A stretch of DNA of 64,000 bases from Ignavibacteriota bacterium (GTDB lineage: Bacteria; Bacteroidota; Ignavibacteria; Ignavibacteriales; Melioribacteraceae), in contig PAAX01000026.1 in assembly GCA_002698995.1 (NCBI GenBank), positions 124,001 to 188,000 on the forward strand. The letters are read 5' to 3'. Of this stretch, positions 1 to 64,000 are shown one piece after another; the stretch's first letter is position 1; the number at the start of each line of letters is the position of its first letter. Made by a program: the position numbers and the translations under genes. The notes beneath the pieces are model-generated. The model made no database searches. It worked only from the letters and a program-made list of their open reading frames with translations, and had not been told where the DNA came from.

Positions 1-601
<601 letters not shown>

Positions 602-1369
602 GTGTTTAACATTGAGGAATTTGATATAAAACTTGATACAGATTATTTAGGTAGAAATTTCGTTTATGTAGAGGAAGTTGATTCTACAAATAAATTTTTA
701 CTGCAAACTAAAGAGTATCAAGAGAATGGAACAGTTTTACTTGCCGAAAATCAAACTGATGGACGAGGCAGATTAAACAGAACTTGGCTTAGCAATAAAG
801 AGCAAAATCTAACTTTTTCTATTCTATTAAATGAAGGGATAAATCCATCATTAATAAACATTATTAATTTAGCTTCTTCTTTGGCAGTAGCTCAATCAAT
901 TGAAAATCTTTATCAATTACATGTAGAATTAAAATGGCCGAACGACGTATTAATAAATAAGAAGAAAACAGCCGGAATTTTACTTGAGTCTTCTTCTAAA
1001 GGGAATAAAATTGAAAGAGTAGTAATTGGTATAGGACTAAATGTTAATCAGCCAAACTTTACAGGTAAATATAATATTCCTCCAACTTCAATCAGATTAG
1101 AATTTAAAAAGGTTGTGAGTAGAGAAAGATTATTAAGCGAACTATTAAATAATTTGGAAGAGTTATTTACAGCAGTGGAGCATGCTCCGGATAAAGTACT
1201 AAATGATTGGAAGAATCGCTGCAAATTGATTGGTGAAAAAATTAAAATAATTTCCGGAGAAGAAACTAAATTTGGAATTTTTGAAGATATTGATGAAAAT
1301 GGCTTCCTAATTCTAAAAACCCAAAGTACAAAAGAAAAAATTCATTTTGGTGATGTGAGTTTAAGATAA
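602..1369 (+). CDS. birA: Biotin-[acetyl-CoA carboxylase] ligase
   Basis: Attaches biotin to the biotin carboxyl carrier protein of acetyl-CoA carboxylase through a biotinyl-AMP intermediate, in the cytoplasm. At 255 residues it has the ligase core and small C-terminal domain but no N-terminal helix-turn-helix, so it is a monofunctional ligase and not a biotin-operon repressor. The biotinyl-AMP loop DGRGRLNRTW is at 53-62, KWPND at 111-115 and KTAGILLE at 122-129. The start is GTG, with GGAAGAG (591-597) a few bases upstream. It leads a tight run birA-coaX-nifS; its stop directly abuts the coaX ATG. Its natural partner gene accD lies 2.7 kb away on the other strand. Confidence 0.93.
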   Translation: MFNIEEFDIKLDTDYLGRNFVYVEEVDSTNKFLLQTKEYQENGTVLLAENQTDGRGRLNRTWLSNKEQNLTFSILLNEGINPSLINIINLASSLAVAQSIENLYQLHVELKWPNDVLINKKKTAGILLESSSKGNKIERVVIGIGLNVNQPNFTGKYNIPPTSIRLEFKKVVSRERLLSELLNNLEELFTAVEHAPDKVLNDWKNRCKLIGEKIKIISGEETKFGIFEDIDENGFLILKTQSTKEKIHFGDVSLR

Positions 1370-2089
1370 ATGTTTGCAGCTTTAGATATCGGTAATAGTT
1401 ATATTAAAATACAACTATTTAGCGCGGATAAATTAATAAACTACTATAAATTTTCACATGATGAAATTGGCAAAATTTCAGAATTATTTCCAATTTCAAC
1501 TGCTGCTCTTTCATCTGTGGTACCGCATATTACACACAAAGTAATTGAAATTTTCAAAAAAATTAACGTGCTCCCCTTTGTTATTTCTTCCGGGATAAAA
1601 TTAAATTTCAAAAATTTATATAAAACCCCAAATACTTTAGGAGCAGACAGAATTTGTAATATCGCGGGAGCACAGACTATTGGGAGCACGGTAAAACCCA
1701 AATTAGTAATTGATTTTGGTACAGCCACAAATCTCAATTATATTAATGAGAATAATGAGTTTTTAGGAGGTGTTATTTGTCCCGGAATTGCTACCATGAA
1801 ATTTTCTTTATTAGCAAAGACTTCTCAATTAATTGATGTGGAATTTGATAATAGTATTGTTCCTTTAGGTAAATCAACTTCTGAATGTATTCAAAGTGGT
1901 ATAATATATTCACAAAAAGGATTAATTCAAGAATTTATAAAAAGCCTAGGGATAAACTTAAATGACTTGGAAATATTTATCACCGGTGGTTTTTCAAATA
2001 TAATGAAGGATTACTTGGAATTTAATTTTATTCATGAAAACAAATTATCCTTAATTGGAATAAAAAAATTGTACGAGTTAAACAATTAA
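1370..2089 (+). CDS. coaX: Type III pantothenate kinase
   Basis: Phosphorylates pantothenate with ATP, the first committed step from vitamin B5 to coenzyme A. The 239-residue length is typical of CoaX. Visible motifs are the N-terminal phosphate loop ALDIGNSYIK (4-13), the GADR signature with the likely catalytic Asp (91-94), DFGTAT (115-120) and GGVICPGI (133-140), all of the ASKHA fold. The ATG follows the birA TAA with no spacer, and its own TAA overlaps the next ATG by one base (TAATG), so the three genes are probably translationally coupled. birA-coaX adjacency is common in bacteria. Pantothenate synthetase (panC) is nearby on the opposite strand. Confidence 0.93.
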   Translation: MFAALDIGNSYIKIQLFSADKLINYYKFSHDEIGKISELFPISTAALSSVVPHITHKVIEIFKKINVLPFVISSGIKLNFKNLYKTPNTLGADRICNIAGAQTIGSTVKPKLVIDFGTATNLNYINENNEFLGGVICPGIATMKFSLLAKTSQLIDVEFDNSIVPLGKSTSECIQSGIIYSQKGLIQEFIKSLGINLNDLEIFITGGFSNIMKDYLEFNFIHENKLSLIGIKKLYELNN

Positions 2090-3243
2090 TGAAAGTATAT
2101 TTTGACAATGCAGCTACAACTCAAATACATCCAAAAGTATTTGAAGCAATGATCCCTTATTTAAAGGAAGAATTTGGAAATCCCTCTTCAATACATTCCT
2201 ACGGAAGAAAAATTAGAGTAGCTATTGAGGAAGCAAGAGAAACTGCTGCGGAATCGATCAATGCAAATCCAAGCGAAATTTATTTTGTAAGCAACGGAAC
2301 CGAAGCTAATAATTTCCCTTTGTTTGGTATTGCTAAAACTGAGTTTAATGAATCTGGCAGAAATCATATTATTTCAAGTAAAGTTGAACATAAATGTATA
2401 TTGGAACCCTTGGAAGAATTGGAAAAATCGGGATACGAAATACAACTTATAAATTCAGTGAATTTTGGCAAAGTTGATTCAGAGGAATTAATAAAAGCAA
2501 TTAAACCCAATACTTCCCTAATTTCTTTAATTCATATAAATAATGAAACCGGTGCAATTAATGATTTAAAGAGAATTTCAAGTTTATTGAAAGGTAAATC
2601 AATTTATCTGCATACAGATGCAGTACAGAGTTTTGGTAAAACTAAAATTGATGTAAAAGAATTGGGAGTTGATTCGTTAAGTATTTCGGGTCATAAAATA
2701 TATGGTCCTAAAGGGATTGGATTTGTTTATGTGAAAAGCGGAACTCCCCTTTCGCCTCAAATATTTGGCGGATCACAGGAAAGAAATCGCAGAGGAGGAA
2801 CAGAAAATCCCGCTGCAATTATTGGTTTAGCCGAAGCGATTAAAATATCTCAAATAGAATTAGAGAACAATTATCAAAAAGTTTCTGAAATTAAAAGACA
2901 CTTTGTTAACGAATTAAAATTATTGGATGATAAAAATCTGATAATAAATTCAGATGAATTTTGTTCACCTTATATTCTAAGTTTAACCTTCAGTTCAAAA
3001 AAATTTAAGAACGATGCCGAGTCATTTTTGATGTATCTTGATATAAATGGTATTGCTGCTTCAAATGGAGCCGCTTGCACCTCCGGAACATTAAAACCTT
3101 CACATGTAATTTTAGGAATCGGGAAATCAGTTGAAGACGCCAACGGAACTATTAGATTTTCCTTTAATCCTAATAATACTATTGAGGAAGTTGATTATAC
3201 TATGGAAGTGATTAGAAAAATGACTCAGCGGTTTGTTAATTAA
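2089..3243 (+). CDS. Cysteine desulfurase, NifS/IscS family
   Basis: PLP enzyme that removes sulfur from cysteine as an enzyme-bound persulfide for Fe-S cluster or thio-tRNA assembly. The N-terminus MKVYFDNAATTQIHP, the PLP lysine K203 in SISGHKIYGPKG, the GGSQERNRRGGTEN loop and the active cysteine C330 in SNGAACTSG are all present. The short cysteine loop (AACTSG) fits the NifS/IscS group and not SufS. Length (384) is normal. No IscU, IscR or NifU gene lies beside it, so the exact recipient (Fe-S scaffold or MnmA-type thiolase) cannot be told from context. Its 3' end overlaps that of convergent panC by 8 bases. Confidence 0.92.
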   Translation: MKVYFDNAATTQIHPKVFEAMIPYLKEEFGNPSSIHSYGRKIRVAIEEARETAAESINANPSEIYFVSNGTEANNFPLFGIAKTEFNESGRNHIISSKVEHKCILEPLEELEKSGYEIQLINSVNFGKVDSEELIKAIKPNTSLISLIHINNETGAINDLKRISSLLKGKSIYLHTDAVQSFGKTKIDVKELGVDSLSISGHKIYGPKGIGFVYVKSGTPLSPQIFGGSQERNRRGGTENPAAIIGLAEAIKISQIELENNYQKVSEIKRHFVNELKLLDDKNLIINSDEFCSPYILSLTFSSKKFKNDAESFLMYLDINGIAASNGAACTSGTLKPSHVILGIGKSVEDANGTIRFSFNPNNTIEEVDYTMEVIRKMTQRFVN

Positions 3244-4090
3244 TTTGGATCAACAGATTATCGATTAATCTGGTTCTGCCTATTCTGCATGCAATAAGTA
3301 CAAAATAAGATTTTCCTTTTTCAAACAAATTAACTTTACTAAATGAATCAGATTCAACTGCTTGAATATAATCCAGATAAGCAGTTTCAGCTTGACTTAT
3401 AACTCCAATCATTTTTTCTTTGATTACATTAAAATCTCTTTCACCTTTTTTTATTAAATCTTCGGCAAGGTATAAAGATTTAGATAAAACTAATGCATCT
3501 TCTCTTTCTTTTTGATTTAAGTATACATTTCGAGAACTCATTGCAAGTCCATCTTTTTCACGAACAATTGGAGCAATTTCTATTTCGATATCAAAATGGA
3601 GATCACTAGTCATTTTCCTTATTACGGAAGCCTGCTGAGCATCTTTCTGTCCGAAAACTGAATAATGAGGTTTTACGATATTAAAGAGAATTGATACTAT
3701 AGTAGTTACACCTTTGAAGTGATTTGGACGGGATTCTCCTTCAAGTACTTTTGTAATTTCTCCCACTTCAACAAATGTTGAAAATCCTTCAGGGTAAATT
3801 TCATCCTTATCAGGATAAAATAAGAAATCAACATTTTCTTGATTAAGCAGCATTTCATCTCGCTCAAAATCGCGGGGGTATTTATCTAAATCTTCTGTAG
3901 GAGCGAATTGAGTAGGATTTACAAAAATTGAAACAACTGTAATATCAGAATTTTCTTTACTTTTTCTAACTAAGGATAAATGACCTTCATGTAAATATCC
4001 CATTGTGGGAACAAAACCAATTTTTTTACCATCCAGTCTTAACTGTCCGGAAATTAAATGCATTTCCTTTACAGACTTTACAACTTTCAT
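3236..4090 (-). CDS. panC: Pantothenate synthetase
   Basis: Joins pantoate and beta-alanine using ATP to make pantothenate (vitamin B5). The 284-residue protein has the nucleotidyl-transferase signature PTMGYLHEGHLSLV (28-41), including HEGH, then FVNPTQF (56-62), GQKDAQQ (147-153) and the KMSKS-like MSSRN (184-188), as expected for PanC. It is the last gene of the sprA-to-panC minus-strand run; its ATG overlaps the accD stop by four bases (ATGA). With coaX nearby this gives two steps of coenzyme A synthesis within 3 kb, although on opposite strands. No panB or panD is in the window. Confidence 0.96.
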   Translation of the reverse strand: MKVVKSVKEMHLISGQLRLDGKKIGFVPTMGYLHEGHLSLVRKSKENSDITVVSIFVNPTQFAPTEDLDKYPRDFERDEMLLNQENVDFLFYPDKDEIYPEGFSTFVEVGEITKVLEGESRPNHFKGVTTIVSILFNIVKPHYSVFGQKDAQQASVIRKMTSDLHFDIEIEIAPIVREKDGLAMSSRNVYLNQKEREDALVLSKSLYLAEDLIKKGERDFNVIKEKMIGVISQAETAYLDYIQAVESDSFSKVNLFEKGKSYFVLIACRIGRTRLIDNLLIQIN

Positions 4091-4929
4091 TGATGCATAT
4101 ATTTAATTAACTGGCTGATTTTATGTCTCAATTCTTTACGATGTACAACTAAATCTACAAATCCTTTTTCAAGTAAAAATTCTGATCTTTGAAATCCTTG
4201 CGGTAAATCTTTTCCGATTGTTTCTTTTATAACCCTCGGACCGGCAAATCCAATCAGTGCTTTTGGTTCGGCTATATTAATATCACCAAGCATAGCATAA
4301 CTAGCTGTCGTTCCTCCGGTTGTCGGATCAGTCATTATTGAAATATAAGGAAGGTTTGCGTCTGCTAATCTGGCTAATCTTGAACTAGTTTTTGCCATCT
4401 GCATTAATGATAAAGCTCCTTCCATCATTCTTGCACCGCCGCTTTGAGAGATTATTACCATCGGAATTTTTTGTTCATATGCTCTATCAATTGCTCTTGC
4501 AAGCTTTTCACCAACAACAGAACCCATACTGCCGCCGATAAATTTAAAGTCCATACAGCCGAAAGAAACTTTTACATCATTTATTTTTCCTATTCCGGTT
4601 CTAACAGCATCATACATACCGGACTTTTTAATGGTCTCGTTAATTCTATCTTTATACTTTTTTGTATCGGTAAATTCTAAAGGATCACCCGATTTCATTT
4701 TTTTATCATATTCTTTGAAGGATCCATCATCAAATAAAAATGAAATATAAGCATCACTGCCGATTCTAAAATGATAATCACACTTATGACATACCCATAA
4801 ATTTAATTCATGCTGCTTAACATGAATTATTTCATCACATTCAGGACATTTAACCCACTGTCCGTCCGGTATTTCTCTTTTTTGACTATCGGGTGAAATA
4901 TTTTGTTTGGATCTTTTAAACCATCCCAT
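4087..4929 (-). CDS. accD: Acetyl-CoA carboxylase carboxyltransferase subunit beta
   Basis: Zinc-binding subunit of the carboxyltransferase that, with AccA, moves CO2 from carboxybiotin to acetyl-CoA to give malonyl-CoA for fatty acid synthesis. The 280-residue protein carries the N-terminal zinc ribbon C28-x2-C31 ... C47-x2-C50 and the crotonase-like core with SQSGGARMMEGALSLMQMAK and DPTTGGTTASYAMLGD, as in bacterial AccD. The ATG starts on the base after the stop of the upstream DUF1573 gene. It is co-directional and overlapping with panC. No accA is in the window. Confidence 0.97.
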   Translation of the reverse strand: MGWFKRSKQNISPDSQKREIPDGQWVKCPECDEIIHVKQHELNLWVCHKCDYHFRIGSDAYISFLFDDGSFKEYDKKMKSGDPLEFTDTKKYKDRINETIKKSGMYDAVRTGIGKINDVKVSFGCMDFKFIGGSMGSVVGEKLARAIDRAYEQKIPMVIISQSGGARMMEGALSLMQMAKTSSRLARLADANLPYISIMTDPTTGGTTASYAMLGDINIAEPKALIGFAGPRVIKETIGKDLPQGFQRSEFLLEKGFVDLVVHRKELRHKISQLIKYMHQ

Positions 4930-5649
4930 TTATGTATCTCTTTTTTTTACATTAACAAATAGTGTTATTGTTTGTTGACCTAAATCCGGCTCATTAGTAT
5001 AAAGAGTAACCGTTCTTGTAAACTTCCCTACTCTGTCGGATGTATCGAGTTCAATTTTAATTTTGCCGGTTTCTCCCGGTTTAAGTTTTTTACTGGAAAG
5101 TAACGCAGCAGTACAACCGCATGATGATTTTACATCTTTTACAACTAGTTCATCCTTACCAACATTTTTAAAGTCAACATCTAATTCTAAAACTTTGCCT
5201 TCGCTTACAGTCCCAAAATCATGTTGAGTTCTGGATAATTTCATTCTTGGCTGTTCAGTAACTTTTTTAGATTGATCAACAAGAATATTGGTTGTAAAAG
5301 TAAGCCTAATTTCTTTATTCTCAGGATCATTTGTAGTTAAATAAACGTGTTTACGCTGTTGTCCTTTTCTTTTTGCGGAATTAAATTCGACTTTTACTCC
5401 TGTAGATTCACCCGGCTTTAATTCTTTCTTATCGGGCAAAGCAGCAGTGCAGCCGCATGAAGACTTAACATCTTTAATCACTAAAAGATCGTCACCGGTA
5501 TTATAAATTGTAAAGGTATGTTTTACAACATCTCCTTCATTTATATCACCAAAATCAAATGATTTTTCCGGTACAGAAAGTTTCGGACCTACAACTTGTC
5601 CATTTATAGTTACAAAAAGAAACGAAAGTAAAAAAAGCATTTTTGTCAT
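4930..5649 (-). CDS. DUF1573 protein with two tandem repeats, exported
   Basis: Probable periplasmic or outer-surface protein of unknown function. A short signal peptide (about residues 1-18) is followed by two immunoglobulin-like DUF1573 domains, about 27-125 and 137-236. Each has FGD/GT-x-x-EG, then the block DVKSSCGCTAAL (60-71 and 172-183), identical in both copies, then LKPGE and a TNDP/TNEP strand. The conserved CGC pairs could form disulfides or bind a metal. The family is frequent in Bacteroidetes and Ignavibacteria. The ATG overlaps the tsaB stop (ATGA) and has GAGGA upstream. The function is not known; the location inside a T9SS-bearing operon suggests, but does not prove, an envelope role. 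Confidence 0.88.
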   Translation of the reverse strand: MTKMLFLLSFLFVTINGQVVGPKLSVPEKSFDFGDINEGDVVKHTFTIYNTGDDLLVIKDVKSSCGCTAALPDKKELKPGESTGVKVEFNSAKRKGQQRKHVYLTTNDPENKEIRLTFTTNILVDQSKKVTEQPRMKLSRTQHDFGTVSEGKVLELDVDFKNVGKDELVVKDVKSSCGCTAALLSSKKLKPGETGKIKIELDTSDRVGKFTRTVTLYTNEPDLGQQTITLFVNVKKRDT

Positions 5650-6296
5650 TGTTTTATCCTCGCTACAAATTTTTTGATGTAGTTTGGTTCTAAATAATCG
5701 TAGTCAAAAGTTAATAAATCCTTCCCAAATAAATAAGCCCATTTTGCTATAAACATTGATGAAGGAATAGAAACCAAACTTGATTTATTTTTATAATCAC
5801 CAAATACTAATTTGGAATTATCTTCAATAATAAAATCTTCTCTTGATATAAGTTCCAAATCGTTTTTAATTTTATAATTATTTTCTCCGTCGGAAATAAA
5901 ATCAGATTTATAAAGTTCATCTCTATTTACCGAATTACAGATTGTAAATTCTGTGCTTTTAGAAAGATAATTACTTATTTGAAGAGCTAATGCTTCAAAA
6001 GTAGGAACAGGAATAATGGGAATTTTTCTACCGAATGCCAATCCCTTTGCAGCAGAAACCCCAATTCTTAGTCCGGTAAAAGAACCGGGACCAATAGATA
6101 CTGCTATTGCTTTAATCTGATCAAACGAATATTCTAATGATTCCAAAGTTTTGTTTATTAATTCAAAAAGTTTTTCCGAATGAATATTTTTTTGATTGAC
6201 TGAAAACTCGGAATATAAGTTATCGCTTATGTATAATGATACCGAACAAATTCTAGAACTAGTTTCAATTGCTAAAATCGGAAGAAATTCATCCAT
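5646..6296 (-). CDS. tsaB: tRNA t6A37 threonylcarbamoyl-transfer complex protein TsaB
   Basis: Non-catalytic ASKHA-fold partner of TsaD and TsaE in making N6-threonylcarbamoyladenosine at tRNA position 37. The sequence MDEFLPILAIETSSRICSVS near the start and IAVSIGPGSFTGLRIGVSAAKGLAFG are diagnostic TsaB motifs. I place the start at the ATG at 6296 (216 residues), which overlaps the end of tsaE by 8 bases; an upstream alternative at 6341 would add 15 residues that do not resemble the family. TsaB and TsaE adjacent on one transcript is a classic pairing. TsaD and TsaC are not in the window. Confidence 0.93.
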   Translation of the reverse strand: MDEFLPILAIETSSRICSVSLYISDNLYSEFSVNQKNIHSEKLFELINKTLESLEYSFDQIKAIAVSIGPGSFTGLRIGVSAAKGLAFGRKIPIIPVPTFEALALQISNYLSKSTEFTICNSVNRDELYKSDFISDGENNYKIKNDLELISREDFIIEDNSKLVFGDYKNKSSLVSIPSSMFIAKWAYLFGKDLLTFDYDYLEPNYIKKFVARIKQ

Positions 6297-6717
6297 GCTT
6301 TGTAATTCCAAATTTTCTTTTTGATTCACCAAGATTCTCAATTCTTATTTCTATAAAATTTTTAGGTAATGCTTCCGAAAACAATTCTCCCCATTCAATA
6401 AAAAATATTGAATCAAAATCATTTAAATAATCTTGAAACCCAATATCATCTAATTCATTTTTGTTTTTTAATCTGTAAAAATCAAAATGGTAAAATTTGT
6501 TATCTTTTCCATATTCATTAACAATTGCAAAACTTGGAGAAGTAACATTATTAATTCCAAACTGAAATAAAACTTCCTTTACAAAAAAAGTTTTTCCGGA
6601 ACCTAAATTTCCATTTAAAACAATCAAATCTCCGGCAGAGATATTTTTTGCAAATTCAATTGCTAGTTCTTTGGTATCCTCAATATTCAAACATATTTTT
6701 TCGTAAGGAAATTTCAA
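6289..6717 (-). CDS. tsaE: tRNA t6A37 biosynthesis ATPase TsaE
   Basis: Small P-loop ATPase that drives turnover of the TsaB-TsaD-TsaE complex. The 142-residue protein has the Walker A NGNLGSGKT (35-43), VTSPSFAIVNEY (switch-like segment) and FFIEWGELF, all typical. The only usable start is TTG at 6717, directly after the porX stop codon (TAATTG), since that stop is in frame and no ATG follows before the P-loop. Translation probably depends on coupling from porX. The gene sits between porX and tsaB. Confidence 0.93.
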   Translation of the reverse strand: MKFPYEKICLNIEDTKELAIEFAKNISAGDLIVLNGNLGSGKTFFVKEVLFQFGINNVTSPSFAIVNEYGKDNKFYHFDFYRLKNKNELDDIGFQDYLNDFDSIFFIEWGELFSEALPKNFIEIRIENLGESKRKFGITKHG

Positions 6718-8283
6718 TTAGGCTTTACTCTCCATAGTAATAATCGGCAGAATCATTTCTTCCAGACTAATACCGCCATGTTGAAACGTATCTTTATACT
6801 GACTTAAATATTTATGATAATCAGTAGGATAAACAAAATAGTAATCTTCCTTACTAATAATGTAACTTATAGTTACACCTCTTTCCGGAAGTTTATATTC
6901 TTTAGGATTTTTTATGAATACGGCATGTTTATCGTCAACCTTTAAATTTCTTCCATATTTAAAACGAAGATTAGTTGAAGCTTCTCTATCACCTAGTACT
7001 TTTGCACCTCTTAAAGTTCTTATGCTGCCGTGATCAGTTGTAACTATAACTTTTGCATTTTTCATTTGAGCAATAACTTTGAACATACCTAAAAGAGATG
7101 AATGCTTGAACCAGCTTTCTGTTAATGATCTAAAAGCTGATTCATCCGGCGCAATTTCTTTTAGTAAATCAGAATCTGATCTTCCATGAGCAATCATATC
7201 CAAAAAATTTACAACTACAGCCATTAAGTGAGTTTTACTATGTGACTTTATATTCTGCTCAAATGATCTTCCAACTTCAGGATCAATAATCTTCATGTAC
7301 TTCATTTCATTTTTTAATTTTACTTTATTTCTATCAAGTAATAATTGAAGTAATTCTTTTTCATATTTATTTTGACTTCTTTCATCATCTTTTCCTTTCC
7401 AAAGAAGCGGATAATACTTTTCAATTTCTGATGGAAATAATCCGGCAAAAAGTGAATTTCTTGCATAAGGAGTAGCAGTTGGAAGAATTGAATAGTAATA
7501 ATCTTTTGAAATAGAATAATAATCTCTTAGATATTTTTCCATCACCATCCATTGATCTAATCTTAGGCAGTCTAAAACAAAATAGAAAATTGGTCCTTCA
7601 CTATTTTTTAATTTAGGCAGCACATAATTTTCGGTTATTTCGGTTGTTAAAACAGGAGTGTCTTCATATCCTAGATTATTGACCCAATTTTTATAATTCT
7701 TTTCAACAAATTTGCTGAACTCTTGATTGCACTCTCTTTTTTGATCAATTAGGGTTTGTCTTAAATCTACTTCCGGATGTCTGTCAAGTTCTAAATCCCA
7801 GTTAACAAGTTTAAGATAAATATCAATCCATTCATTCCAAGTCGGATTTTCTAAAAGTCTTCTAGAAATCTGATTGAAATCCTGTAGATAATCTTTTGCA
7901 ACATATTCATTAGATATTTTTTTTCTTTCAAGAATTTTTTTACAAACCATTAATATTTGTGAAGGAACAACCGGTTTTATTAGATAATCATTTATCTTAC
8001 TTCCTATTGCTTCATTCATCAATGATTCTTCTTCACTTTTGGTAACCATTACAACCGGAATATTAGGTTTGATTTCTTTAATAATTTGAAGAGTTTCTAA
8101 TCCACCTAAACCAGGCATCATTTCATCAAGAAAAATCAAATCAAAATTTTTATTTTTTACTTCTTCAATTGCATCTTCGCCATTAGTAACTGTTGATACA
8201 TCATAACCTTTTTCGGTAAGAAAAATCACATGTGATCTAAGCAAATCAATTTGATCATCAACCCAAAGAATTTGGTAACTCAT
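6718..8283 (-). CDS. porX: T9SS response regulator PorX (receiver plus PglZ-type phosphatase domain)
   Basis: Two-domain regulator of type IX secretion in Bacteroidetes. The receiver domain (about 1-120) has the acidic pair D9-D10, phospho-acceptor D53 in IFLDEMMPG, T81 and K103. A helical linker leads to an alkaline-phosphatase-superfamily PglZ domain (about 220-515) with FYFVLDCLRLDQW (metal-ligand Asp), PTATPYARNS holding the presumed Thr nucleophile (T271), VVNFLDMIAHGRSD and VTTDHGSIR. In Porphyromonas, PorX works with the kinase PorY and sigma factor SigP; neither is seen here. Start ATG has CGGAG upstream. It lies 27 bases after sprA, the T9SS channel gene, so co-expression is likely. 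Confidence 0.93.
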   Translation of the reverse strand: MSYQILWVDDQIDLLRSHVIFLTEKGYDVSTVTNGEDAIEEVKNKNFDLIFLDEMMPGLGGLETLQIIKEIKPNIPVVMVTKSEEESLMNEAIGSKINDYLIKPVVPSQILMVCKKILERKKISNEYVAKDYLQDFNQISRRLLENPTWNEWIDIYLKLVNWDLELDRHPEVDLRQTLIDQKRECNQEFSKFVEKNYKNWVNNLGYEDTPVLTTEITENYVLPKLKNSEGPIFYFVLDCLRLDQWMVMEKYLRDYYSISKDYYYSILPTATPYARNSLFAGLFPSEIEKYYPLLWKGKDDERSQNKYEKELLQLLLDRNKVKLKNEMKYMKIIDPEVGRSFEQNIKSHSKTHLMAVVVNFLDMIAHGRSDSDLLKEIAPDESAFRSLTESWFKHSSLLGMFKVIAQMKNAKVIVTTDHGSIRTLRGAKVLGDREASTNLRFKYGRNLKVDDKHAVFIKNPKEYKLPERGVTISYIISKEDYYFVYPTDYHKYLSQYKDTFQHGGISLEEMILPIITMESKA

Positions 8284-8310
8284 TTAAACTCCGTTTCTAA
8301 AATATAGATT

Positions 8311-11300
8311 CTATTGAATAGAAATATTTACATCCAATCCGGCTTCGTTGGTAGTAGTTGGGGGAATTCTTGCAGCCCCTTCAGGTTCTACAGAAGTTCT
8401 TTTATAGAATAATGAAAGAGTAACGCGAGAACTCATAACATATTTTATTCTAGGTTCAATTGTTGTTCTTGTAGTACCATCCTGCGGTTTTCCTTCTTCG
8501 TTAAAATTTTCACCCATTTCAAAAATAACAGAAGAATTCTGTCCGCTTGTGTAAGAGAAGGATATTTCCAAATCATTTTTAAGGGAAAGACCAAATAAAG
8601 GAATTTCAAAACCGCTCTTTGAAAAACTTGCAGATATATTAATATCCTTTGAAAAAGATTCGGTTACATTTCTGGTAGTTACACCAAGATCATAACTTGT
8701 TTTTGTAGAATATTTAACCGAACCGGTTAAGTTTCCGCCCCACAATTTTCCAAAGGTTAAATTCAATCCAACAAGAGGAGCAAAGCCATAATTAATTCTT
8801 TGTGTTTGAATTTCCTGAACTCCATCGGTTGTAATTTTCCAACCTTCACTATAAGAAGAATTATAAGCATGAGATAAAGAAACTCTATCTGCAATACCGC
8901 TGAATAAAGGAATTTTTTCCAATCCATTCCAATTTATTCTCCAATTTGGTCTTGGAATATATTTGGTTACATCAGCAAGAATTGGAATTCTTGAAAGCCA
9001 GTTTATTGATTCAAAACCATCAACAAACGCCTGACTTAAATTCTCAGTTGGATTTGCAGAATTAGGATTATATAAAGAATTAACTTTAGTGATGCCGGCA
9101 TCATTAAATACATCGAATAAAATAAACTTCGGTAAGGTTAAAAATGATCTGTCAATTGTTCCGGTTGCAGTTACATTAGTAACGAATGCGTTTCCTAAAG
9201 AATCAGTTTGAATTGTAGTTGTTGAATTATTTCCCCAGCCAACATTCCAGGTAATATCTAAAGTTGCACCTTCCCATAACGGTCTGCTGGTTTTAATATC
9301 AAAACTATTTTTCTTTGTAAATTGATCTCTAAGATTTCCATTTGGAGCTCTTGGACCTATATCGTAATCCAAACCAAGCATGAAAGCTCTTGAAGGACCA
9401 TTATTTGTTTTTTGACTTATTCCCCAGAAATTAGAAAAACCTGTTCCCTCACCGGCTAAACCACTGCCGGATTTTGAATTAGTCTGACTATAATTAAATG
9501 AAATCTGATCATAATCAAAAACTATATACTTAGTTACTGCTTTTAACAAATTAAATGCGCGGGTGTAAATCGGTTCTGTTGGTACTTCAGTTGAGTCGGA
9601 AACAACTTGAGCTTCTGGATCAGTATCGGTAGTTTGGGGAGTTGTTGTTCTGGTTCTAGTACCCCCTCTGGTATTCCCAGTTCCTCTAGTGCTGGCAGAC
9701 TTTGATTCTTCTTCACCAAAAAGCGGAGCAAATAAAGATTTCAATCTAAGTGTTAATCCTGCAGAAATTCTATTAGAAAAACTTGCACCTTTACCAAGTT
9801 CTTCTTGATTGAAATTATTCTTCCAATTATATCTTACACCATAAGTTGCTGTAATAGTAAAGTATCTGTTTAGATCCCATATACTCGGCATTTTGGGATT
9901 TGTCCTTAAATCAAAGTTTTGATTGTAATTATAATCCTTACCAAATAAGTTACCTCCAAAAATATCTCTCCAAATTTCACCTTCTGTTCTTTCAGTTTCA
10001 ATTTGTGTAACCGGATCAATATTTGTAAGAAGATCAGCATAAGAAGATTGAACATCAACACTGTAATTTAGACTAAGATTTATTAATCCTCCTTCAGTCA
10101 TCTGCCATCCAAAAGAGGCACTGCGCTGACCGGTAAAGTCTCTTTGAATGTTTTCTGCAGCATTAGCATTTCTGCTTAAAGAACTATTTCTTTTTCTTGT
10201 AGCTTTAAATGAGCTATTAAAATTTTGAGGAGTGAAGAACACCTTTACATTTCTATAATCTTCAAAGATGCTGAGTAAATCACCGAGTAAAGGAATGTTA
10301 GCAGGATAGAAAAATAAATCTCTACTCATATTTACCGAATAATTTGCACCTGCATTCCATACCCAGCTTAACGAACGCAGAACTGTCGGTGATCTTCCAA
10401 TAGTTTTATTATAAGAAAAGTTAAAGGAAAGCTGATTAAAAGTATCTTCAATGTACCAAAGTTTAGTAGGAATCTTAAATTTAATATTTGATAAAGTCCA
10501 AGTATCCTTAATATTTACGGTATAAGTATCTGTAGTTAATCTGTTTGCTTCTTCTTTAGCCTCTTCATCAGTAAGTCCGTCGGAGATTAATTTATTTCTA
10601 AGCTGTTCACTTGCTTGTGAAACATCAATATCAGTTCCCGGTAAAAATATTGGTTTTGCAATTGATTCATTTCTAGAATAATTTACTGTTAAATTACTTC
10701 CTTGAGTATTAAATGGCATCAATTTCAGTACATCCAAATCAAAAGAAACACCCCAGCTTGTTCTGTCGATTCTTGAACCGAATCTTTCTGAAATTTTGTG
10801 AAAATATGGATTAGTTCTGCTGGTGTTGGCTCTAACAGTAAGAAGATCTGCTAGATTTATGGATGTTGAACCACTGTATGCCCAGCCTTTTGAATCGTCG
10901 GCATTTATAACTCTTAATTCATTTATCCAAATATCTCCAGATATTGGAAGAGTTAATCCATAAGGATCAGGTATTTGATCTAACTTAACATTGTTTACTT
11001 TTTGAGTTGGATTAATAATTCCAACACTAAAGAAAGTAACTTTTGTTAATGTTGGATCACCTAAAACTGCATAGGAATGCCCGGGAAAATCGGGAAGCAT
11101 AACTCTTTCAACTTCTCTTGAATTGTTTCTTGTCTGCTTAATTGCTGTCAATTCAGAAAAGACCATTGAGATTTCATTCCAACCTGCACGCACTGGCTGC
11201 CGATATTCATAATAGTTTAGTGTATCGGTTCCGAATCTTAAATAAATTTCTGCTGCATAAAAATCTTCATTAATATACTGTGAAACAGAACCGGGAAAAT

Positions 11301-14300
11301 CATTTTCATCACCATGAACAAACATCTTTAATTCACGATAATTGAACAAATCTAATGGTCTGTATAAATATTTAATTACTTCTCTTTTATCTCCGTCTTC
11401 TAATTCTTTAAGAGTAAGAAGCAATGACTGCTCATTCTTAAAAACTTCTTGATCAGGTTTTGATCTGTCTCGCTCTCTATTAACTCCGGGAGGACTTGTA
11501 TATTCGGGATTATCTTCAATATTTATTGTTGAGATGGTTATAGTAGAATCTTCATTAGCAGGTATTCCGGCAACTTCAACTTTCTGCCATTGGTTACCAA
11601 CAAGATTTAATTCAGCGAAACGAACATGAACAGGTTGATCTACTTCAGTCATCCAAATTCTGATTGTTTCAACTACTGAAAAACTTGGACTGCCAATTTC
11701 ATCAACAAAATCTTTTAAAGGTATTCTGTATAAAAACCATCCTTTATTTTCACCACCACCCCCTACTACAAAATTATTCTGCAAAGTATCAATCGGAATT
11801 TCATAGCTGTAATAGCTGTTAACTCTATCAAGAGTAAAATTTCTGTTCAAATCTTCCGAATCGGGAAAACGTCCAATATCTGTTAAAGCAGCATTTCCTT
11901 CAGTTCCGTTAATTCCAATATATTGATTTCTATCTATACTTGAAGTAGGTGAATAATTAAAATTATCATTACTTGGATCACCTTCAGAGGAAGCGAATTC
12001 CAATCTCTCCTGAGCATCAAAAATTCCATCAATACCGGTATCTTCTCCTTCATCCACAAGGTCATTAAGGTTTTTATCTTCAGTATCCAATCTGCCGTTT
12101 GGAATTACATCTTCACTTATCTGTCCAATATCAATTCTAATTTTAGCATCATTAGGAGCTTCAACAACTTGAAGCCAGAATTCAATAAATTCAATTCTTT
12201 CTTCGGTTAAGTTATTTGCAGTATTGGAAAGGGGTTTCATCATACCGCCCCAGTTTTGAAACGTATTTTCGTTCAATTGCGGATCATAATTATAAGCCCC
12301 TCTTTGAGTCGGTTCAAATACGTAATCCAATACTGTAACTTGTTCATCTTCCCTTGCTGCTTGTCTTTGAGGCCAAATATCTTTTACTTGAACCGGTGAA
12401 GGAAGAATATTGAACCACCAGCTTTTTCCTTTATAATTCATTCTTTCCAGATTTGTCAATCTTGTAGAATCAAGCTGATGTTGTTCCGGAAAACTCAAAT
12501 CTTTCCAACCGGTATAAGAAATACCGATAGGAATAATTCTTTTGGCTCCTTCAAAATCATCAATATAAGCTATACTTTTACTTTGATCACTTGAGATTGT
12601 ACTCTTCTTTGTATTGGGATCAGGATCAATGTAAGCATATTCTCCTTTGAAAGAGAATGTTGACATTTTATTTGTACTTATGATATTATCCAATCCCTTT
12701 GTAATAAACGGGAGATCAATTTCAGTTTGAAAATCTATACCATAAATTGAGTTGTTTAATGGTTCTTCACCAATTCTAACTTTGTCGCTAAGTGTCTGTT
12801 GATTAAGATTTAAGAATGAAAAACCAAGTGTTGTCTTTTTACTAAATTCATAAATACCGCGCAGCCCTAATAAAGTTTTTGAAGCCAACGCAAACAAGTC
12901 ATTCTTTTCGTAAGTGATTCGTAAATCAGCTCCCGGAACTAACGCCGCATCATTTCTAATAGTAACTTGACCGATATTATAATCTACTGAATAATCACTC
13001 CCCTCTCTCAATTCATTTCCGTTAAGTAAAACTCTAACGGAATTTTCAACAACGTTAAATCCAATATTAAATGTTGAAGAAACTGAAGCAGAATATTCAC
13101 CGGTAATTACAAACTTATCCTTTTCTCTATCTTGACGGGCATCTGTTTTAGTCTGCGTATAAATAGCATCATATCTCAAAGAATCTCCAAGAACAGCAGG
13201 AAGATCTCGTCCAAAAGGTTCTAGAACTGGAAATACAATTTCTCCGGTAGCCGGCAAAATAGTTCTTCCCGGGAAAAAGTCAAAAGCACCATCTGGTCCG
13301 CCGGTCTTGGCCGCATCTGTTCTATCAAGATTAAATAACTGAGTATATTTAGTTCCGTTGAAGTTATCCTGCGGTTCTTGACCAGGCAACTGATATTTAA
13401 TATCAAGAACAAAGCCTTCTTCTTTTACATCTCGTCCATCGATAGGATAAATGTTTTTTAGTTTTAATTTCCATGCAGTACCAAAAGAAGCATTCTGTGA
13501 TGGAGGCTGCAGGTTTTCAGGTTTTATTAATTTTAGAAGAAGTGTTCTTGATGTATCATCTTGAGCAAAATCTCTGAAAAAATCCCCGTAATAAATATCA
13601 TCATCGGCAGAAGTAGTGTTACCTTCAATTCTATATGCTACCGCAATTGCTTCGTTTTCTTGAATTGCAGTTTTAAAAGTTATAAAACCGGCATACTCAT
13701 CAACTTCATATTCACCTTCAGAAAGTCGAATAAATCTTGAATCGATAACACTTTGACCAGGTACACTATTTAGCTGCGGATCTCTTTGAGCATCAGGATA
13801 TCCTGTAATCGGTCTTGGTTCTAATTTGATAAATGCATTTGCTTTTCTTTCTTTGGTAGGATCAATAATTCCGAATGTAGTTTTCCAAACTTCAATTTCT
13901 TTTATTTGATTATATGCAACTATTTCATCAACTACAGGATTTGGATTTCCATAGATTTTATTAAATATGTTAAATCCTTCTCCTGTTTCTGCATAAACCG
14001 TATCAACAAAGTAATGGTTATCGGAATAATCATAAGCATGCTTTTCAAAAGTTTGAGTTTCAGAACCACCTGTTAATGATACTTCTTCAACTTCCCCTTT
14101 CTTTTGAGATGCTAAAGCGGTTAAAGAAAAAGGTCCCATTTGAAATCTTGCTTTAATACCAAATAAAGCTTCACTTCCGCCGACTAATGGGGAAGTCTGC
14201 AAAGAAACGTTACCGGCTTCTATACTTTGTATAATTTCATCTTCATAACCGGTGTATTTAATACTTAACTGATTTTCATATTCAAATGTACGCTCAGTGT

Positions 14301-15207
14301 TCCAGTCGGCAGCAATTGTTAATTTATCCCCAATAGTTCCGTTAACATTAATTTGCACCTGTTGTTTGAAATCAGGTTCATTTCTTGTATTGCCTAATCT
14401 AGATGCTGTTAAACCTTCTGTTGTTTCGTTTCTCCAAGCACCATGAATATCAACCGCACCAGAAATTCTTAAATTAATTACAGGTGGACCAAAAATACTT
14501 AAGAAAGAATTTGAAGGGAGAGGTATTTCTATGTTGGTTATATCCGAGATCAGTCCGGATAAATCTTTTTTATCATCCTTTAATTGATATGCATAACCTT
14601 GTTCTTCCCATAAATCTTTACTGATAGAATTGAGTTTCATATCAATATAATCTTCAACAGGAATTTTCAAGTATGTTTTTGTTGCTTGACCGGCAATAGT
14701 TTCTTTTATTAAAACAAATTGTCCAGTTGAGTCTAATTCAACAACCCTCTTAAAATATTTTGTTGATGGATAAGCAAAAAAGCTGGATTTCTTTTTGGAT
14801 CTAAAACTTACCGATTGATTATCCTCTCTCTGAAACTTGAAGTACTTTAATCTTGCAGTTGAATCGATAGCCATGCTGTCAACTTTTACTGTATCTATTA
14901 AACCATGAGAAATAGAATCAGCTCTGGTTAATAAGGAATCGATGTTAGTAAAATTTGAATCTGCAAGTGATAAAGTAGAATCGACAGATAGGGAATCTTG
15001 ATTGAATGCAGAATCTAACCCGATTGAGTCTGCCAAAATGGATATAAATTTGGGACTTTCCGGAATTAATAAGGAATTAAAATCATTGGTTAGTTCTTTT
15101 CCTGGATTTTTGGTTGAGGTAAACCCGATGGAAACAAATACTAAAACAATAAAAAAGGGAAACAAAAGAAATTTGGATCCCGCTATAAATAACCTTTTAT
15201 TCAACAA
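8311..15207 (-). CDS. sprA: T9SS outer-membrane translocon SprA (Sov family)
   Basis: Giant beta-barrel (2298 residues, normal for SprA) that forms the protein-conducting channel of type IX secretion in the outer membrane. A hydrophobic signal segment lies at about 10-30. Next comes a Ser/Asp-rich stretch with repeated DS pairs (about 60-125), then long beta-strand-rich sequence with repeated SprA blocks such as SIYGIDFQTEIDLP and IAYIDDFEGAKR. A Thr/Arg-rich low-complexity loop sits near 1830-1875. The protein ends in a barrel strand (LDVNISIQ). The start is TTG at 15207: an in-frame stop lies just upstream, there is an AGGT 10 bases before it, and no ATG follows before the signal peptide. 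It heads the run to panC. Confidence 0.95.
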   Translation of the reverse strand: MLNKRLFIAGSKFLLFPFFIVLVFVSIGFTSTKNPGKELTNDFNSLLIPESPKFISILADSIGLDSAFNQDSLSVDSTLSLADSNFTNIDSLLTRADSISHGLIDTVKVDSMAIDSTARLKYFKFQREDNQSVSFRSKKKSSFFAYPSTKYFKRVVELDSTGQFVLIKETIAGQATKTYLKIPVEDYIDMKLNSISKDLWEEQGYAYQLKDDKKDLSGLISDITNIEIPLPSNSFLSIFGPPVINLRISGAVDIHGAWRNETTEGLTASRLGNTRNEPDFKQQVQINVNGTIGDKLTIAADWNTERTFEYENQLSIKYTGYEDEIIQSIEAGNVSLQTSPLVGGSEALFGIKARFQMGPFSLTALASQKKGEVEEVSLTGGSETQTFEKHAYDYSDNHYFVDTVYAETGEGFNIFNKIYGNPNPVVDEIVAYNQIKEIEVWKTTFGIIDPTKERKANAFIKLEPRPITGYPDAQRDPQLNSVPGQSVIDSRFIRLSEGEYEVDEYAGFITFKTAIQENEAIAVAYRIEGNTTSADDDIYYGDFFRDFAQDDTSRTLLLKLIKPENLQPPSQNASFGTAWKLKLKNIYPIDGRDVKEEGFVLDIKYQLPGQEPQDNFNGTKYTQLFNLDRTDAAKTGGPDGAFDFFPGRTILPATGEIVFPVLEPFGRDLPAVLGDSLRYDAIYTQTKTDARQDREKDKFVITGEYSASVSSTFNIGFNVVENSVRVLLNGNELREGSDYSVDYNIGQVTIRNDAALVPGADLRITYEKNDLFALASKTLLGLRGIYEFSKKTTLGFSFLNLNQQTLSDKVRIGEEPLNNSIYGIDFQTEIDLPFITKGLDNIISTNKMSTFSFKGEYAYIDPDPNTKKSTISSDQSKSIAYIDDFEGAKRIIPIGISYTGWKDLSFPEQHQLDSTRLTNLERMNYKGKSWWFNILPSPVQVKDIWPQRQAAREDEQVTVLDYVFEPTQRGAYNYDPQLNENTFQNWGGMMKPLSNTANNLTEERIEFIEFWLQVVEAPNDAKIRIDIGQISEDVIPNGRLDTEDKNLNDLVDEGEDTGIDGIFDAQERLEFASSEGDPSNDNFNYSPTSSIDRNQYIGINGTEGNAALTDIGRFPDSEDLNRNFTLDRVNSYYSYEIPIDTLQNNFVVGGGGENKGWFLYRIPLKDFVDEIGSPSFSVVETIRIWMTEVDQPVHVRFAELNLVGNQWQKVEVAGIPANEDSTITISTINIEDNPEYTSPPGVNRERDRSKPDQEVFKNEQSLLLTLKELEDGDKREVIKYLYRPLDLFNYRELKMFVHGDENDFPGSVSQYINEDFYAAEIYLRFGTDTLNYYEYRQPVRAGWNEISMVFSELTAIKQTRNNSREVERVMLPDFPGHSYAVLGDPTLTKVTFFSVGIINPTQKVNNVKLDQIPDPYGLTLPISGDIWINELRVINADDSKGWAYSGSTSINLADLLTVRANTSRTNPYFHKISERFGSRIDRTSWGVSFDLDVLKLMPFNTQGSNLTVNYSRNESIAKPIFLPGTDIDVSQASEQLRNKLISDGLTDEEAKEEANRLTTDTYTVNIKDTWTLSNIKFKIPTKLWYIEDTFNQLSFNFSYNKTIGRSPTVLRSLSWVWNAGANYSVNMSRDLFFYPANIPLLGDLLSIFEDYRNVKVFFTPQNFNSSFKATRKRNSSLSRNANAAENIQRDFTGQRSASFGWQMTEGGLINLSLNYSVDVQSSYADLLTNIDPVTQIETERTEGEIWRDIFGGNLFGKDYNYNQNFDLRTNPKMPSIWDLNRYFTITATYGVRYNWKNNFNQEELGKGASFSNRISAGLTLRLKSLFAPLFGEEESKSASTRGTGNTRGGTRTRTTTPQTTDTDPEAQVVSDSTEVPTEPIYTRAFNLLKAVTKYIVFDYDQISFNYSQTNSKSGSGLAGEGTGFSNFWGISQKTNNGPSRAFMLGLDYDIGPRAPNGNLRDQFTKKNSFDIKTSRPLWEGATLDITWNVGWGNNSTTTIQTDSLGNAFVTNVTATGTIDRSFLTLPKFILFDVFNDAGITKVNSLYNPNSANPTENLSQAFVDGFESINWLSRIPILADVTKYIPRPNWRINWNGLEKIPLFSGIADRVSLSHAYNSSYSEGWKITTDGVQEIQTQRINYGFAPLVGLNLTFGKLWGGNLTGSVKYSTKTSYDLGVTTRNVTESFSKDINISASFSKSGFEIPLFGLSLKNDLEISFSYTSGQNSSVIFEMGENFNEEGKPQDGTTRTTIEPRIKYVMSSRVTLSLFYKRTSVEPEGAARIPPTTTNEAGLDVNISIQ

Positions 15208-15289
15208 AATTACGGTATTACCTAATTATTTTTTAAAAGACCAATTATAGTAAAAATTCTTCTATTTAACCTCTCTTTATTGCTCTACG

Positions 15290-15321
15290 AAAAATTATTT
15301 ATTTTACCTTGAAATATCAAA
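15290..15321 (-). promoter_or_regulatory. Candidate sprA operon promoter
   Basis: On the minus strand TTTG (15321-15318), a 20-base spacer and TAATTTTT (15297-15290) resemble TTTG / TAnnTTTG with the last base not matching. The start would lie about 75 bases before the sprA TTG. This is the only such arrangement in the 140-base gap between the phosphoesterase gene and sprA. Confidence 0.25.
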
Positions 15322-15347
15322 CAACTTATAGGGTATTAATTCTTCCG

Positions 15348-16034
15348 CTATATTATATCATTTAATTTTGTTCCTACTTCAAATGTAGTAATAATTTGGC
15401 TATTCTCAATAACTACTGCACTTAATTTATTTCCTACACATGCACCGGTATCAATATAAACAGCATTTGAATCTTCATCATAAGTTATATCTTTATGTTT
15501 AGTATGCCCCACAACTTGAATTTTACCGATATTCAGCAGTCTGTCTCTTGTCCATAAAACACCTCTTTCATTATTATAATCAGATTTTATCAAATCAATT
15601 AAGGTGTAAATATTTTCTTCGAGATCAACATTCATACTTTTATACTTACTTGAAATACCAGCATGTGAAATAAAGCAATCACTTAAATTATAATAAAGCG
15701 GAGCTTCTTTAATAAATTCAATATGTTCAAAAACGGAAGCTTCATTTGAATCATAAGAATCCAACGTCATTTCATTTCCATTAAATACCCAGCTTTTTGC
15801 AAAAATGCTTGTAGGTTCCTTAAAGAAATGATAAAACATATAGTCATGATTTCCGGCAGTAAATTGAATATTGTTCTTTTTGATAAATTCAATAACTTGA
15901 TAACTATTATTTCCTCTATCAACAAGATCGCCAACTGTATAGACTTTTATACCGGGATATTTATCAATAATTTTATTATACAATTCTATTAAAGTATAAT
16001 AACAGCCATGGATGTCACCAATAACAGCAACCAT
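15348..16034 (-). CDS. Calcineurin-like metallophosphoesterase (PPP-type serine/threonine phosphatase family)
   Basis: Binuclear-metal phosphatase of 228 residues, close to the bacterial PrpA/PrpB and diadenosine-tetraphosphatase-like group. All family blocks are present: GDIHG (6-10), GDLVDRG (35-41), GNHD (61-64), a later SHAG and GHTKH. Such enzymes act on phosphoproteins or on ApppA-type dinucleotides; the sequence does not decide between these. It follows the CoA-transferase gene by 9 bases on the same strand and is probably the last gene of that operon. No kinase partner lies beside it. Confidence 0.88.
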   Translation of the reverse strand: MVAVIGDIHGCYYTLIELYNKIIDKYPGIKVYTVGDLVDRGNNSYQVIEFIKKNNIQFTAGNHDYMFYHFFKEPTSIFAKSWVFNGNEMTLDSYDSNEASVFEHIEFIKEAPLYYNLSDCFISHAGISSKYKSMNVDLEENIYTLIDLIKSDYNNERGVLWTRDRLLNIGKIQVVGHTKHKDITYDEDSNAVYIDTGACVGNKLSAVVIENSQIITTFEVGTKLNDII

Positions 16035-16043
16035 AATTCTACA

Positions 16044-17408
16044 TTAAATAAAGTAAGTTTCTTTAGCAAATTTGGTTAATTCATCCCTAAAATTAGGATG
16101 CGCAATTGAAATTAAAGCTTTAGCTCTTTCTTGAATTGTTTTTCCGTAAAGATTAGCAACTCCATATTCAGTTACAACATAATGAACATCACCTCTTGAA
16201 GTAACTACACCGGCACCAGGTTTTAATATTGGTACTATTCTTGAAATTTTTTCATCTTTTGTAGCTGATGGCAAAGCAATAATAGGTTTTCCTCCTTCTG
16301 ATCTAGAAGCACCTCTAATGAAATCTACTTGTCCACCAATACCACTGTAAAATCTAGTACCAATAGAATCGGAGCAGACTTGTCCTGTTAAATCAACTTC
16401 AATTGCAGCATTAATTGCAACCATCTTATTATTCTTTGCAATCACAAAAGGATCATTAACATACTCTTGCGGATGAAATTCTATAATAGGATTATTATCA
16501 ATAAAGTTATAAGATTTTTTAGTACCCAAACAAAAACCGGCAACAATTTTTCCATGATGAAGAGTTTTTTGTTCGCCGTTAATTATACCTTCCTCAACAA
16601 GTTCAACAATACCATCTGAAAACATTTCTGTATGAATACCTAAATCTTTTTTATTTCCCAAATATTTCATAACAGAATCCGGGATTGCACCAATTCCCAT
16701 TTGCAAAGTTGAACCATCTTCAATCATTTCTGCAATATACTGTCCAATCTTATCATAAACTTTTAAGACTTCGGGAGATGTATTCGGATCAACTTGAGGA
16801 AGTTCCATTAAATCTTGAGAATGCTCAACAATAAAATCAATTTTATTAACATGAATAAAACTGTTTCCTAATCCTCTAGGCATTTTGTCATTAATCTGTG
16901 CTATAACAATTTTAGCTTTCTCTGCAGGAGTTTTAATATTGCCAACATCAATTCCGTAACTGCAGAAACCGTGCTCATCCGGAGGAGAAACATTTATTAA
17001 TGCAATATCGGGAACAATAATTCCCTTCTTAAAAAGCATTGTAACTTCTGAAAGAAAGATTGGAATAAATTCAGCTCTTCCTTCATTAATAGCTTTTCTG
17101 GTATTTCCTCCCATAAAAAAGGCTTTATGCTTGAAATGCTTTTCCATTCCAGGCTTTGTATAAGGAAGATCACCCACAACTAAAATATGATACAAAATAA
17201 CATCTTCTAATTCATCTTTTCTATCAACCATAGCTCTAATTAATTCCAAAGGAGCAGCGCATCCAGGCTGAATAATTACTTTGTCACCAGATTTAATTAC
17301 TTTAACAGCATCATCAGCTGAAATAAGTTTTGAATTATACTTATTAAACCAGCTAGCATTTACATTTTTTTTAATTCTTATTTCTTCCATTGTCATACTA
17401 CTTCTCAT
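16044..17408 (-). CDS. Acetyl-CoA hydrolase/transferase family CoA-transferase
   Basis: Moves CoA between acetate and another acyl-CoA (4-hydroxybutyrate, butyrate, propionate or succinate are the usual partners in this family). The protein (454 residues) has GDKVIIQPGCAAPLELI at the N-terminus, LINVSPPDEHGFCSYG, QMGIGAIPDSVM and HTEMFSDGIVELVE, whose Glu matches the catalytic position of 4-hydroxybutyrate CoA-transferase, and GVANLYGKTIQERA near the end. The gene begins 3 bases after the alanine dehydrogenase stop; ATGs also occur at codons 5 and 7, so the exact start is uncertain. With acetate kinase elsewhere in the window it fits acetate-producing fermentation or amino-acid catabolism. 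Confidence 0.88.
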   Translation of the reverse strand: MRSSMTMEEIRIKKNVNASWFNKYNSKLISADDAVKVIKSGDKVIIQPGCAAPLELIRAMVDRKDELEDVILYHILVVGDLPYTKPGMEKHFKHKAFFMGGNTRKAINEGRAEFIPIFLSEVTMLFKKGIIVPDIALINVSPPDEHGFCSYGIDVGNIKTPAEKAKIVIAQINDKMPRGLGNSFIHVNKIDFIVEHSQDLMELPQVDPNTSPEVLKVYDKIGQYIAEMIEDGSTLQMGIGAIPDSVMKYLGNKKDLGIHTEMFSDGIVELVEEGIINGEQKTLHHGKIVAGFCLGTKKSYNFIDNNPIIEFHPQEYVNDPFVIAKNNKMVAINAAIEVDLTGQVCSDSIGTRFYSGIGGQVDFIRGASRSEGGKPIIALPSATKDEKISRIVPILKPGAGVVTSRGDVHYVVTEYGVANLYGKTIQERAKALISIAHPNFRDELTKFAKETYFI

Positions 17409-17411
17409 AAC

Positions 17412-18533
17412 CTAATTAGTTGAAAAAACATGCAGTCTTCTAAATTCTAAATTAAATATTTCTGCAATAGTTTGATTAGTACAATTACCTCTATAAGTAC
17501 AAACACCTTTTTGTAAACCGTCATCCCCCATTAAAGCATTAGATAAACCATTCTCGGCAATATTTTCTATGTATTCGATTGAGGCATTAGATAGACCGTA
17601 ACTAGCAGTTCTTGAAACAAGAGCAGGGATGTTAGGAACTCCATAATGAATTACACCGTGTTCAACAAAAACAGGATCGGAATGTGATGTTAATCTGCTT
17701 GTTTCAACACATCCGCCTTGATCAATAGACACATCAACTATTACCGCTCCTTCTTTCATTGTTTTAACCATTTCTTCGGAAACAAGATGAGGTATTTTTT
17801 CTCCTTTAAGGTTAATTGCACCTATAAAAACATCAGCAAATTTAACTCCCCTTGCAATTGTATATGGATTTGCAGCTACGGTTGTAATATTTTTTGAAAT
17901 ATTATTTTCAATTCTTCTAAGTCTTCTTAAATCATTATCAAGAACAATAACCTGAGCACCTCTTGCATAAGCGGCTCTTGCAGCATTAAACCCTACAACA
18001 CCTGCTCCAAGTATAACAACAGCGGCAGGTGCAACTCCGGTTATACCTCCCATTAAAATTCCTCTTCCGTTCTGAGTATCACTCTCTAAATATCTTTCAC
18101 CAATTTGAACTGCAAGCTGACCAGCAATTTCACTCATAGATTGTAATACGGGATATTGATCGTTCTTTTCAATTAATTCATAAGAAACGGCTGTAATTTT
18201 TTTTGATAAAAGAGTATCAACAATATTCTTTTTGCTTATTGCAAGATGGAGGAATGAAAACAGAATTTGTTCTTCTTGAAGCATTGCAGCTTCCTCATCT
18301 GTTAACGGAGCAATTTTAGCAATTAATTCTGAGCGCTGATAAACTTCTTCGGCAGAATAAACAACTTGTGCTCCTACATCTCTATATTCTTCATCTGTAA
18401 AATGACTGTCAGCTCCGGCATTTGTTTCTATAAAAACTGAATGACCTGCACTAACTAATGCATGAACGCCGGCAGGAGCTAAGGCAACTCTTTTTTCTTC
18501 TCTTAATGTTTCTTTTGGAATTCCTATTCTCAT
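17412..18533 (-). CDS. ald: Alanine dehydrogenase
   Basis: NAD-dependent oxidative deamination of L-alanine to pyruvate and ammonia (or the reverse). Length (373) and sequence fit the family: N-terminal RIGIPKETLREEKRVALAPAGV, substrate residues near K73 and H96 (FSFLHLA), the nucleotide fold VVILGAGVVGFNAARAAY and the late block DPVFVEHGVIHYGVPNIPALVSRTAS (read in pieces). The related transhydrogenase alpha subunit at 33269-34411 lacks these alanine-site details. It is followed after 3 bases by the CoA-transferase, so pyruvate made from alanine may be linked with acyl-CoA handling. A TAACTTTG box lies at 18562-18555 upstream on the minus strand, matching the -7 pattern, but without a good -33 partner. 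Confidence 0.93.
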   Translation of the reverse strand: MRIGIPKETLREEKRVALAPAGVHALVSAGHSVFIETNAGADSHFTDEEYRDVGAQVVYSAEEVYQRSELIAKIAPLTDEEAAMLQEEQILFSFLHLAISKKNIVDTLLSKKITAVSYELIEKNDQYPVLQSMSEIAGQLAVQIGERYLESDTQNGRGILMGGITGVAPAAVVILGAGVVGFNAARAAYARGAQVIVLDNDLRRLRRIENNISKNITTVAANPYTIARGVKFADVFIGAINLKGEKIPHLVSEEMVKTMKEGAVIVDVSIDQGGCVETSRLTSHSDPVFVEHGVIHYGVPNIPALVSRTASYGLSNASIEYIENIAENGLSNALMGDDGLQKGVCTYRGNCTNQTIAEIFNLEFRRLHVFSTN

Positions 18534-18621
18534 ATTTCAAATCCATAAAAAATTCAAAGTTAAAAATACTTATTAATCTGTTTTCTTCCAATAATTTCAA
18601 ATCAAGTTTTTTAGAACAAGA

Positions 18622-19578
18622 TTAGATTTTTACTTCAGTTAAAGCTCTTTTACCGTTAAAAATATTAATAATATTTTGAGAACATAATTCAGCCATTTTT
18701 GATCTTGCTTCAAAAGATGCACTTCCTAAATGCGGCAGAATTACAACGTTATTCAGTTTGTATAATTCATTGTTCACATTCGGTTCTTCGAAATAAACAT
18801 CAAATCCAGCTGAAAATATTTTTTTATTTTTCAGCAGCCTTATCAAATATTTTTCATCAACAACTTCTCCCCTTGCAGTATTTATAAATATTGCAGATGA
18901 TTTCATTAAATCAAGATGTTCTTTATCAATCAAACAGTTTGTTTTATCATTTAAGGGAAGATGAACTGAAATAATATCGGAAGTTTTCATCAATTTTTTA
19001 AGAGTAACTTTTTTTGCTTCAAGTTCCTTTTCAAAATCAATTTTCTTTGAACGGTTGTAGTAAATTATTTTGGTCCCGAATGATTTTAATCTCTTTGCAG
19101 TTTCAATACCAATTCTTCCTGCTCCAATTATTCCAACAGTTTTACCTCTCAGTTCATAGCCTAAAAACAACTTTGGTTTCCAGCCTTCAAATTTTTTATC
19201 TCTCATAAATTTTTCAGCATGAATAATATTTCTTGCACAAGTTAAAACTAAAGTTACAGCTAGATCAGCAGTTGCATCTGTTAATATATCGGGAGTATTT
19301 GTTACGGTTATGTTTTTAGAATTAGCATACTTAACATCAATGTTGTTAAATCCGACTGCATAATTTGCAATTACTTTTAATTTAGGAAGTGAATCAATAA
19401 CTTCCTTATCGATTTTATCGGTTAATAGAGAAATTAATCCCTCAGCATCCTTAGCATTCCTAATTAATTCCTCTTTTAAAATCGGTTTATCTTTTGGATA
19501 TTCTTTTACATTAATTCCTTTACTTTCCAGCAATTCTTTTGCTGAACTTGGAATTTTTCTTGTTATATAGACATTCAT
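18622..19578 (-). CDS. D-isomer specific 2-hydroxyacid dehydrogenase (glyoxylate/hydroxypyruvate reductase-like)
   Basis: NAD(P)H-dependent reductase of 2-keto acids. The 318-residue protein has the Rossmann motif VGIIGAGRIGIETAKRL and the three catalytic positions of the family: Arg in NTARGEVVDE, Glu in FDVYFEEP and His in ILPHLGSAS. The substrate is most likely glyoxylate or hydroxypyruvate by similarity, but phosphoglycerate or lactate relatives cannot be excluded; there is no ACT domain, which argues against a long-form SerA. It starts 3 bases after the SpmA-SpmB fusion, so the two are likely cotranscribed. Confidence 0.9.
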   Translation of the reverse strand: MNVYITRKIPSSAKELLESKGINVKEYPKDKPILKEELIRNAKDAEGLISLLTDKIDKEVIDSLPKLKVIANYAVGFNNIDVKYANSKNITVTNTPDILTDATADLAVTLVLTCARNIIHAEKFMRDKKFEGWKPKLFLGYELRGKTVGIIGAGRIGIETAKRLKSFGTKIIYYNRSKKIDFEKELEAKKVTLKKLMKTSDIISVHLPLNDKTNCLIDKEHLDLMKSSAIFINTARGEVVDEKYLIRLLKNKKIFSAGFDVYFEEPNVNNELYKLNNVVILPHLGSASFEARSKMAELCSQNIINIFNGKRALTEVKI

Positions 19579-19581
19579 ATT

Positions 19582-21213
19582 TTATCCGAATAATAATCTA
19601 ACAATAAATACTGCACCAAGAATTCCGGAAATATCCGCTAATAATCCTGCAGCTAAGGCATGTCTTGTATTTCTAATATTTACGGAACCAAAATAAACGG
19701 CTAAAACATAAAATGTAGTTTCGGTACTTCCAAAGAATGTAGAAGTTAAAATTCCTATAAATGAATCCGGACCATAAACTGCCATAATTTCAGCCATTAT
19801 TCCTAAACTACCGCTTCCCGAAAGAGGTCTCATCAATGCCATTGGTAAGGCTTCTGCCGGCATGCCAATAACATTTGTAAGTGGAGTTAAAGCGGCAATT
19901 AACCATTCCATTGCTCCACCTGCTCTAAAAATTCCAATTGCAACTAACATTGCAACTAGATAAGGAATTATTCTTACAGCAACATTAAATCCTTCTTTGG
20001 CACCTTCAACAAATACTTCATAAATTTTTACTTTCTTTAATGCTCCGTAACCGATAAATACAAAAATCAGCATAGGTATCGCAAGTATGGATACAATTTG
20101 AACTATCGATTTAAATAAATCGGGACTCAAAAACGAAAAGATAGAGAGGAATCCTGACAATAATCCGGTCACTGCCATTAATACGATAGCCAGAATAACT
20201 GAGCTGAAAATTAATAATGGTTTCTTTAGAGAACTAATCCAGTTACCAAATTCCCCCTTCTTAATTGGGAATTTTTCCAAAATTTTTGAAGCTGTTATTC
20301 CAACTGTTGTTGCACAAATTGCTCCAAATATTGATGTGCCTATAATAATTGCCGGATCGGAACTTCCGGCTGAAGCTCTAATTGCAATTGCAGTAGCTGG
20401 AATTAGTGTTAATCCCGCTGTATTTACAGTTAAAAAAGTACACATTGCATTTGTTGCAGTTCCTTTATTGGGATTAAGTTTCTCCAATTCTTCCATCGCC
20501 TTTAAACCAAATGGAGTAGCAGCATTTCCCAAGCCAAGCATATTTGCTGAAATGTTCATTATCATTGAACCCATTGCCGGGTGATCGTGAGGAACATCGG
20601 GAAATAATCTTCGTGTTATTGGTCTAACTGCCTTTGCAATGATTCTAATTAATCCTGCTTCTTCTGCTACTTTCATAACGCCAAGCCATAAAGCCATAAT
20701 TCCAATTAGTCCTAATGCAATATTGACGGCTGTTCCGGCATAATCCAAAGCAGAGTTTGTTACTTCTTTCATCTTTGCAAAAGAAACTTCTTCCAGAACT
20801 AAAGTTCCTTGTGCAGTTTTTGAATCAATAAAATTAATTTGACCTAAGAAAGCCGATACATCTTTTTCTTTACCTGAGATAGATGCAATTTCCTGCCAGA
20901 TTTTAGGAGAATTATTATCGACTTCAAAAAAGATTATATACTTTTCTTTTCTGTTATCATAACTTAGCTTTGCTGTCTGTTCAATGTCTGCATCAGCATT
21001 TTGATTATAAATTCGATTAAAGTCTTCCTTTGAAATGAGAAGTTTTACTTCATAGGTTTTACTTTTTGATTTTTCATACTCTTGAGTGAAGATTACTTCT
21101 GTGCGGATTTCCTTACCATTTCCGAACTTGTTATTTGATTGATCAACTACATCTGTTACAACTGCGGCTCCTATTCCTAAAATTAGAAGTGCAAGCCAAA
21201 CATAATTCAACAT
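19582..21213 (-). CDS. SpmA-SpmB fusion, nucleoside-recognition (Gate) domain membrane protein
   Basis: A 543-residue inner-membrane protein that joins the equivalents of Bacillus spore maturation proteins A and B. Residues 1-25 and about 155-320 read as SpmA (LGVMKVAEEAGLI, ITRRLFPDVP, NMLGLGNAATPFGLKAM). Residues about 330-543 read as SpmB (FIGYGALKKVKIYEVFVEGA, PLSGSGSLG, FGSTETTFYVLAVYFG). Between the first helix and the SpmA core, about residues 28-150 form an inserted soluble, charged domain not present in SpmA. Related Gate-domain proteins transport nucleosides or ions, but the role of this one is unknown. Start ATG has AAGGAG seven bases upstream. It heads a pair with the 2-hydroxyacid dehydrogenase. 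Confidence 0.88.
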   Translation of the reverse strand: MLNYVWLALLILGIGAAVVTDVVDQSNNKFGNGKEIRTEVIFTQEYEKSKSKTYEVKLLISKEDFNRIYNQNADADIEQTAKLSYDNRKEKYIIFFEVDNNSPKIWQEIASISGKEKDVSAFLGQINFIDSKTAQGTLVLEEVSFAKMKEVTNSALDYAGTAVNIALGLIGIMALWLGVMKVAEEAGLIRIIAKAVRPITRRLFPDVPHDHPAMGSMIMNISANMLGLGNAATPFGLKAMEELEKLNPNKGTATNAMCTFLTVNTAGLTLIPATAIAIRASAGSSDPAIIIGTSIFGAICATTVGITASKILEKFPIKKGEFGNWISSLKKPLLIFSSVILAIVLMAVTGLLSGFLSIFSFLSPDLFKSIVQIVSILAIPMLIFVFIGYGALKKVKIYEVFVEGAKEGFNVAVRIIPYLVAMLVAIGIFRAGGAMEWLIAALTPLTNVIGMPAEALPMALMRPLSGSGSLGIMAEIMAVYGPDSFIGILTSTFFGSTETTFYVLAVYFGSVNIRNTRHALAAGLLADISGILGAVFIVRLLFG

Positions 21214-21305
21214 AAATCAACTCCTTGTATGGTAATTTTAGATTGATTTTGTAATTTGCTAAGTTAAGATTCTTTTTTATAAAAATCATAATAACCGTAG
21301 GATTT

Positions 21306-22067
21306 ATGAAAATTGCAATGATTCAATATTCCCCGCTTTGGGAAGAGAAAGAAAAAAACATTCAAAAGATTGATGATCTTTTAGATAAAACGTCTGAAGC
21401 TGATTTAATCATTTTACCGGAGATGAGTCTGACTGGATTCAGTATGAATTCAGAAAAGATAGCTGAGGAGATCGACGGTATTTCGTTTCATTATTTCATT
21501 AAGAAATCAAGAGAATTAAAGAAGAATATTTTTGCCGGAATAGTTGAAAGAGATAAGAAGGATATTTTCAATTCACTTTTTCACTTTGATGAAAATGGTC
21601 TGATTAAAACTGTTTATAGAAAAATCCATCCATTCAGTATGGCAAAGGAAAATCAGTTTTATTCTTCAACAAGAGAAACAGTGATTACAGAAATTAATCA
21701 GATAAAAATCGGACTTTCTATTTGCTATGATTTAAGATTCCCAGAGCTTTATCGTCATTATGCAAAATCTGATTGTGAGATTCTTGTCAATATCGCAAAC
21801 TGGCCAATCAAAAGAATTAATCATTGGGATGCATTATGCAAAGCGCGTGCTATTGAAAATCTTGCATACTTTATTGGCGTTAACCGCACCGGTACCGATC
21901 AAAACGGATTTGTACACAACGGGCATTCACAAATAATTTCTCCTATGGGGGAAATTGAATTGATTTCGGAGAATGAAGAAAATGTTCTTTTACACGAAAT
22001 TGATTTGGAAAAAGTAAAAACAACTCGTGAACATCTTAACTTTTTAGATGATATTAAGTTAATATGA
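21306..22067 (+). CDS. Carbon-nitrogen hydrolase, omega-amidase (YafV/Nit2) type
   Basis: Nitrilase-superfamily amidase of 253 residues, the usual omega-amidase length. The catalytic triad is visible: E39 in LPEMSLTGF, K106 in YRKIHPF and C140 in SICYDLRFPELYR; also NIANWPIKRINHW and GVNRTGTD, which resemble omega-amidases that hydrolyse 2-oxoglutaramate or 2-oxosuccinamate in the methionine/glutamine transaminase cycle. It stands alone on the plus strand between two minus-strand blocks. Substrate is assigned by similarity only. Confidence 0.87.
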   Translation: MKIAMIQYSPLWEEKEKNIQKIDDLLDKTSEADLIILPEMSLTGFSMNSEKIAEEIDGISFHYFIKKSRELKKNIFAGIVERDKKDIFNSLFHFDENGLIKTVYRKIHPFSMAKENQFYSSTRETVITEINQIKIGLSICYDLRFPELYRHYAKSDCEILVNIANWPIKRINHWDALCKARAIENLAYFIGVNRTGTDQNGFVHNGHSQIISPMGEIELISENEENVLLHEIDLEKVKTTREHLNFLDDIKLI

Positions 22068-22079
22068 TTTTATAAATAG

Positions 22080-22103
22080 GACTGCCGAGATTAAACGACA
22101 GTC
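22080..22103. terminator. Possible bidirectional terminator hairpin
   Basis: GACTG (22080-22084) pairs with CAGTC (22099-22103), with a partial inner extension CG/CG, between the convergent ends of the omega-amidase and M14 peptidase genes. TTATTT follows on the plus strand. The stem is short and has one mismatch, so the call is weak. Confidence 0.35.
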
Positions 22104-22107
22104 TTAT

Positions 22108-23571
22108 TTAATTTATTCTAAGAATTGTATACTTATTCTCTTCAGTCAATTTTTCCTTGAAAAGATCATATTGAATTAATCCAATCTGTGACTGCGGCTC
22201 CAACGCAATAACAAGCATATTTGTGTGAAGTTGATTAGTCGGAACAAAATAAAAATCATTTGGATTAATATTTATTTTCTCAGATGAAACTTGTGGATAT
22301 TGATTTTCTAATTCTTCATCAACTGAATCGACAAAATTTTCTATTGTATATTGATCTGCTTCAGTTAAAGAATGATTTACTTCATAAAAAATTCCATGAT
22401 TATCCAACCAAGTTTTTAGTTCTACTATTTTCTTTGGAATCAAATAACCTTTTGGTTTTTCAACATCTAAATTTGAGATAACTTTTGCATGAAAATTATC
22501 GATTAATAAAGTAGTATCAGTATCAGTTTTTAAATTCAATAAGGTCAAGAATTTTTGCTCATCACCTTTAATGTGTTCAAGTCTTACAGCAACTTTTGAT
22601 AAATTTAATGCATCTTCTCTTGATTTTCTAATTACATCACGAATTTCATTTTTATTATTGTAAACAAATTCTAAAAATCCAAGAACTGCTCTAATTTGTC
22701 CTTCTGTTCTTCTTTCAATATTTTCTACAGAAGTTCTTCCATTAAGTCCCTCTAAAATAAAACTCATAGAGTTTAGAATTCCGAAACTTTGTCTGCCGTC
22801 ATTTATATCAATTGTGCTGTATCTCATTCTTTCAAGATTAGGGGGACCGCCAACTACATATTCATTAAAAGTAAAATCACGTTCTTCTAAAAAATTTTGT
22901 ATGTAGGGAATAAATTTTTGCTTTTGGAAATTTAGAATTTCATCATCAACATTTATGTTTGTTAAAGTACCAAACTGTTCATCCCAATTTTTTTGAAAAC
23001 CGAATGCTTCCCAAGATTTTGAAAAAGGTCTGTATTCATGAATATCAAGTGTAACTTGCGGCTGATATTTTTTGAATAACTGATGAAGTGCAATTGTTTC
23101 GGGCTGACTTAAAAGTAGGTGATCTCTATTCAGATCAGCATCGTTTCCATTTCTTCGCTCATCTAATTCACTTCCATCCGGATTCATTTGAGGTATCAAT
23201 AACAAATCTATTTTACCTAAAACATAAGTCAACTTTGATTCATAAATTCTCTTTACAATATTTATTAAAGCTTCTTTACCAGATTGCTCATTACCATGCT
23301 GCTGAGCAAATATCATTACTTTTATCTTGTTTGAATCTTTTCCAAATCCGCTGGTTGATACTTTGATAAAAGGAATAACTCTTCCTTTATTGGATAATGT
23401 AAGTGTATCCAGTTCCATCAAATCCGAATCATCAGATGATTCTTTTATGTAATTCATCATATCTTGATGAGAAGTCAACTTCTGAAAGTCGGATTTTTCA
23501 AGTGGTGTTCTGTGATCGGTACATGCAAAAAATAAAATTGAAAGAAGAACTAATACAAAAATATTTCTCAT
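22108..23571 (-). CDS. M14-family zinc carboxypeptidase, lipoprotein
   Basis: Predicted envelope-anchored metallopeptidase of 487 residues. The N-terminus MRNIFVLVLLSILFFACTDH has a lipobox with Cys17. The M14 zinc and substrate features appear in order: QQHGNEQSGKEAL (H and E ligands), DLNRDH, TLDIHEYRPF (third ligand His) and FILEGLNG, where the Glu may be the catalytic base. A C-terminal region of about 170 residues follows the catalytic domain. Its ATG overlaps the stop of the upstream cyanophycinase-family gene (ATGA), so it is the last gene of a four-gene peptidase operon. It likely trims peptides outside the inner membrane; the specificity is not readable. Confidence 0.87.
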   Translation of the reverse strand: MRNIFVLVLLSILFFACTDHRTPLEKSDFQKLTSHQDMMNYIKESSDDSDLMELDTLTLSNKGRVIPFIKVSTSGFGKDSNKIKVMIFAQQHGNEQSGKEALINIVKRIYESKLTYVLGKIDLLLIPQMNPDGSELDERRNGNDADLNRDHLLLSQPETIALHQLFKKYQPQVTLDIHEYRPFSKSWEAFGFQKNWDEQFGTLTNINVDDEILNFQKQKFIPYIQNFLEERDFTFNEYVVGGPPNLERMRYSTIDINDGRQSFGILNSMSFILEGLNGRTSVENIERRTEGQIRAVLGFLEFVYNNKNEIRDVIRKSREDALNLSKVAVRLEHIKGDEQKFLTLLNLKTDTDTTLLIDNFHAKVISNLDVEKPKGYLIPKKIVELKTWLDNHGIFYEVNHSLTEADQYTIENFVDSVDEELENQYPQVSSEKININPNDFYFVPTNQLHTNMLVIALEPQSQIGLIQYDLFKEKLTEENKYTILRIN

Positions 23572-25640
23572 TTTAGAAGAACCATTTTTTTTGTTATCGA
23601 TGAATTATTGAAACGCAAAATATAAAAATAAATTCCACTTGATAGATTTTTTGCATTAAAATTTACTTTGTAATTTCCGGGTGATTTTTGTTCGTTTACT
23701 AAGTTAGCAACTTCGTTTCCTAAAACATCATAAATTTTTAGTGAAACCAAATTGTTCTCTGAAGAAGCCGGAACTGAAAATTCTATTGTAGTAGCTGGGT
23801 TAAATGGATTCGGATAGTTATTCTCTAAATAAAATTGATTTGGAATTTTCTGGTCAGATTTATCTTCAACACTTGTTAAAGTTGAAAATCGATGTCGATC
23901 TAATTTGAAATATTTTATATCATTACTCATTGCATAAGTTACCCCAACTAAAGCAGCAGAATTTCTAGGATAAGAACCGCTGGCAGCAACATTTGAAGAA
24001 TCAAGATAAGTTGAAGTTGAATTATCAATTATAATTAAAGGATTGTTTGATTTCCCTAGGATTTCAACTGTCATTTTATTTATATCAAAGTATAAGTTTT
24101 GATCTGAATAAGAATAAATTCCCAGCACTCCTCTGCTTCTCATTAAACCCCAAGTTACAGCAGTAGTTCTATTTTCCGATAAATCATCATCATCAAACAA
24201 ACCGGGTTGAAAAATCATATTATTATAAATTCCAAGTCCATCTTTTAATTGTAATAATCCTCTATAAGCAGCTAATGAATTATTATCAGTATTATCAACA
24301 TAATTTTTACCGGCAATCTTTCCTGAATTGCCAATAAAGAAGATGAAAGTTTTTTCATTAATCTTATTGTTGAATACATTGCCTAGTTGAGTTGAGTTAT
24401 CTTTAAGAGATGAAAATAATTCTAAATCGTTACCGGAAAAAATTATAAAATCTGAGTTGTTAAGAATTGCAGAATATTCTGAATTGTTTAAGGCTTCTGT
24501 AGTAAGAATAATTTCCGAATAATTAATATTCACTGATGAAAGATAGTTGGTTAGATCAGAATTATTAACTCCGTTATGTGTTATAATGACAATGCTGCTG
24601 CAATTAGTCAATGTAAATGCAGTATCAAGACTGCTTTTGAAACTGTTAAATTTATCATTTGCGGTTAACACAAAATTTGTCTTTGGCAGATTTTCTAAAA
24701 CCGTTTGATAACTAACGTTGAATGGAATTGCGGAGTCAGGAATATTACTTAATTCCTGTGAAATTAAATTGAATCCCCAGCCATTAGTTAATTTTGCAGT
24801 TTTCATTCCGGGCATTGTATAATAGTTCGGATAGCCCCACTCAAATTCAAAAGGATCATAAGAGTCAACCGGCTGATCATGATAAAAAATCTCAACTGTT
24901 CCGGTACCATGCACTGTTGCATTTCCATTTGGTTCTATACATAAAGCAGTTTTATCATCTATGCCAATTGCATAATTCAGCCATTCGTTGTAAGTGGTAT
25001 AATTGAAAAAAATATTGTAATTAAACATTAACAATCTGCCGAATCTTGCTCTTTCAGTATAATGCGTATCAAAAATTGTTGATGGATAAATATTCAAAAT
25101 ATCATTATCTAATGTCATTCTAGAATAGAAAGGCATTCTTAAAGCAACATCTGAATAAGCTGAACCATTTTCAGCAGTAAAAACAAATCCGCTTAAAATT
25201 GCACAACCAGCGCTGGTCCCGGCTATAACTCCACCGGATTCATAAACTTCCTTAACAGCAGTTGCTGCTTTAGTATTTTTTAGATTTTTCACATACTGCC
25301 ATTGATCACCACCGGGAAAAAATATTGCTTTTGCAGTTATAATTTGGGCATAAGTCTCAATTGTATTTGCTTGATCTGCATTTGTAATAGGTAAAAATTC
25401 TACAGATTCCGAACCGAATGATTTAAAGTAATTTTGATACCAAGTTGGATCATATGTATTATCGTAATAAATAATTAATAATTTTCCGCTATCGCTTTTT
25501 TCAACTATCCAGGAATAAGGAGCATCACTCCATTCACCGTAATCTTCTGATCCCCCGCCGACAGCACAAATATAGCCCTGTGCTGATAATGTTATTGATG
25601 AACAGAGAACAAATAAAAAGAAGAACAATTTTTTAATCAT
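23568..25640 (-). CDS. Secreted cyanophycinase-family (S51) protein with T9SS sorting domain
   Basis: A 690-residue exported protein. A signal peptide (1-20, ending LSAQG) precedes an S51 peptidase/cyanophycinase domain (about 23-270) with FFPGGDQ (107-113), nucleophile S143 in AGTSAGCA and DTHYTERARFGRLL, a typical His-bearing block. Residues about 300-590 form a middle region of unknown fold. The last ~85 residues are a type A T9SS C-terminal domain beginning NYPNPFNPATTIEFSVP and ending ITKKMVLLK. It should be secreted through SprA and released or attached at the surface. Cyanophycinases cut multi-L-arginyl-poly-L-aspartate to beta-Asp-Arg; the substrate here is inferred. It overlaps both neighbours by a few bases. 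Confidence 0.87.
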   Translation of the reverse strand: MIKKLFFFLFVLCSSITLSAQGYICAVGGGSEDYGEWSDAPYSWIVEKSDSGKLLIIYYDNTYDPTWYQNYFKSFGSESVEFLPITNADQANTIETYAQIITAKAIFFPGGDQWQYVKNLKNTKAATAVKEVYESGGVIAGTSAGCAILSGFVFTAENGSAYSDVALRMPFYSRMTLDNDILNIYPSTIFDTHYTERARFGRLLMFNYNIFFNYTTYNEWLNYAIGIDDKTALCIEPNGNATVHGTGTVEIFYHDQPVDSYDPFEFEWGYPNYYTMPGMKTAKLTNGWGFNLISQELSNIPDSAIPFNVSYQTVLENLPKTNFVLTANDKFNSFKSSLDTAFTLTNCSSIVIITHNGVNNSDLTNYLSSVNINYSEIILTTEALNNSEYSAILNNSDFIIFSGNDLELFSSLKDNSTQLGNVFNNKINEKTFIFFIGNSGKIAGKNYVDNTDNNSLAAYRGLLQLKDGLGIYNNMIFQPGLFDDDDLSENRTTAVTWGLMRSRGVLGIYSYSDQNLYFDINKMTVEILGKSNNPLIIIDNSTSTYLDSSNVAASGSYPRNSAALVGVTYAMSNDIKYFKLDRHRFSTLTSVEDKSDQKIPNQFYLENNYPNPFNPATTIEFSVPASSENNLVSLKIYDVLGNEVANLVNEQKSPGNYKVNFNAKNLSSGIYFYILRFNNSSITKKMVLLK

Positions 25641-26484
25641 TGGTTAACACCTTTTTAGATTTTATGTCAAATCTATCATTTGAATTCAATATATGAAGTT
25701 TAATGTTTTCTGCCCCGAATTGTTCTTTAGAATTGATTGATATTTTTGAATCGGAAGCATCATAAACTATTACTTGATATTCACCTAAAACTTGGAACTC
25801 CATTTCATTATTAACAATAATACTTGTCTCTTCATCAATTCCAATTCCGAGTAAGTTTGGATTTTCCAAAACCAGACTTATCAAACGGTTTTGTCTTTTT
25901 CTAAAAATAAAATGCTGATCAACAATTGCATCTTCAATAAAACCAAATCCTTCTGATGTAATTACATTCCCTTTTTCAATGGTTACAAAAGAATAAGAGG
26001 AATCATTATTCTTTGCTTCATCTCCTGTAATCATAATTTGACTCATTACAGCGGATCCTGCACTTGTTCCTCCTATTACTCCGCCTGAATTGTATATCTC
26101 TTTAATTCTATTAAATAATTTTGTCCCAAGCAAATCTGCAGTTAGTCTTCTTTGATCTCCGCCGGAGAAGAATATACCTGTCACTCCGTTCAATTTTTCT
26201 AAAACAGAATCATTATCTGCCTCTTCCTTTTTCGCATAAACAAATAAAGCTTCTTTTGCTCCCAATTCTTTTAATTGATTTGCTTGATAAATTCCGGTAT
26301 CAACTGCATCACCGCTGGCATTTGGTATTACTGCAATTTTCGAATCGGCGCCGCCTGCTAATTCAATAAATTTCTGCATGACATAAACCGGTCTTTTTCC
26401 TCCGCCAATAATTACAAGATTTCCTTGTGCACTCAATTCAACAAATAATAAAACAACTAAAATTGTTATGATTTTTGATTTCAT
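25633..26484 (-). CDS. Cyanophycinase-family (S51) peptidase
   Basis: A 283-residue protein close in size to true cyanophycinase. A short signal peptide (1-20, VELSAQG) suggests export. The S51 features are NLVIIGGGKRPVYVM, FFSGGDQRRL (105-114), nucleophile S141 in GGTSAGSAVMS, IVDQHFIFRKRQNRL (catalytic-type His and basic residues) and GIGIDEETSI. It matches the cyanophycinase pattern better than its longer neighbour. It overlaps that neighbour by 8 bases and the upstream M20 peptidase gene by four. Without a T9SS tail it would stay in the periplasm. Activity on cyanophycin is inference from family and operon. Confidence 0.87.
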   Translation of the reverse strand: MKSKIITILVVLLFVELSAQGNLVIIGGGKRPVYVMQKFIELAGGADSKIAVIPNASGDAVDTGIYQANQLKELGAKEALFVYAKKEEADNDSVLEKLNGVTGIFFSGGDQRRLTADLLGTKLFNRIKEIYNSGGVIGGTSAGSAVMSQIMITGDEAKNNDSSYSFVTIEKGNVITSEGFGFIEDAIVDQHFIFRKRQNRLISLVLENPNLLGIGIDEETSIIVNNEMEFQVLGEYQVIVYDASDSKISINSKEQFGAENIKLHILNSNDRFDIKSKKVLTND

Positions 26485-27584
26485 TTTTTCACCAGATTTA
26501 ATGCTACTTCAAAAGCTTTTTGAAAATCTTTATATAAAATATATTCATCATTCGCGTGCGGATTCTTAGCTCCAATTCCAAGATTTAACGCCATAACTCC
26601 TCTAGCATTAAACGAATTTGCGTCACTTCCTCCTCTCGAAAGAGTTGGTTTAGCCTCTAATCCACTTTGCTCAATTGCGCTTTTTATATTCTTAAAAATT
26701 TCAGATTCTTCATCAATATTGTATGGTTCAAAATCCCATATTACTTCTTTTTGAAATTTTGCATTGTAACTTGAACATACTTTCTCAATTTTTTCATCTA
26801 GCTCAGAAATTTTTAGAAGAATTTCATCTTTACTGCTAGAACGAATTTCTCCTTCAAAAAATGTCTGCTCGGGAACCACATTAACTGCACTTCCCCCTTC
26901 AATTCTACCGATATTTAAAGTTGTATTTTCTGCAATTCTACCCTGCTGAATATCTGATAAAATCTCTGAGACAATTTTTATACTGTTAATTCCCTTTTCC
27001 GGACTAATTCCAGAATGAGAAGCTTTTCCTAAAACGATATACTTAAAAGTAACAGCACCTAATGCTTGATTAACAATATATCCGGTATCCAAATATGAAT
27101 CAAAAACATACGCGTATTGAATAGAATCTTTTAATAAAATATTTTTTGATCCGGCTAAAGTTGTTTCTTCGCACACAGTAAAGCCAACACTGAAAGGTTT
27201 TACTTCTATTTTGTTTTGCTTTATGAATTTTATAAGTGCAAGTAGAAGTGTATTCCCAACACGATTATCAACACCAAGAACTGTATTTCCGTCAGATGTA
27301 ATTCTGTCTTCATCCAGAATTATTTTAACATCAAGTGTTGGTCTTGCAGTATCCATGTGAGATGTTAAAATAAAATCACCGCCCCCATTTATTTCAGCTA
27401 CTACGTTCCCGGTATTTGATCCGGTTACAAATTGTGATTCATCCTCATAAAATTCCATTGAAAGTTGTTTGAGAAAATTCTTGATGTAGTCTGCTACTGG
27501 TTTTTCATTTTGTGATAATGCGTTGATTTTAGTTATTTCAGAAAAGATTTTTATTAGTTCGGGTTCTACATGTGTAATATTCAT
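26481..27584 (-). CDS. M20-family metallopeptidase (PepT-like)
   Basis: Cytoplasmic di-zinc aminopeptidase of the M20 family, 367 residues, no signal peptide. The zinc ligands are visible in LTSHMDTARP, LGVDNRVGN and VCEETTLAGS (Glu-Glu with catalytic Glu), followed by the dimerization insert containing GKASHSG and a late SRGGSDANSF block. Sequence is nearer to tripeptidase T-like proteins than to DapE or ArgE. As the first gene of the operon with two cyanophycinase-family proteins and an M14 carboxypeptidase, it may hydrolyse the imported di- or tripeptides. A sigma70-like promoter lies just upstream. Confidence 0.87.
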   Translation of the reverse strand: MNITHVEPELIKIFSEITKINALSQNEKPVADYIKNFLKQLSMEFYEDESQFVTGSNTGNVVAEINGGGDFILTSHMDTARPTLDVKIILDEDRITSDGNTVLGVDNRVGNTLLLALIKFIKQNKIEVKPFSVGFTVCEETTLAGSKNILLKDSIQYAYVFDSYLDTGYIVNQALGAVTFKYIVLGKASHSGISPEKGINSIKIVSEILSDIQQGRIAENTTLNIGRIEGGSAVNVVPEQTFFEGEIRSSSKDEILLKISELDEKIEKVCSSYNAKFQKEVIWDFEPYNIDEESEIFKNIKSAIEQSGLEAKPTLSRGGSDANSFNARGVMALNLGIGAKNPHANDEYILYKDFQKAFEVALNLVKK

Positions 27585-27618
27585 TACAGTATTCTAATTT
27601 TGTTGTAATTTCTCTTAC

Positions 27619-27647
27619 ATACTAACAAAATATTAATTACTTGTCAA
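27619..27647 (-). promoter_or_regulatory. Candidate promoter of the peptidase operon (TTGACA-N17-TAGTAT)
   Basis: On the minus strand TTGACA (27647-27642) is a perfect -35, followed by a 17-base spacer and TAGTAT (27624-27619), four of six matches to the -10 consensus. It lies 35 bases before the M20 peptidase ATG and downstream of the terminator at 27702-27732, so it is well placed. It differs in type from the TTTG/TAnnTTTG candidates elsewhere. Confidence 0.4.
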
Positions 27648-27701
27648 GAAGTAAAAATTGAAGGATATTTTTTTAATTGAGTACCAAATGAAGAAGTTGA
27701 T

Positions 27702-27732
27702 AAAAAAAAGTCCCATTTAATTATGGGACTTT
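27702..27732 (-). terminator. Rho-independent terminator of the manC-PGI/PMI operon
   Basis: A perfect 10-base-pair stem (27707-27716 with 27723-27732; AAAGTCCCAT and its complement) and a 6-base loop end in a run of T residues on the minus strand. It begins 15 bases after the stop of the PGI/PMI gene and separates it from the peptidase operon. Confidence 0.9.
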
Positions 27733-27746
27733 AATACAATTCCGTT

Positions 27747-28784
27747 TTAGTCAGTCAATACTTTTTTCAAGTAATGAATATTATCAATTTCGGAAGGATC
27801 TTTTTCTCTTTGAACAGCTAGATAATAACTGATCCAATCTGTTAAATAAACCAAATCAAATAATCTTGATTTATGATTACCAAGATCACTTTGCAGACTT
27901 ATAATTGTTCCACCTACTTTCTTGATAAGTTCACCGAAGACAGAAATTCTTTTAACTACTTGTGGATGATAATCTACTTCATTCAGTTGAATTACTTTGT
28001 ATTTATTATTCAACTCATTAAAAGTTTCCCAGCCGACTATTTCATTATGATTCATTTCAGGTAAAACATTGAAGAAAGCATGGACTTTACTATTCTCGTT
28101 TAACTGTCCTTTAAATCTGGCAGCTAGTGCATCTGTAAAATCAGAAACTCCGTAAATGATTGGAGTAAATCCAACTAATTCTTCACCAAGTTGAAATGCT
28201 CTGTTATTATTATCTGAATATTCAATCCCCTTTCCTTTTAGCAGTTCAATAATTTCATTAACATTTACTGATTGATCAGAAATTAACTTTAACTCCTGCA
28301 TAACTTTCAGCAATGCAAAAAAGCTTGAGTACAAAGCGTATCTTGGCTGAAATCCTTTTTTAAGATTTACAACTGTCAGATTATTCTTTTCAGCTAATTC
28401 AGAAATTTTTCCTCCGGTAGTTAAGCAGATTATTTGAGCTTTCATTTTGAGGGCATCATTCATTGCAGAGATTGTTTCTTCAGTATTTCCAGAGTATGAA
28501 GAGATAATTACTAAAGTATTTTCGTTAACAAATGAAGGGAGATTATAATTTCTATTTACTTGGTATGGTAATTTTAATTCCCCTCTTAAAAAATTTCTCA
28601 ATAAATCGCCGGCAATAGCAGAACCCCCTAAACCACTGACAACAACATTAGAAATTCTTCCAAGTTCTATTTTACCGGTATCAACATTAGTTTCCCAAGC
28701 TTCTTTAACCTGCTCAAACGAATTTACTAAAACATCAAATTGATTTTCCGGATCAAATTTTTCTACTAAACTTTTAATTAACAT
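27747..28784 (-). CDS. Bifunctional phosphoglucose/phosphomannose isomerase
   Basis: Sugar-phosphate isomerase of 345 residues with two SIS folds. Readable motifs are VSGLGGSAIAGDLLRNFL near 50-66, LVIISSYSGNTEETISAM (phosphate-binding SIS loop) and EMNHNEIVGWE, which carries the Glu/His pair found in the archaeal and bacterial PGI/PMI family. The enzyme interconverts glucose-6-P, fructose-6-P and mannose-6-P. It follows manC by 15 bases, so the pair converts fructose-6-P toward GDP-mannose, with a phosphomannomutase needed from elsewhere. A strong terminator follows. Confidence 0.92.
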   Translation of the reverse strand: MLIKSLVEKFDPENQFDVLVNSFEQVKEAWETNVDTGKIELGRISNVVVSGLGGSAIAGDLLRNFLRGELKLPYQVNRNYNLPSFVNENTLVIISSYSGNTEETISAMNDALKMKAQIICLTTGGKISELAEKNNLTVVNLKKGFQPRYALYSSFFALLKVMQELKLISDQSVNVNEIIELLKGKGIEYSDNNNRAFQLGEELVGFTPIIYGVSDFTDALAARFKGQLNENSKVHAFFNVLPEMNHNEIVGWETFNELNNKYKVIQLNEVDYHPQVVKRISVFGELIKKVGGTIISLQSDLGNHKSRLFDLVYLTDWISYYLAVQREKDPSEIDNIHYLKKVLTD

Positions 28785-28799
28785 TTTTAAATTATCTCC

Positions 28800-29867
28800 T
28801 TATACTAAATCTGTTTTATTTTTTTCATTCAAATAATCAACAATTTTTTTTACATCTTGAACTTTATCTCTTGAACAGACAAGCAGTGCATCATTAGTAT
28901 CAATTACAACAGTGTTTTCAATTCCAATTAAAGCAGTAAATTTATTTGGATTATAAACATAATTGTCATTAGATGAATCAATATATACATCACCAACAAG
29001 AGCATTATTATTTTCAGATTTTTCAGTTAATTCAAAAACAGTTTCCCAGCTTCCAACATCACTCCAGTTAAAATCACCCTGTACGCAATAAACCTTATCG
29101 GATTTTTCCATAATTCCATAATCGATTGAAATGTTATCTAATGTTGGATAAATTTCATCGAGTTTTTGATAAAATTCATAATCAATTTTTGATGTATCTA
29201 GTTTTTCAATCCCATTATAAATACCATTTAAATGCTGATTGATTTCATCCAGAATTACGTCAGCACGCCAAATAAACATACCGGAGTTCCACAAATAATC
29301 TCCCGAAGCCAAATATTCATTTGCTTTTTCCAAATTCGGTTTTTCAACAAACTTAATTACTTTGTGAATTCCTTCTTTGGTTTCATTCTTCTCGAAGTTT
29401 ATATAACCGTATCCGGTATCTGGTCTAGTTGGTTTAATGCCAAATGTTACCAAACCTTTTGAATCATAAGCAAATTCACATCCAAGATTTAATGCAGAAT
29501 GAAAATCTAATTTAGGATTTATTAAATGATCTGCCGGAAGTGTAACAAAAACAGCATCTTTAGATTTCTTTGAAATAACTGAAGCAGCCAAAGCAACACA
29601 TGGTGCAGTATTTCTACCAACCGGTTCAGCAATTACATTTTCTTTTGGTAGATTTGGGAGCTGTTCTTCAATTAGTGCTTTCTGAACTTTATTTGTAATT
29701 ATTAAAATATTCTTTTCGTCAACAAAACCTTTTAATCTCTCAACAGTATCTTGAATCATTGAATTCTGCCCAAAAATATTTAATAACTGTTTTGGAAGTT
29801 TCTTTCTGCTTCTGGGCCAAAATCTCGATCCAACTCCACCGGCCATAATTAAAACAAATTTTTCCAT
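28800..29867 (-). CDS. manC: Mannose-1-phosphate guanylyltransferase
   Basis: Makes GDP-mannose from GTP and mannose-1-P for glycan and lipopolysaccharide synthesis. The 355-residue protein has the nucleotidyl-transferase signature MAGGVGSRFWPRSRKKLPKQ (8-27), VTLPADHLI, KPTRPDTGYGYI, FVEKPN and a C-terminal left-handed helix region (TVVIDTNDALLV). It lacks the cupin isomerase domain of bifunctional ManC/AlgA; that isomerase activity comes from the next gene. A promoter candidate lies just upstream. Confidence 0.94.
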   Translation of the reverse strand: MEKFVLIMAGGVGSRFWPRSRKKLPKQLLNIFGQNSMIQDTVERLKGFVDEKNILIITNKVQKALIEEQLPNLPKENVIAEPVGRNTAPCVALAASVISKKSKDAVFVTLPADHLINPKLDFHSALNLGCEFAYDSKGLVTFGIKPTRPDTGYGYINFEKNETKEGIHKVIKFVEKPNLEKANEYLASGDYLWNSGMFIWRADVILDEINQHLNGIYNGIEKLDTSKIDYEFYQKLDEIYPTLDNISIDYGIMEKSDKVYCVQGDFNWSDVGSWETVFELTEKSENNNALVGDVYIDSSNDNYVYNPNKFTALIGIENTVVIDTNDALLVCSRDKVQDVKKIVDYLNEKNKTDLV

Positions 29868-30204
29868 TTTTACCTCAGTTTTTAGTGCAGCAAAATTACA
29901 ATTATTAATTTTTATATGAAACGGAATTGATAAAATTAGATGAATTAAAGCCTTTTAAGAAATTCATCTAACATTAATTCTTATTAGACAAAATTTCCGA
30001 AGATTTGCCATATTTGCTGATTATCATGCCATATATACATATTTGCGCTTATTTGTCATTATCTGCGTCTATATGGCGTATTTCTAAATATTAACATTAA
30101 TTTGCCATAACTTATTTATTTACAATAGGTTAAAGAAATAAAATATGAATTGGCACACAATTTTATAATTATTCAGCAATTACAAAACATAGGAGAACAA
30201 AAAA
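29868..30204. other. Divergent intergenic region manC / hsp20 with short repeats
   Basis: No gene is seen in this 337-base gap. The left end carries the manC promoter candidate. From 30004 to 30110 there is a cluster of TTTGC-like words (30004, 30013, 30042, then TTTGT 30052 and TCTGC 30062) and of GCCATA or its complement (TTTGCCATAT 30004-30013, ATGCCATAT 30026-30034, ATATGGC 30071-30077, TTTGCCATAA 30101-30110). This could be a regulator-binding array for the three heat-shock genes. No CIRCE element is present. Confidence 0.5.
29891..29921 (-). promoter_or_regulatory. Candidate manC promoter (TTTC-N19-TAATTTTG)
   Basis: On the minus strand TTTC (29921-29918), a 19-base spacer and TAATTTTG (29898-29891) fit the TTTG-N19-TAnnTTTG pattern with one mismatch. 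The -7 box lies 24 bases before the manC ATG. Confidence 0.35.
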
Positions 30205-30615
30205 ATGACATGTGTAACATTTAGACCAAACAGTTTAGATCAATTAACAAATGAATTGTTTAGAAGAATAAATGAAGATTCAAAAACCGCTGTACGTTCA
30301 ACAAAAACGGACATTTACAAAAATGATAAAAGTCTGGTTTTTGAAATGGAATTACCTGGTTATTCTAAAACTGAAATCAATGTTTCATCGAAAGAGGATA
30401 AATTAACCATCACAGCAGAAAAGAAAAATGATGAGAAAAATGAAGTCAAGTACATTAGAAAAGAAAGACTTGAAGGAAAAATTGAAAGATCATTTATAAT
30501 TCCTGAAGAATATGATTTATCAAAAACATCGGCAAAATTTGAGAATGGATTACTTACCATTACAATTGAAGAATATGTTAAACAAGAAAGAGAAATAGAA
30601 ATCTCAGTAAAATAA
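30205..30615 (+). CDS. Small heat shock protein, Hsp20 family (first of three)
   Basis: ATP-independent holdase that keeps unfolding proteins soluble. The 136-residue protein has the alpha-crystallin domain (about 30-125) with IYKNDKSLVFEMELPGYSK, KLTITAEK and the A-x-x-x-n-G-x-L type signature KFENGLLTITI, then the C-terminal I-x-I anchor IEI. Its N-terminal arm is short. AGGAGA lies ten bases before the ATG. It starts a three-gene operon of diverged Hsp20 paralogs behind the repeat-bearing leader. Confidence 0.92.
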   Translation: MTCVTFRPNSLDQLTNELFRRINEDSKTAVRSTKTDIYKNDKSLVFEMELPGYSKTEINVSSKEDKLTITAEKKNDEKNEVKYIRKERLEGKIERSFIIPEEYDLSKTSAKFENGLLTITIEEYVKQEREIEISVK

Positions 30616-30626
30616 GGAGATTCGTT

Positions 30627-31019
30627 ATGTCTGCATCAAAAGATATAGTAAAAATGAATAAAACTGAAAACTGGGAATCTGAGTTTAAATTGAATGAATC
30701 AATTGCACCCGAAGTAAATATTTATGAAACCGAAAATGATTTCTTCGTAATTGCATTTGTTCCCGGTGTAAAAAGAGATCTGATTAAGGTTAGAATTCAA
30801 AACGATAAATTGGTTATAAAAGCAAAATTGAATACTGATGAAAATTCAGAAGTAGAATTTATTCATAAAGAAAGAGAGATTGGAAACTATTACAGAGAGT
30901 TGAGATTAAACGAGTCTGTAAATCAAGAAAAAATAGAAGCGGTTTATTCTGAAGGAATTTTGACTGTTAAACTGGCAAAATCCGAAAATTCTAAACCACG
31001 TAACATAGAAATTGAATAA
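30627..31019 (+). CDS. Small heat shock protein, Hsp20 family (second of three)
   Basis: A 130-residue Hsp20 with the alpha-crystallin domain at about 25-120: PEVNIYETENDFFVIAFVPGV, KLVIKAKL and YSEGILTVKLAK, ending in NIEIE, a short I-x-I tail. It differs clearly from its two neighbours and has no long N-terminal arm, so it may form mixed oligomers with them. AAGGAG sits just before the ATG and overlaps the region of the first gene's stop; the gap is only 11 bases. Confidence 0.9.
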   Translation: MSASKDIVKMNKTENWESEFKLNESIAPEVNIYETENDFFVIAFVPGVKRDLIKVRIQNDKLVIKAKLNTDENSEVEFIHKEREIGNYYRELRLNESVNQEKIEAVYSEGILTVKLAKSENSKPRNIEIE

Positions 31020-31040
31020 CAAAAAAAACGGAGGTGTAAC

Positions 31041-31499
31041 ATGACATTAGTAAAATGGAACCCGGCTAGAGAATTAATGAGTATTGAAAAGGAATTCAAC
31101 AAAATCTTTAATTCATTTTCAAACAGATATGGTTTTGCAAAAGAAAATGAAGATGAAATGGAAAATGCAGTTTGGTCTCCTTTGACTGATATTTCCGAGG
31201 ATAATGATAATTATTATTTGCATCTTGATATACCTGGTGTAGAAAAAGGTGATGTAAAGATTTCTTACTCTAACGGAAATCTAATAATTAAAGGGGAAAG
31301 AAAAGAAGAAAAGGAAACTAAGAAATCAGAATATCACAGAATTGAAAGATCATTCGGAAAATTTTACAGATCATTTACTTTACCAGAAAAAGTAAAAGAA
31401 GATAAGATTGAAGCTAAGTTCAAAGATGGTTCGCTCTCAATTGTAATTCCTAAAGCTGATGAAGTAAAACCAAGAGAAATAGAAGTTAAGATAAGCTAA
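31041..31499 (+). CDS. Small heat shock protein, Hsp20 family (third of three)
   Basis: The most canonical of the three at 152 residues: an N-terminal arm with MTLVKWNPARELMSIEKEFN, then the alpha-crystallin domain (about 45-145) with YYLHLDIPGVEKGDVKISY, LIIKGERKEEKE, YGSF-like SFGKFYRSFTLP and KFKDGSLSIVIPK, and the tail IEV. A strong GGAGGTG precedes the ATG. A rho-independent terminator follows at once, ending the operon. Confidence 0.95.
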   Translation: MTLVKWNPARELMSIEKEFNKIFNSFSNRYGFAKENEDEMENAVWSPLTDISEDNDNYYLHLDIPGVEKGDVKISYSNGNLIIKGERKEEKETKKSEYHRIERSFGKFYRSFTLPEKVKEDKIEAKFKDGSLSIVIPKADEVKPREIEVKIS

Positions 31500-31500
31500 A

Positions 31501-31532
31501 AAAAAACTCCCCTTGATTGGGGAGTTTTTTTT
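31501..31532. terminator. Bidirectional rho-independent terminator
   Basis: A 12-base-pair stem (31501-31512 with 31519-31530; the core is CTCCCC/GGGGAG) with a 6-base loop has T runs on both strands. It sits between the convergent ends of the third hsp20 gene and pntB and serves both. Confidence 0.93.
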
Positions 31533-31549
31533 ATGCAGTGCTAATTAAT

Positions 31550-32932
31550 TTATAACTGCTTAATTTCATTAACCAATTTTGTTACTGCATCTTTAGAATC
31601 TCCGAAATACATCAATGTATTATCAAGGTAGAATAATTCATTATCAATTCCGGCATAACCAACATTCATAGAACGTTTATTAACAATAACTGTTTTTGCA
31701 TAATCTACATTAAGAATAGGCATCCCGAAAATTGGAGATGATTTATCGTGACGGGCAGCAGGATTAACAACGTCATTCGCACCAATTACCAAAACAATAT
31801 CAGTATTTGGGAAATCATCATTAATATCTTCTAAAGCATAAAGTTTATCATACGAAACTTGAGCTTCAGCTAATAACACGTTCATATGTCCAGGCATTCT
31901 ACCTGCAACGGGATGGATTGCAAATCTAACATTAATTCCTTTTGATTCTAAAAGATTTGCCAAATCACGGATTGCATGCTGAGCTTGAGCAACAGCCATT
32001 CCATAACCCGGAACTATTATAACATTACTTGCAGAATCGAATAGCATTGCTAATTCTTCCGAATCAATAGATTTATGTGATTTTTGAACTCCGTCTGCGG
32101 CAGCCGGACCAGCAGAACCGGCAGATTCCCATCCGCCAAGAACTACATTCATTAATGATCTATTCATTCCTTTACACATAATAATTGTTAAAATTATTCC
32201 TGATGCACCAACAAGAGCACCGGCAATAATCAGCATATTATTATTTATAACAAATCCTGTCATTGATGCTGCAATTCCCGAGTAAGAATTTAGCAATGAA
32301 ATGGCGACCGGCATATCTGCACCACCGATTGGAAGAACCAATAAAATACCAAGTAAAAGAGATACAGCTACAACACCAAGCAACAGTTGCGATTGAGCCG
32401 GATCGATTGCAATCATAACACCGGCAGCAAGAACAGCTAAAAACAAAATAACATTAATGGGATTTTGTAAAGGATACTTTACTACTTTTCCGGTTACAAT
32501 TCCTTGAAGTTTACCAAAGGCAATTAAAGAACCGGTAAATGTAACTGCTCCTATAAGCACAGACAAAACTATTGTTATTATAATATTTAATTCAAAGTTT
32601 GGAGTCTCAACCTTATAATATTCACCAAGAGCGACCAAAGCTGACGCACCGCCGCCGAATCCATTTAATAAGCCAACCATTTGAGGCATTCCGGTCATTT
32701 CCACTTTCAAAGCCATAACAGAACCAATCAATGAGCCGGCAATTAATCCAATAATAATCCATTCATAAGTTATAATCATATGATCGAACAAAGTAATAAC
32801 AACAGCCAGAAACATTCCTAAAGATGAAAGGAAATTCCCTTGTCTTGCAGTCTTAGGCGAACCTAGTTTTTTAATACCAAAAATAAAAAGTATAGATGCA
32901 ACTAAATAAATAATATATGATACAATTAACAT
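31550..32932 (-). CDS. pntB: NAD(P) transhydrogenase subunit beta
   Basis: Membrane subunit of the proton-translocating transhydrogenase, which moves hydride between NADH and NADP using the proton gradient. The 460 residues have about nine membrane helices in the first ~270 residues and the NADP-binding dIII domain (about 285-460) with VIIVPGYGMAVAQAQHA, RFAIHPVAGRMPGHMNVLLAEA and VLVIGANDVVNPAAR, all diagnostic. It lies 10 bases after the small alpha-2 subunit gene, in the order pntAA-pntAB-pntB. It is a likely source of NADPH for biosynthesis. Confidence 0.97.
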   Translation of the reverse strand: MLIVSYIIYLVASILFIFGIKKLGSPKTARQGNFLSSLGMFLAVVITLFDHMIITYEWIIIGLIAGSLIGSVMALKVEMTGMPQMVGLLNGFGGGASALVALGEYYKVETPNFELNIIITIVLSVLIGAVTFTGSLIAFGKLQGIVTGKVVKYPLQNPINVILFLAVLAAGVMIAIDPAQSQLLLGVVAVSLLLGILLVLPIGGADMPVAISLLNSYSGIAASMTGFVINNNMLIIAGALVGASGIILTIIMCKGMNRSLMNVVLGGWESAGSAGPAAADGVQKSHKSIDSEELAMLFDSASNVIIVPGYGMAVAQAQHAIRDLANLLESKGINVRFAIHPVAGRMPGHMNVLLAEAQVSYDKLYALEDINDDFPNTDIVLVIGANDVVNPAARHDKSSPIFGMPILNVDYAKTVIVNKRSMNVGYAGIDNELFYLDNTLMYFGDSKDAVTKLVNEIKQL

Positions 32933-32942
32933 TTGTTATCTC

Positions 32943-33227
32943 TCATTTCTTTTTGAACATTTTGAGCATTCTATCAGTAACCAAATATCCGCCGACGACG
33001 TTAATTGTGGCAAATATTAAAGCTACAAGACCAAGTATAGTACTTAACATATTTTGTCCTTCACCGGCAACAATTAATGCTCCAACAATTGTAATTCCGG
33101 AAATGGCATTTGAACCAGACATTAAAGGTGTATGTAATGTTGGAGGGACTTTTGTAATAAGCTCAAATCCAACAAAAATTGCGAGGACAAAGACATAAAT
33201 CTGCATTATTAAACCAAGTAAATCCAT
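32943..33227 (-). CDS. pntAB: NAD(P) transhydrogenase subunit alpha part 2 (membrane)
   Basis: A 94-residue membrane protein equivalent to the C-terminal helices of E. coli PntA, encoded separately as in Rhodospirillum. Three or four hydrophobic helices are visible, with PPTLHTPLMSGSNAISGI, the strongly conserved signature of this subunit, and GGYLVTDRMLKMFKKK at the end. It is between pntAA and pntB on one transcript. Confidence 0.95.
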   Translation of the reverse strand: MDLLGLIMQIYVFVLAIFVGFELITKVPPTLHTPLMSGSNAISGITIVGALIVAGEGQNMLSTILGLVALIFATINVVGGYLVTDRMLKMFKKK

Positions 33228-33268
33228 TATACATCCTTAATTATTAATTCATAATTTTTAATTAAAAA

Positions 33269-34411
33269 TTAGAGAAGTGATTTCGTTCTTTCTTGAACTA
33301 CTTCACCATTATGTGTAATTACCGAACCTTTTACTATTTCATCGTCAAAATTAAGTTCTACTTTTCCTTCTTTGCTAATGTGTTCTAATAAAGCTAAAAT
33401 GTTTTTTGCATAAACATCGCTGGAATGAGTAGGAACTAAACTTGGCAAATTAGGTTCGCCAATAATAGTAACTCCATATTTTTTAACTACCTTTCCTTTT
33501 TCACTAACTTCGCAATTACCTCCAAATTCAACTGCCATATCTAAAACAACAGAACCGGGACGCATATTCTTAACCATTTCTTCAGTAACTAAAACCGGTG
33601 CTTTTCTGCCGGGAACTAATGCAGTTGTAATTACAATATCGGCGTTTGTAACATGTTTAAAAATCAAGTCTTTTTGTTTTTGCAGAAATTCTGCTGAAGC
33701 TTCTTTAGCATAACCACCTGCATCCTGCATATCTTCTGCTCCAGCTACTTCAATAAATTTACCGCCTAATGACTGAACTTCTTCTTTAACGGCAGAACGA
33801 ATATCGGATACTTCAACAACAGCACCTAATCTTTTAGCAGTACCAAGTGCTTGAAGTCCGGCAACACCTGCTCCCATTATTACAACTTTAGCAGGAGAAA
33901 TGGTGCCGGCAGCAGTCATCATTAACGGGAATATTTTGCCTAAAGCATTTGCACACATAATTACTGATTTATAACCGGCAATATTTGCCTGAGAACTTAA
34001 TGCATCCATCTTTTGAGCTAATGTTGTTCTTGGAATTGCATCCATTGAAATTACATTAATCCTTTTTAATGCACATTCTTTAGCTAATTCGGGATAGTTT
34101 AAAGGGTATAAAAAGGTAATTAAAAGAGTTCCCTCTTTTATTAAATCTAACTCATTTTTACCTTCTGTAGGATGATCTAAAGGTCTTTGAACCTTTGTAA
34201 TAATATCTGCTGATTGATATAAATCATTCACGTTATCGTATAACTTTGCACCGGCTTTTTCGTAGTGCTCGTCGGTATATCCAGCCCCTTCACCAGCTCC
34301 TTTTTCAACATGTATTTGAAAATTTTTCTTTATCAATTTTGAAGCTACGTCTGGGGTAATACTCACTCTATTTTCGCCGGGTAGGATTTCCTTAGGAACA
34401 GCTATAACCAA
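33269..34411 (-). CDS. pntAA: NAD(P) transhydrogenase subunit alpha part 1 (soluble)
   Basis: NAD(H)-binding dI component of the split transhydrogenase, 380 residues. Motifs include VPKEILPGENRVSITPDVA, the RQD-loop region (SSQANIAGYKSV), VVIMGAGVAGLQALGTAKRLGAVVEVSD and LPSLVPTHSSDVYAKN. The start is TTG at 34411, supported by AGGAG eight bases upstream. It resembles alanine dehydrogenase but its C-terminus and neighbours identify it as PntAA. A TTGACA at 34477-34472 (minus) could be a -35 box, but the matching -10 is poor. Confidence 0.96.
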   Translation of the reverse strand: MVIAVPKEILPGENRVSITPDVASKLIKKNFQIHVEKGAGEGAGYTDEHYEKAGAKLYDNVNDLYQSADIITKVQRPLDHPTEGKNELDLIKEGTLLITFLYPLNYPELAKECALKRINVISMDAIPRTTLAQKMDALSSQANIAGYKSVIMCANALGKIFPLMMTAAGTISPAKVVIMGAGVAGLQALGTAKRLGAVVEVSDIRSAVKEEVQSLGGKFIEVAGAEDMQDAGGYAKEASAEFLQKQKDLIFKHVTNADIVITTALVPGRKAPVLVTEEMVKNMRPGSVVLDMAVEFGGNCEVSEKGKVVKKYGVTIIGEPNLPSLVPTHSSDVYAKNILALLEHISKEGKVELNFDDEIVKGSVITHNGEVVQERTKSLL

Positions 34412-34529
34412 AGATTAATCTCCTATGCTATTATTAGTAATAATATTAACTTAACAAAAATTGCTCAACTGTGTCAAATTATTTCGATTAATCAGAATTT
34501 TTAATTCAACTTTTCAGTTTGAACAAAAC

Positions 34530-37500
34530 TTATTCTTTCTTTTTCTTTTTTACAGTTTTTTTCTTTGTAACAGTATTTTTCGAATTATTCTTTTTAGTTA
34601 CCTTTTTGTTTTTAATTATAATACTCTCTTCATTTTTTATAGTATCTATTTCAACTTTACTGCTATTAATCTCTTCAATCCTTTTATCAATTAAATCAAA
34701 CAGTTTTTCAAGTTTGTAGTCAGAGTTTCTTGATAGTTCTATAAAATCACAATAGATTTTCGTTAATTCTATAATTTCAGTCTCTACAGTTTCTTTGTTC
34801 AAATCGATGTACTGCATAAAATGGATTGTATATAACCAATCGACTAATTCTTCTAAATTTTCTTTACTAAAATAATTAATTCCTTTGTACTCATTAACCC
34901 CAATGTACTTTTGAACAAGCGGATCTTTTATTATGGTTAAAAGATGATTGTAAATTTTCTTCCTATTTAGTTCTGTAAACAACAAATGATTGGAATCAAA
35001 ATTTTCCAGAAGAATTCTTAGAAGCATCAATTCGATGGCTACACCATAATCTCCTCTTCCGTATTTCCTTAGTAGTTTTTCAATTTTCTTTGAAATGTAG
35101 AGTTTATTGAAAATTTCAGATTTTACATTTTGACCTAAATAATCATTTGTTAAGACTAGGATGTAATAAATGTTAAGAAGAAGTGAGTTTTCTTTGTAAT
35201 TTTTTAAGGGACTTAAAATAAAGTAATTATCCGGAAGCGGTTTTCTGCTTTCAATAAAATCATCCCGTTTATCATTTAGAAAATTATTTACACTATTTAC
35301 TTTTTTAAGAAATGAATCATATTTCTGCTCAGTTTCCAATATAGATTTGCTGACTTTGAAATGATGTTTTAATGAATTTAAATAAACACCGGATTTGTTA
35401 TTAGCAAATTCAATAATGGGTTCAATTTTTTCTTTCGTTAAAATTTCACTTATGCTGTTTTCCTTAAACAGATTTAAGAATGCTTCATGAACTTCATAGA
35501 AAATCTTATCTTTAATTAATTCATCAATACTTGGAACGCCATTTCCATTGAGCTCATTCTTTATATTATAAAAAGTACCGTCTGAATCATAAACCTCTTT
35601 AAAGTTCCAATAAATCTTATATTTAAATGCGTCTAATCCAATGTAAAATCCATTTTCATGAAGTTCTTTTCCGGAATAAATGAATTCCAGGCTGCTAATA
35701 TGTTCCTTCATTATGTAATAGAAATTATCTTCATATTTAATTTCAAATGCTTCTGCTAAGGAAAGGACTCTTAATTTTTTTTCTTCATTTTCTTTAGAGA
35801 CTAATTTTGGAGCTGATAATTTAATTCTCCCTTCAGCATATTGAAATTTATTATTAAAAAATACTATTGCCTTTTCATGACCAATGCTGTTTACAAAAGA
35901 GAATACATCTTCATTTAGATTTCCATAATTATCTATAAAATCAAAGAACCAGAAATTTTGAACTTCACTGAACAAGTATCTTTTTTTTGCTATCGGGAAA
36001 ATTTCTCTTTGATGTCTTTCAATAAGCCATTTATTAGGAAATTCATTATAGTAAGCTCTTTGATATTCCATTCCATATTTTTCTGTATATCCTTCAATTT
36101 GCCCATGAGCAAACATCGGTAATCCGGGTAAGGTAAGCATCATAACACAAACGCCGAAATATTTATCATCTGTACCGAACTGTTTAATAGCGGTTTCTTC
36201 ATCCGGATTACTCATGAAGTTCACATATCTTTTTAGAATTTCCGGTTCAAATTCCAATGTGTTTGTAATTAAATCGCGATACTTTTCATTTTCTTCTTTC
36301 ATCATCATATGCATAAAAGCAGAATTGTAAACTCTATGCATACCGAGAGAACGCACGAAATAACCTTCCATTAACCAAAAAGCTTCCGCCAACAATAATG
36401 TTTCCGGCATTTCATTATTAATTCTGTCAACAACTTCTCTCCAAAATTCAACTGGAAAAAGCGAATCAAATTCATCTTTTGTTAAAGCATGATCGGCACG
36501 CGAAGGTATGTCTCCCCCTTTACCAGGCTGAGGAAACCAAAGTCTGGAAAAATGTCTTTTTGTTAAAGTCATTGCGGCATCAAAGCGTATAATTGAGAAT
36601 CTTCTTGCAACATTAAAAATCATTTGAATTACTGCTTCTCTAACATCAGCTTTAAGCATATTTAATTGTGCAGTATCATTCCAGGGCATGTTGGTTCCGT
36701 CGTTGCCATGATAAATATATTTAATGCTGCCGGTTTTTTTATCAATTCTTTGAAATACAACAGCTGCATCTGAATGACTCCAATAACCATCTTCAATTCT
36801 AATTTCAAAATTCGGATCATCCGATAAATTTGCACCAGTAAATTTATAATTTGGAAATGGAGGGAAATCAGATTGAATAAAATAATCAGGATGTTCAATC
36901 ATCCATTTTGAAAAAATTCCGGTATGATTTGGTACCATATCACTTGCAAGTCTAATTCCTCTTGCTTTAGCTCTTCTATTTAAATCTTGATAAGCTTCTT
37001 CTCCACCCAAATCATATGCAACTTGATAATCATATAAAGAATAGGCAGATGCAACTGCATCAATATTTCCCATCATGTGCTTAATCTTTTTAGATGCATT
37101 GCTTCTTTCCCAAAGCCCAATCAGCCACAATCCATTGATATTATAACTTGCTAATCTATCTAGTTCTTCATCAGGAATTTGATCAAGTCTTTTAATTTCC
37201 TTGCCATATTGTTTTGAAAGCTGATCAAGCCACACATAAGAATTTTTTGCAATTAGAACTACATTCGGCATCCAATTAACATCGGGAGTAAACTGCTCAG
37301 GTTCATCATAATCATGCAAAGCATCTTCTGCATATCTATATGCTGATTTGCCCAAAACTAAAATATCAGAAAGATCTACTTTCCCTTTATAAACCGGGGC
37401 AACTGAAGGTACATCTCCTCCACCGCCTCCGAATGATTCATAAACATAATCCTCTTTAGCTAAATCATAACTTGTTAAGATTCTTTTAGTAAATTTTTCC

Positions 37501-38225
37501 GTTAAAAGAACTCCCCACTTTTTCATTATAAAATCTAATTGAGCAGAAATATCATCAGGGTTTGTAAGAATTGGTGTCTTTAAGAATTTTATTAAATCTT
37601 GTCCGTCGGGACCAAATTTTTCTTCTTTCTCAAAAAAACTATCTAGTAAATTAATTGCATTCTTGTATAAATCCTTATGAGTGAAATATTCTTCATCAAA
37701 TAATTCTTTAAGGTTTTTATTTGCCGGATTGAAATTAGCAAAATACAACAACAGCATTTCCTCAAGTGTTATTTCTAAATTTGATTTATCTTCATGATAA
37801 CCATTTAGATAATCAAGAATAGAAATTTTCCCTTTATAAACTTCTATAGGAGGAAACAATTCAACAAATTCAAAAACAAGTTTATTAAAATCTTCTTCAC
37901 CAAGATTTTCATTCAAATAAACAATTGCCTTTTTGAAAACACCTTTATTTGCAGTTTTTTCATATTCTCTAAGTAAGAAGTGATAAATCTCGTCAATTAA
38001 TCCCGCTGCGTTAACTTCGCTAACTTTAACTTTATTGTCAGCATCTCTTTTCGAATTTAGTTTTTGAGTGAATAATCTAACCGAAGCAAAATTTGCAAAG
38101 ATTACATTTCCATTGAAAGAGAAGAGTTCGTGTTCAAAATCATACTTTTTCCTTATTTCCTTAGCAATATGAAATTCAACTTTATAAGACAAATGTTGAT
38201 TTTTAGAGTATACTTGAATTTGCAT
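34530..38225 (-). CDS. Very large alpha-amylase-like (GH13) protein of unknown specificity
   Basis: A 1231-residue protein with no signal peptide, so probably cytoplasmic. A ~300-residue N-terminal region of unknown fold precedes a GH13 TIM barrel (about 330-760) with region I DMVPNH, region II IIRFDAAM (nucleophile D549), region III LLAEAFW (acid E614) and region IV SNPDEE (D675), where the usual His before the Asp is Pro. About 330 further residues, largely alpha-helical, and a Lys-rich tail (about 1205-1231) follow. I start at the ATG at 38225, which has GAAGGA six bases upstream, not at the TTG two codons earlier. Substrate is unknown; glycogen or trehalose-type chemistry is possible. It is monocistronic and divergent from mutS. 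Confidence 0.83.
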   Translation of the reverse strand: MQIQVYSKNQHLSYKVEFHIAKEIRKKYDFEHELFSFNGNVIFANFASVRLFTQKLNSKRDADNKVKVSEVNAAGLIDEIYHFLLREYEKTANKGVFKKAIVYLNENLGEEDFNKLVFEFVELFPPIEVYKGKISILDYLNGYHEDKSNLEITLEEMLLLYFANFNPANKNLKELFDEEYFTHKDLYKNAINLLDSFFEKEEKFGPDGQDLIKFLKTPILTNPDDISAQLDFIMKKWGVLLTEKFTKRILTSYDLAKEDYVYESFGGGGGDVPSVAPVYKGKVDLSDILVLGKSAYRYAEDALHDYDEPEQFTPDVNWMPNVVLIAKNSYVWLDQLSKQYGKEIKRLDQIPDEELDRLASYNINGLWLIGLWERSNASKKIKHMMGNIDAVASAYSLYDYQVAYDLGGEEAYQDLNRRAKARGIRLASDMVPNHTGIFSKWMIEHPDYFIQSDFPPFPNYKFTGANLSDDPNFEIRIEDGYWSHSDAAVVFQRIDKKTGSIKYIYHGNDGTNMPWNDTAQLNMLKADVREAVIQMIFNVARRFSIIRFDAAMTLTKRHFSRLWFPQPGKGGDIPSRADHALTKDEFDSLFPVEFWREVVDRINNEMPETLLLAEAFWLMEGYFVRSLGMHRVYNSAFMHMMMKEENEKYRDLITNTLEFEPEILKRYVNFMSNPDEETAIKQFGTDDKYFGVCVMMLTLPGLPMFAHGQIEGYTEKYGMEYQRAYYNEFPNKWLIERHQREIFPIAKKRYLFSEVQNFWFFDFIDNYGNLNEDVFSFVNSIGHEKAIVFFNNKFQYAEGRIKLSAPKLVSKENEEKKLRVLSLAEAFEIKYEDNFYYIMKEHISSLEFIYSGKELHENGFYIGLDAFKYKIYWNFKEVYDSDGTFYNIKNELNGNGVPSIDELIKDKIFYEVHEAFLNLFKENSISEILTKEKIEPIIEFANNKSGVYLNSLKHHFKVSKSILETEQKYDSFLKKVNSVNNFLNDKRDDFIESRKPLPDNYFILSPLKNYKENSLLLNIYYILVLTNDYLGQNVKSEIFNKLYISKKIEKLLRKYGRGDYGVAIELMLLRILLENFDSNHLLFTELNRKKIYNHLLTIIKDPLVQKYIGVNEYKGINYFSKENLEELVDWLYTIHFMQYIDLNKETVETEIIELTKIYCDFIELSRNSDYKLEKLFDLIDKRIEEINSSKVEIDTIKNEESIIIKNKKVTKKNNSKNTVTKKKTVKKKKKE

Positions 38226-38366
38226 TCTCAATCCTTCTTTAAAACCAATAATAAGTCTGCAAGATAAGAACTTTATAAGAATTAAGTAAATTAGAATAAT
38301 TAATCAGTAAAAAAGAATTATATAAAAATCGGTTAATCGTTATAGGAATATTACTCACATCTTAAA

Positions 38367-38399
38367 TTGAATTAGAGTAGTTATTAGAGTATATTTTTG
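38367..38399 (+). promoter_or_regulatory. Possible mutS promoter
   Basis: TTG at 38367-38369, a 22-base spacer and TATTTTTG (38392-38399) loosely fit TTTG / TAnnTTTG. The start would be very close to the ATG at 38421, giving a leader of about 15 bases. Weak. Confidence 0.2.
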
Positions 38400-38420
38400 T
38401 TTTAAATTTTTTCGGTTAGG

Positions 38421-41030
38421 ATGTCAGTTACACCATTAATGCAGCAGTATAATAAAATCAAAAGCGAAAATCCCGATACGATTTTGTTATTTAGAGTTGG
38501 GGATTTTTTCGAAACTTTTGATGAAGATGCAAAAACAGCCTCTAAGGTTTTAGGAATCACTTTAACTAAAAGGGCTAACGGTGCTGCCGGTGAAGTTCCC
38601 CTTGCCGGTTTTCCTCATCACGCAATTGATACTTATTTACCAAAACTTGTAAGAGCAGGATATAGAGTTGCTGTTTGTGAACAGGTTGAAGATCCTAAAA
38701 CGGCAAAAGGAATTGTAAGAAGAGATGTTGTTGAGGTTGTAACTCCCGGAGTTTCATTCAATGATAAACTATTAGACCACAAGAAGAATAATTATCTGCT
38801 CTCAATTTATTTATTTAATGAATTCTGCGGTTTATCATTTGCCGATATTTCTACAGGTGAATTTTTTGCTTACGAAGTTCATCAGAATAATTTAATTCAG
38901 CAGATTGAACATATAAGTCCAGCCGAAATTTTAATATCAAAAAAACAAAAGCCGGTACTGGAAAGTTTAATTTCTAAAAGAGAAAAACCTTTCAAGCTTA
39001 CAAAAGTTGATGACTGGATTTACGATATAAATTTTGCAAATGATCTTTTGTTAACACATTTCAATACAAAAACTCTAAAAGGATTTGGAATTGAAAATCT
39101 TAATTACGGATTGATTGCTGCCGGTTCCGTTCTAAATTATCTAAAGGAAACTCAGAAAGATAAACTTGAACATATAAGTAAAATTGCTCAATACAATCCT
39201 TCTGATTTTATGCTGCTTGATTATTCTACAAAGAGAAATTTAGAAATTACTTTTACAATTCAAGAAGGATCAAGAGAAGGTTCTTTAATATCAATTCTTG
39301 ATAAAACTGAAACTGCAATGGGTGGCAGACTATTAAAGAAATGGATTTCTGCCCCGTTAAGAAAAGTTGAACCAATTTCTGAAAGACAAAATGCCGTTGA
39401 AGAATTAGTTAACAGAATTAAATTAAGAGAAAATTTATCAAATGAATTGAGTGAAATCGGCGATTTAGAGAGATTGATTTCTAAAGTTTGCACTGGAAGA
39501 GTTAATCCGCGTGAATTAATAAATTTAAAAACATCTCTCAAAAAAATACCATTAATTAAGCAGCTTCTCGATCAAGCTGAAACAAATTCAATAAAGCAGC
39601 TAAATGATAGACTAATTGAATTGGACAGTACGGTTGAATTAATTGAATTATCGATTTCTGATAATCCGGGATTAAGTATTTCCGACGGTGGAATAATACG
39701 ACAAGGTTATAATCCCGATTTAGATGAACTTAGAGATCTTTCTACAAATGCAAAGGATTGGATTGCTAATCTTCAAAGAACAGAAAGAGAAAGAACCGGA
39801 ATCCCATCACTCAAAGTAAGTTTTAACAAAGTGTTCGGATATTATATTGAAATAAGTAATACACATAAAAATAAGATCCCGGAAAATTATATACGCAAGC
39901 AAACCCTTGTAAACAGCGAGCGTTATATTACTCCGGAATTGAAAGAATACGAAGATAAAGTTCTTAATGCACAGGAAAATATTGCCAAACTTGAACTTGA
40001 ATTGTTTAATAGAGTCCGCGCTAAAGTTGCTGAGAAGACAGAATTAATTCAGGAGAATGCAAGATTAATTGCAGTACTTGACTGCTATTTGTCATTTGCA
40101 ATTTCTGCGGTTGATTATAATTATGTAAAACCAATTGTAGAAGAATCCGATAAAATAAAAATCATTGAAGGAAGACATCCTGTAGTCGAAAGAATACTTC
40201 CTCCGGGTGAAAAATTTACTCCTAACTCTTATGATTTGAGTAACTCGGAAAATCAAATTATAATTTTAACCGGACCAAACATGGCTGGAAAATCTGTTTA
40301 TCTTCGTCAATTGGGATTGATAGTTCTTCTCGCACAAATTGGATCTTTTGTTCCGGCTAAAGAAGCGTCAATTGGAATTGTTGATAAAATATACACACGA
40401 GTTGGAGCAAGCGATAATATATCTGCCGGTGAAAGTACATTTTTGGTTGAAATGCAGGAAGCTGCAAATATCTTAAATAATGCATCCGATAAAAGTCTAA
40501 TTTTGCTTGATGAAATTGGTAGAGGAACAAGTACTTTTGATGGAATATCAATAGCTTGGGCTATTACAGAATTTTTGCATCAGAATCCCGAAGTAGCTGC
40601 TAAGACTTTGTTTGCTACACATTATCATGAATTAAATGAAATGGCTTCAATTTATCCCCGCATAAAAAATTATAAAGTTGAAGTTAGAGAATACGGCGAT
40701 AAAGTAATTTTTCTTCATAAAGTTTCTGCTGGTGGGGCTGATCATAGTTATGGAATTCAAGTTGCTCAAATGGCCGGACTACCGAATTTTGTTACTAAGA
40801 GGGCTAAAGAAATTTTAACAAATCTTGAAGGAAAAGAATTAACTCCTTATGAAGAAAAGAAAAAGAAAATTCAGAAATTTAAAGAAGATGAATATCAAAT
40901 TAGTCTTTTTGAGATGAAAGATGATAAGTTAAGAAAAGAACTTGATGAAATAGATATTGATGGAATAACACCTATTGAAGCATTAAATAGATTAAATCAA
41001 TTGAAGAAAAAAATCAAAGAGGATAATTAA
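38421..41030 (+). CDS. mutS: DNA mismatch repair protein MutS
   Basis: Recognizes base mismatches and small loops and recruits MutL. At 869 residues it has the full MutS1 architecture: mismatch-binding domain with FFRVGDF-type LLFRVGDFFETF (the Phe-x-Glu wedge, near 23-34), connector, lever (about 260-560) and ATPase domain with Walker A GPNMAGKSVYLRQ, STFLVEMQEAANIL, Walker B DEIGRGTSTFDG and the C-terminal THYHEL. The final ~60 residues are charged. Its stop overlaps the next gene's ATG by one base (TAATG), so the DUF1684 lipoprotein is cotranscribed. MutL is not in the window. Confidence 0.98.
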   Translation: MSVTPLMQQYNKIKSENPDTILLFRVGDFFETFDEDAKTASKVLGITLTKRANGAAGEVPLAGFPHHAIDTYLPKLVRAGYRVAVCEQVEDPKTAKGIVRRDVVEVVTPGVSFNDKLLDHKKNNYLLSIYLFNEFCGLSFADISTGEFFAYEVHQNNLIQQIEHISPAEILISKKQKPVLESLISKREKPFKLTKVDDWIYDINFANDLLLTHFNTKTLKGFGIENLNYGLIAAGSVLNYLKETQKDKLEHISKIAQYNPSDFMLLDYSTKRNLEITFTIQEGSREGSLISILDKTETAMGGRLLKKWISAPLRKVEPISERQNAVEELVNRIKLRENLSNELSEIGDLERLISKVCTGRVNPRELINLKTSLKKIPLIKQLLDQAETNSIKQLNDRLIELDSTVELIELSISDNPGLSISDGGIIRQGYNPDLDELRDLSTNAKDWIANLQRTERERTGIPSLKVSFNKVFGYYIEISNTHKNKIPENYIRKQTLVNSERYITPELKEYEDKVLNAQENIAKLELELFNRVRAKVAEKTELIQENARLIAVLDCYLSFAISAVDYNYVKPIVEESDKIKIIEGRHPVVERILPPGEKFTPNSYDLSNSENQIIILTGPNMAGKSVYLRQLGLIVLLAQIGSFVPAKEASIGIVDKIYTRVGASDNISAGESTFLVEMQEAANILNNASDKSLILLDEIGRGTSTFDGISIAWAITEFLHQNPEVAAKTLFATHYHELNEMASIYPRIKNYKVEVREYGDKVIFLHKVSAGGADHSYGIQVAQMAGLPNFVTKRAKEILTNLEGKELTPYEEKKKKIQKFKEDEYQISLFEMKDDKLRKELDEIDIDGITPIEALNRLNQLKKKIKEDN

Positions 41031-41653
41031 TGAGCACTAAACCTAAATTATTCCTTTCTCTTTTGTTAGTTGCAATGTTTCTCTCCGGTTGCGGTGAAAA
41101 TTATACAATTGAAGAAAAAGCCTATATTAATTCAGTAGAACAGCATAGAGAAAAAAAGAATGAGTCAATGAAAAATGATCCTTATTCCCCTTTTAATTCA
41201 AGAACAAAAGTAGAATTTCATGAACTAAATTATTACGATGTTGATCCAAATTTTGTTTTTAAGAGCCGGCTCTTTGAATATCCTGAGAAAGATACAATAA
41301 CAATATTTGGAACTAAAGGTGAAGCAAGAGAAACTGTTAAATATGGTTTTCTCACATTTAATTTTCAGAACAAAAATTATAAAATGAATGTTTATGAAAG
41401 TGAATCAAATAACGGTCAAAAATATTATTCACTTTGGTTTACTGATAAAACAACTAACGAGGAAACATATGGTGTTGGAAGATATTTGGATTTTGAACTA
41501 AATAATAATCCGGATTATGAATATACAATAGATTTTAATTTAGCATTTAATCCATACTGTGCTTATAGTAAGGATTATTCGTGTGCAATTCCATCTAAAG
41601 AAGATTACATAGATTTGGCAATTACTGCCGGTGAAAAAAAATTTCATGATTGA
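41030..41653 (+). CDS. DUF1684 family lipoprotein
   Basis: A 207-residue predicted lipoprotein: signal peptide with lipobox LSGC (Cys about 21) followed by a DUF1684 domain. The family hallmarks are visible: FTDKTTNEETYGVGRYLDFE and the terminal block DFNLAFNPYCAYSKDYSCAIPSKED, with its paired cysteines and the conserved NPYCAY. Function is unknown. It is translationally coupled to mutS and followed after 12 bases by aroF, so it bridges two unrelated functions on one transcript. Confidence 0.88.
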   Translation: MSTKPKLFLSLLLVAMFLSGCGENYTIEEKAYINSVEQHREKKNESMKNDPYSPFNSRTKVEFHELNYYDVDPNFVFKSRLFEYPEKDTITIFGTKGEARETVKYGFLTFNFQNKNYKMNVYESESNNGQKYYSLWFTDKTTNEETYGVGRYLDFELNNNPDYEYTIDFNLAFNPYCAYSKDYSCAIPSKEDYIDLAITAGEKKFHD

Positions 41654-41665
41654 TAGGAGAATACT

Positions 41666-42682
41666 GTGGTAGTTATATTAAAGAACAATGCATCAGAAGA
41701 ACAAATAAACGGAGTAATTTCTCAATTGGAGAAATATGGTTTCCAAGTTCACGTCTCCAAAGGAGTTCAGAAAACCATTATTGGAGCAATTGGAGTTCAA
41801 CCCGATTTTGATACGAGAAAAATCAGAATACTTGATGGTGTTTCTGAGGTTTATCGTGTTACTGCTCCCTTTAAACTTGCTTCTCGAGATTTTAAAGAAG
41901 ACAATACAATTATAAAAATTAAAGATGTAGAAATCGGTGGAAATAATGTTGCAATTATGGCAGGACCATGCTCTGTAGAATCTGAAGATCAAATATTCAG
42001 AATGGCTGAAGTAGTTGCAAAATCGGGTGCAAAAATTTTACGCGGTGGTGCATTCAAACCAAGAAGTTCTCCTTACTCATTTCAAGGATTGGGAGAAGAA
42101 GGATTAAAGTATATCCGCAAAGCTGCCGATCATTTTGGATTATTGGTTGTTACAGAAGTTATGCAGATCAGTCAAATAGATACGATATATCCATATACAG
42201 ATATTTTCCAAGTCGGAGCTAGAAATATGCAGAACTTTGCTTTGATAAAAGAGCTTGGAAATACCGACAAAGCTATTATGCTTAAAAGAGGGTTAGCTGC
42301 TACAATTGAAGAATGGTTAATGTCAGCAGAATATATATTATCAAACGGAAATAAAGATGTTATGCTTTGTGAAAGAGGAATAAGAACTTTTGAGACATAC
42401 ACAAGAAATACATTTGATCTTTCTGCCATTCCTGTAGTTCATAAAAAAAGTCATTTACCTGTTGTAGCAGATCCTTCTCATGCAACCGGAATTAGAGATC
42501 AAGTTCCGCCAATGGCAAGAGCTGCAGTAGCTGCCGGTGCCGATGCTTTAATGATCGAAATACATGATGATCCGGCAAATGCTTTATCTGATGGACCTCA
42601 AGCTTTGCTTCCTAATACCTATCTGCAATTAATTGAAGAACTTAAAGTTATTGCAAATGCTTTGGGCAGAAAAATAAATTAA
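41666..42682 (+). CDS. aroF: 3-deoxy-7-phosphoheptulonate (DAHP) synthase, AroF/AroA(beta) type
   Basis: First enzyme of the shikimate pathway: phosphoenolpyruvate plus erythrose-4-P gives DAHP. The 338-residue protein has an N-terminal ferredoxin-like regulatory domain (about 1-65, MVVILKNNASEEQINGVIS) as in the Thermotoga-type enzyme, then the barrel with MAGPCSVES, KPRSSPYSFQGLG, QVGARNMQNF and VADPSHATG. GTG start with AGGAG six bases upstream. A 9-base-pair hairpin follows, and tyrA is the next gene on the same strand. The domain suggests feedback by tyrosine or phenylalanine. Confidence 0.95.
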   Translation: MVVILKNNASEEQINGVISQLEKYGFQVHVSKGVQKTIIGAIGVQPDFDTRKIRILDGVSEVYRVTAPFKLASRDFKEDNTIIKIKDVEIGGNNVAIMAGPCSVESEDQIFRMAEVVAKSGAKILRGGAFKPRSSPYSFQGLGEEGLKYIRKAADHFGLLVVTEVMQISQIDTIYPYTDIFQVGARNMQNFALIKELGNTDKAIMLKRGLAATIEEWLMSAEYILSNGNKDVMLCERGIRTFETYTRNTFDLSAIPVVHKKSHLPVVADPSHATGIRDQVPPMARAAVAAGADALMIEIHDDPANALSDGPQALLPNTYLQLIEELKVIANALGRKIN

Positions 42683-42690
42683 TTATAATT

Positions 42691-42725
42691 GAGCAGTGTC
42701 CTTCAAACACTGCTCATAAAATTTT
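42691..42725 (+). terminator. Probable terminator hairpin after aroF
   Basis: GAGCAGTGT (42691-42699) pairs perfectly with ACACTGCTC (42707-42715) around a 7-base loop, 9 bases after the aroF stop. The following sequence ATAAAATTTTATT is not a clean T run, so termination may be partial. Confidence 0.6.
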
Positions 42726-42796
42726 ATTACACCATTCCTTATTTTGAATTTCTTAAATTTGATATCGTAAACTAACTTAACTACAAAGGAAAGTTC

Positions 42797-43876
42797 TTGA
42801 AAAGAATATCTATAATTGGTCTGGGATTAATCGGTGGTTCTATTGCCAAAGCATTAAAAAATGCTGATGCAGAAATAAATATTTCAGCATTCGATCCATT
42901 CATAACTAATGAGAATATTAATCTTTATAAACCTTACATTGATAAAATTTTATCAAGTGAAAAAGAATCATTAGAAAACAGCGATATAATTTTCATCTGT
43001 ACTCCTTTGGAAACTGCATTAAAGCAGTTCAGCGAACTGGCTCCCTTATTAAATGAAAACCAAATTATTACAGATGTTGCCGGAGTAAAATTTCCTTTCG
43101 AAGAAATCTGGAAATCATGCAATTCAAAAGGGAAATATATCGGTGGACATCCAATGACGGGAAAAGAGAAAGGGGGTTTTGAAAACTCTGATCCACTTTT
43201 ATTTGAGAATGCAATTTATATCTTAACCGAAGAAACAAATGATATATCCTTGCTTAAAGAATTTGAAGATTTAATTCATTTACTCGGAACAAATATACTT
43301 CATATTCCAGCTAAGCAGCATGACGTAATTGCGGCAAGTGTAAGCCATTTACCTCAATTAATTTCCGTCGCATTGGTAAACACTGCTTCATTAAAGACTG
43401 ACAAATATAATTTTCTTGATTTAGCTGCCGGTGGATTTAGAGATATGACAAGAATTGCATCAAGCGATTTTTCAATTTGGGAATCTGTTATTGCCCAAAA
43501 TAGAGATGAAATTTTAGCAGCAATAGAAAAATTTCAGATCGAGCTTGATTCAATGAAGACAAACATCGAGAAACTTAATTTAAATCAGCTTAAAGACAGG
43601 TTTGAATCTTCAAGAAAAACAAGAGACGAAATACCTAAAAATACAAAGGGATTTCTCTCCCCTCTTTTTGATGTTTTTGTATATGTAAAAGATGAACCTG
43701 GAGTAATAAGTAAAATTTCAACAGCTCTTTTCAAAAGAAATATTAATATAAAAGATATTGAACTTCTTAAGATCAGAGAAGGCTCCGGCGGTACATTCAG
43801 ATTATCTTTTGAATCCAAAGATGATTCTGAAGAAGCAAAATTGATAATTCAAGAAATCGGATTTGAAATAAGATAA
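42797..43876 (+). CDS. tyrA: Prephenate dehydrogenase with C-terminal ACT domain
   Basis: Oxidative decarboxylation of prephenate to 4-hydroxyphenylpyruvate for tyrosine. The 359-residue protein begins with IGLGLIGGSIAKALK (Rossmann loop), then FICTPLE, GGHPMTGKEKGGF (active-site His), and SHLPQLIS. Residues about 285-359 form an ACT domain (VYVKDEPGVISKIS, FKRNINIKDIEL), the usual site of tyrosine feedback. The start is TTG with AAAGGA upstream. A TAAATTTG box at 42754-42761 matches the -7 pattern but has no good -33 box. Confidence 0.94.
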   Translation: MKRISIIGLGLIGGSIAKALKNADAEINISAFDPFITNENINLYKPYIDKILSSEKESLENSDIIFICTPLETALKQFSELAPLLNENQIITDVAGVKFPFEEIWKSCNSKGKYIGGHPMTGKEKGGFENSDPLLFENAIYILTEETNDISLLKEFEDLIHLLGTNILHIPAKQHDVIAASVSHLPQLISVALVNTASLKTDKYNFLDLAAGGFRDMTRIASSDFSIWESVIAQNRDEILAAIEKFQIELDSMKTNIEKLNLNQLKDRFESSRKTRDEIPKNTKGFLSPLFDVFVYVKDEPGVISKISTALFKRNINIKDIELLKIREGSGGTFRLSFESKDDSEEAKLIIQEIGFEIR

Positions 43877-43877
43877 A

Positions 43878-45428
43878 TTATATTTTGTTCGCTATTGCAT
43901 CGGCAACACGCTGTCCGTCAATTGCAGCAGATACAATTCCACCTGCATAACCGGCTCCTTCTCCGCATGGATAAAGGTTTTTAACGGTTGTATGTTCCAA
44001 AGTATCTTTGTCTCTTGGAATTCTAATCGGAGAACTTGTTCTTGTTTCCGCAGCTAATATTTGAGCTTCCTCGGTATAATAACCTTTCATTTTTTTTCCA
44101 AATACGTTTAGACTTTCTCTTAATCTTTTTGAAATATTATTAGGTAAAATCTCATGTAATGGCGAAGTTATTGTTCCAGGTATATATGATGTTTTGGGAA
44201 GCGTGTTTGATAGTTTACCATTTACAAAATCTGTTATCCTTTGAGCCGGAGCAGTTTGAGATTTTCCTCCCGCATTGAATGCTATTTTCTCAACATATTT
44301 TTGATATTCTAATCCAGCAAAAACTCCATGTGATACAAAATCTTTCCAATCTTCTTCTTTGATTGAAACAACTAAACCGGAATTAGCAAATGGAGAATCT
44401 CTTCTTGAAACCGACATACCGTTTAGAACAAGTTCCTCTTTATCAGTTGAAGCTGGAATTATTATTCCTCCCGGACACATACAAAAAGAGTACACTCCCC
44501 TATCATCAATCTGGCAATTTAAATTATAACTTGATGCCGGCAGATTTTCATGTCTCACTTTCATATGATATTGAAGAGAATCAATCAAAGGCTGAGGATG
44601 TTCAATTCTAACACCCATCGCAAATTCTTTTGGTTCTATATTAATTTCATTTTTGTCTAAAAGATAATAAATATCTCTAGCCGAGTGTCCGGTTGCAAGA
44701 ATTACTGCATCGGCAAATATTTCTTCTTTGTCATTAACTATTACTCCTTTGATTTCTTTTCCTGACTTAATAAAATCAGTTACTTTGGAATCAAATCTAA
44801 ATTCACCGCCATTATTAATGATTGTTTCTCTAATTGCTTGAACTACTTTGGGAAGTTTATTTGAACCGATATGCGGATGTGCATCAATTAAAATATCCTG
44901 CACAGCTCCATGCTGAACTAATAAATTTAATACTTCTTGAGTATTTCCTCTTTTGGTTGAACGTGTGTATAATTTACCATCACTATAAGTTCCCGCTCCA
45001 CCTTCACCAAAGCAGTAATTAGATTCAGGGTTAACATTGTGAAACTGCTGAATTTCTCTCAGATCTCTTCTTCTTGATTGGACATCTTTTCCACGCTCAA
45101 GAACAATAGGTTTTATATTATGAGTTATTAATCTTAATGAGGCAAATAATCCGGCTGGACCGCTGCCGACAACAATCACACTTTTATTTGATTTAATATT
45201 CTGAAAATTTACTTCTTGATATAACGGGGTTGGATTTTCATTAATGAATGCCAATACTCTTATTCTGAATATTGGCATTCTGCTTCTTGCATCAATCGAT
45301 TTTTTTACTATTTGAACCGCAGTTATTTCATGCAGATTCAACTTTAATTTTTTTGAAGTCTCTGATTTTATTACTTCATTATCATTAATAAAATCAGGAT
45401 GTATATTTAATTCAATTTCTTTTATCAT
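43878..45428 (-). CDS. FAD-dependent dehydrogenase of the YtfP/COG2509 type
   Basis: An uncharacterized NAD(P)/FAD flavoprotein of 516 residues. After an N-terminal ferredoxin-like or S4-like segment (about 1-80) comes the FAD fold VIVVGSGPAGLFASLRL (read in parts), VLERGKDVQSRRRD, FGEGGAGTYSDGKLYTRS, VILATGHSARDIYYLL, CMCPGGIIIPAST and, near the end, YPCGEGAGYAGGIVSAAIDG. These blocks define the family; its substrate is unknown. A hairpin directly upstream covers its likely ribosome binding site (separate entry). Confidence 0.9.
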   Translation of the reverse strand: MIKEIELNIHPDFINDNEVIKSETSKKLKLNLHEITAVQIVKKSIDARSRMPIFRIRVLAFINENPTPLYQEVNFQNIKSNKSVIVVGSGPAGLFASLRLITHNIKPIVLERGKDVQSRRRDLREIQQFHNVNPESNYCFGEGGAGTYSDGKLYTRSTKRGNTQEVLNLLVQHGAVQDILIDAHPHIGSNKLPKVVQAIRETIINNGGEFRFDSKVTDFIKSGKEIKGVIVNDKEEIFADAVILATGHSARDIYYLLDKNEINIEPKEFAMGVRIEHPQPLIDSLQYHMKVRHENLPASSYNLNCQIDDRGVYSFCMCPGGIIIPASTDKEELVLNGMSVSRRDSPFANSGLVVSIKEEDWKDFVSHGVFAGLEYQKYVEKIAFNAGGKSQTAPAQRITDFVNGKLSNTLPKTSYIPGTITSPLHEILPNNISKRLRESLNVFGKKMKGYYTEEAQILAAETRTSSPIRIPRDKDTLEHTTVKNLYPCGEGAGYAGGIVSAAIDGQRVADAIANKI

Positions 45429-45435
45429 TGTAAAG

Positions 45436-45452
45436 CCCTCTATTTATGAGGG
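45436..45452 (-). promoter_or_regulatory. Hairpin masking the Shine-Dalgarno of the FAD dehydrogenase
   Basis: On the minus strand CCCTC (45452-45448) pairs with GAGGG (45440-45436) across a 7-base AT loop. GAGGG is the apparent Shine-Dalgarno, seven bases before the ATG at 45428, so translation may be limited when the hairpin forms. It could also be a weak terminator for the lipoprotein gene ending at 45469. Confidence 0.4.
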
Positions 45453-45468
45453 AAAATAAAATTGTTAA

Positions 45469-45927
45469 TTATTCATTCTTATAAAAATTTATTTCATAAG
45501 TCCGTGAAGTTCCACTAATTACATAAGTAGCAGTTCCTCTAAACGACCAGCTGTTAAAGAATTCATCTGTCTCTTTATTACCTGAAAAACTAAAGGTATC
45601 ACCAGTAACATTATTTTTTGAAGTCATAGAAATTGAATTTTCGGAATATGTCCCTTTAATCTCATCATTGAAATATCCTACATAATTAGTACCATTTTCC
45701 CTTCCGCCGAATGTTATAGTTCCGGTACCGGTAAAAGCTCCATCATTACCTGATAATTGAACATTAATTTCAACAGAATCAATATTACCATTTGATGCAG
45801 TAAATCCACCAGCTTTCCATTGACCAGTTATAAATGAATCCGTTGTAGGTCCAGTTGGATTATCATCTTTTGAACAAGCTGTATCAAATAGAAATATTGC
45901 AGCTAAAAGAATTAATTTATACTTCAT
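45469..45927 (-). CDS. Small lipoprotein of unknown function, possibly surface-exposed
   Basis: A 152-residue protein with a signal peptide and a lipobox-like end (FDTAC, Cys18; the -3 position is poor). Immediately after the Cys is SKDDN, which fits the Bacteroidetes lipoprotein export signal X-K-(D/E)2-X that sends lipoproteins to the cell surface. The mature part is rich in Gly, Ser and Thr and looks like a small beta barrel (GQWKAGGF, FTGTGTITFGGRENG, FSFSGNKETDEFFNSWSFRGTA read in parts). No family was recognised. It lies 27 bases after the SDR gene on the same strand. Confidence 0.75.
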   Translation of the reverse strand: MKYKLILLAAIFLFDTACSKDDNPTGPTTDSFITGQWKAGGFTASNGNIDSVEINVQLSGNDGAFTGTGTITFGGRENGTNYVGYFNDEIKGTYSENSISMTSKNNVTGDTFSFSGNKETDEFFNSWSFRGTATYVISGTSRTYEINFYKNE

Positions 45928-45954
45928 AAAACACCCTCCAGAAATAAGTTATAA

Positions 45955-46746
45955 TTAATAAGTTGATTTTAAGTAACCACCATCTACGTTTATAGTCTGC
46001 CCTGTTATGTAACCTGCTTTTTCGGAAGCTAAAAATAATATAGCCGAAGCAATTTCATCCGGTCTGGCTAATCTTTTTAAAGGAACTTCATTTGCCATTT
46101 CAGCAAGAATTTTTTCATGAGATTCATTTCTCATTTTAGCTCTTGCAACTGCTAACTCATACAATCTTGATGTTAAAGTAAATCCGGGAGCAACATTATT
46201 AATTGTAATGTTGTACTTGCCAACTTGGTTAGATAATGTTTTTGCAAATGCTGTTACACCGCTTCTTAATGAATTGGAAAGCAAAAGATTATCAATCGGC
46301 TGCTTAACTGAAATTGAAGTTACATTAATTATTCTTCCCCAATTTTTTGATTTCATTGCGGAAAGACAATTTCTAGTAAATCTAACACTACTCAATAAAA
46401 CTTGATCAACAGCATTATACCAGTCATCATCATCTAAATCCTCAAAAAATCCGGGTTTAGGTCCGCCGCAGTTATTTACCAAAATATCTATATCCCCTAA
46501 GTTGTGTCTTACAGCATCAACACAATTTTCAATTTCTTTTTCCGAATTAATATCACATTGAATCCAAAAAGGTTCTATACCGGTACTTTGTTTTATTTGG
46601 CTGGCTGTTAATTTCAGGTTCTCTTTATTGCTGGAAGAAATTGCAACTTTACATCCCTCTTTAATAAATTCCTCTGCAGCAGATTTACCGATTCCCTTGC
46701 TGGAAGCGGTAATCAAAACTACTTTTCCTTTAATTCCAAAATCCAT
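45955..46746 (-). CDS. SDR-family protein lacking the canonical Tyr-x-x-x-Lys
   Basis: A 263-residue Rossmann protein resembling 3-oxoacyl-ACP reductases (FabG-like). The cofactor loop reads TASSKGIG (13-20), with Ala in place of the first Gly, and NNCGG is present (91-95). S144 matches the catalytic serine, but where YxxxK should be there is S157-N-S-L-R161. The rest, NNVAPGF and the C-terminal TGQTINVDGG, is normal. A recognised SDR subgroup (BKR_like_SDR_like) has such changes, so this is a lineage feature and not damage. Activity and substrate cannot be predicted. It precedes the small lipoprotein gene. Confidence 0.88.
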   Translation of the reverse strand: MDFGIKGKVVLITASSKGIGKSAAEEFIKEGCKVAISSSNKENLKLTASQIKQSTGIEPFWIQCDINSEKEIENCVDAVRHNLGDIDILVNNCGGPKPGFFEDLDDDDWYNAVDQVLLSSVRFTRNCLSAMKSKNWGRIINVTSISVKQPIDNLLLSNSLRSGVTAFAKTLSNQVGKYNITINNVAPGFTLTSRLYELAVARAKMRNESHEKILAEMANEVPLKRLARPDEIASAILFLASEKAGYITGQTINVDGGYLKSTY

Positions 46747-46851
46747 TGTACTAAATGTAGTTATTGATTAAAAAACTAATATAAATAGAGAAATGAAAAA
46801 GTAAAAGATAATTCTTAGAATAAATATGGTTTGAGTTGATTTTTATTTAAT

Positions 46852-46880
46852 AAAAAAACCCGCAGCAAATTTGCGGGTTT
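46852..46880 (-). terminator. Rho-independent terminator
   Basis: AAACCCGCA (46856-46864) pairs with TGCGGGTTT (46872-46880) around a 7-base loop, with a T run on the minus strand. It lies 20 bases after the small lipoprotein gene that ends at 46901. Confidence 0.9.
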
Positions 46881-46900
46881 ATATGAGAATAAAAATTATA

Positions 46901-47287
46901 TTATTCAGTTTTTTGATCGGTTCTTTTACATGAATCGATTAATTCTGTACAATTTTTATCATAAGTTTGTTCATCAATTTTACCCGAAGTATAATCAGCA
47001 TATAATTCATCAAATGATTTTTTTAATTCACTTCTCTTTTCATCAGTAATCTGTTTTTCATCATAAAGTTTGTTGGCCGAGATATAATAAGGCAATAATT
47101 TTTCGGTTTTTTGTTTGTCACTTTTCATTGCCATCATGTCATCAAAAGTACCGGATCCGGTCTCTTTATCAACGTAATTTTGTGCTGCTTTTTCTGCAGA
47201 CTTCATTCCTTGATCAGCTAAATTTTGAATCGTTGCGCATCCCGCAAGTAGAGAAAAAGATAAAATAAGAATAAAGGAAAACTTCAA
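46901..47287 (-). CDS. Small lipoprotein of unknown function
   Basis: A 128-residue predicted lipoprotein with a clear lipobox LLAGC (Cys17) and a mature part that is helical, highly charged and rich in Lys, Asp and Tyr (KSAEKAAQNYVDKETGSG, DEKQITDEKRSELKKSFDEL). No family recognised. GGAGG lies just upstream of the ATG. The gene is alone, bounded by its own terminator and by a 220-base gap shared with the histidine kinase. Confidence 0.8.
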   Translation of the reverse strand: MKFSFILILSFSLLAGCATIQNLADQGMKSAEKAAQNYVDKETGSGTFDDMMAMKSDKQKTEKLLPYYISANKLYDEKQITDEKRSELKKSFDELYADYTSGKIDEQTYDKNCTELIDSCKRTDQKTE

Positions 47288-47507
47288 AGGAAAACCTCCA
47301 TAAATTAGTTAGTTTGAAATACATTATAAAAATACGAATCTATCTTTTATTAGCCAAATTTTAGAATTAAAATCTCTATTTTAAGTTATAATTAGACAAT
47401 TAGCCCTTTTGTTCTACATTCATTTTTGTTGACAAAATGTCCTTTAAATAATAATTTCAGCCGAGTCCTTTCTTGAAAAACAATTCATAATCGAGGGAGA
47501 GTTTACA

Positions 47508-49373
47508 ATGTATATAGCAGACGATAAAAGCAAGCTCAATACCGAAGGCACTCCGGTATTAAATATAACTTCACTTTTTAATTTGTTTTATTCAGCTAAC
47601 ATTTCAACTTGGTCCCTTGAATTTCCTACTGCAATTCTTAAAATAAGTAAAGAAAAGAAAGAAGCACTCGGATATCCCATAAATAAGCTAAATCATTATG
47701 TTGAATTTACTGATTTGCTTCACCCTGATGATTATGAATCTACTGTTAAAGCATTAACAGATCACATCGAAAAAAGCAAAAATGTTTTTGATTCTACATA
47801 TAGGTTAAGAAAGGCTGACGGAACATATTTATGGTTTAGAGATATCGGCATGATGATTCCCTCTGTAAACAGTAAGAACAAATTGATTCAAGGAATATCA
47901 TATGATATTACTTCCACAATGGAATCAATACAAAAGTATAAGAAGATTATTGATCATACCGATACTATTGTTTGGGAATATAATTTAAAGAGCGGCAATG
48001 TATCAATATACAACGAAAGCTCATGGAAGGAATTACTTGGTAATTTATTTAATAAGACAAACAACTTAACGATTAATGAATTTCTTGAATTATTCCATGA
48101 AAAAGAAAAACAAATAATTGAATCCGAGATATTCAAATTAAGAGGAGGAATTAAAAATAGCTCAAGTCTGGAAGCAAGAATCTACGATGATAAATCAGAA
48201 GCGGTCTGGGTTAAATTCAAATCAAAAATAATTTCCGATACAAATCATAACTTTGAGAAAATTACAGGAACAATAACAAATATAAATGAACTCAAAAAAA
48301 TGGAGTTCGAAAAGCAGAAGTTGTTAAGTGCAGTTGAGCAAAGTAATTCAATATTTGTAATTACTGATACTAATGGAATAGTAGAATATGCTAATCCAAA
48401 GTTTTTTGATTCTACCGGCTACTCAAGTGAAGAAATACTAAATAAAAAAATTAGTGTGATTAATTCAGGCTTAATGAGTAAAGAATTTTATAAAGATTTA
48501 TGGACAACAATAAAATCGGGCAACACTTGGCGCGGTGAATTTATCAATAGGAAAAAGAATGGAGAACTTTTTTACGAGAAAGCTGTTATTTCTGCAATTA
48601 AGAATGAGAATGATGAAGTAGTAAGATATTTTCAAGTATCTGAAGATATAACAGAACTGAAAAAAACTCAGCAGATAGCAGTCAGTAATGAAAAAGTTAA
48701 ATCTGAATTTCTAGCTCAAATGTCGCATGAAATTAGAACTCCGGTAAACGTACTTCTTACTTTTTCCAGCTTAATTGAAATGGAACTTGGTGATAAGATT
48801 GACAATGAAATTTTGGATCAATTCAGAATAATGAGGAGAGCCGGGAAACGATTGATCAGAACTGTAGATCTTATCTTGAATATGTCTGAGATTCATGCCG
48901 GTGCATATAAACCACAATTTAAATTTCTGAATATTGAGTCACAGATTTTAGAACCTCTTGCAGATGAATATAAATTGCTGGCAAAGGAGAAAGGAATTTC
49001 CTTTGTGTATAAAAAGTTTTCACAGCAAAACAAACTTTTTATAGATGAATATACCGTTACACAGATTTTTATAAATCTTTTAGATAATGCATTTAAATAT
49101 ACTCCGTCCGGTGAAATATCTATCTCATGCAGATTAGAAAATTCACAATTTATTGTAGAAGTAGAAGATACCGGGATAGGTATTTCAGAAGAATTTAAAG
49201 AAAATATTTTCAAACCTTTTTCTCAAGAACATACCGGTTATACAAGAAGATTTGAAGGAAATGGATTAGGATTGGCTCTTATAAAAGAATACTGCAATAT
49301 TAATAATGCATCTTTAAAGATGAACAGCAAAATAGGAGAAGGTTCAAAATTTTCAGTCGTTTTTAAATGTTAA
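47508..49373 (+). CDS. Orphan multi-PAS sensor histidine kinase
   Basis: A 621-residue soluble kinase with no membrane helix, so it senses a cytoplasmic signal. Three PAS-type modules are seen: about 25-140 (PAS/PAC with LHPDDYESTV and ADGTYLWFRDIG), 145-260 (degenerate) and 265-385 (NGIVEYANPKF, WRGEFINRKKNGE, FQVSEDITELKK). HisKA follows with the phospho-accepting H407 in QMSHEIRTPVN. The ATPase domain has NLLDNAFKYTPSG (N box), DTGIGIS and GNGLGLALIKEYC. No response regulator is adjacent; PorX in this window is one possible but unproven partner. GAGGGAGAG precedes the ATG, and TTGACA at 47429 could be a -35 box. Confidence 0.93.
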   Translation: MYIADDKSKLNTEGTPVLNITSLFNLFYSANISTWSLEFPTAILKISKEKKEALGYPINKLNHYVEFTDLLHPDDYESTVKALTDHIEKSKNVFDSTYRLRKADGTYLWFRDIGMMIPSVNSKNKLIQGISYDITSTMESIQKYKKIIDHTDTIVWEYNLKSGNVSIYNESSWKELLGNLFNKTNNLTINEFLELFHEKEKQIIESEIFKLRGGIKNSSSLEARIYDDKSEAVWVKFKSKIISDTNHNFEKITGTITNINELKKMEFEKQKLLSAVEQSNSIFVITDTNGIVEYANPKFFDSTGYSSEEILNKKISVINSGLMSKEFYKDLWTTIKSGNTWRGEFINRKKNGELFYEKAVISAIKNENDEVVRYFQVSEDITELKKTQQIAVSNEKVKSEFLAQMSHEIRTPVNVLLTFSSLIEMELGDKIDNEILDQFRIMRRAGKRLIRTVDLILNMSEIHAGAYKPQFKFLNIESQILEPLADEYKLLAKEKGISFVYKKFSQQNKLFIDEYTVTQIFINLLDNAFKYTPSGEISISCRLENSQFIVEVEDTGIGISEEFKENIFKPFSQEHTGYTRRFEGNGLGLALIKEYCNINNASLKMNSKIGEGSKFSVVFKC

Positions 49374-49401
49374 AAAAAATCCCGGTCTCCACCGGGATTT
49401 T
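49372..49401. terminator. Terminator between histidine kinase and ackA (convergent)
   Basis: An 11-base-pair stem (49376-49386 with 49391-49401; core CCCGGT/ACCGGG) has a 4-base loop. The T run is long on the minus strand, serving ackA, and short on the plus strand, serving the kinase gene, whose stop codon it touches. Confidence 0.88.
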
Positions 49402-49443
49402 CACTCACTCACAAAACAAGTTAATTACTCAGTTTAATCTATA

Positions 49444-50661
49444 TTATTCTACTGACTGTGCAACCAACTGTTCCTTCACAATTTCTTCCGTATCTAAAGC
49501 AATAACTAATTCTTCATTAGTTGGAATTCTCATTACTTTTACTTTTGAATCCTCGCTTGAGATTAATAATTCTTCTCTACTTAGATTTTTTTCCTGGTCA
49601 AGATTAATACCTAAGAAATCCATATCTTCACAAACAGCTTTACGAACCTCAGTAGAGTTTTCACCAATACCGCCGGTAAATACTAAAGCATCAACACCAC
49701 CCATTGCAGCAATGTATGAACCGACATATTTTTTAATTCTATATGTAAAAACATCAAAAGCATTTTTTGCTTTTTTACTTCCTTCAGCAACAGCTTGCTC
49801 TAATTCACGCATATCGCTGCTTTCGCCGCTCAATCCTATTAGTCCGCTGTGTTTATTCATCAAAGTATTGGCTTCAGATAATGTTAAACCTTCTTTACCC
49901 ATTATATAAAGAATTACAGAAGGATCCATGTCACCGCATCTTGTTCCCATCAACAAACCTTCCAAAGGAGTAAAGCCCATTGATGTATCAACTGATCGTC
50001 CACCGTTAACAGCGGCTATACTTGCACCATTTCCTAAATGAGCAGTAATAATTTTTAATTCCTCTAATGGTTTACCTAATAACTGTGCAGCCTGCTCTGA
50101 TACAAATCTGTGAGAAGTGCCATGAAAACCATATCTTCTTATTTTGTATTTTTTATATAACTCATATGGAATTCCATATAAATAGGCTTTTGCCGGCATT
50201 TTAACATGGAACGCTGTATCAAACACACCGCATTGAGGTGTATTTGGCAAATGTTCTAATACTGCTTGAATACCTTTTATATTTGGCGGATTATGGAGCG
50301 GAGCCAATTCAATATTTTCTTTTAATGCTTTCATAACATGATCAGTAATTAAAACTGATCCGGAGAAAGTTTCACCGCCATGCACAACTCTATGACCTAC
50401 AGCATCGATCTCTTTTTTATCCTTAATTACACCATGATTTTTACTCAATAAAACTGCTATTACATATTCAATTGCAATCGAATGATCTAATATCTCACCG
50501 ACAATTTTAATCTTTTCTTTGCCAAGAGGAGTATGAGTTAAAACCGCACTACTCATGCCAATTCTTTCAACCATTCCTTTTGCTAACGCATCTCTGCTGT
50601 CGGTATCAATAAACTGATATTTTATAGATGAACTTCCGCAATTTAAAACTAGTATTTTCAT
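49444..50661 (-). CDS. ackA: Acetate kinase
   Basis: Converts acetyl-phosphate and ADP to acetate and ATP (reversible). The 405-residue protein has the N-terminal signature VLNCGSSSIKYQ, the second signature GHRVVHGGETFSG, KYGFHGTSHRF-type RRYGFHGTSHRFV, HLGNGASIAAV and VFTGGIGENS. It follows the 3-hydroxyacyl-CoA dehydrogenase gene by 15 bases. No phosphotransacetylase gene is in the window. A strong terminator lies downstream. Confidence 0.98.
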   Translation of the reverse strand: MKILVLNCGSSSIKYQFIDTDSRDALAKGMVERIGMSSAVLTHTPLGKEKIKIVGEILDHSIAIEYVIAVLLSKNHGVIKDKKEIDAVGHRVVHGGETFSGSVLITDHVMKALKENIELAPLHNPPNIKGIQAVLEHLPNTPQCGVFDTAFHVKMPAKAYLYGIPYELYKKYKIRRYGFHGTSHRFVSEQAAQLLGKPLEELKIITAHLGNGASIAAVNGGRSVDTSMGFTPLEGLLMGTRCGDMDPSVILYIMGKEGLTLSEANTLMNKHSGLIGLSGESSDMRELEQAVAEGSKKAKNAFDVFTYRIKKYVGSYIAAMGGVDALVFTGGIGENSTEVRKAVCEDMDFLGINLDQEKNLSREELLISSEDSKVKVMRIPTNEELVIALDTEEIVKEQLVAQSVE

Positions 50662-50676
50662 TTCTTCCCCAAAACT

Positions 50677-51612
50677 TTATGAAATTATTCTGCCTTCACT
50701 ATCGTACTTAAAAAATCCTTCACCTGTTTTTCTGCCAAGTTTTTTGTCTCTAACCATTTTTCTTAAAATTGGACAAGGACGGTATCTTGGTTCACCAAGT
50801 TGTTCCCACAATTGAGCCATCCATGAAAGTACTTCATCCAATCCCATGCTGTCAGCCATTTCCAAAGGACCTTGTTTAAAGTTATAGGCAAGCTTCATAG
50901 CGGTATCAATATCTTTGGCAGTAGCAACTCCTTCAAGCAAAATATACATTGCTTCATTAAGCAAAGGAACTATTGCTCTTGTTGTTACAAAACCGGGGTA
51001 CTCATAAACTTCTACTGAAGTTTTACCGATTTTTGAAGCAAACTTCTTAACTATTTCAACAGTATGATTTGAAGTTTCATATGCACGAATTAATTCAACA
51101 ACCGGAACTTTGGGAACCGGATTATGAAAATGCATTCCGATAATTCTATCTTTGCGTTCTGTAATTTCTGCAATTTTTGTAAGACTTAGTGTAGATGTGT
51201 TTGAAACTAAAATGGTATTAGGTTTTGCAATTTCGTCAAGTTTCTTAAAGATTAGTCTTTTTAATTGAAAATTCTCTTCAACCGCTTCAATTATTAAGTC
51301 GCAATCTGCAACTTCTTCTAAATTTAAAGTCCATTTAATTCTACTTAAAATTGATTTCATCTCACTTTGAGTCATTGCCCAGCGGGAGATTTCAAATTCC
51401 ATCGATTTTTGAATTGCTTGTTTGGCACTTTCAAGATGTTCTTCATTTTTTTCAACAATCAAAACATCCAAACCGGAAGAACTAATTGTCTGAGCAATTC
51501 CCTGCCCCATAACACCGGCACCAATAATAGCAACATAATCAATTCTGGAATCATCAACGGCTTTGGTTAAATCACCAAGTAAATCTTCTAATTTTAATTT
51601 TTCATCAGCCAT
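50677..51612 (-). CDS. 3-hydroxyacyl-CoA (3-hydroxybutyryl-CoA) dehydrogenase
   Basis: NAD-dependent oxidation of (S)-3-hydroxyacyl-CoA, as in fatty-acid or butyrate metabolism. The core begins YVAIIGAGVMGQGIAQTI (Rossmann) and has DCDLIIEAVEENFQLK, LVSNTSTLSLTKIA, GMHFHNPVPKVPVVELI (active His) and the C-terminal domain with GPLEMADSMGLDEVL. I start at the ATG at 51612 (311 residues); the upstream TTG would add 18 basic residues unlike the family. A ~35-residue N-terminal extension (KLKLEDLLGDLTKAVD) remains. It is paired with ackA, suggesting energy conservation from acyl-CoA. Confidence 0.92.
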   Translation of the reverse strand: MADEKLKLEDLLGDLTKAVDDSRIDYVAIIGAGVMGQGIAQTISSSGLDVLIVEKNEEHLESAKQAIQKSMEFEISRWAMTQSEMKSILSRIKWTLNLEEVADCDLIIEAVEENFQLKRLIFKKLDEIAKPNTILVSNTSTLSLTKIAEITERKDRIIGMHFHNPVPKVPVVELIRAYETSNHTVEIVKKFASKIGKTSVEVYEYPGFVTTRAIVPLLNEAMYILLEGVATAKDIDTAMKLAYNFKQGPLEMADSMGLDEVLSWMAQLWEQLGEPRYRPCPILRKMVRDKKLGRKTGEGFFKYDSEGRIIS

Positions 51613-51713
51613 AGTCTGTAAAATTTTCCTTTTCTTGTGTTTCTTTAAACTTACCAAATATTGCAAAATTTATACCAAGAAATTTTTCTCTAAAAAGGAA
51701 AATTTAAGACTAC

Positions 51714-52535
51714 TTAGTAGTCCTTTTTACTAAATATAATAATACTTAATGCAATATTGAGAATTAAAAAGGCAAAGGAGGAAAGAATCGGCTGAAAATC
51801 CTCAATTCCCATTCCTACATTAATTTCAGATATAATGTTTGATATTTCTGCGGTTTTAGGAATAAAGTAATATAACCCGTCAATAAAAAATTCAGCAATT
51901 TTACTTTCAAACAATTGATAAAAGAATTCTCTATTTGCTAAAATTGGAGAAAGTATTAGTAAAATTAAATAAGAAATCATCATTGCAAGAATAGAACTGT
52001 TTGAGATAATTCCGATCAAAATTATCATAGCATATAAAACTGCAAATACAAAAGTGATAATAACTATTGACCACAAAAATGTTAAATCCCAATCGCCGAA
52101 TTTTATCCCGATCATCAACCAAAGCGAGAAAATAAGGTAAGTTAGATTTGCAAGTACAACAATATTCCCACCGAAAAATTTCCCTAAAATTAATTGTGTT
52201 CTGGAAATTGGTTTAGATAATAAAAGATCGATATTTCCCTTTTCAAGCATTTGCGGAATTATACTTGATACCGAAAATATTGCAAGAAAAATTCCTAAAC
52301 CATATAAAGGATTTACAATAAACAATTTTATCGCTTTTGAAATTTCCGAACCAATATCCATTCCGCTTATTTGTATGTCGGTTCCAACAACAGGAAAATT
52401 TTCTGCACTTACTGAAATAAATAAAATCCCAAATAATAAAAGAACCAGTGTTGAAACTCCCGCAAATAGAATAAATATTTTTCTTGAAAATGTTTCTCTT
52501 ATAGTTAAAAGTGTTGCTACCCAAATGTTATTCAT
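51714..52535 (-). CDS. ABC-2 type transporter permease
   Basis: A 273-residue inner-membrane protein with about six hydrophobic helices (for example residues 22-42, 75-95, 120-145, 155-180, 185-200 and 250-268) and the loop PQMLEKGNIDLLLSKPISRTQLILGKF read in parts, a hallmark of ABC-2 permeases that export drugs, lipids or polysaccharide. It follows its ATPase gene by 7 bases and is the last of four genes. A palindrome (GACTACTTAGTAGTC, 51708-51722) overlaps its stop codon. Substrate is unknown. Confidence 0.85.
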   Translation of the reverse strand: MNNIWVATLLTIRETFSRKIFILFAGVSTLVLLLFGILFISVSAENFPVVGTDIQISGMDIGSEISKAIKLFIVNPLYGLGIFLAIFSVSSIIPQMLEKGNIDLLLSKPISRTQLILGKFFGGNIVVLANLTYLIFSLWLMIGIKFGDWDLTFLWSIVIITFVFAVLYAMIILIGIISNSSILAMMISYLILLILSPILANREFFYQLFESKIAEFFIDGLYYFIPKTAEISNIISEINVGMGIEDFQPILSSFAFLILNIALSIIIFSKKDY

Positions 52536-52542
52536 AGTAAGC

Positions 52543-53466
52543 TCAATTTTTATTTATCAGATTAATGAAAATATCTTCTAAAGAAGTTTTTATATTATTA
52601 AGATTCCTAATTCCTAAATCATGCTGGCGTAATAAATCGGTAATCTTATCTAATTCAGTTTCATCTTTCACTTTCACTTTAAAACTCTCTTTTTTGAATT
52701 CAAAAATTTCATAGGATATTAAAAGATTTGTAATCAAATCGGAATCGAATTCTTTATTTAACTTAACTTCATAGACTTCTTTTTGAGTTGTAAACTCTTC
52801 AACACTTCCCTCTTTAATCAATTTACCATTATTCAAAATTGCAACTCTGTCCGAGATTAATTCTACCTCTGAAAGTAAATGACTATTTACAAAAATGGTT
52901 TTTCCTTCATTCTTAAGAGAAATTAAAATATCTCTTATTTCCTTTCTTCCAATAGGATCAACACCGTCTGTCGGTTCATCAAGAAAAATTAAATCGGGAT
53001 TATGAATTAATGCTTGCGCAAGACCAATTCTTTGAAGCATTCCTTTTGAATATTTTTTGACTTTAGTTTTCCGCCATTTGTTCATCTTAACTAAAGCAAG
53101 AAGTTCATCAATCCGTTTGCTTAAATCATTTTCATTATAGCCGGAAAGCTTTGCATAATATTTAAGAAGATCCTCTCCATTCAAGTAATTCGGGAATTTA
53201 TGGTTCTCCGGCAGATATCCGATTCTAGTTCTAACTTTGTAGTTAGAAATATCCTCTTCCAATATTTTTGCATTACCGCTGTTCTGAAAAACAATTCCAA
53301 GCAAAATTTTTATTAAAGTTGTTTTACCGGCACCGTTTGGTCCCAGTAAACCAAATATTTTACCGATCTCAACAGTTAAAGAAAAATCACTAAGAGCAGT
53401 AACGGCATTTTTGCTTTTAGGATTATAAATTTTAGTAAGATTATTAACTTCAATTGCATTAATCAA
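52543..53466 (-). CDS. ABC transporter ATP-binding protein
   Basis: A 307-residue ATPase with Walker A GLLGPNGAGKTTLIK, Q-loop region GYLPENHKFP, signature YSKGMLQRIGLAQAL, Walker B LIFLDEPTDGVDP and H-loop NSHLLSEVE. The last ~85 residues form the C-terminal regulatory extension seen in CcmA/NatA-type exporters. It overlaps the upstream permease gene by four bases and is followed by its own permease, making one of two ATPase-permease pairs in the same operon. Transported compound unknown. Confidence 0.93.
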   Translation of the reverse strand: MINAIEVNNLTKIYNPKSKNAVTALSDFSLTVEIGKIFGLLGPNGAGKTTLIKILLGIVFQNSGNAKILEEDISNYKVRTRIGYLPENHKFPNYLNGEDLLKYYAKLSGYNENDLSKRIDELLALVKMNKWRKTKVKKYSKGMLQRIGLAQALIHNPDLIFLDEPTDGVDPIGRKEIRDILISLKNEGKTIFVNSHLLSEVELISDRVAILNNGKLIKEGSVEEFTTQKEVYEVKLNKEFDSDLITNLLISYEIFEFKKESFKVKVKDETELDKITDLLRQHDLGIRNLNNIKTSLEDIFINLINKN

Positions 53467-54797
53467 AATATATTTCCTCTCTTAAATTTTATAATTGCAT
53501 ACCAATTTGCTAAAACAGCCATTAATCCAAGCGCACCAATATGATAAAGAATTTCTGTAAAAGACGCATTTCTCCAGAGTACTTGTAAAAATCCTTCTAC
53601 CGACCAATAAGTAATTGTAAACTTTGCTATAAACTGCATCCATTCGGGTAAAAATATTATCGGGAACCAAGAACCTCCAAGAGCAGACATTATGAGAATT
53701 ATTAATGTTGCAATTCCATTTGCTTGATTAATAGATTTTGTGTGTGCCGTAATTATCATTCCAAAGCTTACTGCCGCAGCAGAAGCAAAAATTATCATTA
53801 TAATCAAATTTCCAAGATTGGTAAAAATATCAACATCAAATACAAACCAAGCAAAAAGAAACATTACGGATAATTGGAAAAATCCTAACAGCATTGTATA
53901 GATATATTTACTCCACAAAATCTGTGTTCTCGATACCGGAGAACACAATAATCTTTTTAAGGAGCCCTCCTGTTTTTCTTCAAATAATGAAATGGAAGCT
54001 CCCACTATGGAAAAGAGTAAAAACATAACCGCCCAGCCGCCAACTGTTCTGGTAACACCAGGACTTTTAATTTCTTCTCCAACAACTTGTTCGTTTTCAA
54101 ATTTTATTAAACCTTTTATAATATTTCCTTCTTCACTTGATGAATCATCTGATTTAGCATCAGATAAAAAATTCTGTTCCAATCTTTTTGGATCCATTGA
54201 ACTAAGTACAGAATCAATATTAACATCAAAAGTTGTACTAACCGCTTCTGCCAGACCTTTTCTAAATTTGTTAATTTCTACTGTATCCAATTCAGCTATA
54301 AGTTTCCTTTGAAGAAGCAATGGAAATGCACGCGGTAATTGACTCATTACCATCTGCTGAAGTGATCCTTGAATTAATGAGGTCTCAATTTCATTCTTAG
54401 GATCGTATAAAATCCGAAACTTAATCGCTGTTGAAGTATCTGTAAAAAAATCATAAGGTAAAATTAACGCAGCAGAATAATTCCCTTTTACAACAATCTC
54501 TTTAGCATACTTTTCATCGTATGTTATTTCTTTCTGTTGGTCTTCATCAAAATAAGATTTTACTAATCTAAGATTTTCTGATGAATCAAGTTTTGTTTCA
54601 ATCATTTCTGCAATTGGTGAATCGGAATCATTAACAAAAAGTATTGGAATTTTTCCTCGTGAGCTGCTTCCGCCGGAAAAAATATTTCCGAAAATCATAA
54701 TTAATACTGCCGGAACCACAAATGTTAATATTACCGACGGTTTATCTTTGAGAAATCTTAAAATGTCTTTATAAATAAGTATTAAAATTGTTTTCAA
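53463..54797 (-). CDS. ABC-2 type transporter permease with large extracytoplasmic domain
   Basis: A 444-residue permease of the YhhJ/NodJ-like kind: one N-terminal helix (about 22-40), a long soluble domain outside the membrane (about 45-255), then five helices with the ABC-2 motif FEEKQEGSLKRLLCSPVSRTQ (in two parts) near 275-295. The N-terminal part matches the HlyD-dependent type exporters, though no membrane-fusion protein is adjacent. It overlaps both flanking ATPase genes by four bases. Confidence 0.9.
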   Translation of the reverse strand: MKTILILIYKDILRFLKDKPSVILTFVVPAVLIMIFGNIFSGGSSSRGKIPILFVNDSDSPIAEMIETKLDSSENLRLVKSYFDEDQQKEITYDEKYAKEIVVKGNYSAALILPYDFFTDTSTAIKFRILYDPKNEIETSLIQGSLQQMVMSQLPRAFPLLLQRKLIAELDTVEINKFRKGLAEAVSTTFDVNIDSVLSSMDPKRLEQNFLSDAKSDDSSSEEGNIIKGLIKFENEQVVGEEIKSPGVTRTVGGWAVMFLLFSIVGASISLFEEKQEGSLKRLLCSPVSRTQILWSKYIYTMLLGFFQLSVMFLFAWFVFDVDIFTNLGNLIIMIIFASAAAVSFGMIITAHTKSINQANGIATLIILIMSALGGSWFPIIFLPEWMQFIAKFTITYWSVEGFLQVLWRNASFTEILYHIGALGLMAVLANWYAIIKFKRGNIF

Positions 54798-55714
54798 TCT
54801 CTTAAACTCCTTCCGGTTAAGTTAAGAAAAACATCTTCTAAAGAAGCTTTTTTAATTGCAACAAACTCTTCCGGAAAACCAATTTTTTCTAAATCGGTAA
54901 ATAGTTTTGAAAGTTTTGAATAATCTTTATTCGGAATAACTTCATAATGATTTTCGTTCTCATAAATCTCACCAAAGCTTTTCAAATCTGAAATAAATTT
55001 TTCTGTATCAGAATTTTTAATGATTCTTAATTTATCTTTTACATCAATCAGATTAATTAATGATGTCAGATTTCCTATCGCTCTTATTTCACCATGATCG
55101 ATTACTGCAAGTCTATCACATAATCTTTCGGCTTCTTCCATATAATGAGTAGTATAGATAACGGTTTTTCCTTCACTATTTAATTGAAGTAGAAGATCAA
55201 AAATTGCATTTCGCGATTGCGGATCAACTCCAACAGTTGGTTCATCACACAAAATTAATTTTGGATTATGAAGCAGACTTGCAGCAATATTGAGTCTTCT
55301 TTTCATTCCACCTGAAAAATCTTTAACTGAATCTTTCTTTCTCTCTTTCAATTCAACCAAATCCAGCACTTCATCAATTTTTTGTTTGAGGAAATTCCCG
55401 CTCAAATCAAATAATTTTCCGAAAATCTTAAGATTCTGCTCAGCACTTAATTCTTGATACAATGAAATTTCCTGAGGGACATAACCAATATCTTTTTTGG
55501 AAGAATTAACATGATTGGAAATTATTTTATCATTGAAAATTATTTTACCGGAATCCGAATTAAGAAATCCGATTATAATATTCATTAAAGTTGTCTTTCC
55601 GGCTCCGTTTGGTCCAAGTAATCCAAAAAATTCTCCCTCTTCAATATCTAGATTAATATTTTTTAGGGCTTCTAAATTGCCGTAGTTTTTCTTTAGATTT
55701 TCTATCTTAAGCAT
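54794..55714 (-). CDS. ABC transporter ATP-binding protein
   Basis: A 306-residue ATPase at the head of the four-gene export operon. Walker A GLLGPNGAGKTTLMN, Q-loop GYVPQEISLYQ, signature FSGGMKRRLNIAASL, Walker B LILCDEPTVGVDPQSR and H-loop YTTHYMEEAE are intact; a C-terminal ~80-residue extension follows. Its stop overlaps the start of the next gene by four bases. It is not a recent copy of the second ATPase, as the two differ across most of their length. Confidence 0.93.
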   Translation of the reverse strand: MLKIENLKKNYGNLEALKNINLDIEEGEFFGLLGPNGAGKTTLMNIIIGFLNSDSGKIIFNDKIISNHVNSSKKDIGYVPQEISLYQELSAEQNLKIFGKLFDLSGNFLKQKIDEVLDLVELKERKKDSVKDFSGGMKRRLNIAASLLHNPKLILCDEPTVGVDPQSRNAIFDLLLQLNSEGKTVIYTTHYMEEAERLCDRLAVIDHGEIRAIGNLTSLINLIDVKDKLRIIKNSDTEKFISDLKSFGEIYENENHYEVIPNKDYSKLSKLFTDLEKIGFPEEFVAIKKASLEDVFLNLTGRSLRD

Positions 55715-55843
55715 TGGTATTACAGTTTTTATTTTTATTGGTAAATTTGACGTTCAGTATATGATAATGTTTGATTAAAAAAACATTTTTTTTTAGAACA
55801 AATTTATTTTTATTGACTACAGTAAAACTTATAGAAAATAATA

Positions 55844-58360
55844 ATGATCGAAAAAGAGATTTTAAAAAAATATTTTGGGCACGATGATTTTAGGTTTGGG
55901 CAATTAGAAATAATCAGAGCTATTCTTAACAACGAAAATGTTTTAGCAATTTTGCCAACGGGAGCGGGTAAATCTATTTGTTATCAAATTCCTGCGCTAA
56001 TACAGAATAACTTCAGCATTGTAATATCTCCTTTAATTGCTTTAATGAAAGATCAAGTTGATTCGTTAAACAAAGTTGAAGAAGCTGCTGCCTTTATAAA
56101 CAGCACATTAGATTATTTTGAAACGGAAAAGGTGCTTAGAGAAATTGAATCAAAAAAAATTAAACTCCTCTATTTAGCCCCGGAAAAATTAAATAATCTG
56201 GACTTTGCTGAAAGATTAAAATCACTTAAACCGGAATTTTTATTTATTGATGAAGCACATTGTATTTCAGAATGGGGACATAATTTTAGACCGAGTTACC
56301 GAAAAATAAATGAGTTTGCAAAATATATTGATTTGAAAAAGACATCTGCTTTTACTGCAACTGCAACTCCAATTGTTAGAGAAGATATTATTAAGCAGCT
56401 TCAGTTTACAAATCCCAAAGTATTTGTGCGAGGATTTGAACGGGAAAATCTAAATATTAATGTAATTAATGCATACAGTAAAAAAGAAACTATTGCTAAG
56501 ATTTTAAGAAGCAGTAAAACTCCCTGCTTAATTTATACTGCAACAAGAAAGTTAACCGAAGCAACAGCCGAATATTTGAGAGCAAGCGGATGGAATGCTG
56601 AATTTTACCATGCCGGCCTTTCTGCCGATGTAAGAAAAATTATTCAAGACAGATTTATTGAGGGTAAAACAGAAATAGTTGTAGCCACAAATGCTTTTGG
56701 GATGGGAATTGACAAAAGAGATATCAGAACATTAATCCATGCAAATATTCCAAGCAGTATAGAAAATTATTATCAAGAAATTGGAAGAGCCGGAAGAGAT
56801 AATGAAGTTTCCGATATATATCTTCTTTTCAATAATAATGATAAATCAATTCAAGAATTTTTAATTGACAGTTCATATCCGACTAAGGAAGAGATAGTAC
56901 TTGTTTACAATTCCATTTGCAATTATGGAAATATTGCTGTTGGTAATGTGTCTGATAAATCTATTGTTATAAAAAAGGATTTTTTTGAAAGGTTCATAAA
57001 GGGAATGAATCAGAATAAATTTTATTCTGCAATAAACATTCTTATTAATTCCGGCTATCTAAAAGAAAGTGTAAAAAACAAAAATGATTATTTCGTAAAA
57101 TCCTTATTGAATCAGACTGATTTAAAGAAGTATATAAAAAACATAGCCAATGATGAACTAAAAGATACTTTAGTTGAACTACTTAGATTAAACGGTGCAT
57201 CAATATTTTTGACAAACAGTAGAATTGAAATTGAAAAGTTATCGGAAGTTTTGGATAAGAAGCCTGAGCTAATTAAAGAGGAACTTGAAGAATTAAATAC
57301 ATTTGGAATTATAGAGTTTGACAAACCTTCATTTGATCCTAGTTATGAACTATCTATTCCAAGAATTAATGATAAATATATTAATTTAGATTTCAGCGGA
57401 ATTGAAAAGGCGAAGAATCTTGCCGTTAAAAAACTTGATATGATGATGGAGTTTGCCTTTACAGAAGAATGCAGAATGAAATTCATTCTAGATTATTTTG
57501 GCGAAAATTTAAATTCGTATAAATGCGGTAAATGTGATATATGCACCAATAAACTTGAAAAGTCAGATTCAGATGATTTTATATTTGAAAAAATATTGGA
57601 AAGTATAGAAGAATTTGAAGACGGAATTTCGAAGAATGACTTCATAAATCTTTTAATCGGTGATGAGAACTCTAATCTTTTTACAAACTCTTATTATGGT
57701 ATATGTGGTTTTTATTCAAAATTCGAAATTGCTAACTCAGTTGAGTTATTAATATCAAACCGAAAAATAGATTTTAGCAGCGGAAAGGTAAAATCTATAA
57801 AAGCAAAAGCTGCCGAGTTTGATAATGTTATTGAACTATATAATAAACTGAAAACAATAAGAGCAGAAGCCGGAAGAAAATTTAATCAACTTCCCGAAGT
57901 TATTTGTCCTGATAATGTTTTAAAGGAAACAGCAGAAGCTAAGCCTAGCTCAATTCAATCTTTACTAAAAGTTAAGGGTTTTAACCAGAGAATGTTTAAC
58001 AAGTTTGGTGAAGAAATTTTAGAAGCTATAAAAGAATTTAACAGCGATAGAGAAATTTCTAAAATACCAAGTGAATTGAAAAGGACTTTCGACTTAGTTC
58101 AAAACAGATATAAACTTGAGGAAATTTCCTCAGCATTAAATCTATCTGATTCAATAATCTCTATGCAGATTGAAAGTATTCTCAAATTTTATCCTGATTT
58201 AGAAATTAGTTTTCTAATAGACCGAAAAAAAATAGATAAGATTAACGAGGTTCTTTCAACCGGATTAAAAGACTTAAAAAGTATAAAAGAAAAATTAAAC
58301 GGTAGTGTTAATTATGCAGAAATAAGAATTGTAATGGCTAAGCAGAAGCTTAATTATTAA
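55844..58360 (+). CDS. recQ: ATP-dependent DNA helicase RecQ
   Basis: 3'-5' helicase in recombination and repair. The 838-residue protein has motif 0 FGHDDFRFGQLEIIRAI, Walker A PTGAGKS (38-44), DEAH box IDEAHCISEWGHNFR (135-149), SAFTATAT, and IHANIPSSIENYYQEIGRAGRD. A zinc-binding site with four Cys (ECRMK ... KCGKCDIC) lies near 543-566, followed by a winged-helix RQC-type region. Residues about 690-730 look like an HRDC domain (LLKVKGFNQRMFNKFGEEIL), and ~100 further residues form a helix-turn-helix-like tail. At 838 it is longer than the ~610-residue E. coli enzyme. The 3' end overlaps the convergent lipoprotein gene by 11 bases. Confidence 0.94.
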   Translation: MIEKEILKKYFGHDDFRFGQLEIIRAILNNENVLAILPTGAGKSICYQIPALIQNNFSIVISPLIALMKDQVDSLNKVEEAAAFINSTLDYFETEKVLREIESKKIKLLYLAPEKLNNLDFAERLKSLKPEFLFIDEAHCISEWGHNFRPSYRKINEFAKYIDLKKTSAFTATATPIVREDIIKQLQFTNPKVFVRGFERENLNINVINAYSKKETIAKILRSSKTPCLIYTATRKLTEATAEYLRASGWNAEFYHAGLSADVRKIIQDRFIEGKTEIVVATNAFGMGIDKRDIRTLIHANIPSSIENYYQEIGRAGRDNEVSDIYLLFNNNDKSIQEFLIDSSYPTKEEIVLVYNSICNYGNIAVGNVSDKSIVIKKDFFERFIKGMNQNKFYSAINILINSGYLKESVKNKNDYFVKSLLNQTDLKKYIKNIANDELKDTLVELLRLNGASIFLTNSRIEIEKLSEVLDKKPELIKEELEELNTFGIIEFDKPSFDPSYELSIPRINDKYINLDFSGIEKAKNLAVKKLDMMMEFAFTEECRMKFILDYFGENLNSYKCGKCDICTNKLEKSDSDDFIFEKILESIEEFEDGISKNDFINLLIGDENSNLFTNSYYGICGFYSKFEIANSVELLISNRKIDFSSGKVKSIKAKAAEFDNVIELYNKLKTIRAEAGRKFNQLPEVICPDNVLKETAEAKPSSIQSLLKVKGFNQRMFNKFGEEILEAIKEFNSDREISKIPSELKRTFDLVQNRYKLEEISSALNLSDSIISMQIESILKFYPDLEISFLIDRKKIDKINEVLSTGLKDLKSIKEKLNGSVNYAEIRIVMAKQKLNY

Positions 58361-58661
58361 TGCCGGCTTCTGCTTTCAAACTATCTAAATATTTATAAAC
58401 TTCTTTGTAGAATTCTTCCCAAGCTTTTTCATCGGATTTCAAACTTTCAATTGTAGTTTCATATTCTTCATTAGTCAATTGATACTTCCCTAATATTTCA
58501 TTTCGAAGTAACGCAAGTGTATCAAGCTTATAAGAAAAATCTTCTCTTGAAATCATAATATCTACATAAGCTTTTGCAACATCCGGATTTTTAATTTTTG
58601 GTTCACTGCAAAAGGTTAGCAGCAGCAATATTAATAAACTAATTTTTTTTACTTGCTTCAA
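58350..58661 (-). CDS. Small lipoprotein, possibly DUF4296-like
   Basis: A 103-residue protein with a signal peptide and a lipobox-like LLLTFC (Cys about 18). The mature part is helical and acidic (VAKAYVDIMISREDFSYKLD, TIESLKSDEKAWEEFYKEV) and loosely resembles DUF4296 lipoproteins of Bacteroidetes. The start is TTG at 58661, backed by AGAGGA seven bases upstream, and lies inside the end of the rhomboid gene (23-base overlap), so the two are probably coupled. Family assignment is tentative. Confidence 0.72.
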   Translation of the reverse strand: MKQVKKISLLILLLLTFCSEPKIKNPDVAKAYVDIMISREDFSYKLDTLALLRNEILGKYQLTNEEYETTIESLKSDEKAWEEFYKEVYKYLDSLKAEAGINN

Positions 58662-59544
58662 AAAGAATCCTCTTCTCCCTATCGGTTAAATTTTGGTAGC
58701 CGCTTTGACTTATTTTATCAAGAATTCTATCAATCTCTTCTTGGGTTACAGTCTTATCATCCTCAGAATTTATTTCATAAAATTCTGCTTCTTGAACAGT
58801 GGATGAATTATTAGTTTTAGGTTTTCTGAAATTAAAATCTGATTTATTCTTTGAATAAGTAGATTTTGTTTTACTAAAAATGTTAAATATTCCATCTACT
58901 CTAAAATGATATTTTCTATCAAGTAAAACCCAAATTAACCCGGTAATTGCACCACCAATATGAGCAACGTGCGCAACAAAACTCATATCGCCAACCGATA
59001 AAAACTCAAGTATTACAAAAAATCCAATTAAATATTTTGCTTTAACAGGAATAAAGAACCAAAGGAAAATATATCTATCCGGAAACATCATTGCAAAAGC
59101 TACCATAACAGCATAAACGGCGCCAGAGGCACCTATTGTTGGAGCTAACGGCATTGAAAGAAGCTGTAAAATTCCGGCTCCTATTCCACCTGTCAGATAG
59201 AAAACGAGAAATTTTCTGGAACCCCACATATTTTCCAATTCCATTCCAAACATCCAAAGTATAAACATATTGAACAGAATATGACCAATACTGTTAACAT
59301 CGTGCATAAATTGATAAGTTATTAACTGCCACGGAAGAAATCCCGAATCAAACGGAAGGAGTGCAAAATACTTCTGCATATAAAGATAAGCAGTAGCATA
59401 AGGAGTAACTTTTATCATTTGCAGAATAATGCTTATAAAAAATACAACAACATTTATTATAATTATTTTTTTTAATACCGGAGGGAAAAACGTAAATCCG
59501 CCAAATCCCGAAGGTCTATAATAATCTCTATTATCCATACCCAT
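58639..59544 (-). CDS. Rhomboid family intramembrane serine protease
   Basis: A 301-residue membrane protease that cuts transmembrane proteins. After a short cytosolic lead come about six helices, with HILFNMFILWMFGMELE (conserved H-x-x-x-N), the nucleophile Ser in PTIGASGAVYAV and the base His in HVAHIGGAITGLI. The last ~90 residues are soluble and end in a helical segment (IDRILDKISQSGYQNLTDREK) found on many Bacteroidetes rhomboids. Substrates cannot be predicted. It overlaps the small lipoprotein gene downstream. Confidence 0.93.
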   Translation of the reverse strand: MGMDNRDYYRPSGFGGFTFFPPVLKKIIIINVVVFFISIILQMIKVTPYATAYLYMQKYFALLPFDSGFLPWQLITYQFMHDVNSIGHILFNMFILWMFGMELENMWGSRKFLVFYLTGGIGAGILQLLSMPLAPTIGASGAVYAVMVAFAMMFPDRYIFLWFFIPVKAKYLIGFFVILEFLSVGDMSFVAHVAHIGGAITGLIWVLLDRKYHFRVDGIFNIFSKTKSTYSKNKSDFNFRKPKTNNSSTVQEAEFYEINSEDDKTVTQEEIDRILDKISQSGYQNLTDREKRILFEASKKN

Positions 59545-59593
59545 CTTGAAATACCATTTTAAATGAAACTGAATTTAACCTAATTATCTATAA

Positions 59594-59630
59594 ATAAAAA
59601 GAAGCAATCTATTAGTAGTAGACTGCTTCT
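59594..59630 (-). terminator. Rho-independent terminator of pgk
   Basis: A 13-position stem with one mismatch (59598-59610 with 59618-59630; AAGAAGC and its complement at the base) and a short loop, ending in TTTTTA on the minus strand, lies 29 bases after the pgk stop. Confidence 0.85.
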
Positions 59631-59658
59631 TAGTATGAAAGGTTCCTTAAAAGTAAAA

Positions 59659-60858
59659 TTATTTTAGATCAGTTAAAGCTTCAACTCCGGGTAAAATTTT
59701 ACCTTCTAAAAATTCTAATGAAGCTCCACCACCGGTAGAAACGTGAGAAACTTTATCATCTAAGCCAGCTTTTTTGATAGCTGCAGCAGAGTCTCCGCCT
59801 CCAATTACAGTTACGGCTCCATTAGTGGTAGCTTCAACTAAAGCTTCTGCAATTGCATTAGTTCCGCCGGCATAATTATCAAATTCAAAAACACCCATTG
59901 GACCGTTCCAAACAACTGTCTTGCTTGAAACAACAATTGCTTTGAATTCTTCAATAGTCATTTCACCAATGTCTAAAGCCATTTTGTCAGGAGGAATTTT
60001 ATTAACTGCAACAACAGCTTCGGCTGGTGTATCTTTAAATTCGGCAGTAATTTTAACATCTTTTGGTAGGAATAATTTTGCTTTAGAATTTTTTGCTTTT
60101 TCAAGGATTTCTTTTGCCATCTCTATTTTTTCTTTTTCAAGCAAAGATGTACCTATTTCATATCCCATAGCTTTGAAGAAAGTATAAGCCATTCCACCGC
60201 CGATAATTAAATTATCGACTTTAGGTAGAAGATTTTCTATAACGTCAATCTTACCAGAAATTTTAGCACCACCTAAAATAGCAGTAAAAGGTCTTACCGG
60301 ATCAGAAATAGCTTTACCCAAATAATCTAATTCTTTCTGCATTAAATAACCGGAAGCAGATTGACTAATAAATTTTGTAACTCCTTCTGTAGAAGCATGA
60401 GCTCTGTGCGCACTGCCAAACGCATCATTTACATAAACATCTCCTAGTTCAGCAAGTTGTTTTGAAAATTCTTCGTCATTATCAGTTTCAGCTTTATGAA
60501 ATCTTAAATTTTCCAACAGAAGTACATCGCCATCATTTAATTTACTTACCACAGATTTAACTTGTTCACCTACACAATCATCTACAAATTTAACATCCAT
60601 ATCCAATAATTCTGCTAATCTTACAGCGACAGGTTTTAAACTGAACTCAGCTTTTACTTGTCCTTTTGGTCTGCCCAAATGACTCATTAAAATTGCCTTA
60701 CCACCATCGTTAATAATTTTTTTAATTGTAGGTATGGCAGAAGTAATTCTAATATCATCTGTAATTTTTTGATTTTCATCTAAAGGCACGTTAAAATCTA
60801 CTCTAACCAATACTCTTTTACCCTTGAGATCTAAATTATCAATTGAGAGTTTATTCAT
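59659..60858 (-). CDS. pgk: Phosphoglycerate kinase
   Basis: Glycolytic enzyme that makes ATP from 1,3-bisphosphoglycerate. The 399-residue protein has the signature [20 protein letters not shown] (in part), [32 protein letters not shown]-type [33 protein letters not shown] and [15 protein letters not shown] precedes the ATG. It lies downstream of gapA on the same strand, but a hairpin terminator sits in the 83-base gap between them, so it may have a separate or attenuated transcript. Confidence 0.98.
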
Positions 60859-60886
60859 TTTCTACTCCAATAAAAATATAGTTCAT

Positions 60887-60917
60887 AAAAAAAACGCAGC
60901 CTAAAAAAATGGCTGCG
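60887..60917 (-). terminator. Terminator or attenuator between gapA and pgk
   Basis: CGCAGCC (60895-60901) pairs with GGCTGCG (60911-60917) around a 9-base A-rich loop, followed on the minus strand by a run of T (60894-60887). It lies 25 bases after the gapA stop. Its position inside a usual gap-pgk operon suggests it lowers pgk read-through. Confidence 0.85.
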
Positions 60918-60941
60918 CTTATAAATAATTATTTGGACAAA

Positions 60942-62070
<1,129 letters not shown>

Positions 62071-62171
62071 TTTCAATGACATTCATTTGTTAAATTTTTA
62101 TAAATAGTGTATTTTCTCTAGCAAATTATTAAAAATAATATTAATAAGAATCCACAGTAAGAGGGGTTTTA

Positions 62172-62855
62172 ATGAGTTCATTAACTGATTTTTTACTTTA
62201 TGTACCTATCTTTGCCGATCTGCCTCAAGAAACTTTAGAGAAAATTTCTAAAATTGGTACAAACAGAACTTATAAAAAAGATTCTGTTATTTTAATGGAA
62301 GAAGATGCCGGAAGCGCATTATTTGTTATTGTGCGGGGTAAAGTAAAAATATCTAGAACCAGCAATGACGGCAGAGAAGTAATCCTTACTTATTTAACCG
62401 ATTCAGACTTTTTTGGTGAGATGGCTATACTAGACGGAATGACTAGATCTGCAACTGTTATTGCTTCGGAAGATTCCGAACTTTTTATAATTCAAAGAGA
62501 TGATTTTCTAAACCTGTTAAAAGACCATCCTGAAGTTTCGATTGCTCTTTTACAAGAATTAACAAAGCGGTTAAGAGCTGCCGATATGAAAATTAAATCT
62601 CTTTCCTTAAAAGATGCCGAAGGTAAAGTTGCTACTGTTCTTCTTCAATTAGCTGATGATATTGGAGTGATTAAACAAGGTATTGTTGAGATTGAAAAAC
62701 TGCCACTTCAGCAGGATTTAGCAAATATGGCAGGAACCTCAAGAGAAACTATCTCAAGAACTCTTCATTCATTTGCTAAAAAAGGATTAGTGGAACTTGA
62801 CGGATCAAAATTGAAAATCATGAACTATGAACAATTCAAAGAACTTTTTGCTTAA
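62172..62855 (+). CDS. Crp/Fnr-family transcriptional regulator
   Basis: A 227-residue DNA-binding regulator. Residues about 10-125 form the cyclic-nucleotide-type sensor domain (GKVKISRTSNDGREVILTYL, DFFGEMAILDG), and 150-225 the winged helix with NMAGTSRETISRTLHSFAKK. There is no N-terminal Cys cluster, so it is not an oxygen-sensing FNR with an Fe-S cluster; the GEMAILDG loop lacks the exact Arg-Ser pair that contacts cAMP but has TRSATV after it. AGAGGGG lies before the ATG. It is divergent from gapA, so it may control glycolytic genes. Confidence 0.92.
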   Translation: MSSLTDFLLYVPIFADLPQETLEKISKIGTNRTYKKDSVILMEEDAGSALFVIVRGKVKISRTSNDGREVILTYLTDSDFFGEMAILDGMTRSATVIASEDSELFIIQRDDFLNLLKDHPEVSIALLQELTKRLRAADMKIKSLSLKDAEGKVATVLLQLADDIGVIKQGIVEIEKLPLQQDLANMAGTSRETISRTLHSFAKKGLVELDGSKLKIMNYEQFKELFA

Positions 62856-62857
62856 TA

Positions 62858-63700
62858 ATGATTAGTAGAATTGATTTACATACACATACAGTTTATTCCG
62901 ATGGTTCTTTAACACCAAAGGAATTGTTGGATTACGCTAAATCAGTCCACTTAACAACAATAAGCATTACAGATCACGATACCATTGATGCAATTCCCGA
63001 AGCTAAAAAATACGGCAAGGAAATTGGAGTTGAAGTAATACCCGGATTAGAAATAAGCACCGATATTGAAGACAAAGAAGTTCATCTACTTGGATATTTT
63101 ATTGATATTAACGATGAAGAGCTCAAAAAATATCTTCGTTTTTTTAGAGAAGAAAGATTTTTCCGTGCAAAAAGAATGATAAAAAAATTGAATGATCTGA
63201 ATATAGATATTTCAATAGATGACGTACTTAAAATCGCAAAAAATTCGGCAATAGGAAGACCGCACATTGCCGCTGCCCTTTTAGAAAAGGGTTATATAAA
63301 TAATTTTTATGAAGCGTTCAATAAATATATTGGTGATAACGGTCCGGCATACGAAAGAAAGATTCATGTTTCAGCACAAAGTGCTGTTAAATTAATTGCT
63401 GATGCGGGAGGTTTATGTTTTATTGCACATCCCGGGCATTTGAAGGAATCGATATTAACAAATTTAATAAATGCAGGAATTGATGGAATTGAAGTTATCC
63501 ATCCTTCTCATAATGATTTTCAAGTGAAATTTTATAGAGGTATTGTAAATCAATATTGTCTATTAGAATCGGGCGGATCAGATTTTCACGGCTCAATTAA
63601 AGGTGATGAAAGGAATTTAGGTAAATATTATATTTCCAAAACAAAATTTGAAAACATGAAAAAAATGCTCTCTAAAAGTGAAAGGAGTTTTGATGATTAA
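62858..63700 (+). CDS. PHP-domain metal-dependent phosphoesterase
   Basis: A 280-residue protein of the PHP family related to YciV/TrpH (RNase AM/5'-phosphoesterase or 3',5'-nucleoside bisphosphate phosphatase). Metal-binding motifs are [15 protein letters not shown] (6-20), [24 protein letters not shown] and, late, SGGSDFHG. It starts 2 bases after the regulator stop and overlaps ribH by eight bases, so the three genes likely form one unit. The natural substrate is not decided by the sequence. Confidence 0.9.
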
Positions 63701-64000
63701 TACAATTGAAGGGAAATTATCAGCTAAGGATTTTAAATTTGCTATTGTTGTAAGCAGATTTAATGATTTAATTTGCAGCAGATTACAAGAAGGTGCAGTT
63801 GATTGTCTTAAAAGACATCACGCAGATGAAGAAAATATTACTATTGTAAAAGTACCGGGCTCGTATGAAATTCCAGTAACAGCAGAGAAAATTGCAGCCT
63901 CAGAAAAATATGATGCAGTAATTTGTTTAGGTGCTGTAATTAGAGGAGCCACTCCTCATTTTGAATACATTTCTGCTGAAGTAACTAAAGGTATTGCACA
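63693..64000 (+). CDS. ribH: 6,7-dimethyl-8-ribityllumazine synthase, N-terminal part
   Basis: Penultimate enzyme of riboflavin synthesis; it joins 5-amino-6-ribitylaminouracil with 3,4-dihydroxybutanone-4-P and forms icosahedral or decameric shells. The gene runs off the right edge; 102 codons are visible. [34 protein letters not shown] and [15 protein letters not shown] (catalytic His) are diagnostic. The ATG overlaps the PHP gene's end by 8 bases and has AAAGGAG upstream. Confidence 0.95.

Follow-up and report, generated by a model that had tools for sequence, protein, structure and literature searches.

A peptidase operon of an Ignavibacteriota bacterium as the probable peptidase half of a split locus for scavenging cyanophycin or a similar polymer

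Cyanophycin is a nitrogen-rich storage polymer of cyanobacteria that is also made by many other bacteria, and to our knowledge the organisms that consume it are poorly known. S51 enzymes cut cyanophycin or related beta-linked peptides. An operon of four peptidase genes, two of them S51, in a 64,000-nucleotide stretch of an Ignavibacteriota genome (the whole stretch analysed, here called the window) thus raises the question of which polymer the encoded proteins might degrade, and of whether the set represents a new kind of system. We think it likely that the operon represents the peptidase half of a scavenging locus for cyanophycin or a closely similar beta-Asp-linked polymer, a substrate that we infer. 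The gene set is most likely a variant of the cyanophycin-scavenging locus built on the Type IX secretion system (T9SS) and TonB, and not an undescribed kind of system.

All four genes lie on the minus strand. They encode a PepT-like, cytoplasmic M20-family metallopeptidase (26481..27584; 367 aa), a small S51 cyanophycinase-like protein with a signal peptide (25633..26484; 283 aa), a T9SS-exported tandem S51 protein (23568..25640; 690 aa), and an M14 metallocarboxypeptidase lipoprotein with a C-terminal beta-rich domain (22108..23571; 487 aa). Re-reading the open reading frame coordinates gave overlaps of 4, 8, and 4 bases between neighbors, in agreement with the first-pass annotation, whose assignment of the products to M20, S51, S51 with a T9SS tail, and M14 was upheld by Pfam and NCBIfam. 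Its signal peptides and its M14 lipoprotein (lipobox LFFAC) are also evident on reading the sequence; compartments are assigned here from signal peptides, lipobox, and T9SS tail. A promoter-like site (TTGACA-17-TAGTAT; 27619..27647, minus strand) precedes the first gene, and terminator-like hairpins on the same strand lie directly 3' of the M14 gene (22080..22103) and between the upstream SIS gene and the operon (27707..27732). All three are consensus matches only; terminator-like sites numbered 7 against 2.7 expected, and the count of promoter-like sites is not above chance expectation. Searches with Rfam and for tRNAs and tandem repeats gave no match at the operon. A carbon-nitrogen hydrolase gene (21306-22067, plus strand), possibly with an amidase role, converges on the operon end. 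Two tandem plus-strand genes that read as Hsp20-like (136 and 130 aa, 11 bases between them) occupy 30205-31019.

The small S51 protein matches PF03575 (75.7 bits) and, at 185.3 bits, lies above the cut-off of 126.6 for the cyanophycinase equivalog TIGR02069; the GTSAG and DQHF blocks reported at first pass are indeed intact. Nine catalytic and binding residues of CphB have been listed (PMC3235067), namely S132, H174, E201, Q101, D172, Q173, R178, R180, and R183 in CphB numbering, and all nine are present in each of the eight members of the small-S51 clade. This test is not decisive for cyanophycin activity, since 7uqv, the closest solved relative and titled "pseudo-CphB," keeps the same nine. 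In a tree of 24 S51 sequences the locus-borne small S51s form one clade (support 99/100) apart from the CphA-linked enzymes, and the scavenger clade carries a conserved loop insertion near residue 155 that the CphA-linked enzymes lack. The protein thus resembles CphB of Synechocystis (3en0/7uqw) in its nine residues and in exceeding the TIGR02069 cut-off, but differs in being exported, in its extra loop, and in having scavenging genes rather than cphA as neighbors. From its sequence it is probably periplasmic.

The larger S51 protein matches PF03575 at 37 bits and TIGR02069 at 100.4 bits, under the cut-off of 126.6, and has DTHY where the small protein has DQHF. Its predicted catalytic domain 1 (24741..25577, minus strand; aa 22-300) bears a CphE-like DTH motif; Q113, S143, D191, H193, R197, and R199 are invariant in 27 orthologues. 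In CphB numbering these orthologues all keep Q101, S132, D172, H174, R178, and R180, and R183 is found in 26 of them. Threonine stands at the Gln173 position, a change also described in extracellular CphE, and Glu201 of the triad is replaced by Asp in 25/27; Asp as the third triad residue is functional in the S51 enzyme MccG (PMC9239234). In the AlphaFold2 model (pLDDT 83.8), domain 1 aligns with cyanophycinase structures (7uqv, Z 26.9; 7uqw, CphB with a cyanophycin dimer, Z 26.5), against Z 16-17 for PepE structures. The "extra middle region" of about 300 residues described at first pass is present, but it is no unexplained insertion: it is a second S51 fold lacking catalytic residues (domain 2; 23871..24710, minus strand; aa 311-590). 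Aligned with hhalign, profiles of the two domains, each built from the 27 orthologues, match across 231 columns (E 2.3e-6, probability 89%), and the PepE structure 3l4e matches model residues 319-531 with Z 12.6. Because conservation is lost at the positions equivalent to the catalytic Ser, His, and acid, domain 2 is probably a non-catalytic duplicate, one that may hold substrate. Compared with Pseudomonas CphE through the latter's reported residues, the protein is likewise exported and has GTSAG, DTH, Gln101, and the three binding arginines; it adds a T9SS tail and the degenerate second domain, and has Asp for Glu in the triad.

The tail itself (23568..23816, minus strand; aa 609-690) is a type A sorting domain, as had been proposed (TIGR04183, 43 bits against a cut-off of 23; PF18962, 43.2 bits). 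SprA, the T9SS outer-membrane translocon (8311..15207; TIGR04189, 1033.9 bits), and the T9SS response regulator PorX (6718..8283; NF052313, 730 bits) are encoded side by side on the minus strand, outside the operon and about 7 kb from it, so that a secretion route for the tailed S51 is encoded within the window. In a whole-protein search of the phylum, the tail drew hundreds of unrelated T9SS cargos; later searches used a tail-trimmed alignment. Among 149 genomes sampled from the class, 14 have an orthologue of the tailed S51, short S51-only matches being left out, and within its own family this genome alone has one among the members sampled. The distribution is therefore patchy.

Gene order in relatives places the operon in a larger setting. 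A locus of ten genes on one strand encodes, in order, M20, small S51, a YfcC transporter, a T9SS-tailed protein of about 372 aa, an RpiR regulator, a TonB receptor, a protein of about 915 aa, a PorV-like protein, the T9SS-tailed S51, and M14. Gene-order reconstruction found it contiguous in genomes G128, G229, and G215, and contigs of G208 and G222 agree; in G128 a C45-like gene is inserted ahead of the tailed S51. The window's own family includes a genome (G019) whose locus has M14 and lacks the tailed S51. Adjacency of tailed S51 and M14 recurs in about 17 distinct genomes. Conservation of the four-gene order, suggested as a check at first pass, therefore stands in part: among the sampled genomes, which are not exhaustive, the exact block occurs in this genome alone, and at least three relatives have all four inside the contiguous ten-gene locus.

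Two features of this locus deserve separate mention. The protein of about 915 aa (L041, 4607-7351, and orthologues) ends in a T9SS-like C terminus and matches no Pfam or NCBIfam family. Its gene always lies between those for the TonB receptor and the PorV-like protein, it shrinks to 624-656 aa in a second subtype (G000, contig C32; L082, 9235-11109), and its many paralogous matches in G000 suggest a larger family of receptor partners. M14 is often followed by menC/OSBS-like enolase-superfamily and carboxynorspermidine-synthase-like genes (L117, 9131-11421; L041, 13357-18426), for which a racemase is one possibility.

In the present genome, the block in the window corresponds to the two ends of the ten-gene locus joined together. 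YfcC is encoded on the same contig, 38 kb from the operon (C31:106918-108318), with 57% identity to the G128 protein. A third piece on contig C32 runs T9SS protein, RpiR, TonB receptor, T9SS-tailed protein, PorV-like protein, and C45. Its receptor, T9SS-tailed, and PorV-like proteins are closer to their locus-encoded counterparts in G152 and G253 (51-63% identity) than to the G128 type (31-38% over the main alignments), which assigns them to a second locus subtype. The genome accordingly offers an example of a conserved locus in three places with internal order kept in each piece. Transporter genes that cluster with the cyanophycinase in G128, G229, and G215 do not do so here; as they are unlinked, their joint role with the operon is deduced from relatives.

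Particular questions surround the final cleavage of dipeptides. M14-family CphZ enzymes are beta-Asp-Arg/Lys dipeptidases of alpha- and gamma-Proteobacteria (Sharon et al. 2023, as described in PMC10206079), and the isoaspartyl dipeptidase of Firmicutes and Bacteroidota with cyanophycin genes is stated to be undiscovered (PMC10206079). In the present set, M20 and M14 occupy the place where iadA or iaaA is reported in utilization loci. The M20 protein (PF07687, 67.5 bits; PF01546, 45.9 bits; PepT-like TIGR01883, 223 bits, under the cut-off of 274) has metal-site residues H76, D78, D106, E139, E140, D162, and H343 invariant in five locus orthologues, and is a candidate intracellular beta-aspartyl dipeptidase. 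The M14 protein (PF00246, 57.5 bits) is modeled (pLDDT 90.3) as a carboxypeptidase A/B fold over residues 18-308 (Z about 25) followed by the beta-rich domain; H92, E95, R149, H178, and E274 are invariant in 22 orthologues, with the zinc site at H92, E95, and H178. It is a candidate isoaspartyl dipeptidase or carboxypeptidase. Like CphZ, it is an M14-family metallopeptidase encoded beside cyanophycinase genes; it differs from CphZ as described in being a lipoprotein whose classical carboxypeptidase A/B fold has a C-terminal domain added to it. A search of the PDB with M14 profiles and the model returned no recognizable cyanophycin dipeptide hydrolase among the matches listed, a result that excludes nothing. 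Plasmid cyanophycinase clusters examined in search of CphZ included cphA-cyanophycinase clusters, several with IaaA; none had M14.

It would be tempting to argue that M14 or M20 must be the dipeptidase because IaaA is missing. That argument was rejected: IaaA-like genes are present in most locus-bearing genomes, usually unlinked, and in this genome an IaaA-like lipoprotein gene lies on contig C19, unlinked to the operon. IadA searches of 14 genomes gave none above cut-off. With no IadA above cut-off in those genomes but IaaA-like genes present, it is plausible that a new dipeptidase is needed, though nothing compels one. M14 and M20 are two conserved, expressible candidates for the missing isoaspartyl dipeptidase of Bacteroidota. 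We advance only tentatively, as somewhat likelier to fail than to hold, the combined proposal that M14, M20, or both represent new beta-Asp-Arg/Lys dipeptidase families and that the TonB receptor, the T9SS-tailed protein of about 915 aa, and the PorV-like protein form a SusD-free importer in the outer membrane for a polymeric polypeptide.

Scavenging is supported by intact triads, the cyanophycinase match, the lack of CphA1, and membership of a conserved uptake locus. Across the whole genome the CphA1 model found nothing above its cut-off of 850 bits, the best of several weak Mur-ligase-like matches reaching 104; such absence is as expected for a scavenger. The two S51 genes here are those the genome holds. 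The scavenging of an extracellular poly-amino-acid proposed at first pass consequently gains support, with cyanophycin its most likely substrate, though the layered order proposed there left out the outer- and inner-membrane transporters, whose genes lie elsewhere in this genome. A possible sequence of events, with compartments, transport roles, and step order all inferred, would begin with the T9SS placing the tandem S51 on the cell surface, where CphE-like domain 1 could free beta-Asp-X dipeptides or short oligomers while the dead domain 2 might hold substrate. The TonB receptor and its T9SS-tailed and PorV-like partners, on another contig here, would import the products; the periplasmic small S51 would complete depolymerization; beta-Asp-Arg/Lys dipeptides would be split by the lipoprotein M14, by M20 in the cytoplasm, or by both; and YfcC would carry dipeptide or amino acid over the inner membrane.

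Several observations count against this reading: the large S51 falls under the equivalog cut-off and has lost E201 to Asp, pseudo-CphB shares the nine residues, the clade has its loop insertion, the transporter genes of this genome are unlinked, and a look for arginine-catabolism genes next to the operon, as the first-pass annotation had advised, found none. The locus could instead scavenge other beta-aspartyl or isopeptide material, such as isoaspartyl-rich damaged protein, isoAsp peptidoglycan cross-bridges, or poly-aspartate, with S51s that are not true cyanophycinases. The separate clade with its insertion and the pseudo-CphB nature of the nearest solved structure would fit such a substrate, and M14, M20, and S51 together could process mixed peptides. 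We nonetheless consider this unlikely, given how far the small S51 exceeds the cyanophycinase cut-off, the retention of the CphE-type DTH, the recurrence of YfcC, TonB receptor, and S51 beside iadA in a gammaproteobacterium, and a literature context that favors cyanophycin (PMC10206079, PMC6243061).

More general peptide scavenging, in which the S51s would be PepE-like alpha-aspartyl dipeptidases and the operon a gathering of peptidases for protein-derived peptides, seems quite improbable. S51 does include PepE, PepE structures do match domain 1, and both M14 and M20 span a broad range of peptidases; but the fit to cyanophycinase structures is far closer (Z 26-27 versus 16-17), the CphB binding arginines R178, R180, and R183 are kept, and the set is conserved together with a receptor, a transporter, and a regulator of its own. 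Chance adjacency of four genes that form no functional unit is scarcely credible: the uniqueness of the exact block M20-S51-S51T9-M14 among sampled genomes would be its one attraction, against the 4- to 8-base overlaps, the hairpins on either side, and the finding that relatives from other families carry all four within a single contiguous locus. We rejected it on the conservation of the ten-gene locus. Scavenging of cyanophycin or a close analog thus remains the preferred reading.

How new, then, is the system? The first-pass annotation knew of no described system with this set, a view that does not survive comparison with the literature. A cyanophycin-utilization locus has been reported in Bacteroidetes strain L21-Spi-D4 (Salinivirga; Ben Hania 2017, as cited in PMC10206079 and PMC6243061), one plain and one Por-tailed S51 are paired in Salinivirga and strain Omega (PMC6243061), and genomes with cyanophycinase and without cphA1 usually have an isoaspartyl dipeptidase in the cluster, often with a transporter (PMC10206079). 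The present locus, like that of L21-Spi-D4, combines cyanophycinase genes with a transporter and a plain with a Por-tailed S51; its outer-membrane module is instead the RpiR-linked TonB receptor with the T9SS-tailed protein of about 915 aa and the PorV-like protein, M20 and M14 stand where iadA is reported, and the present genome has the locus in separate pieces. Bacteroidales relatives have SusC/SusD in place of that module: in L068 and L073, T9SS-tailed S51 and M14 flank YfcC, an ECF sigma factor, FecR, SusC, and SusD. The culturable Marivirga aurantiaca S37H4 has the order S51T9-SusC/D-S51-YfcC, with an S51 gene on each side of SusC and SusD. Because these homologues adjoin SusC/SusD and YfcC as reported loci do, we read the set as a T9SS/TonB variant. 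A Pseudoalteromonas plasmid carrying iadA, yfcC, a TonB receptor, cyanophycinase, and a further S51 represents an independent gammaproteobacterial cluster; our literature search did not find YfcC mentioned with cyanophycin. The novelty lies in the inventory of components, their rearrangement, the pseudo-S51 domain, and the M14/M20 dipeptidase candidates, and the variant suggests that a SusD-free T9SS/TonB route can serve a polypeptide. A further group of Bacteroidota S51 lipoproteins of about 340 aa (L051; L052, 9262-10314; L053) clusters with the T9SS-tailed S51 domain (100/99), and in L052 the gene adjoins SusC/SusD, IaaA, and YfcC.
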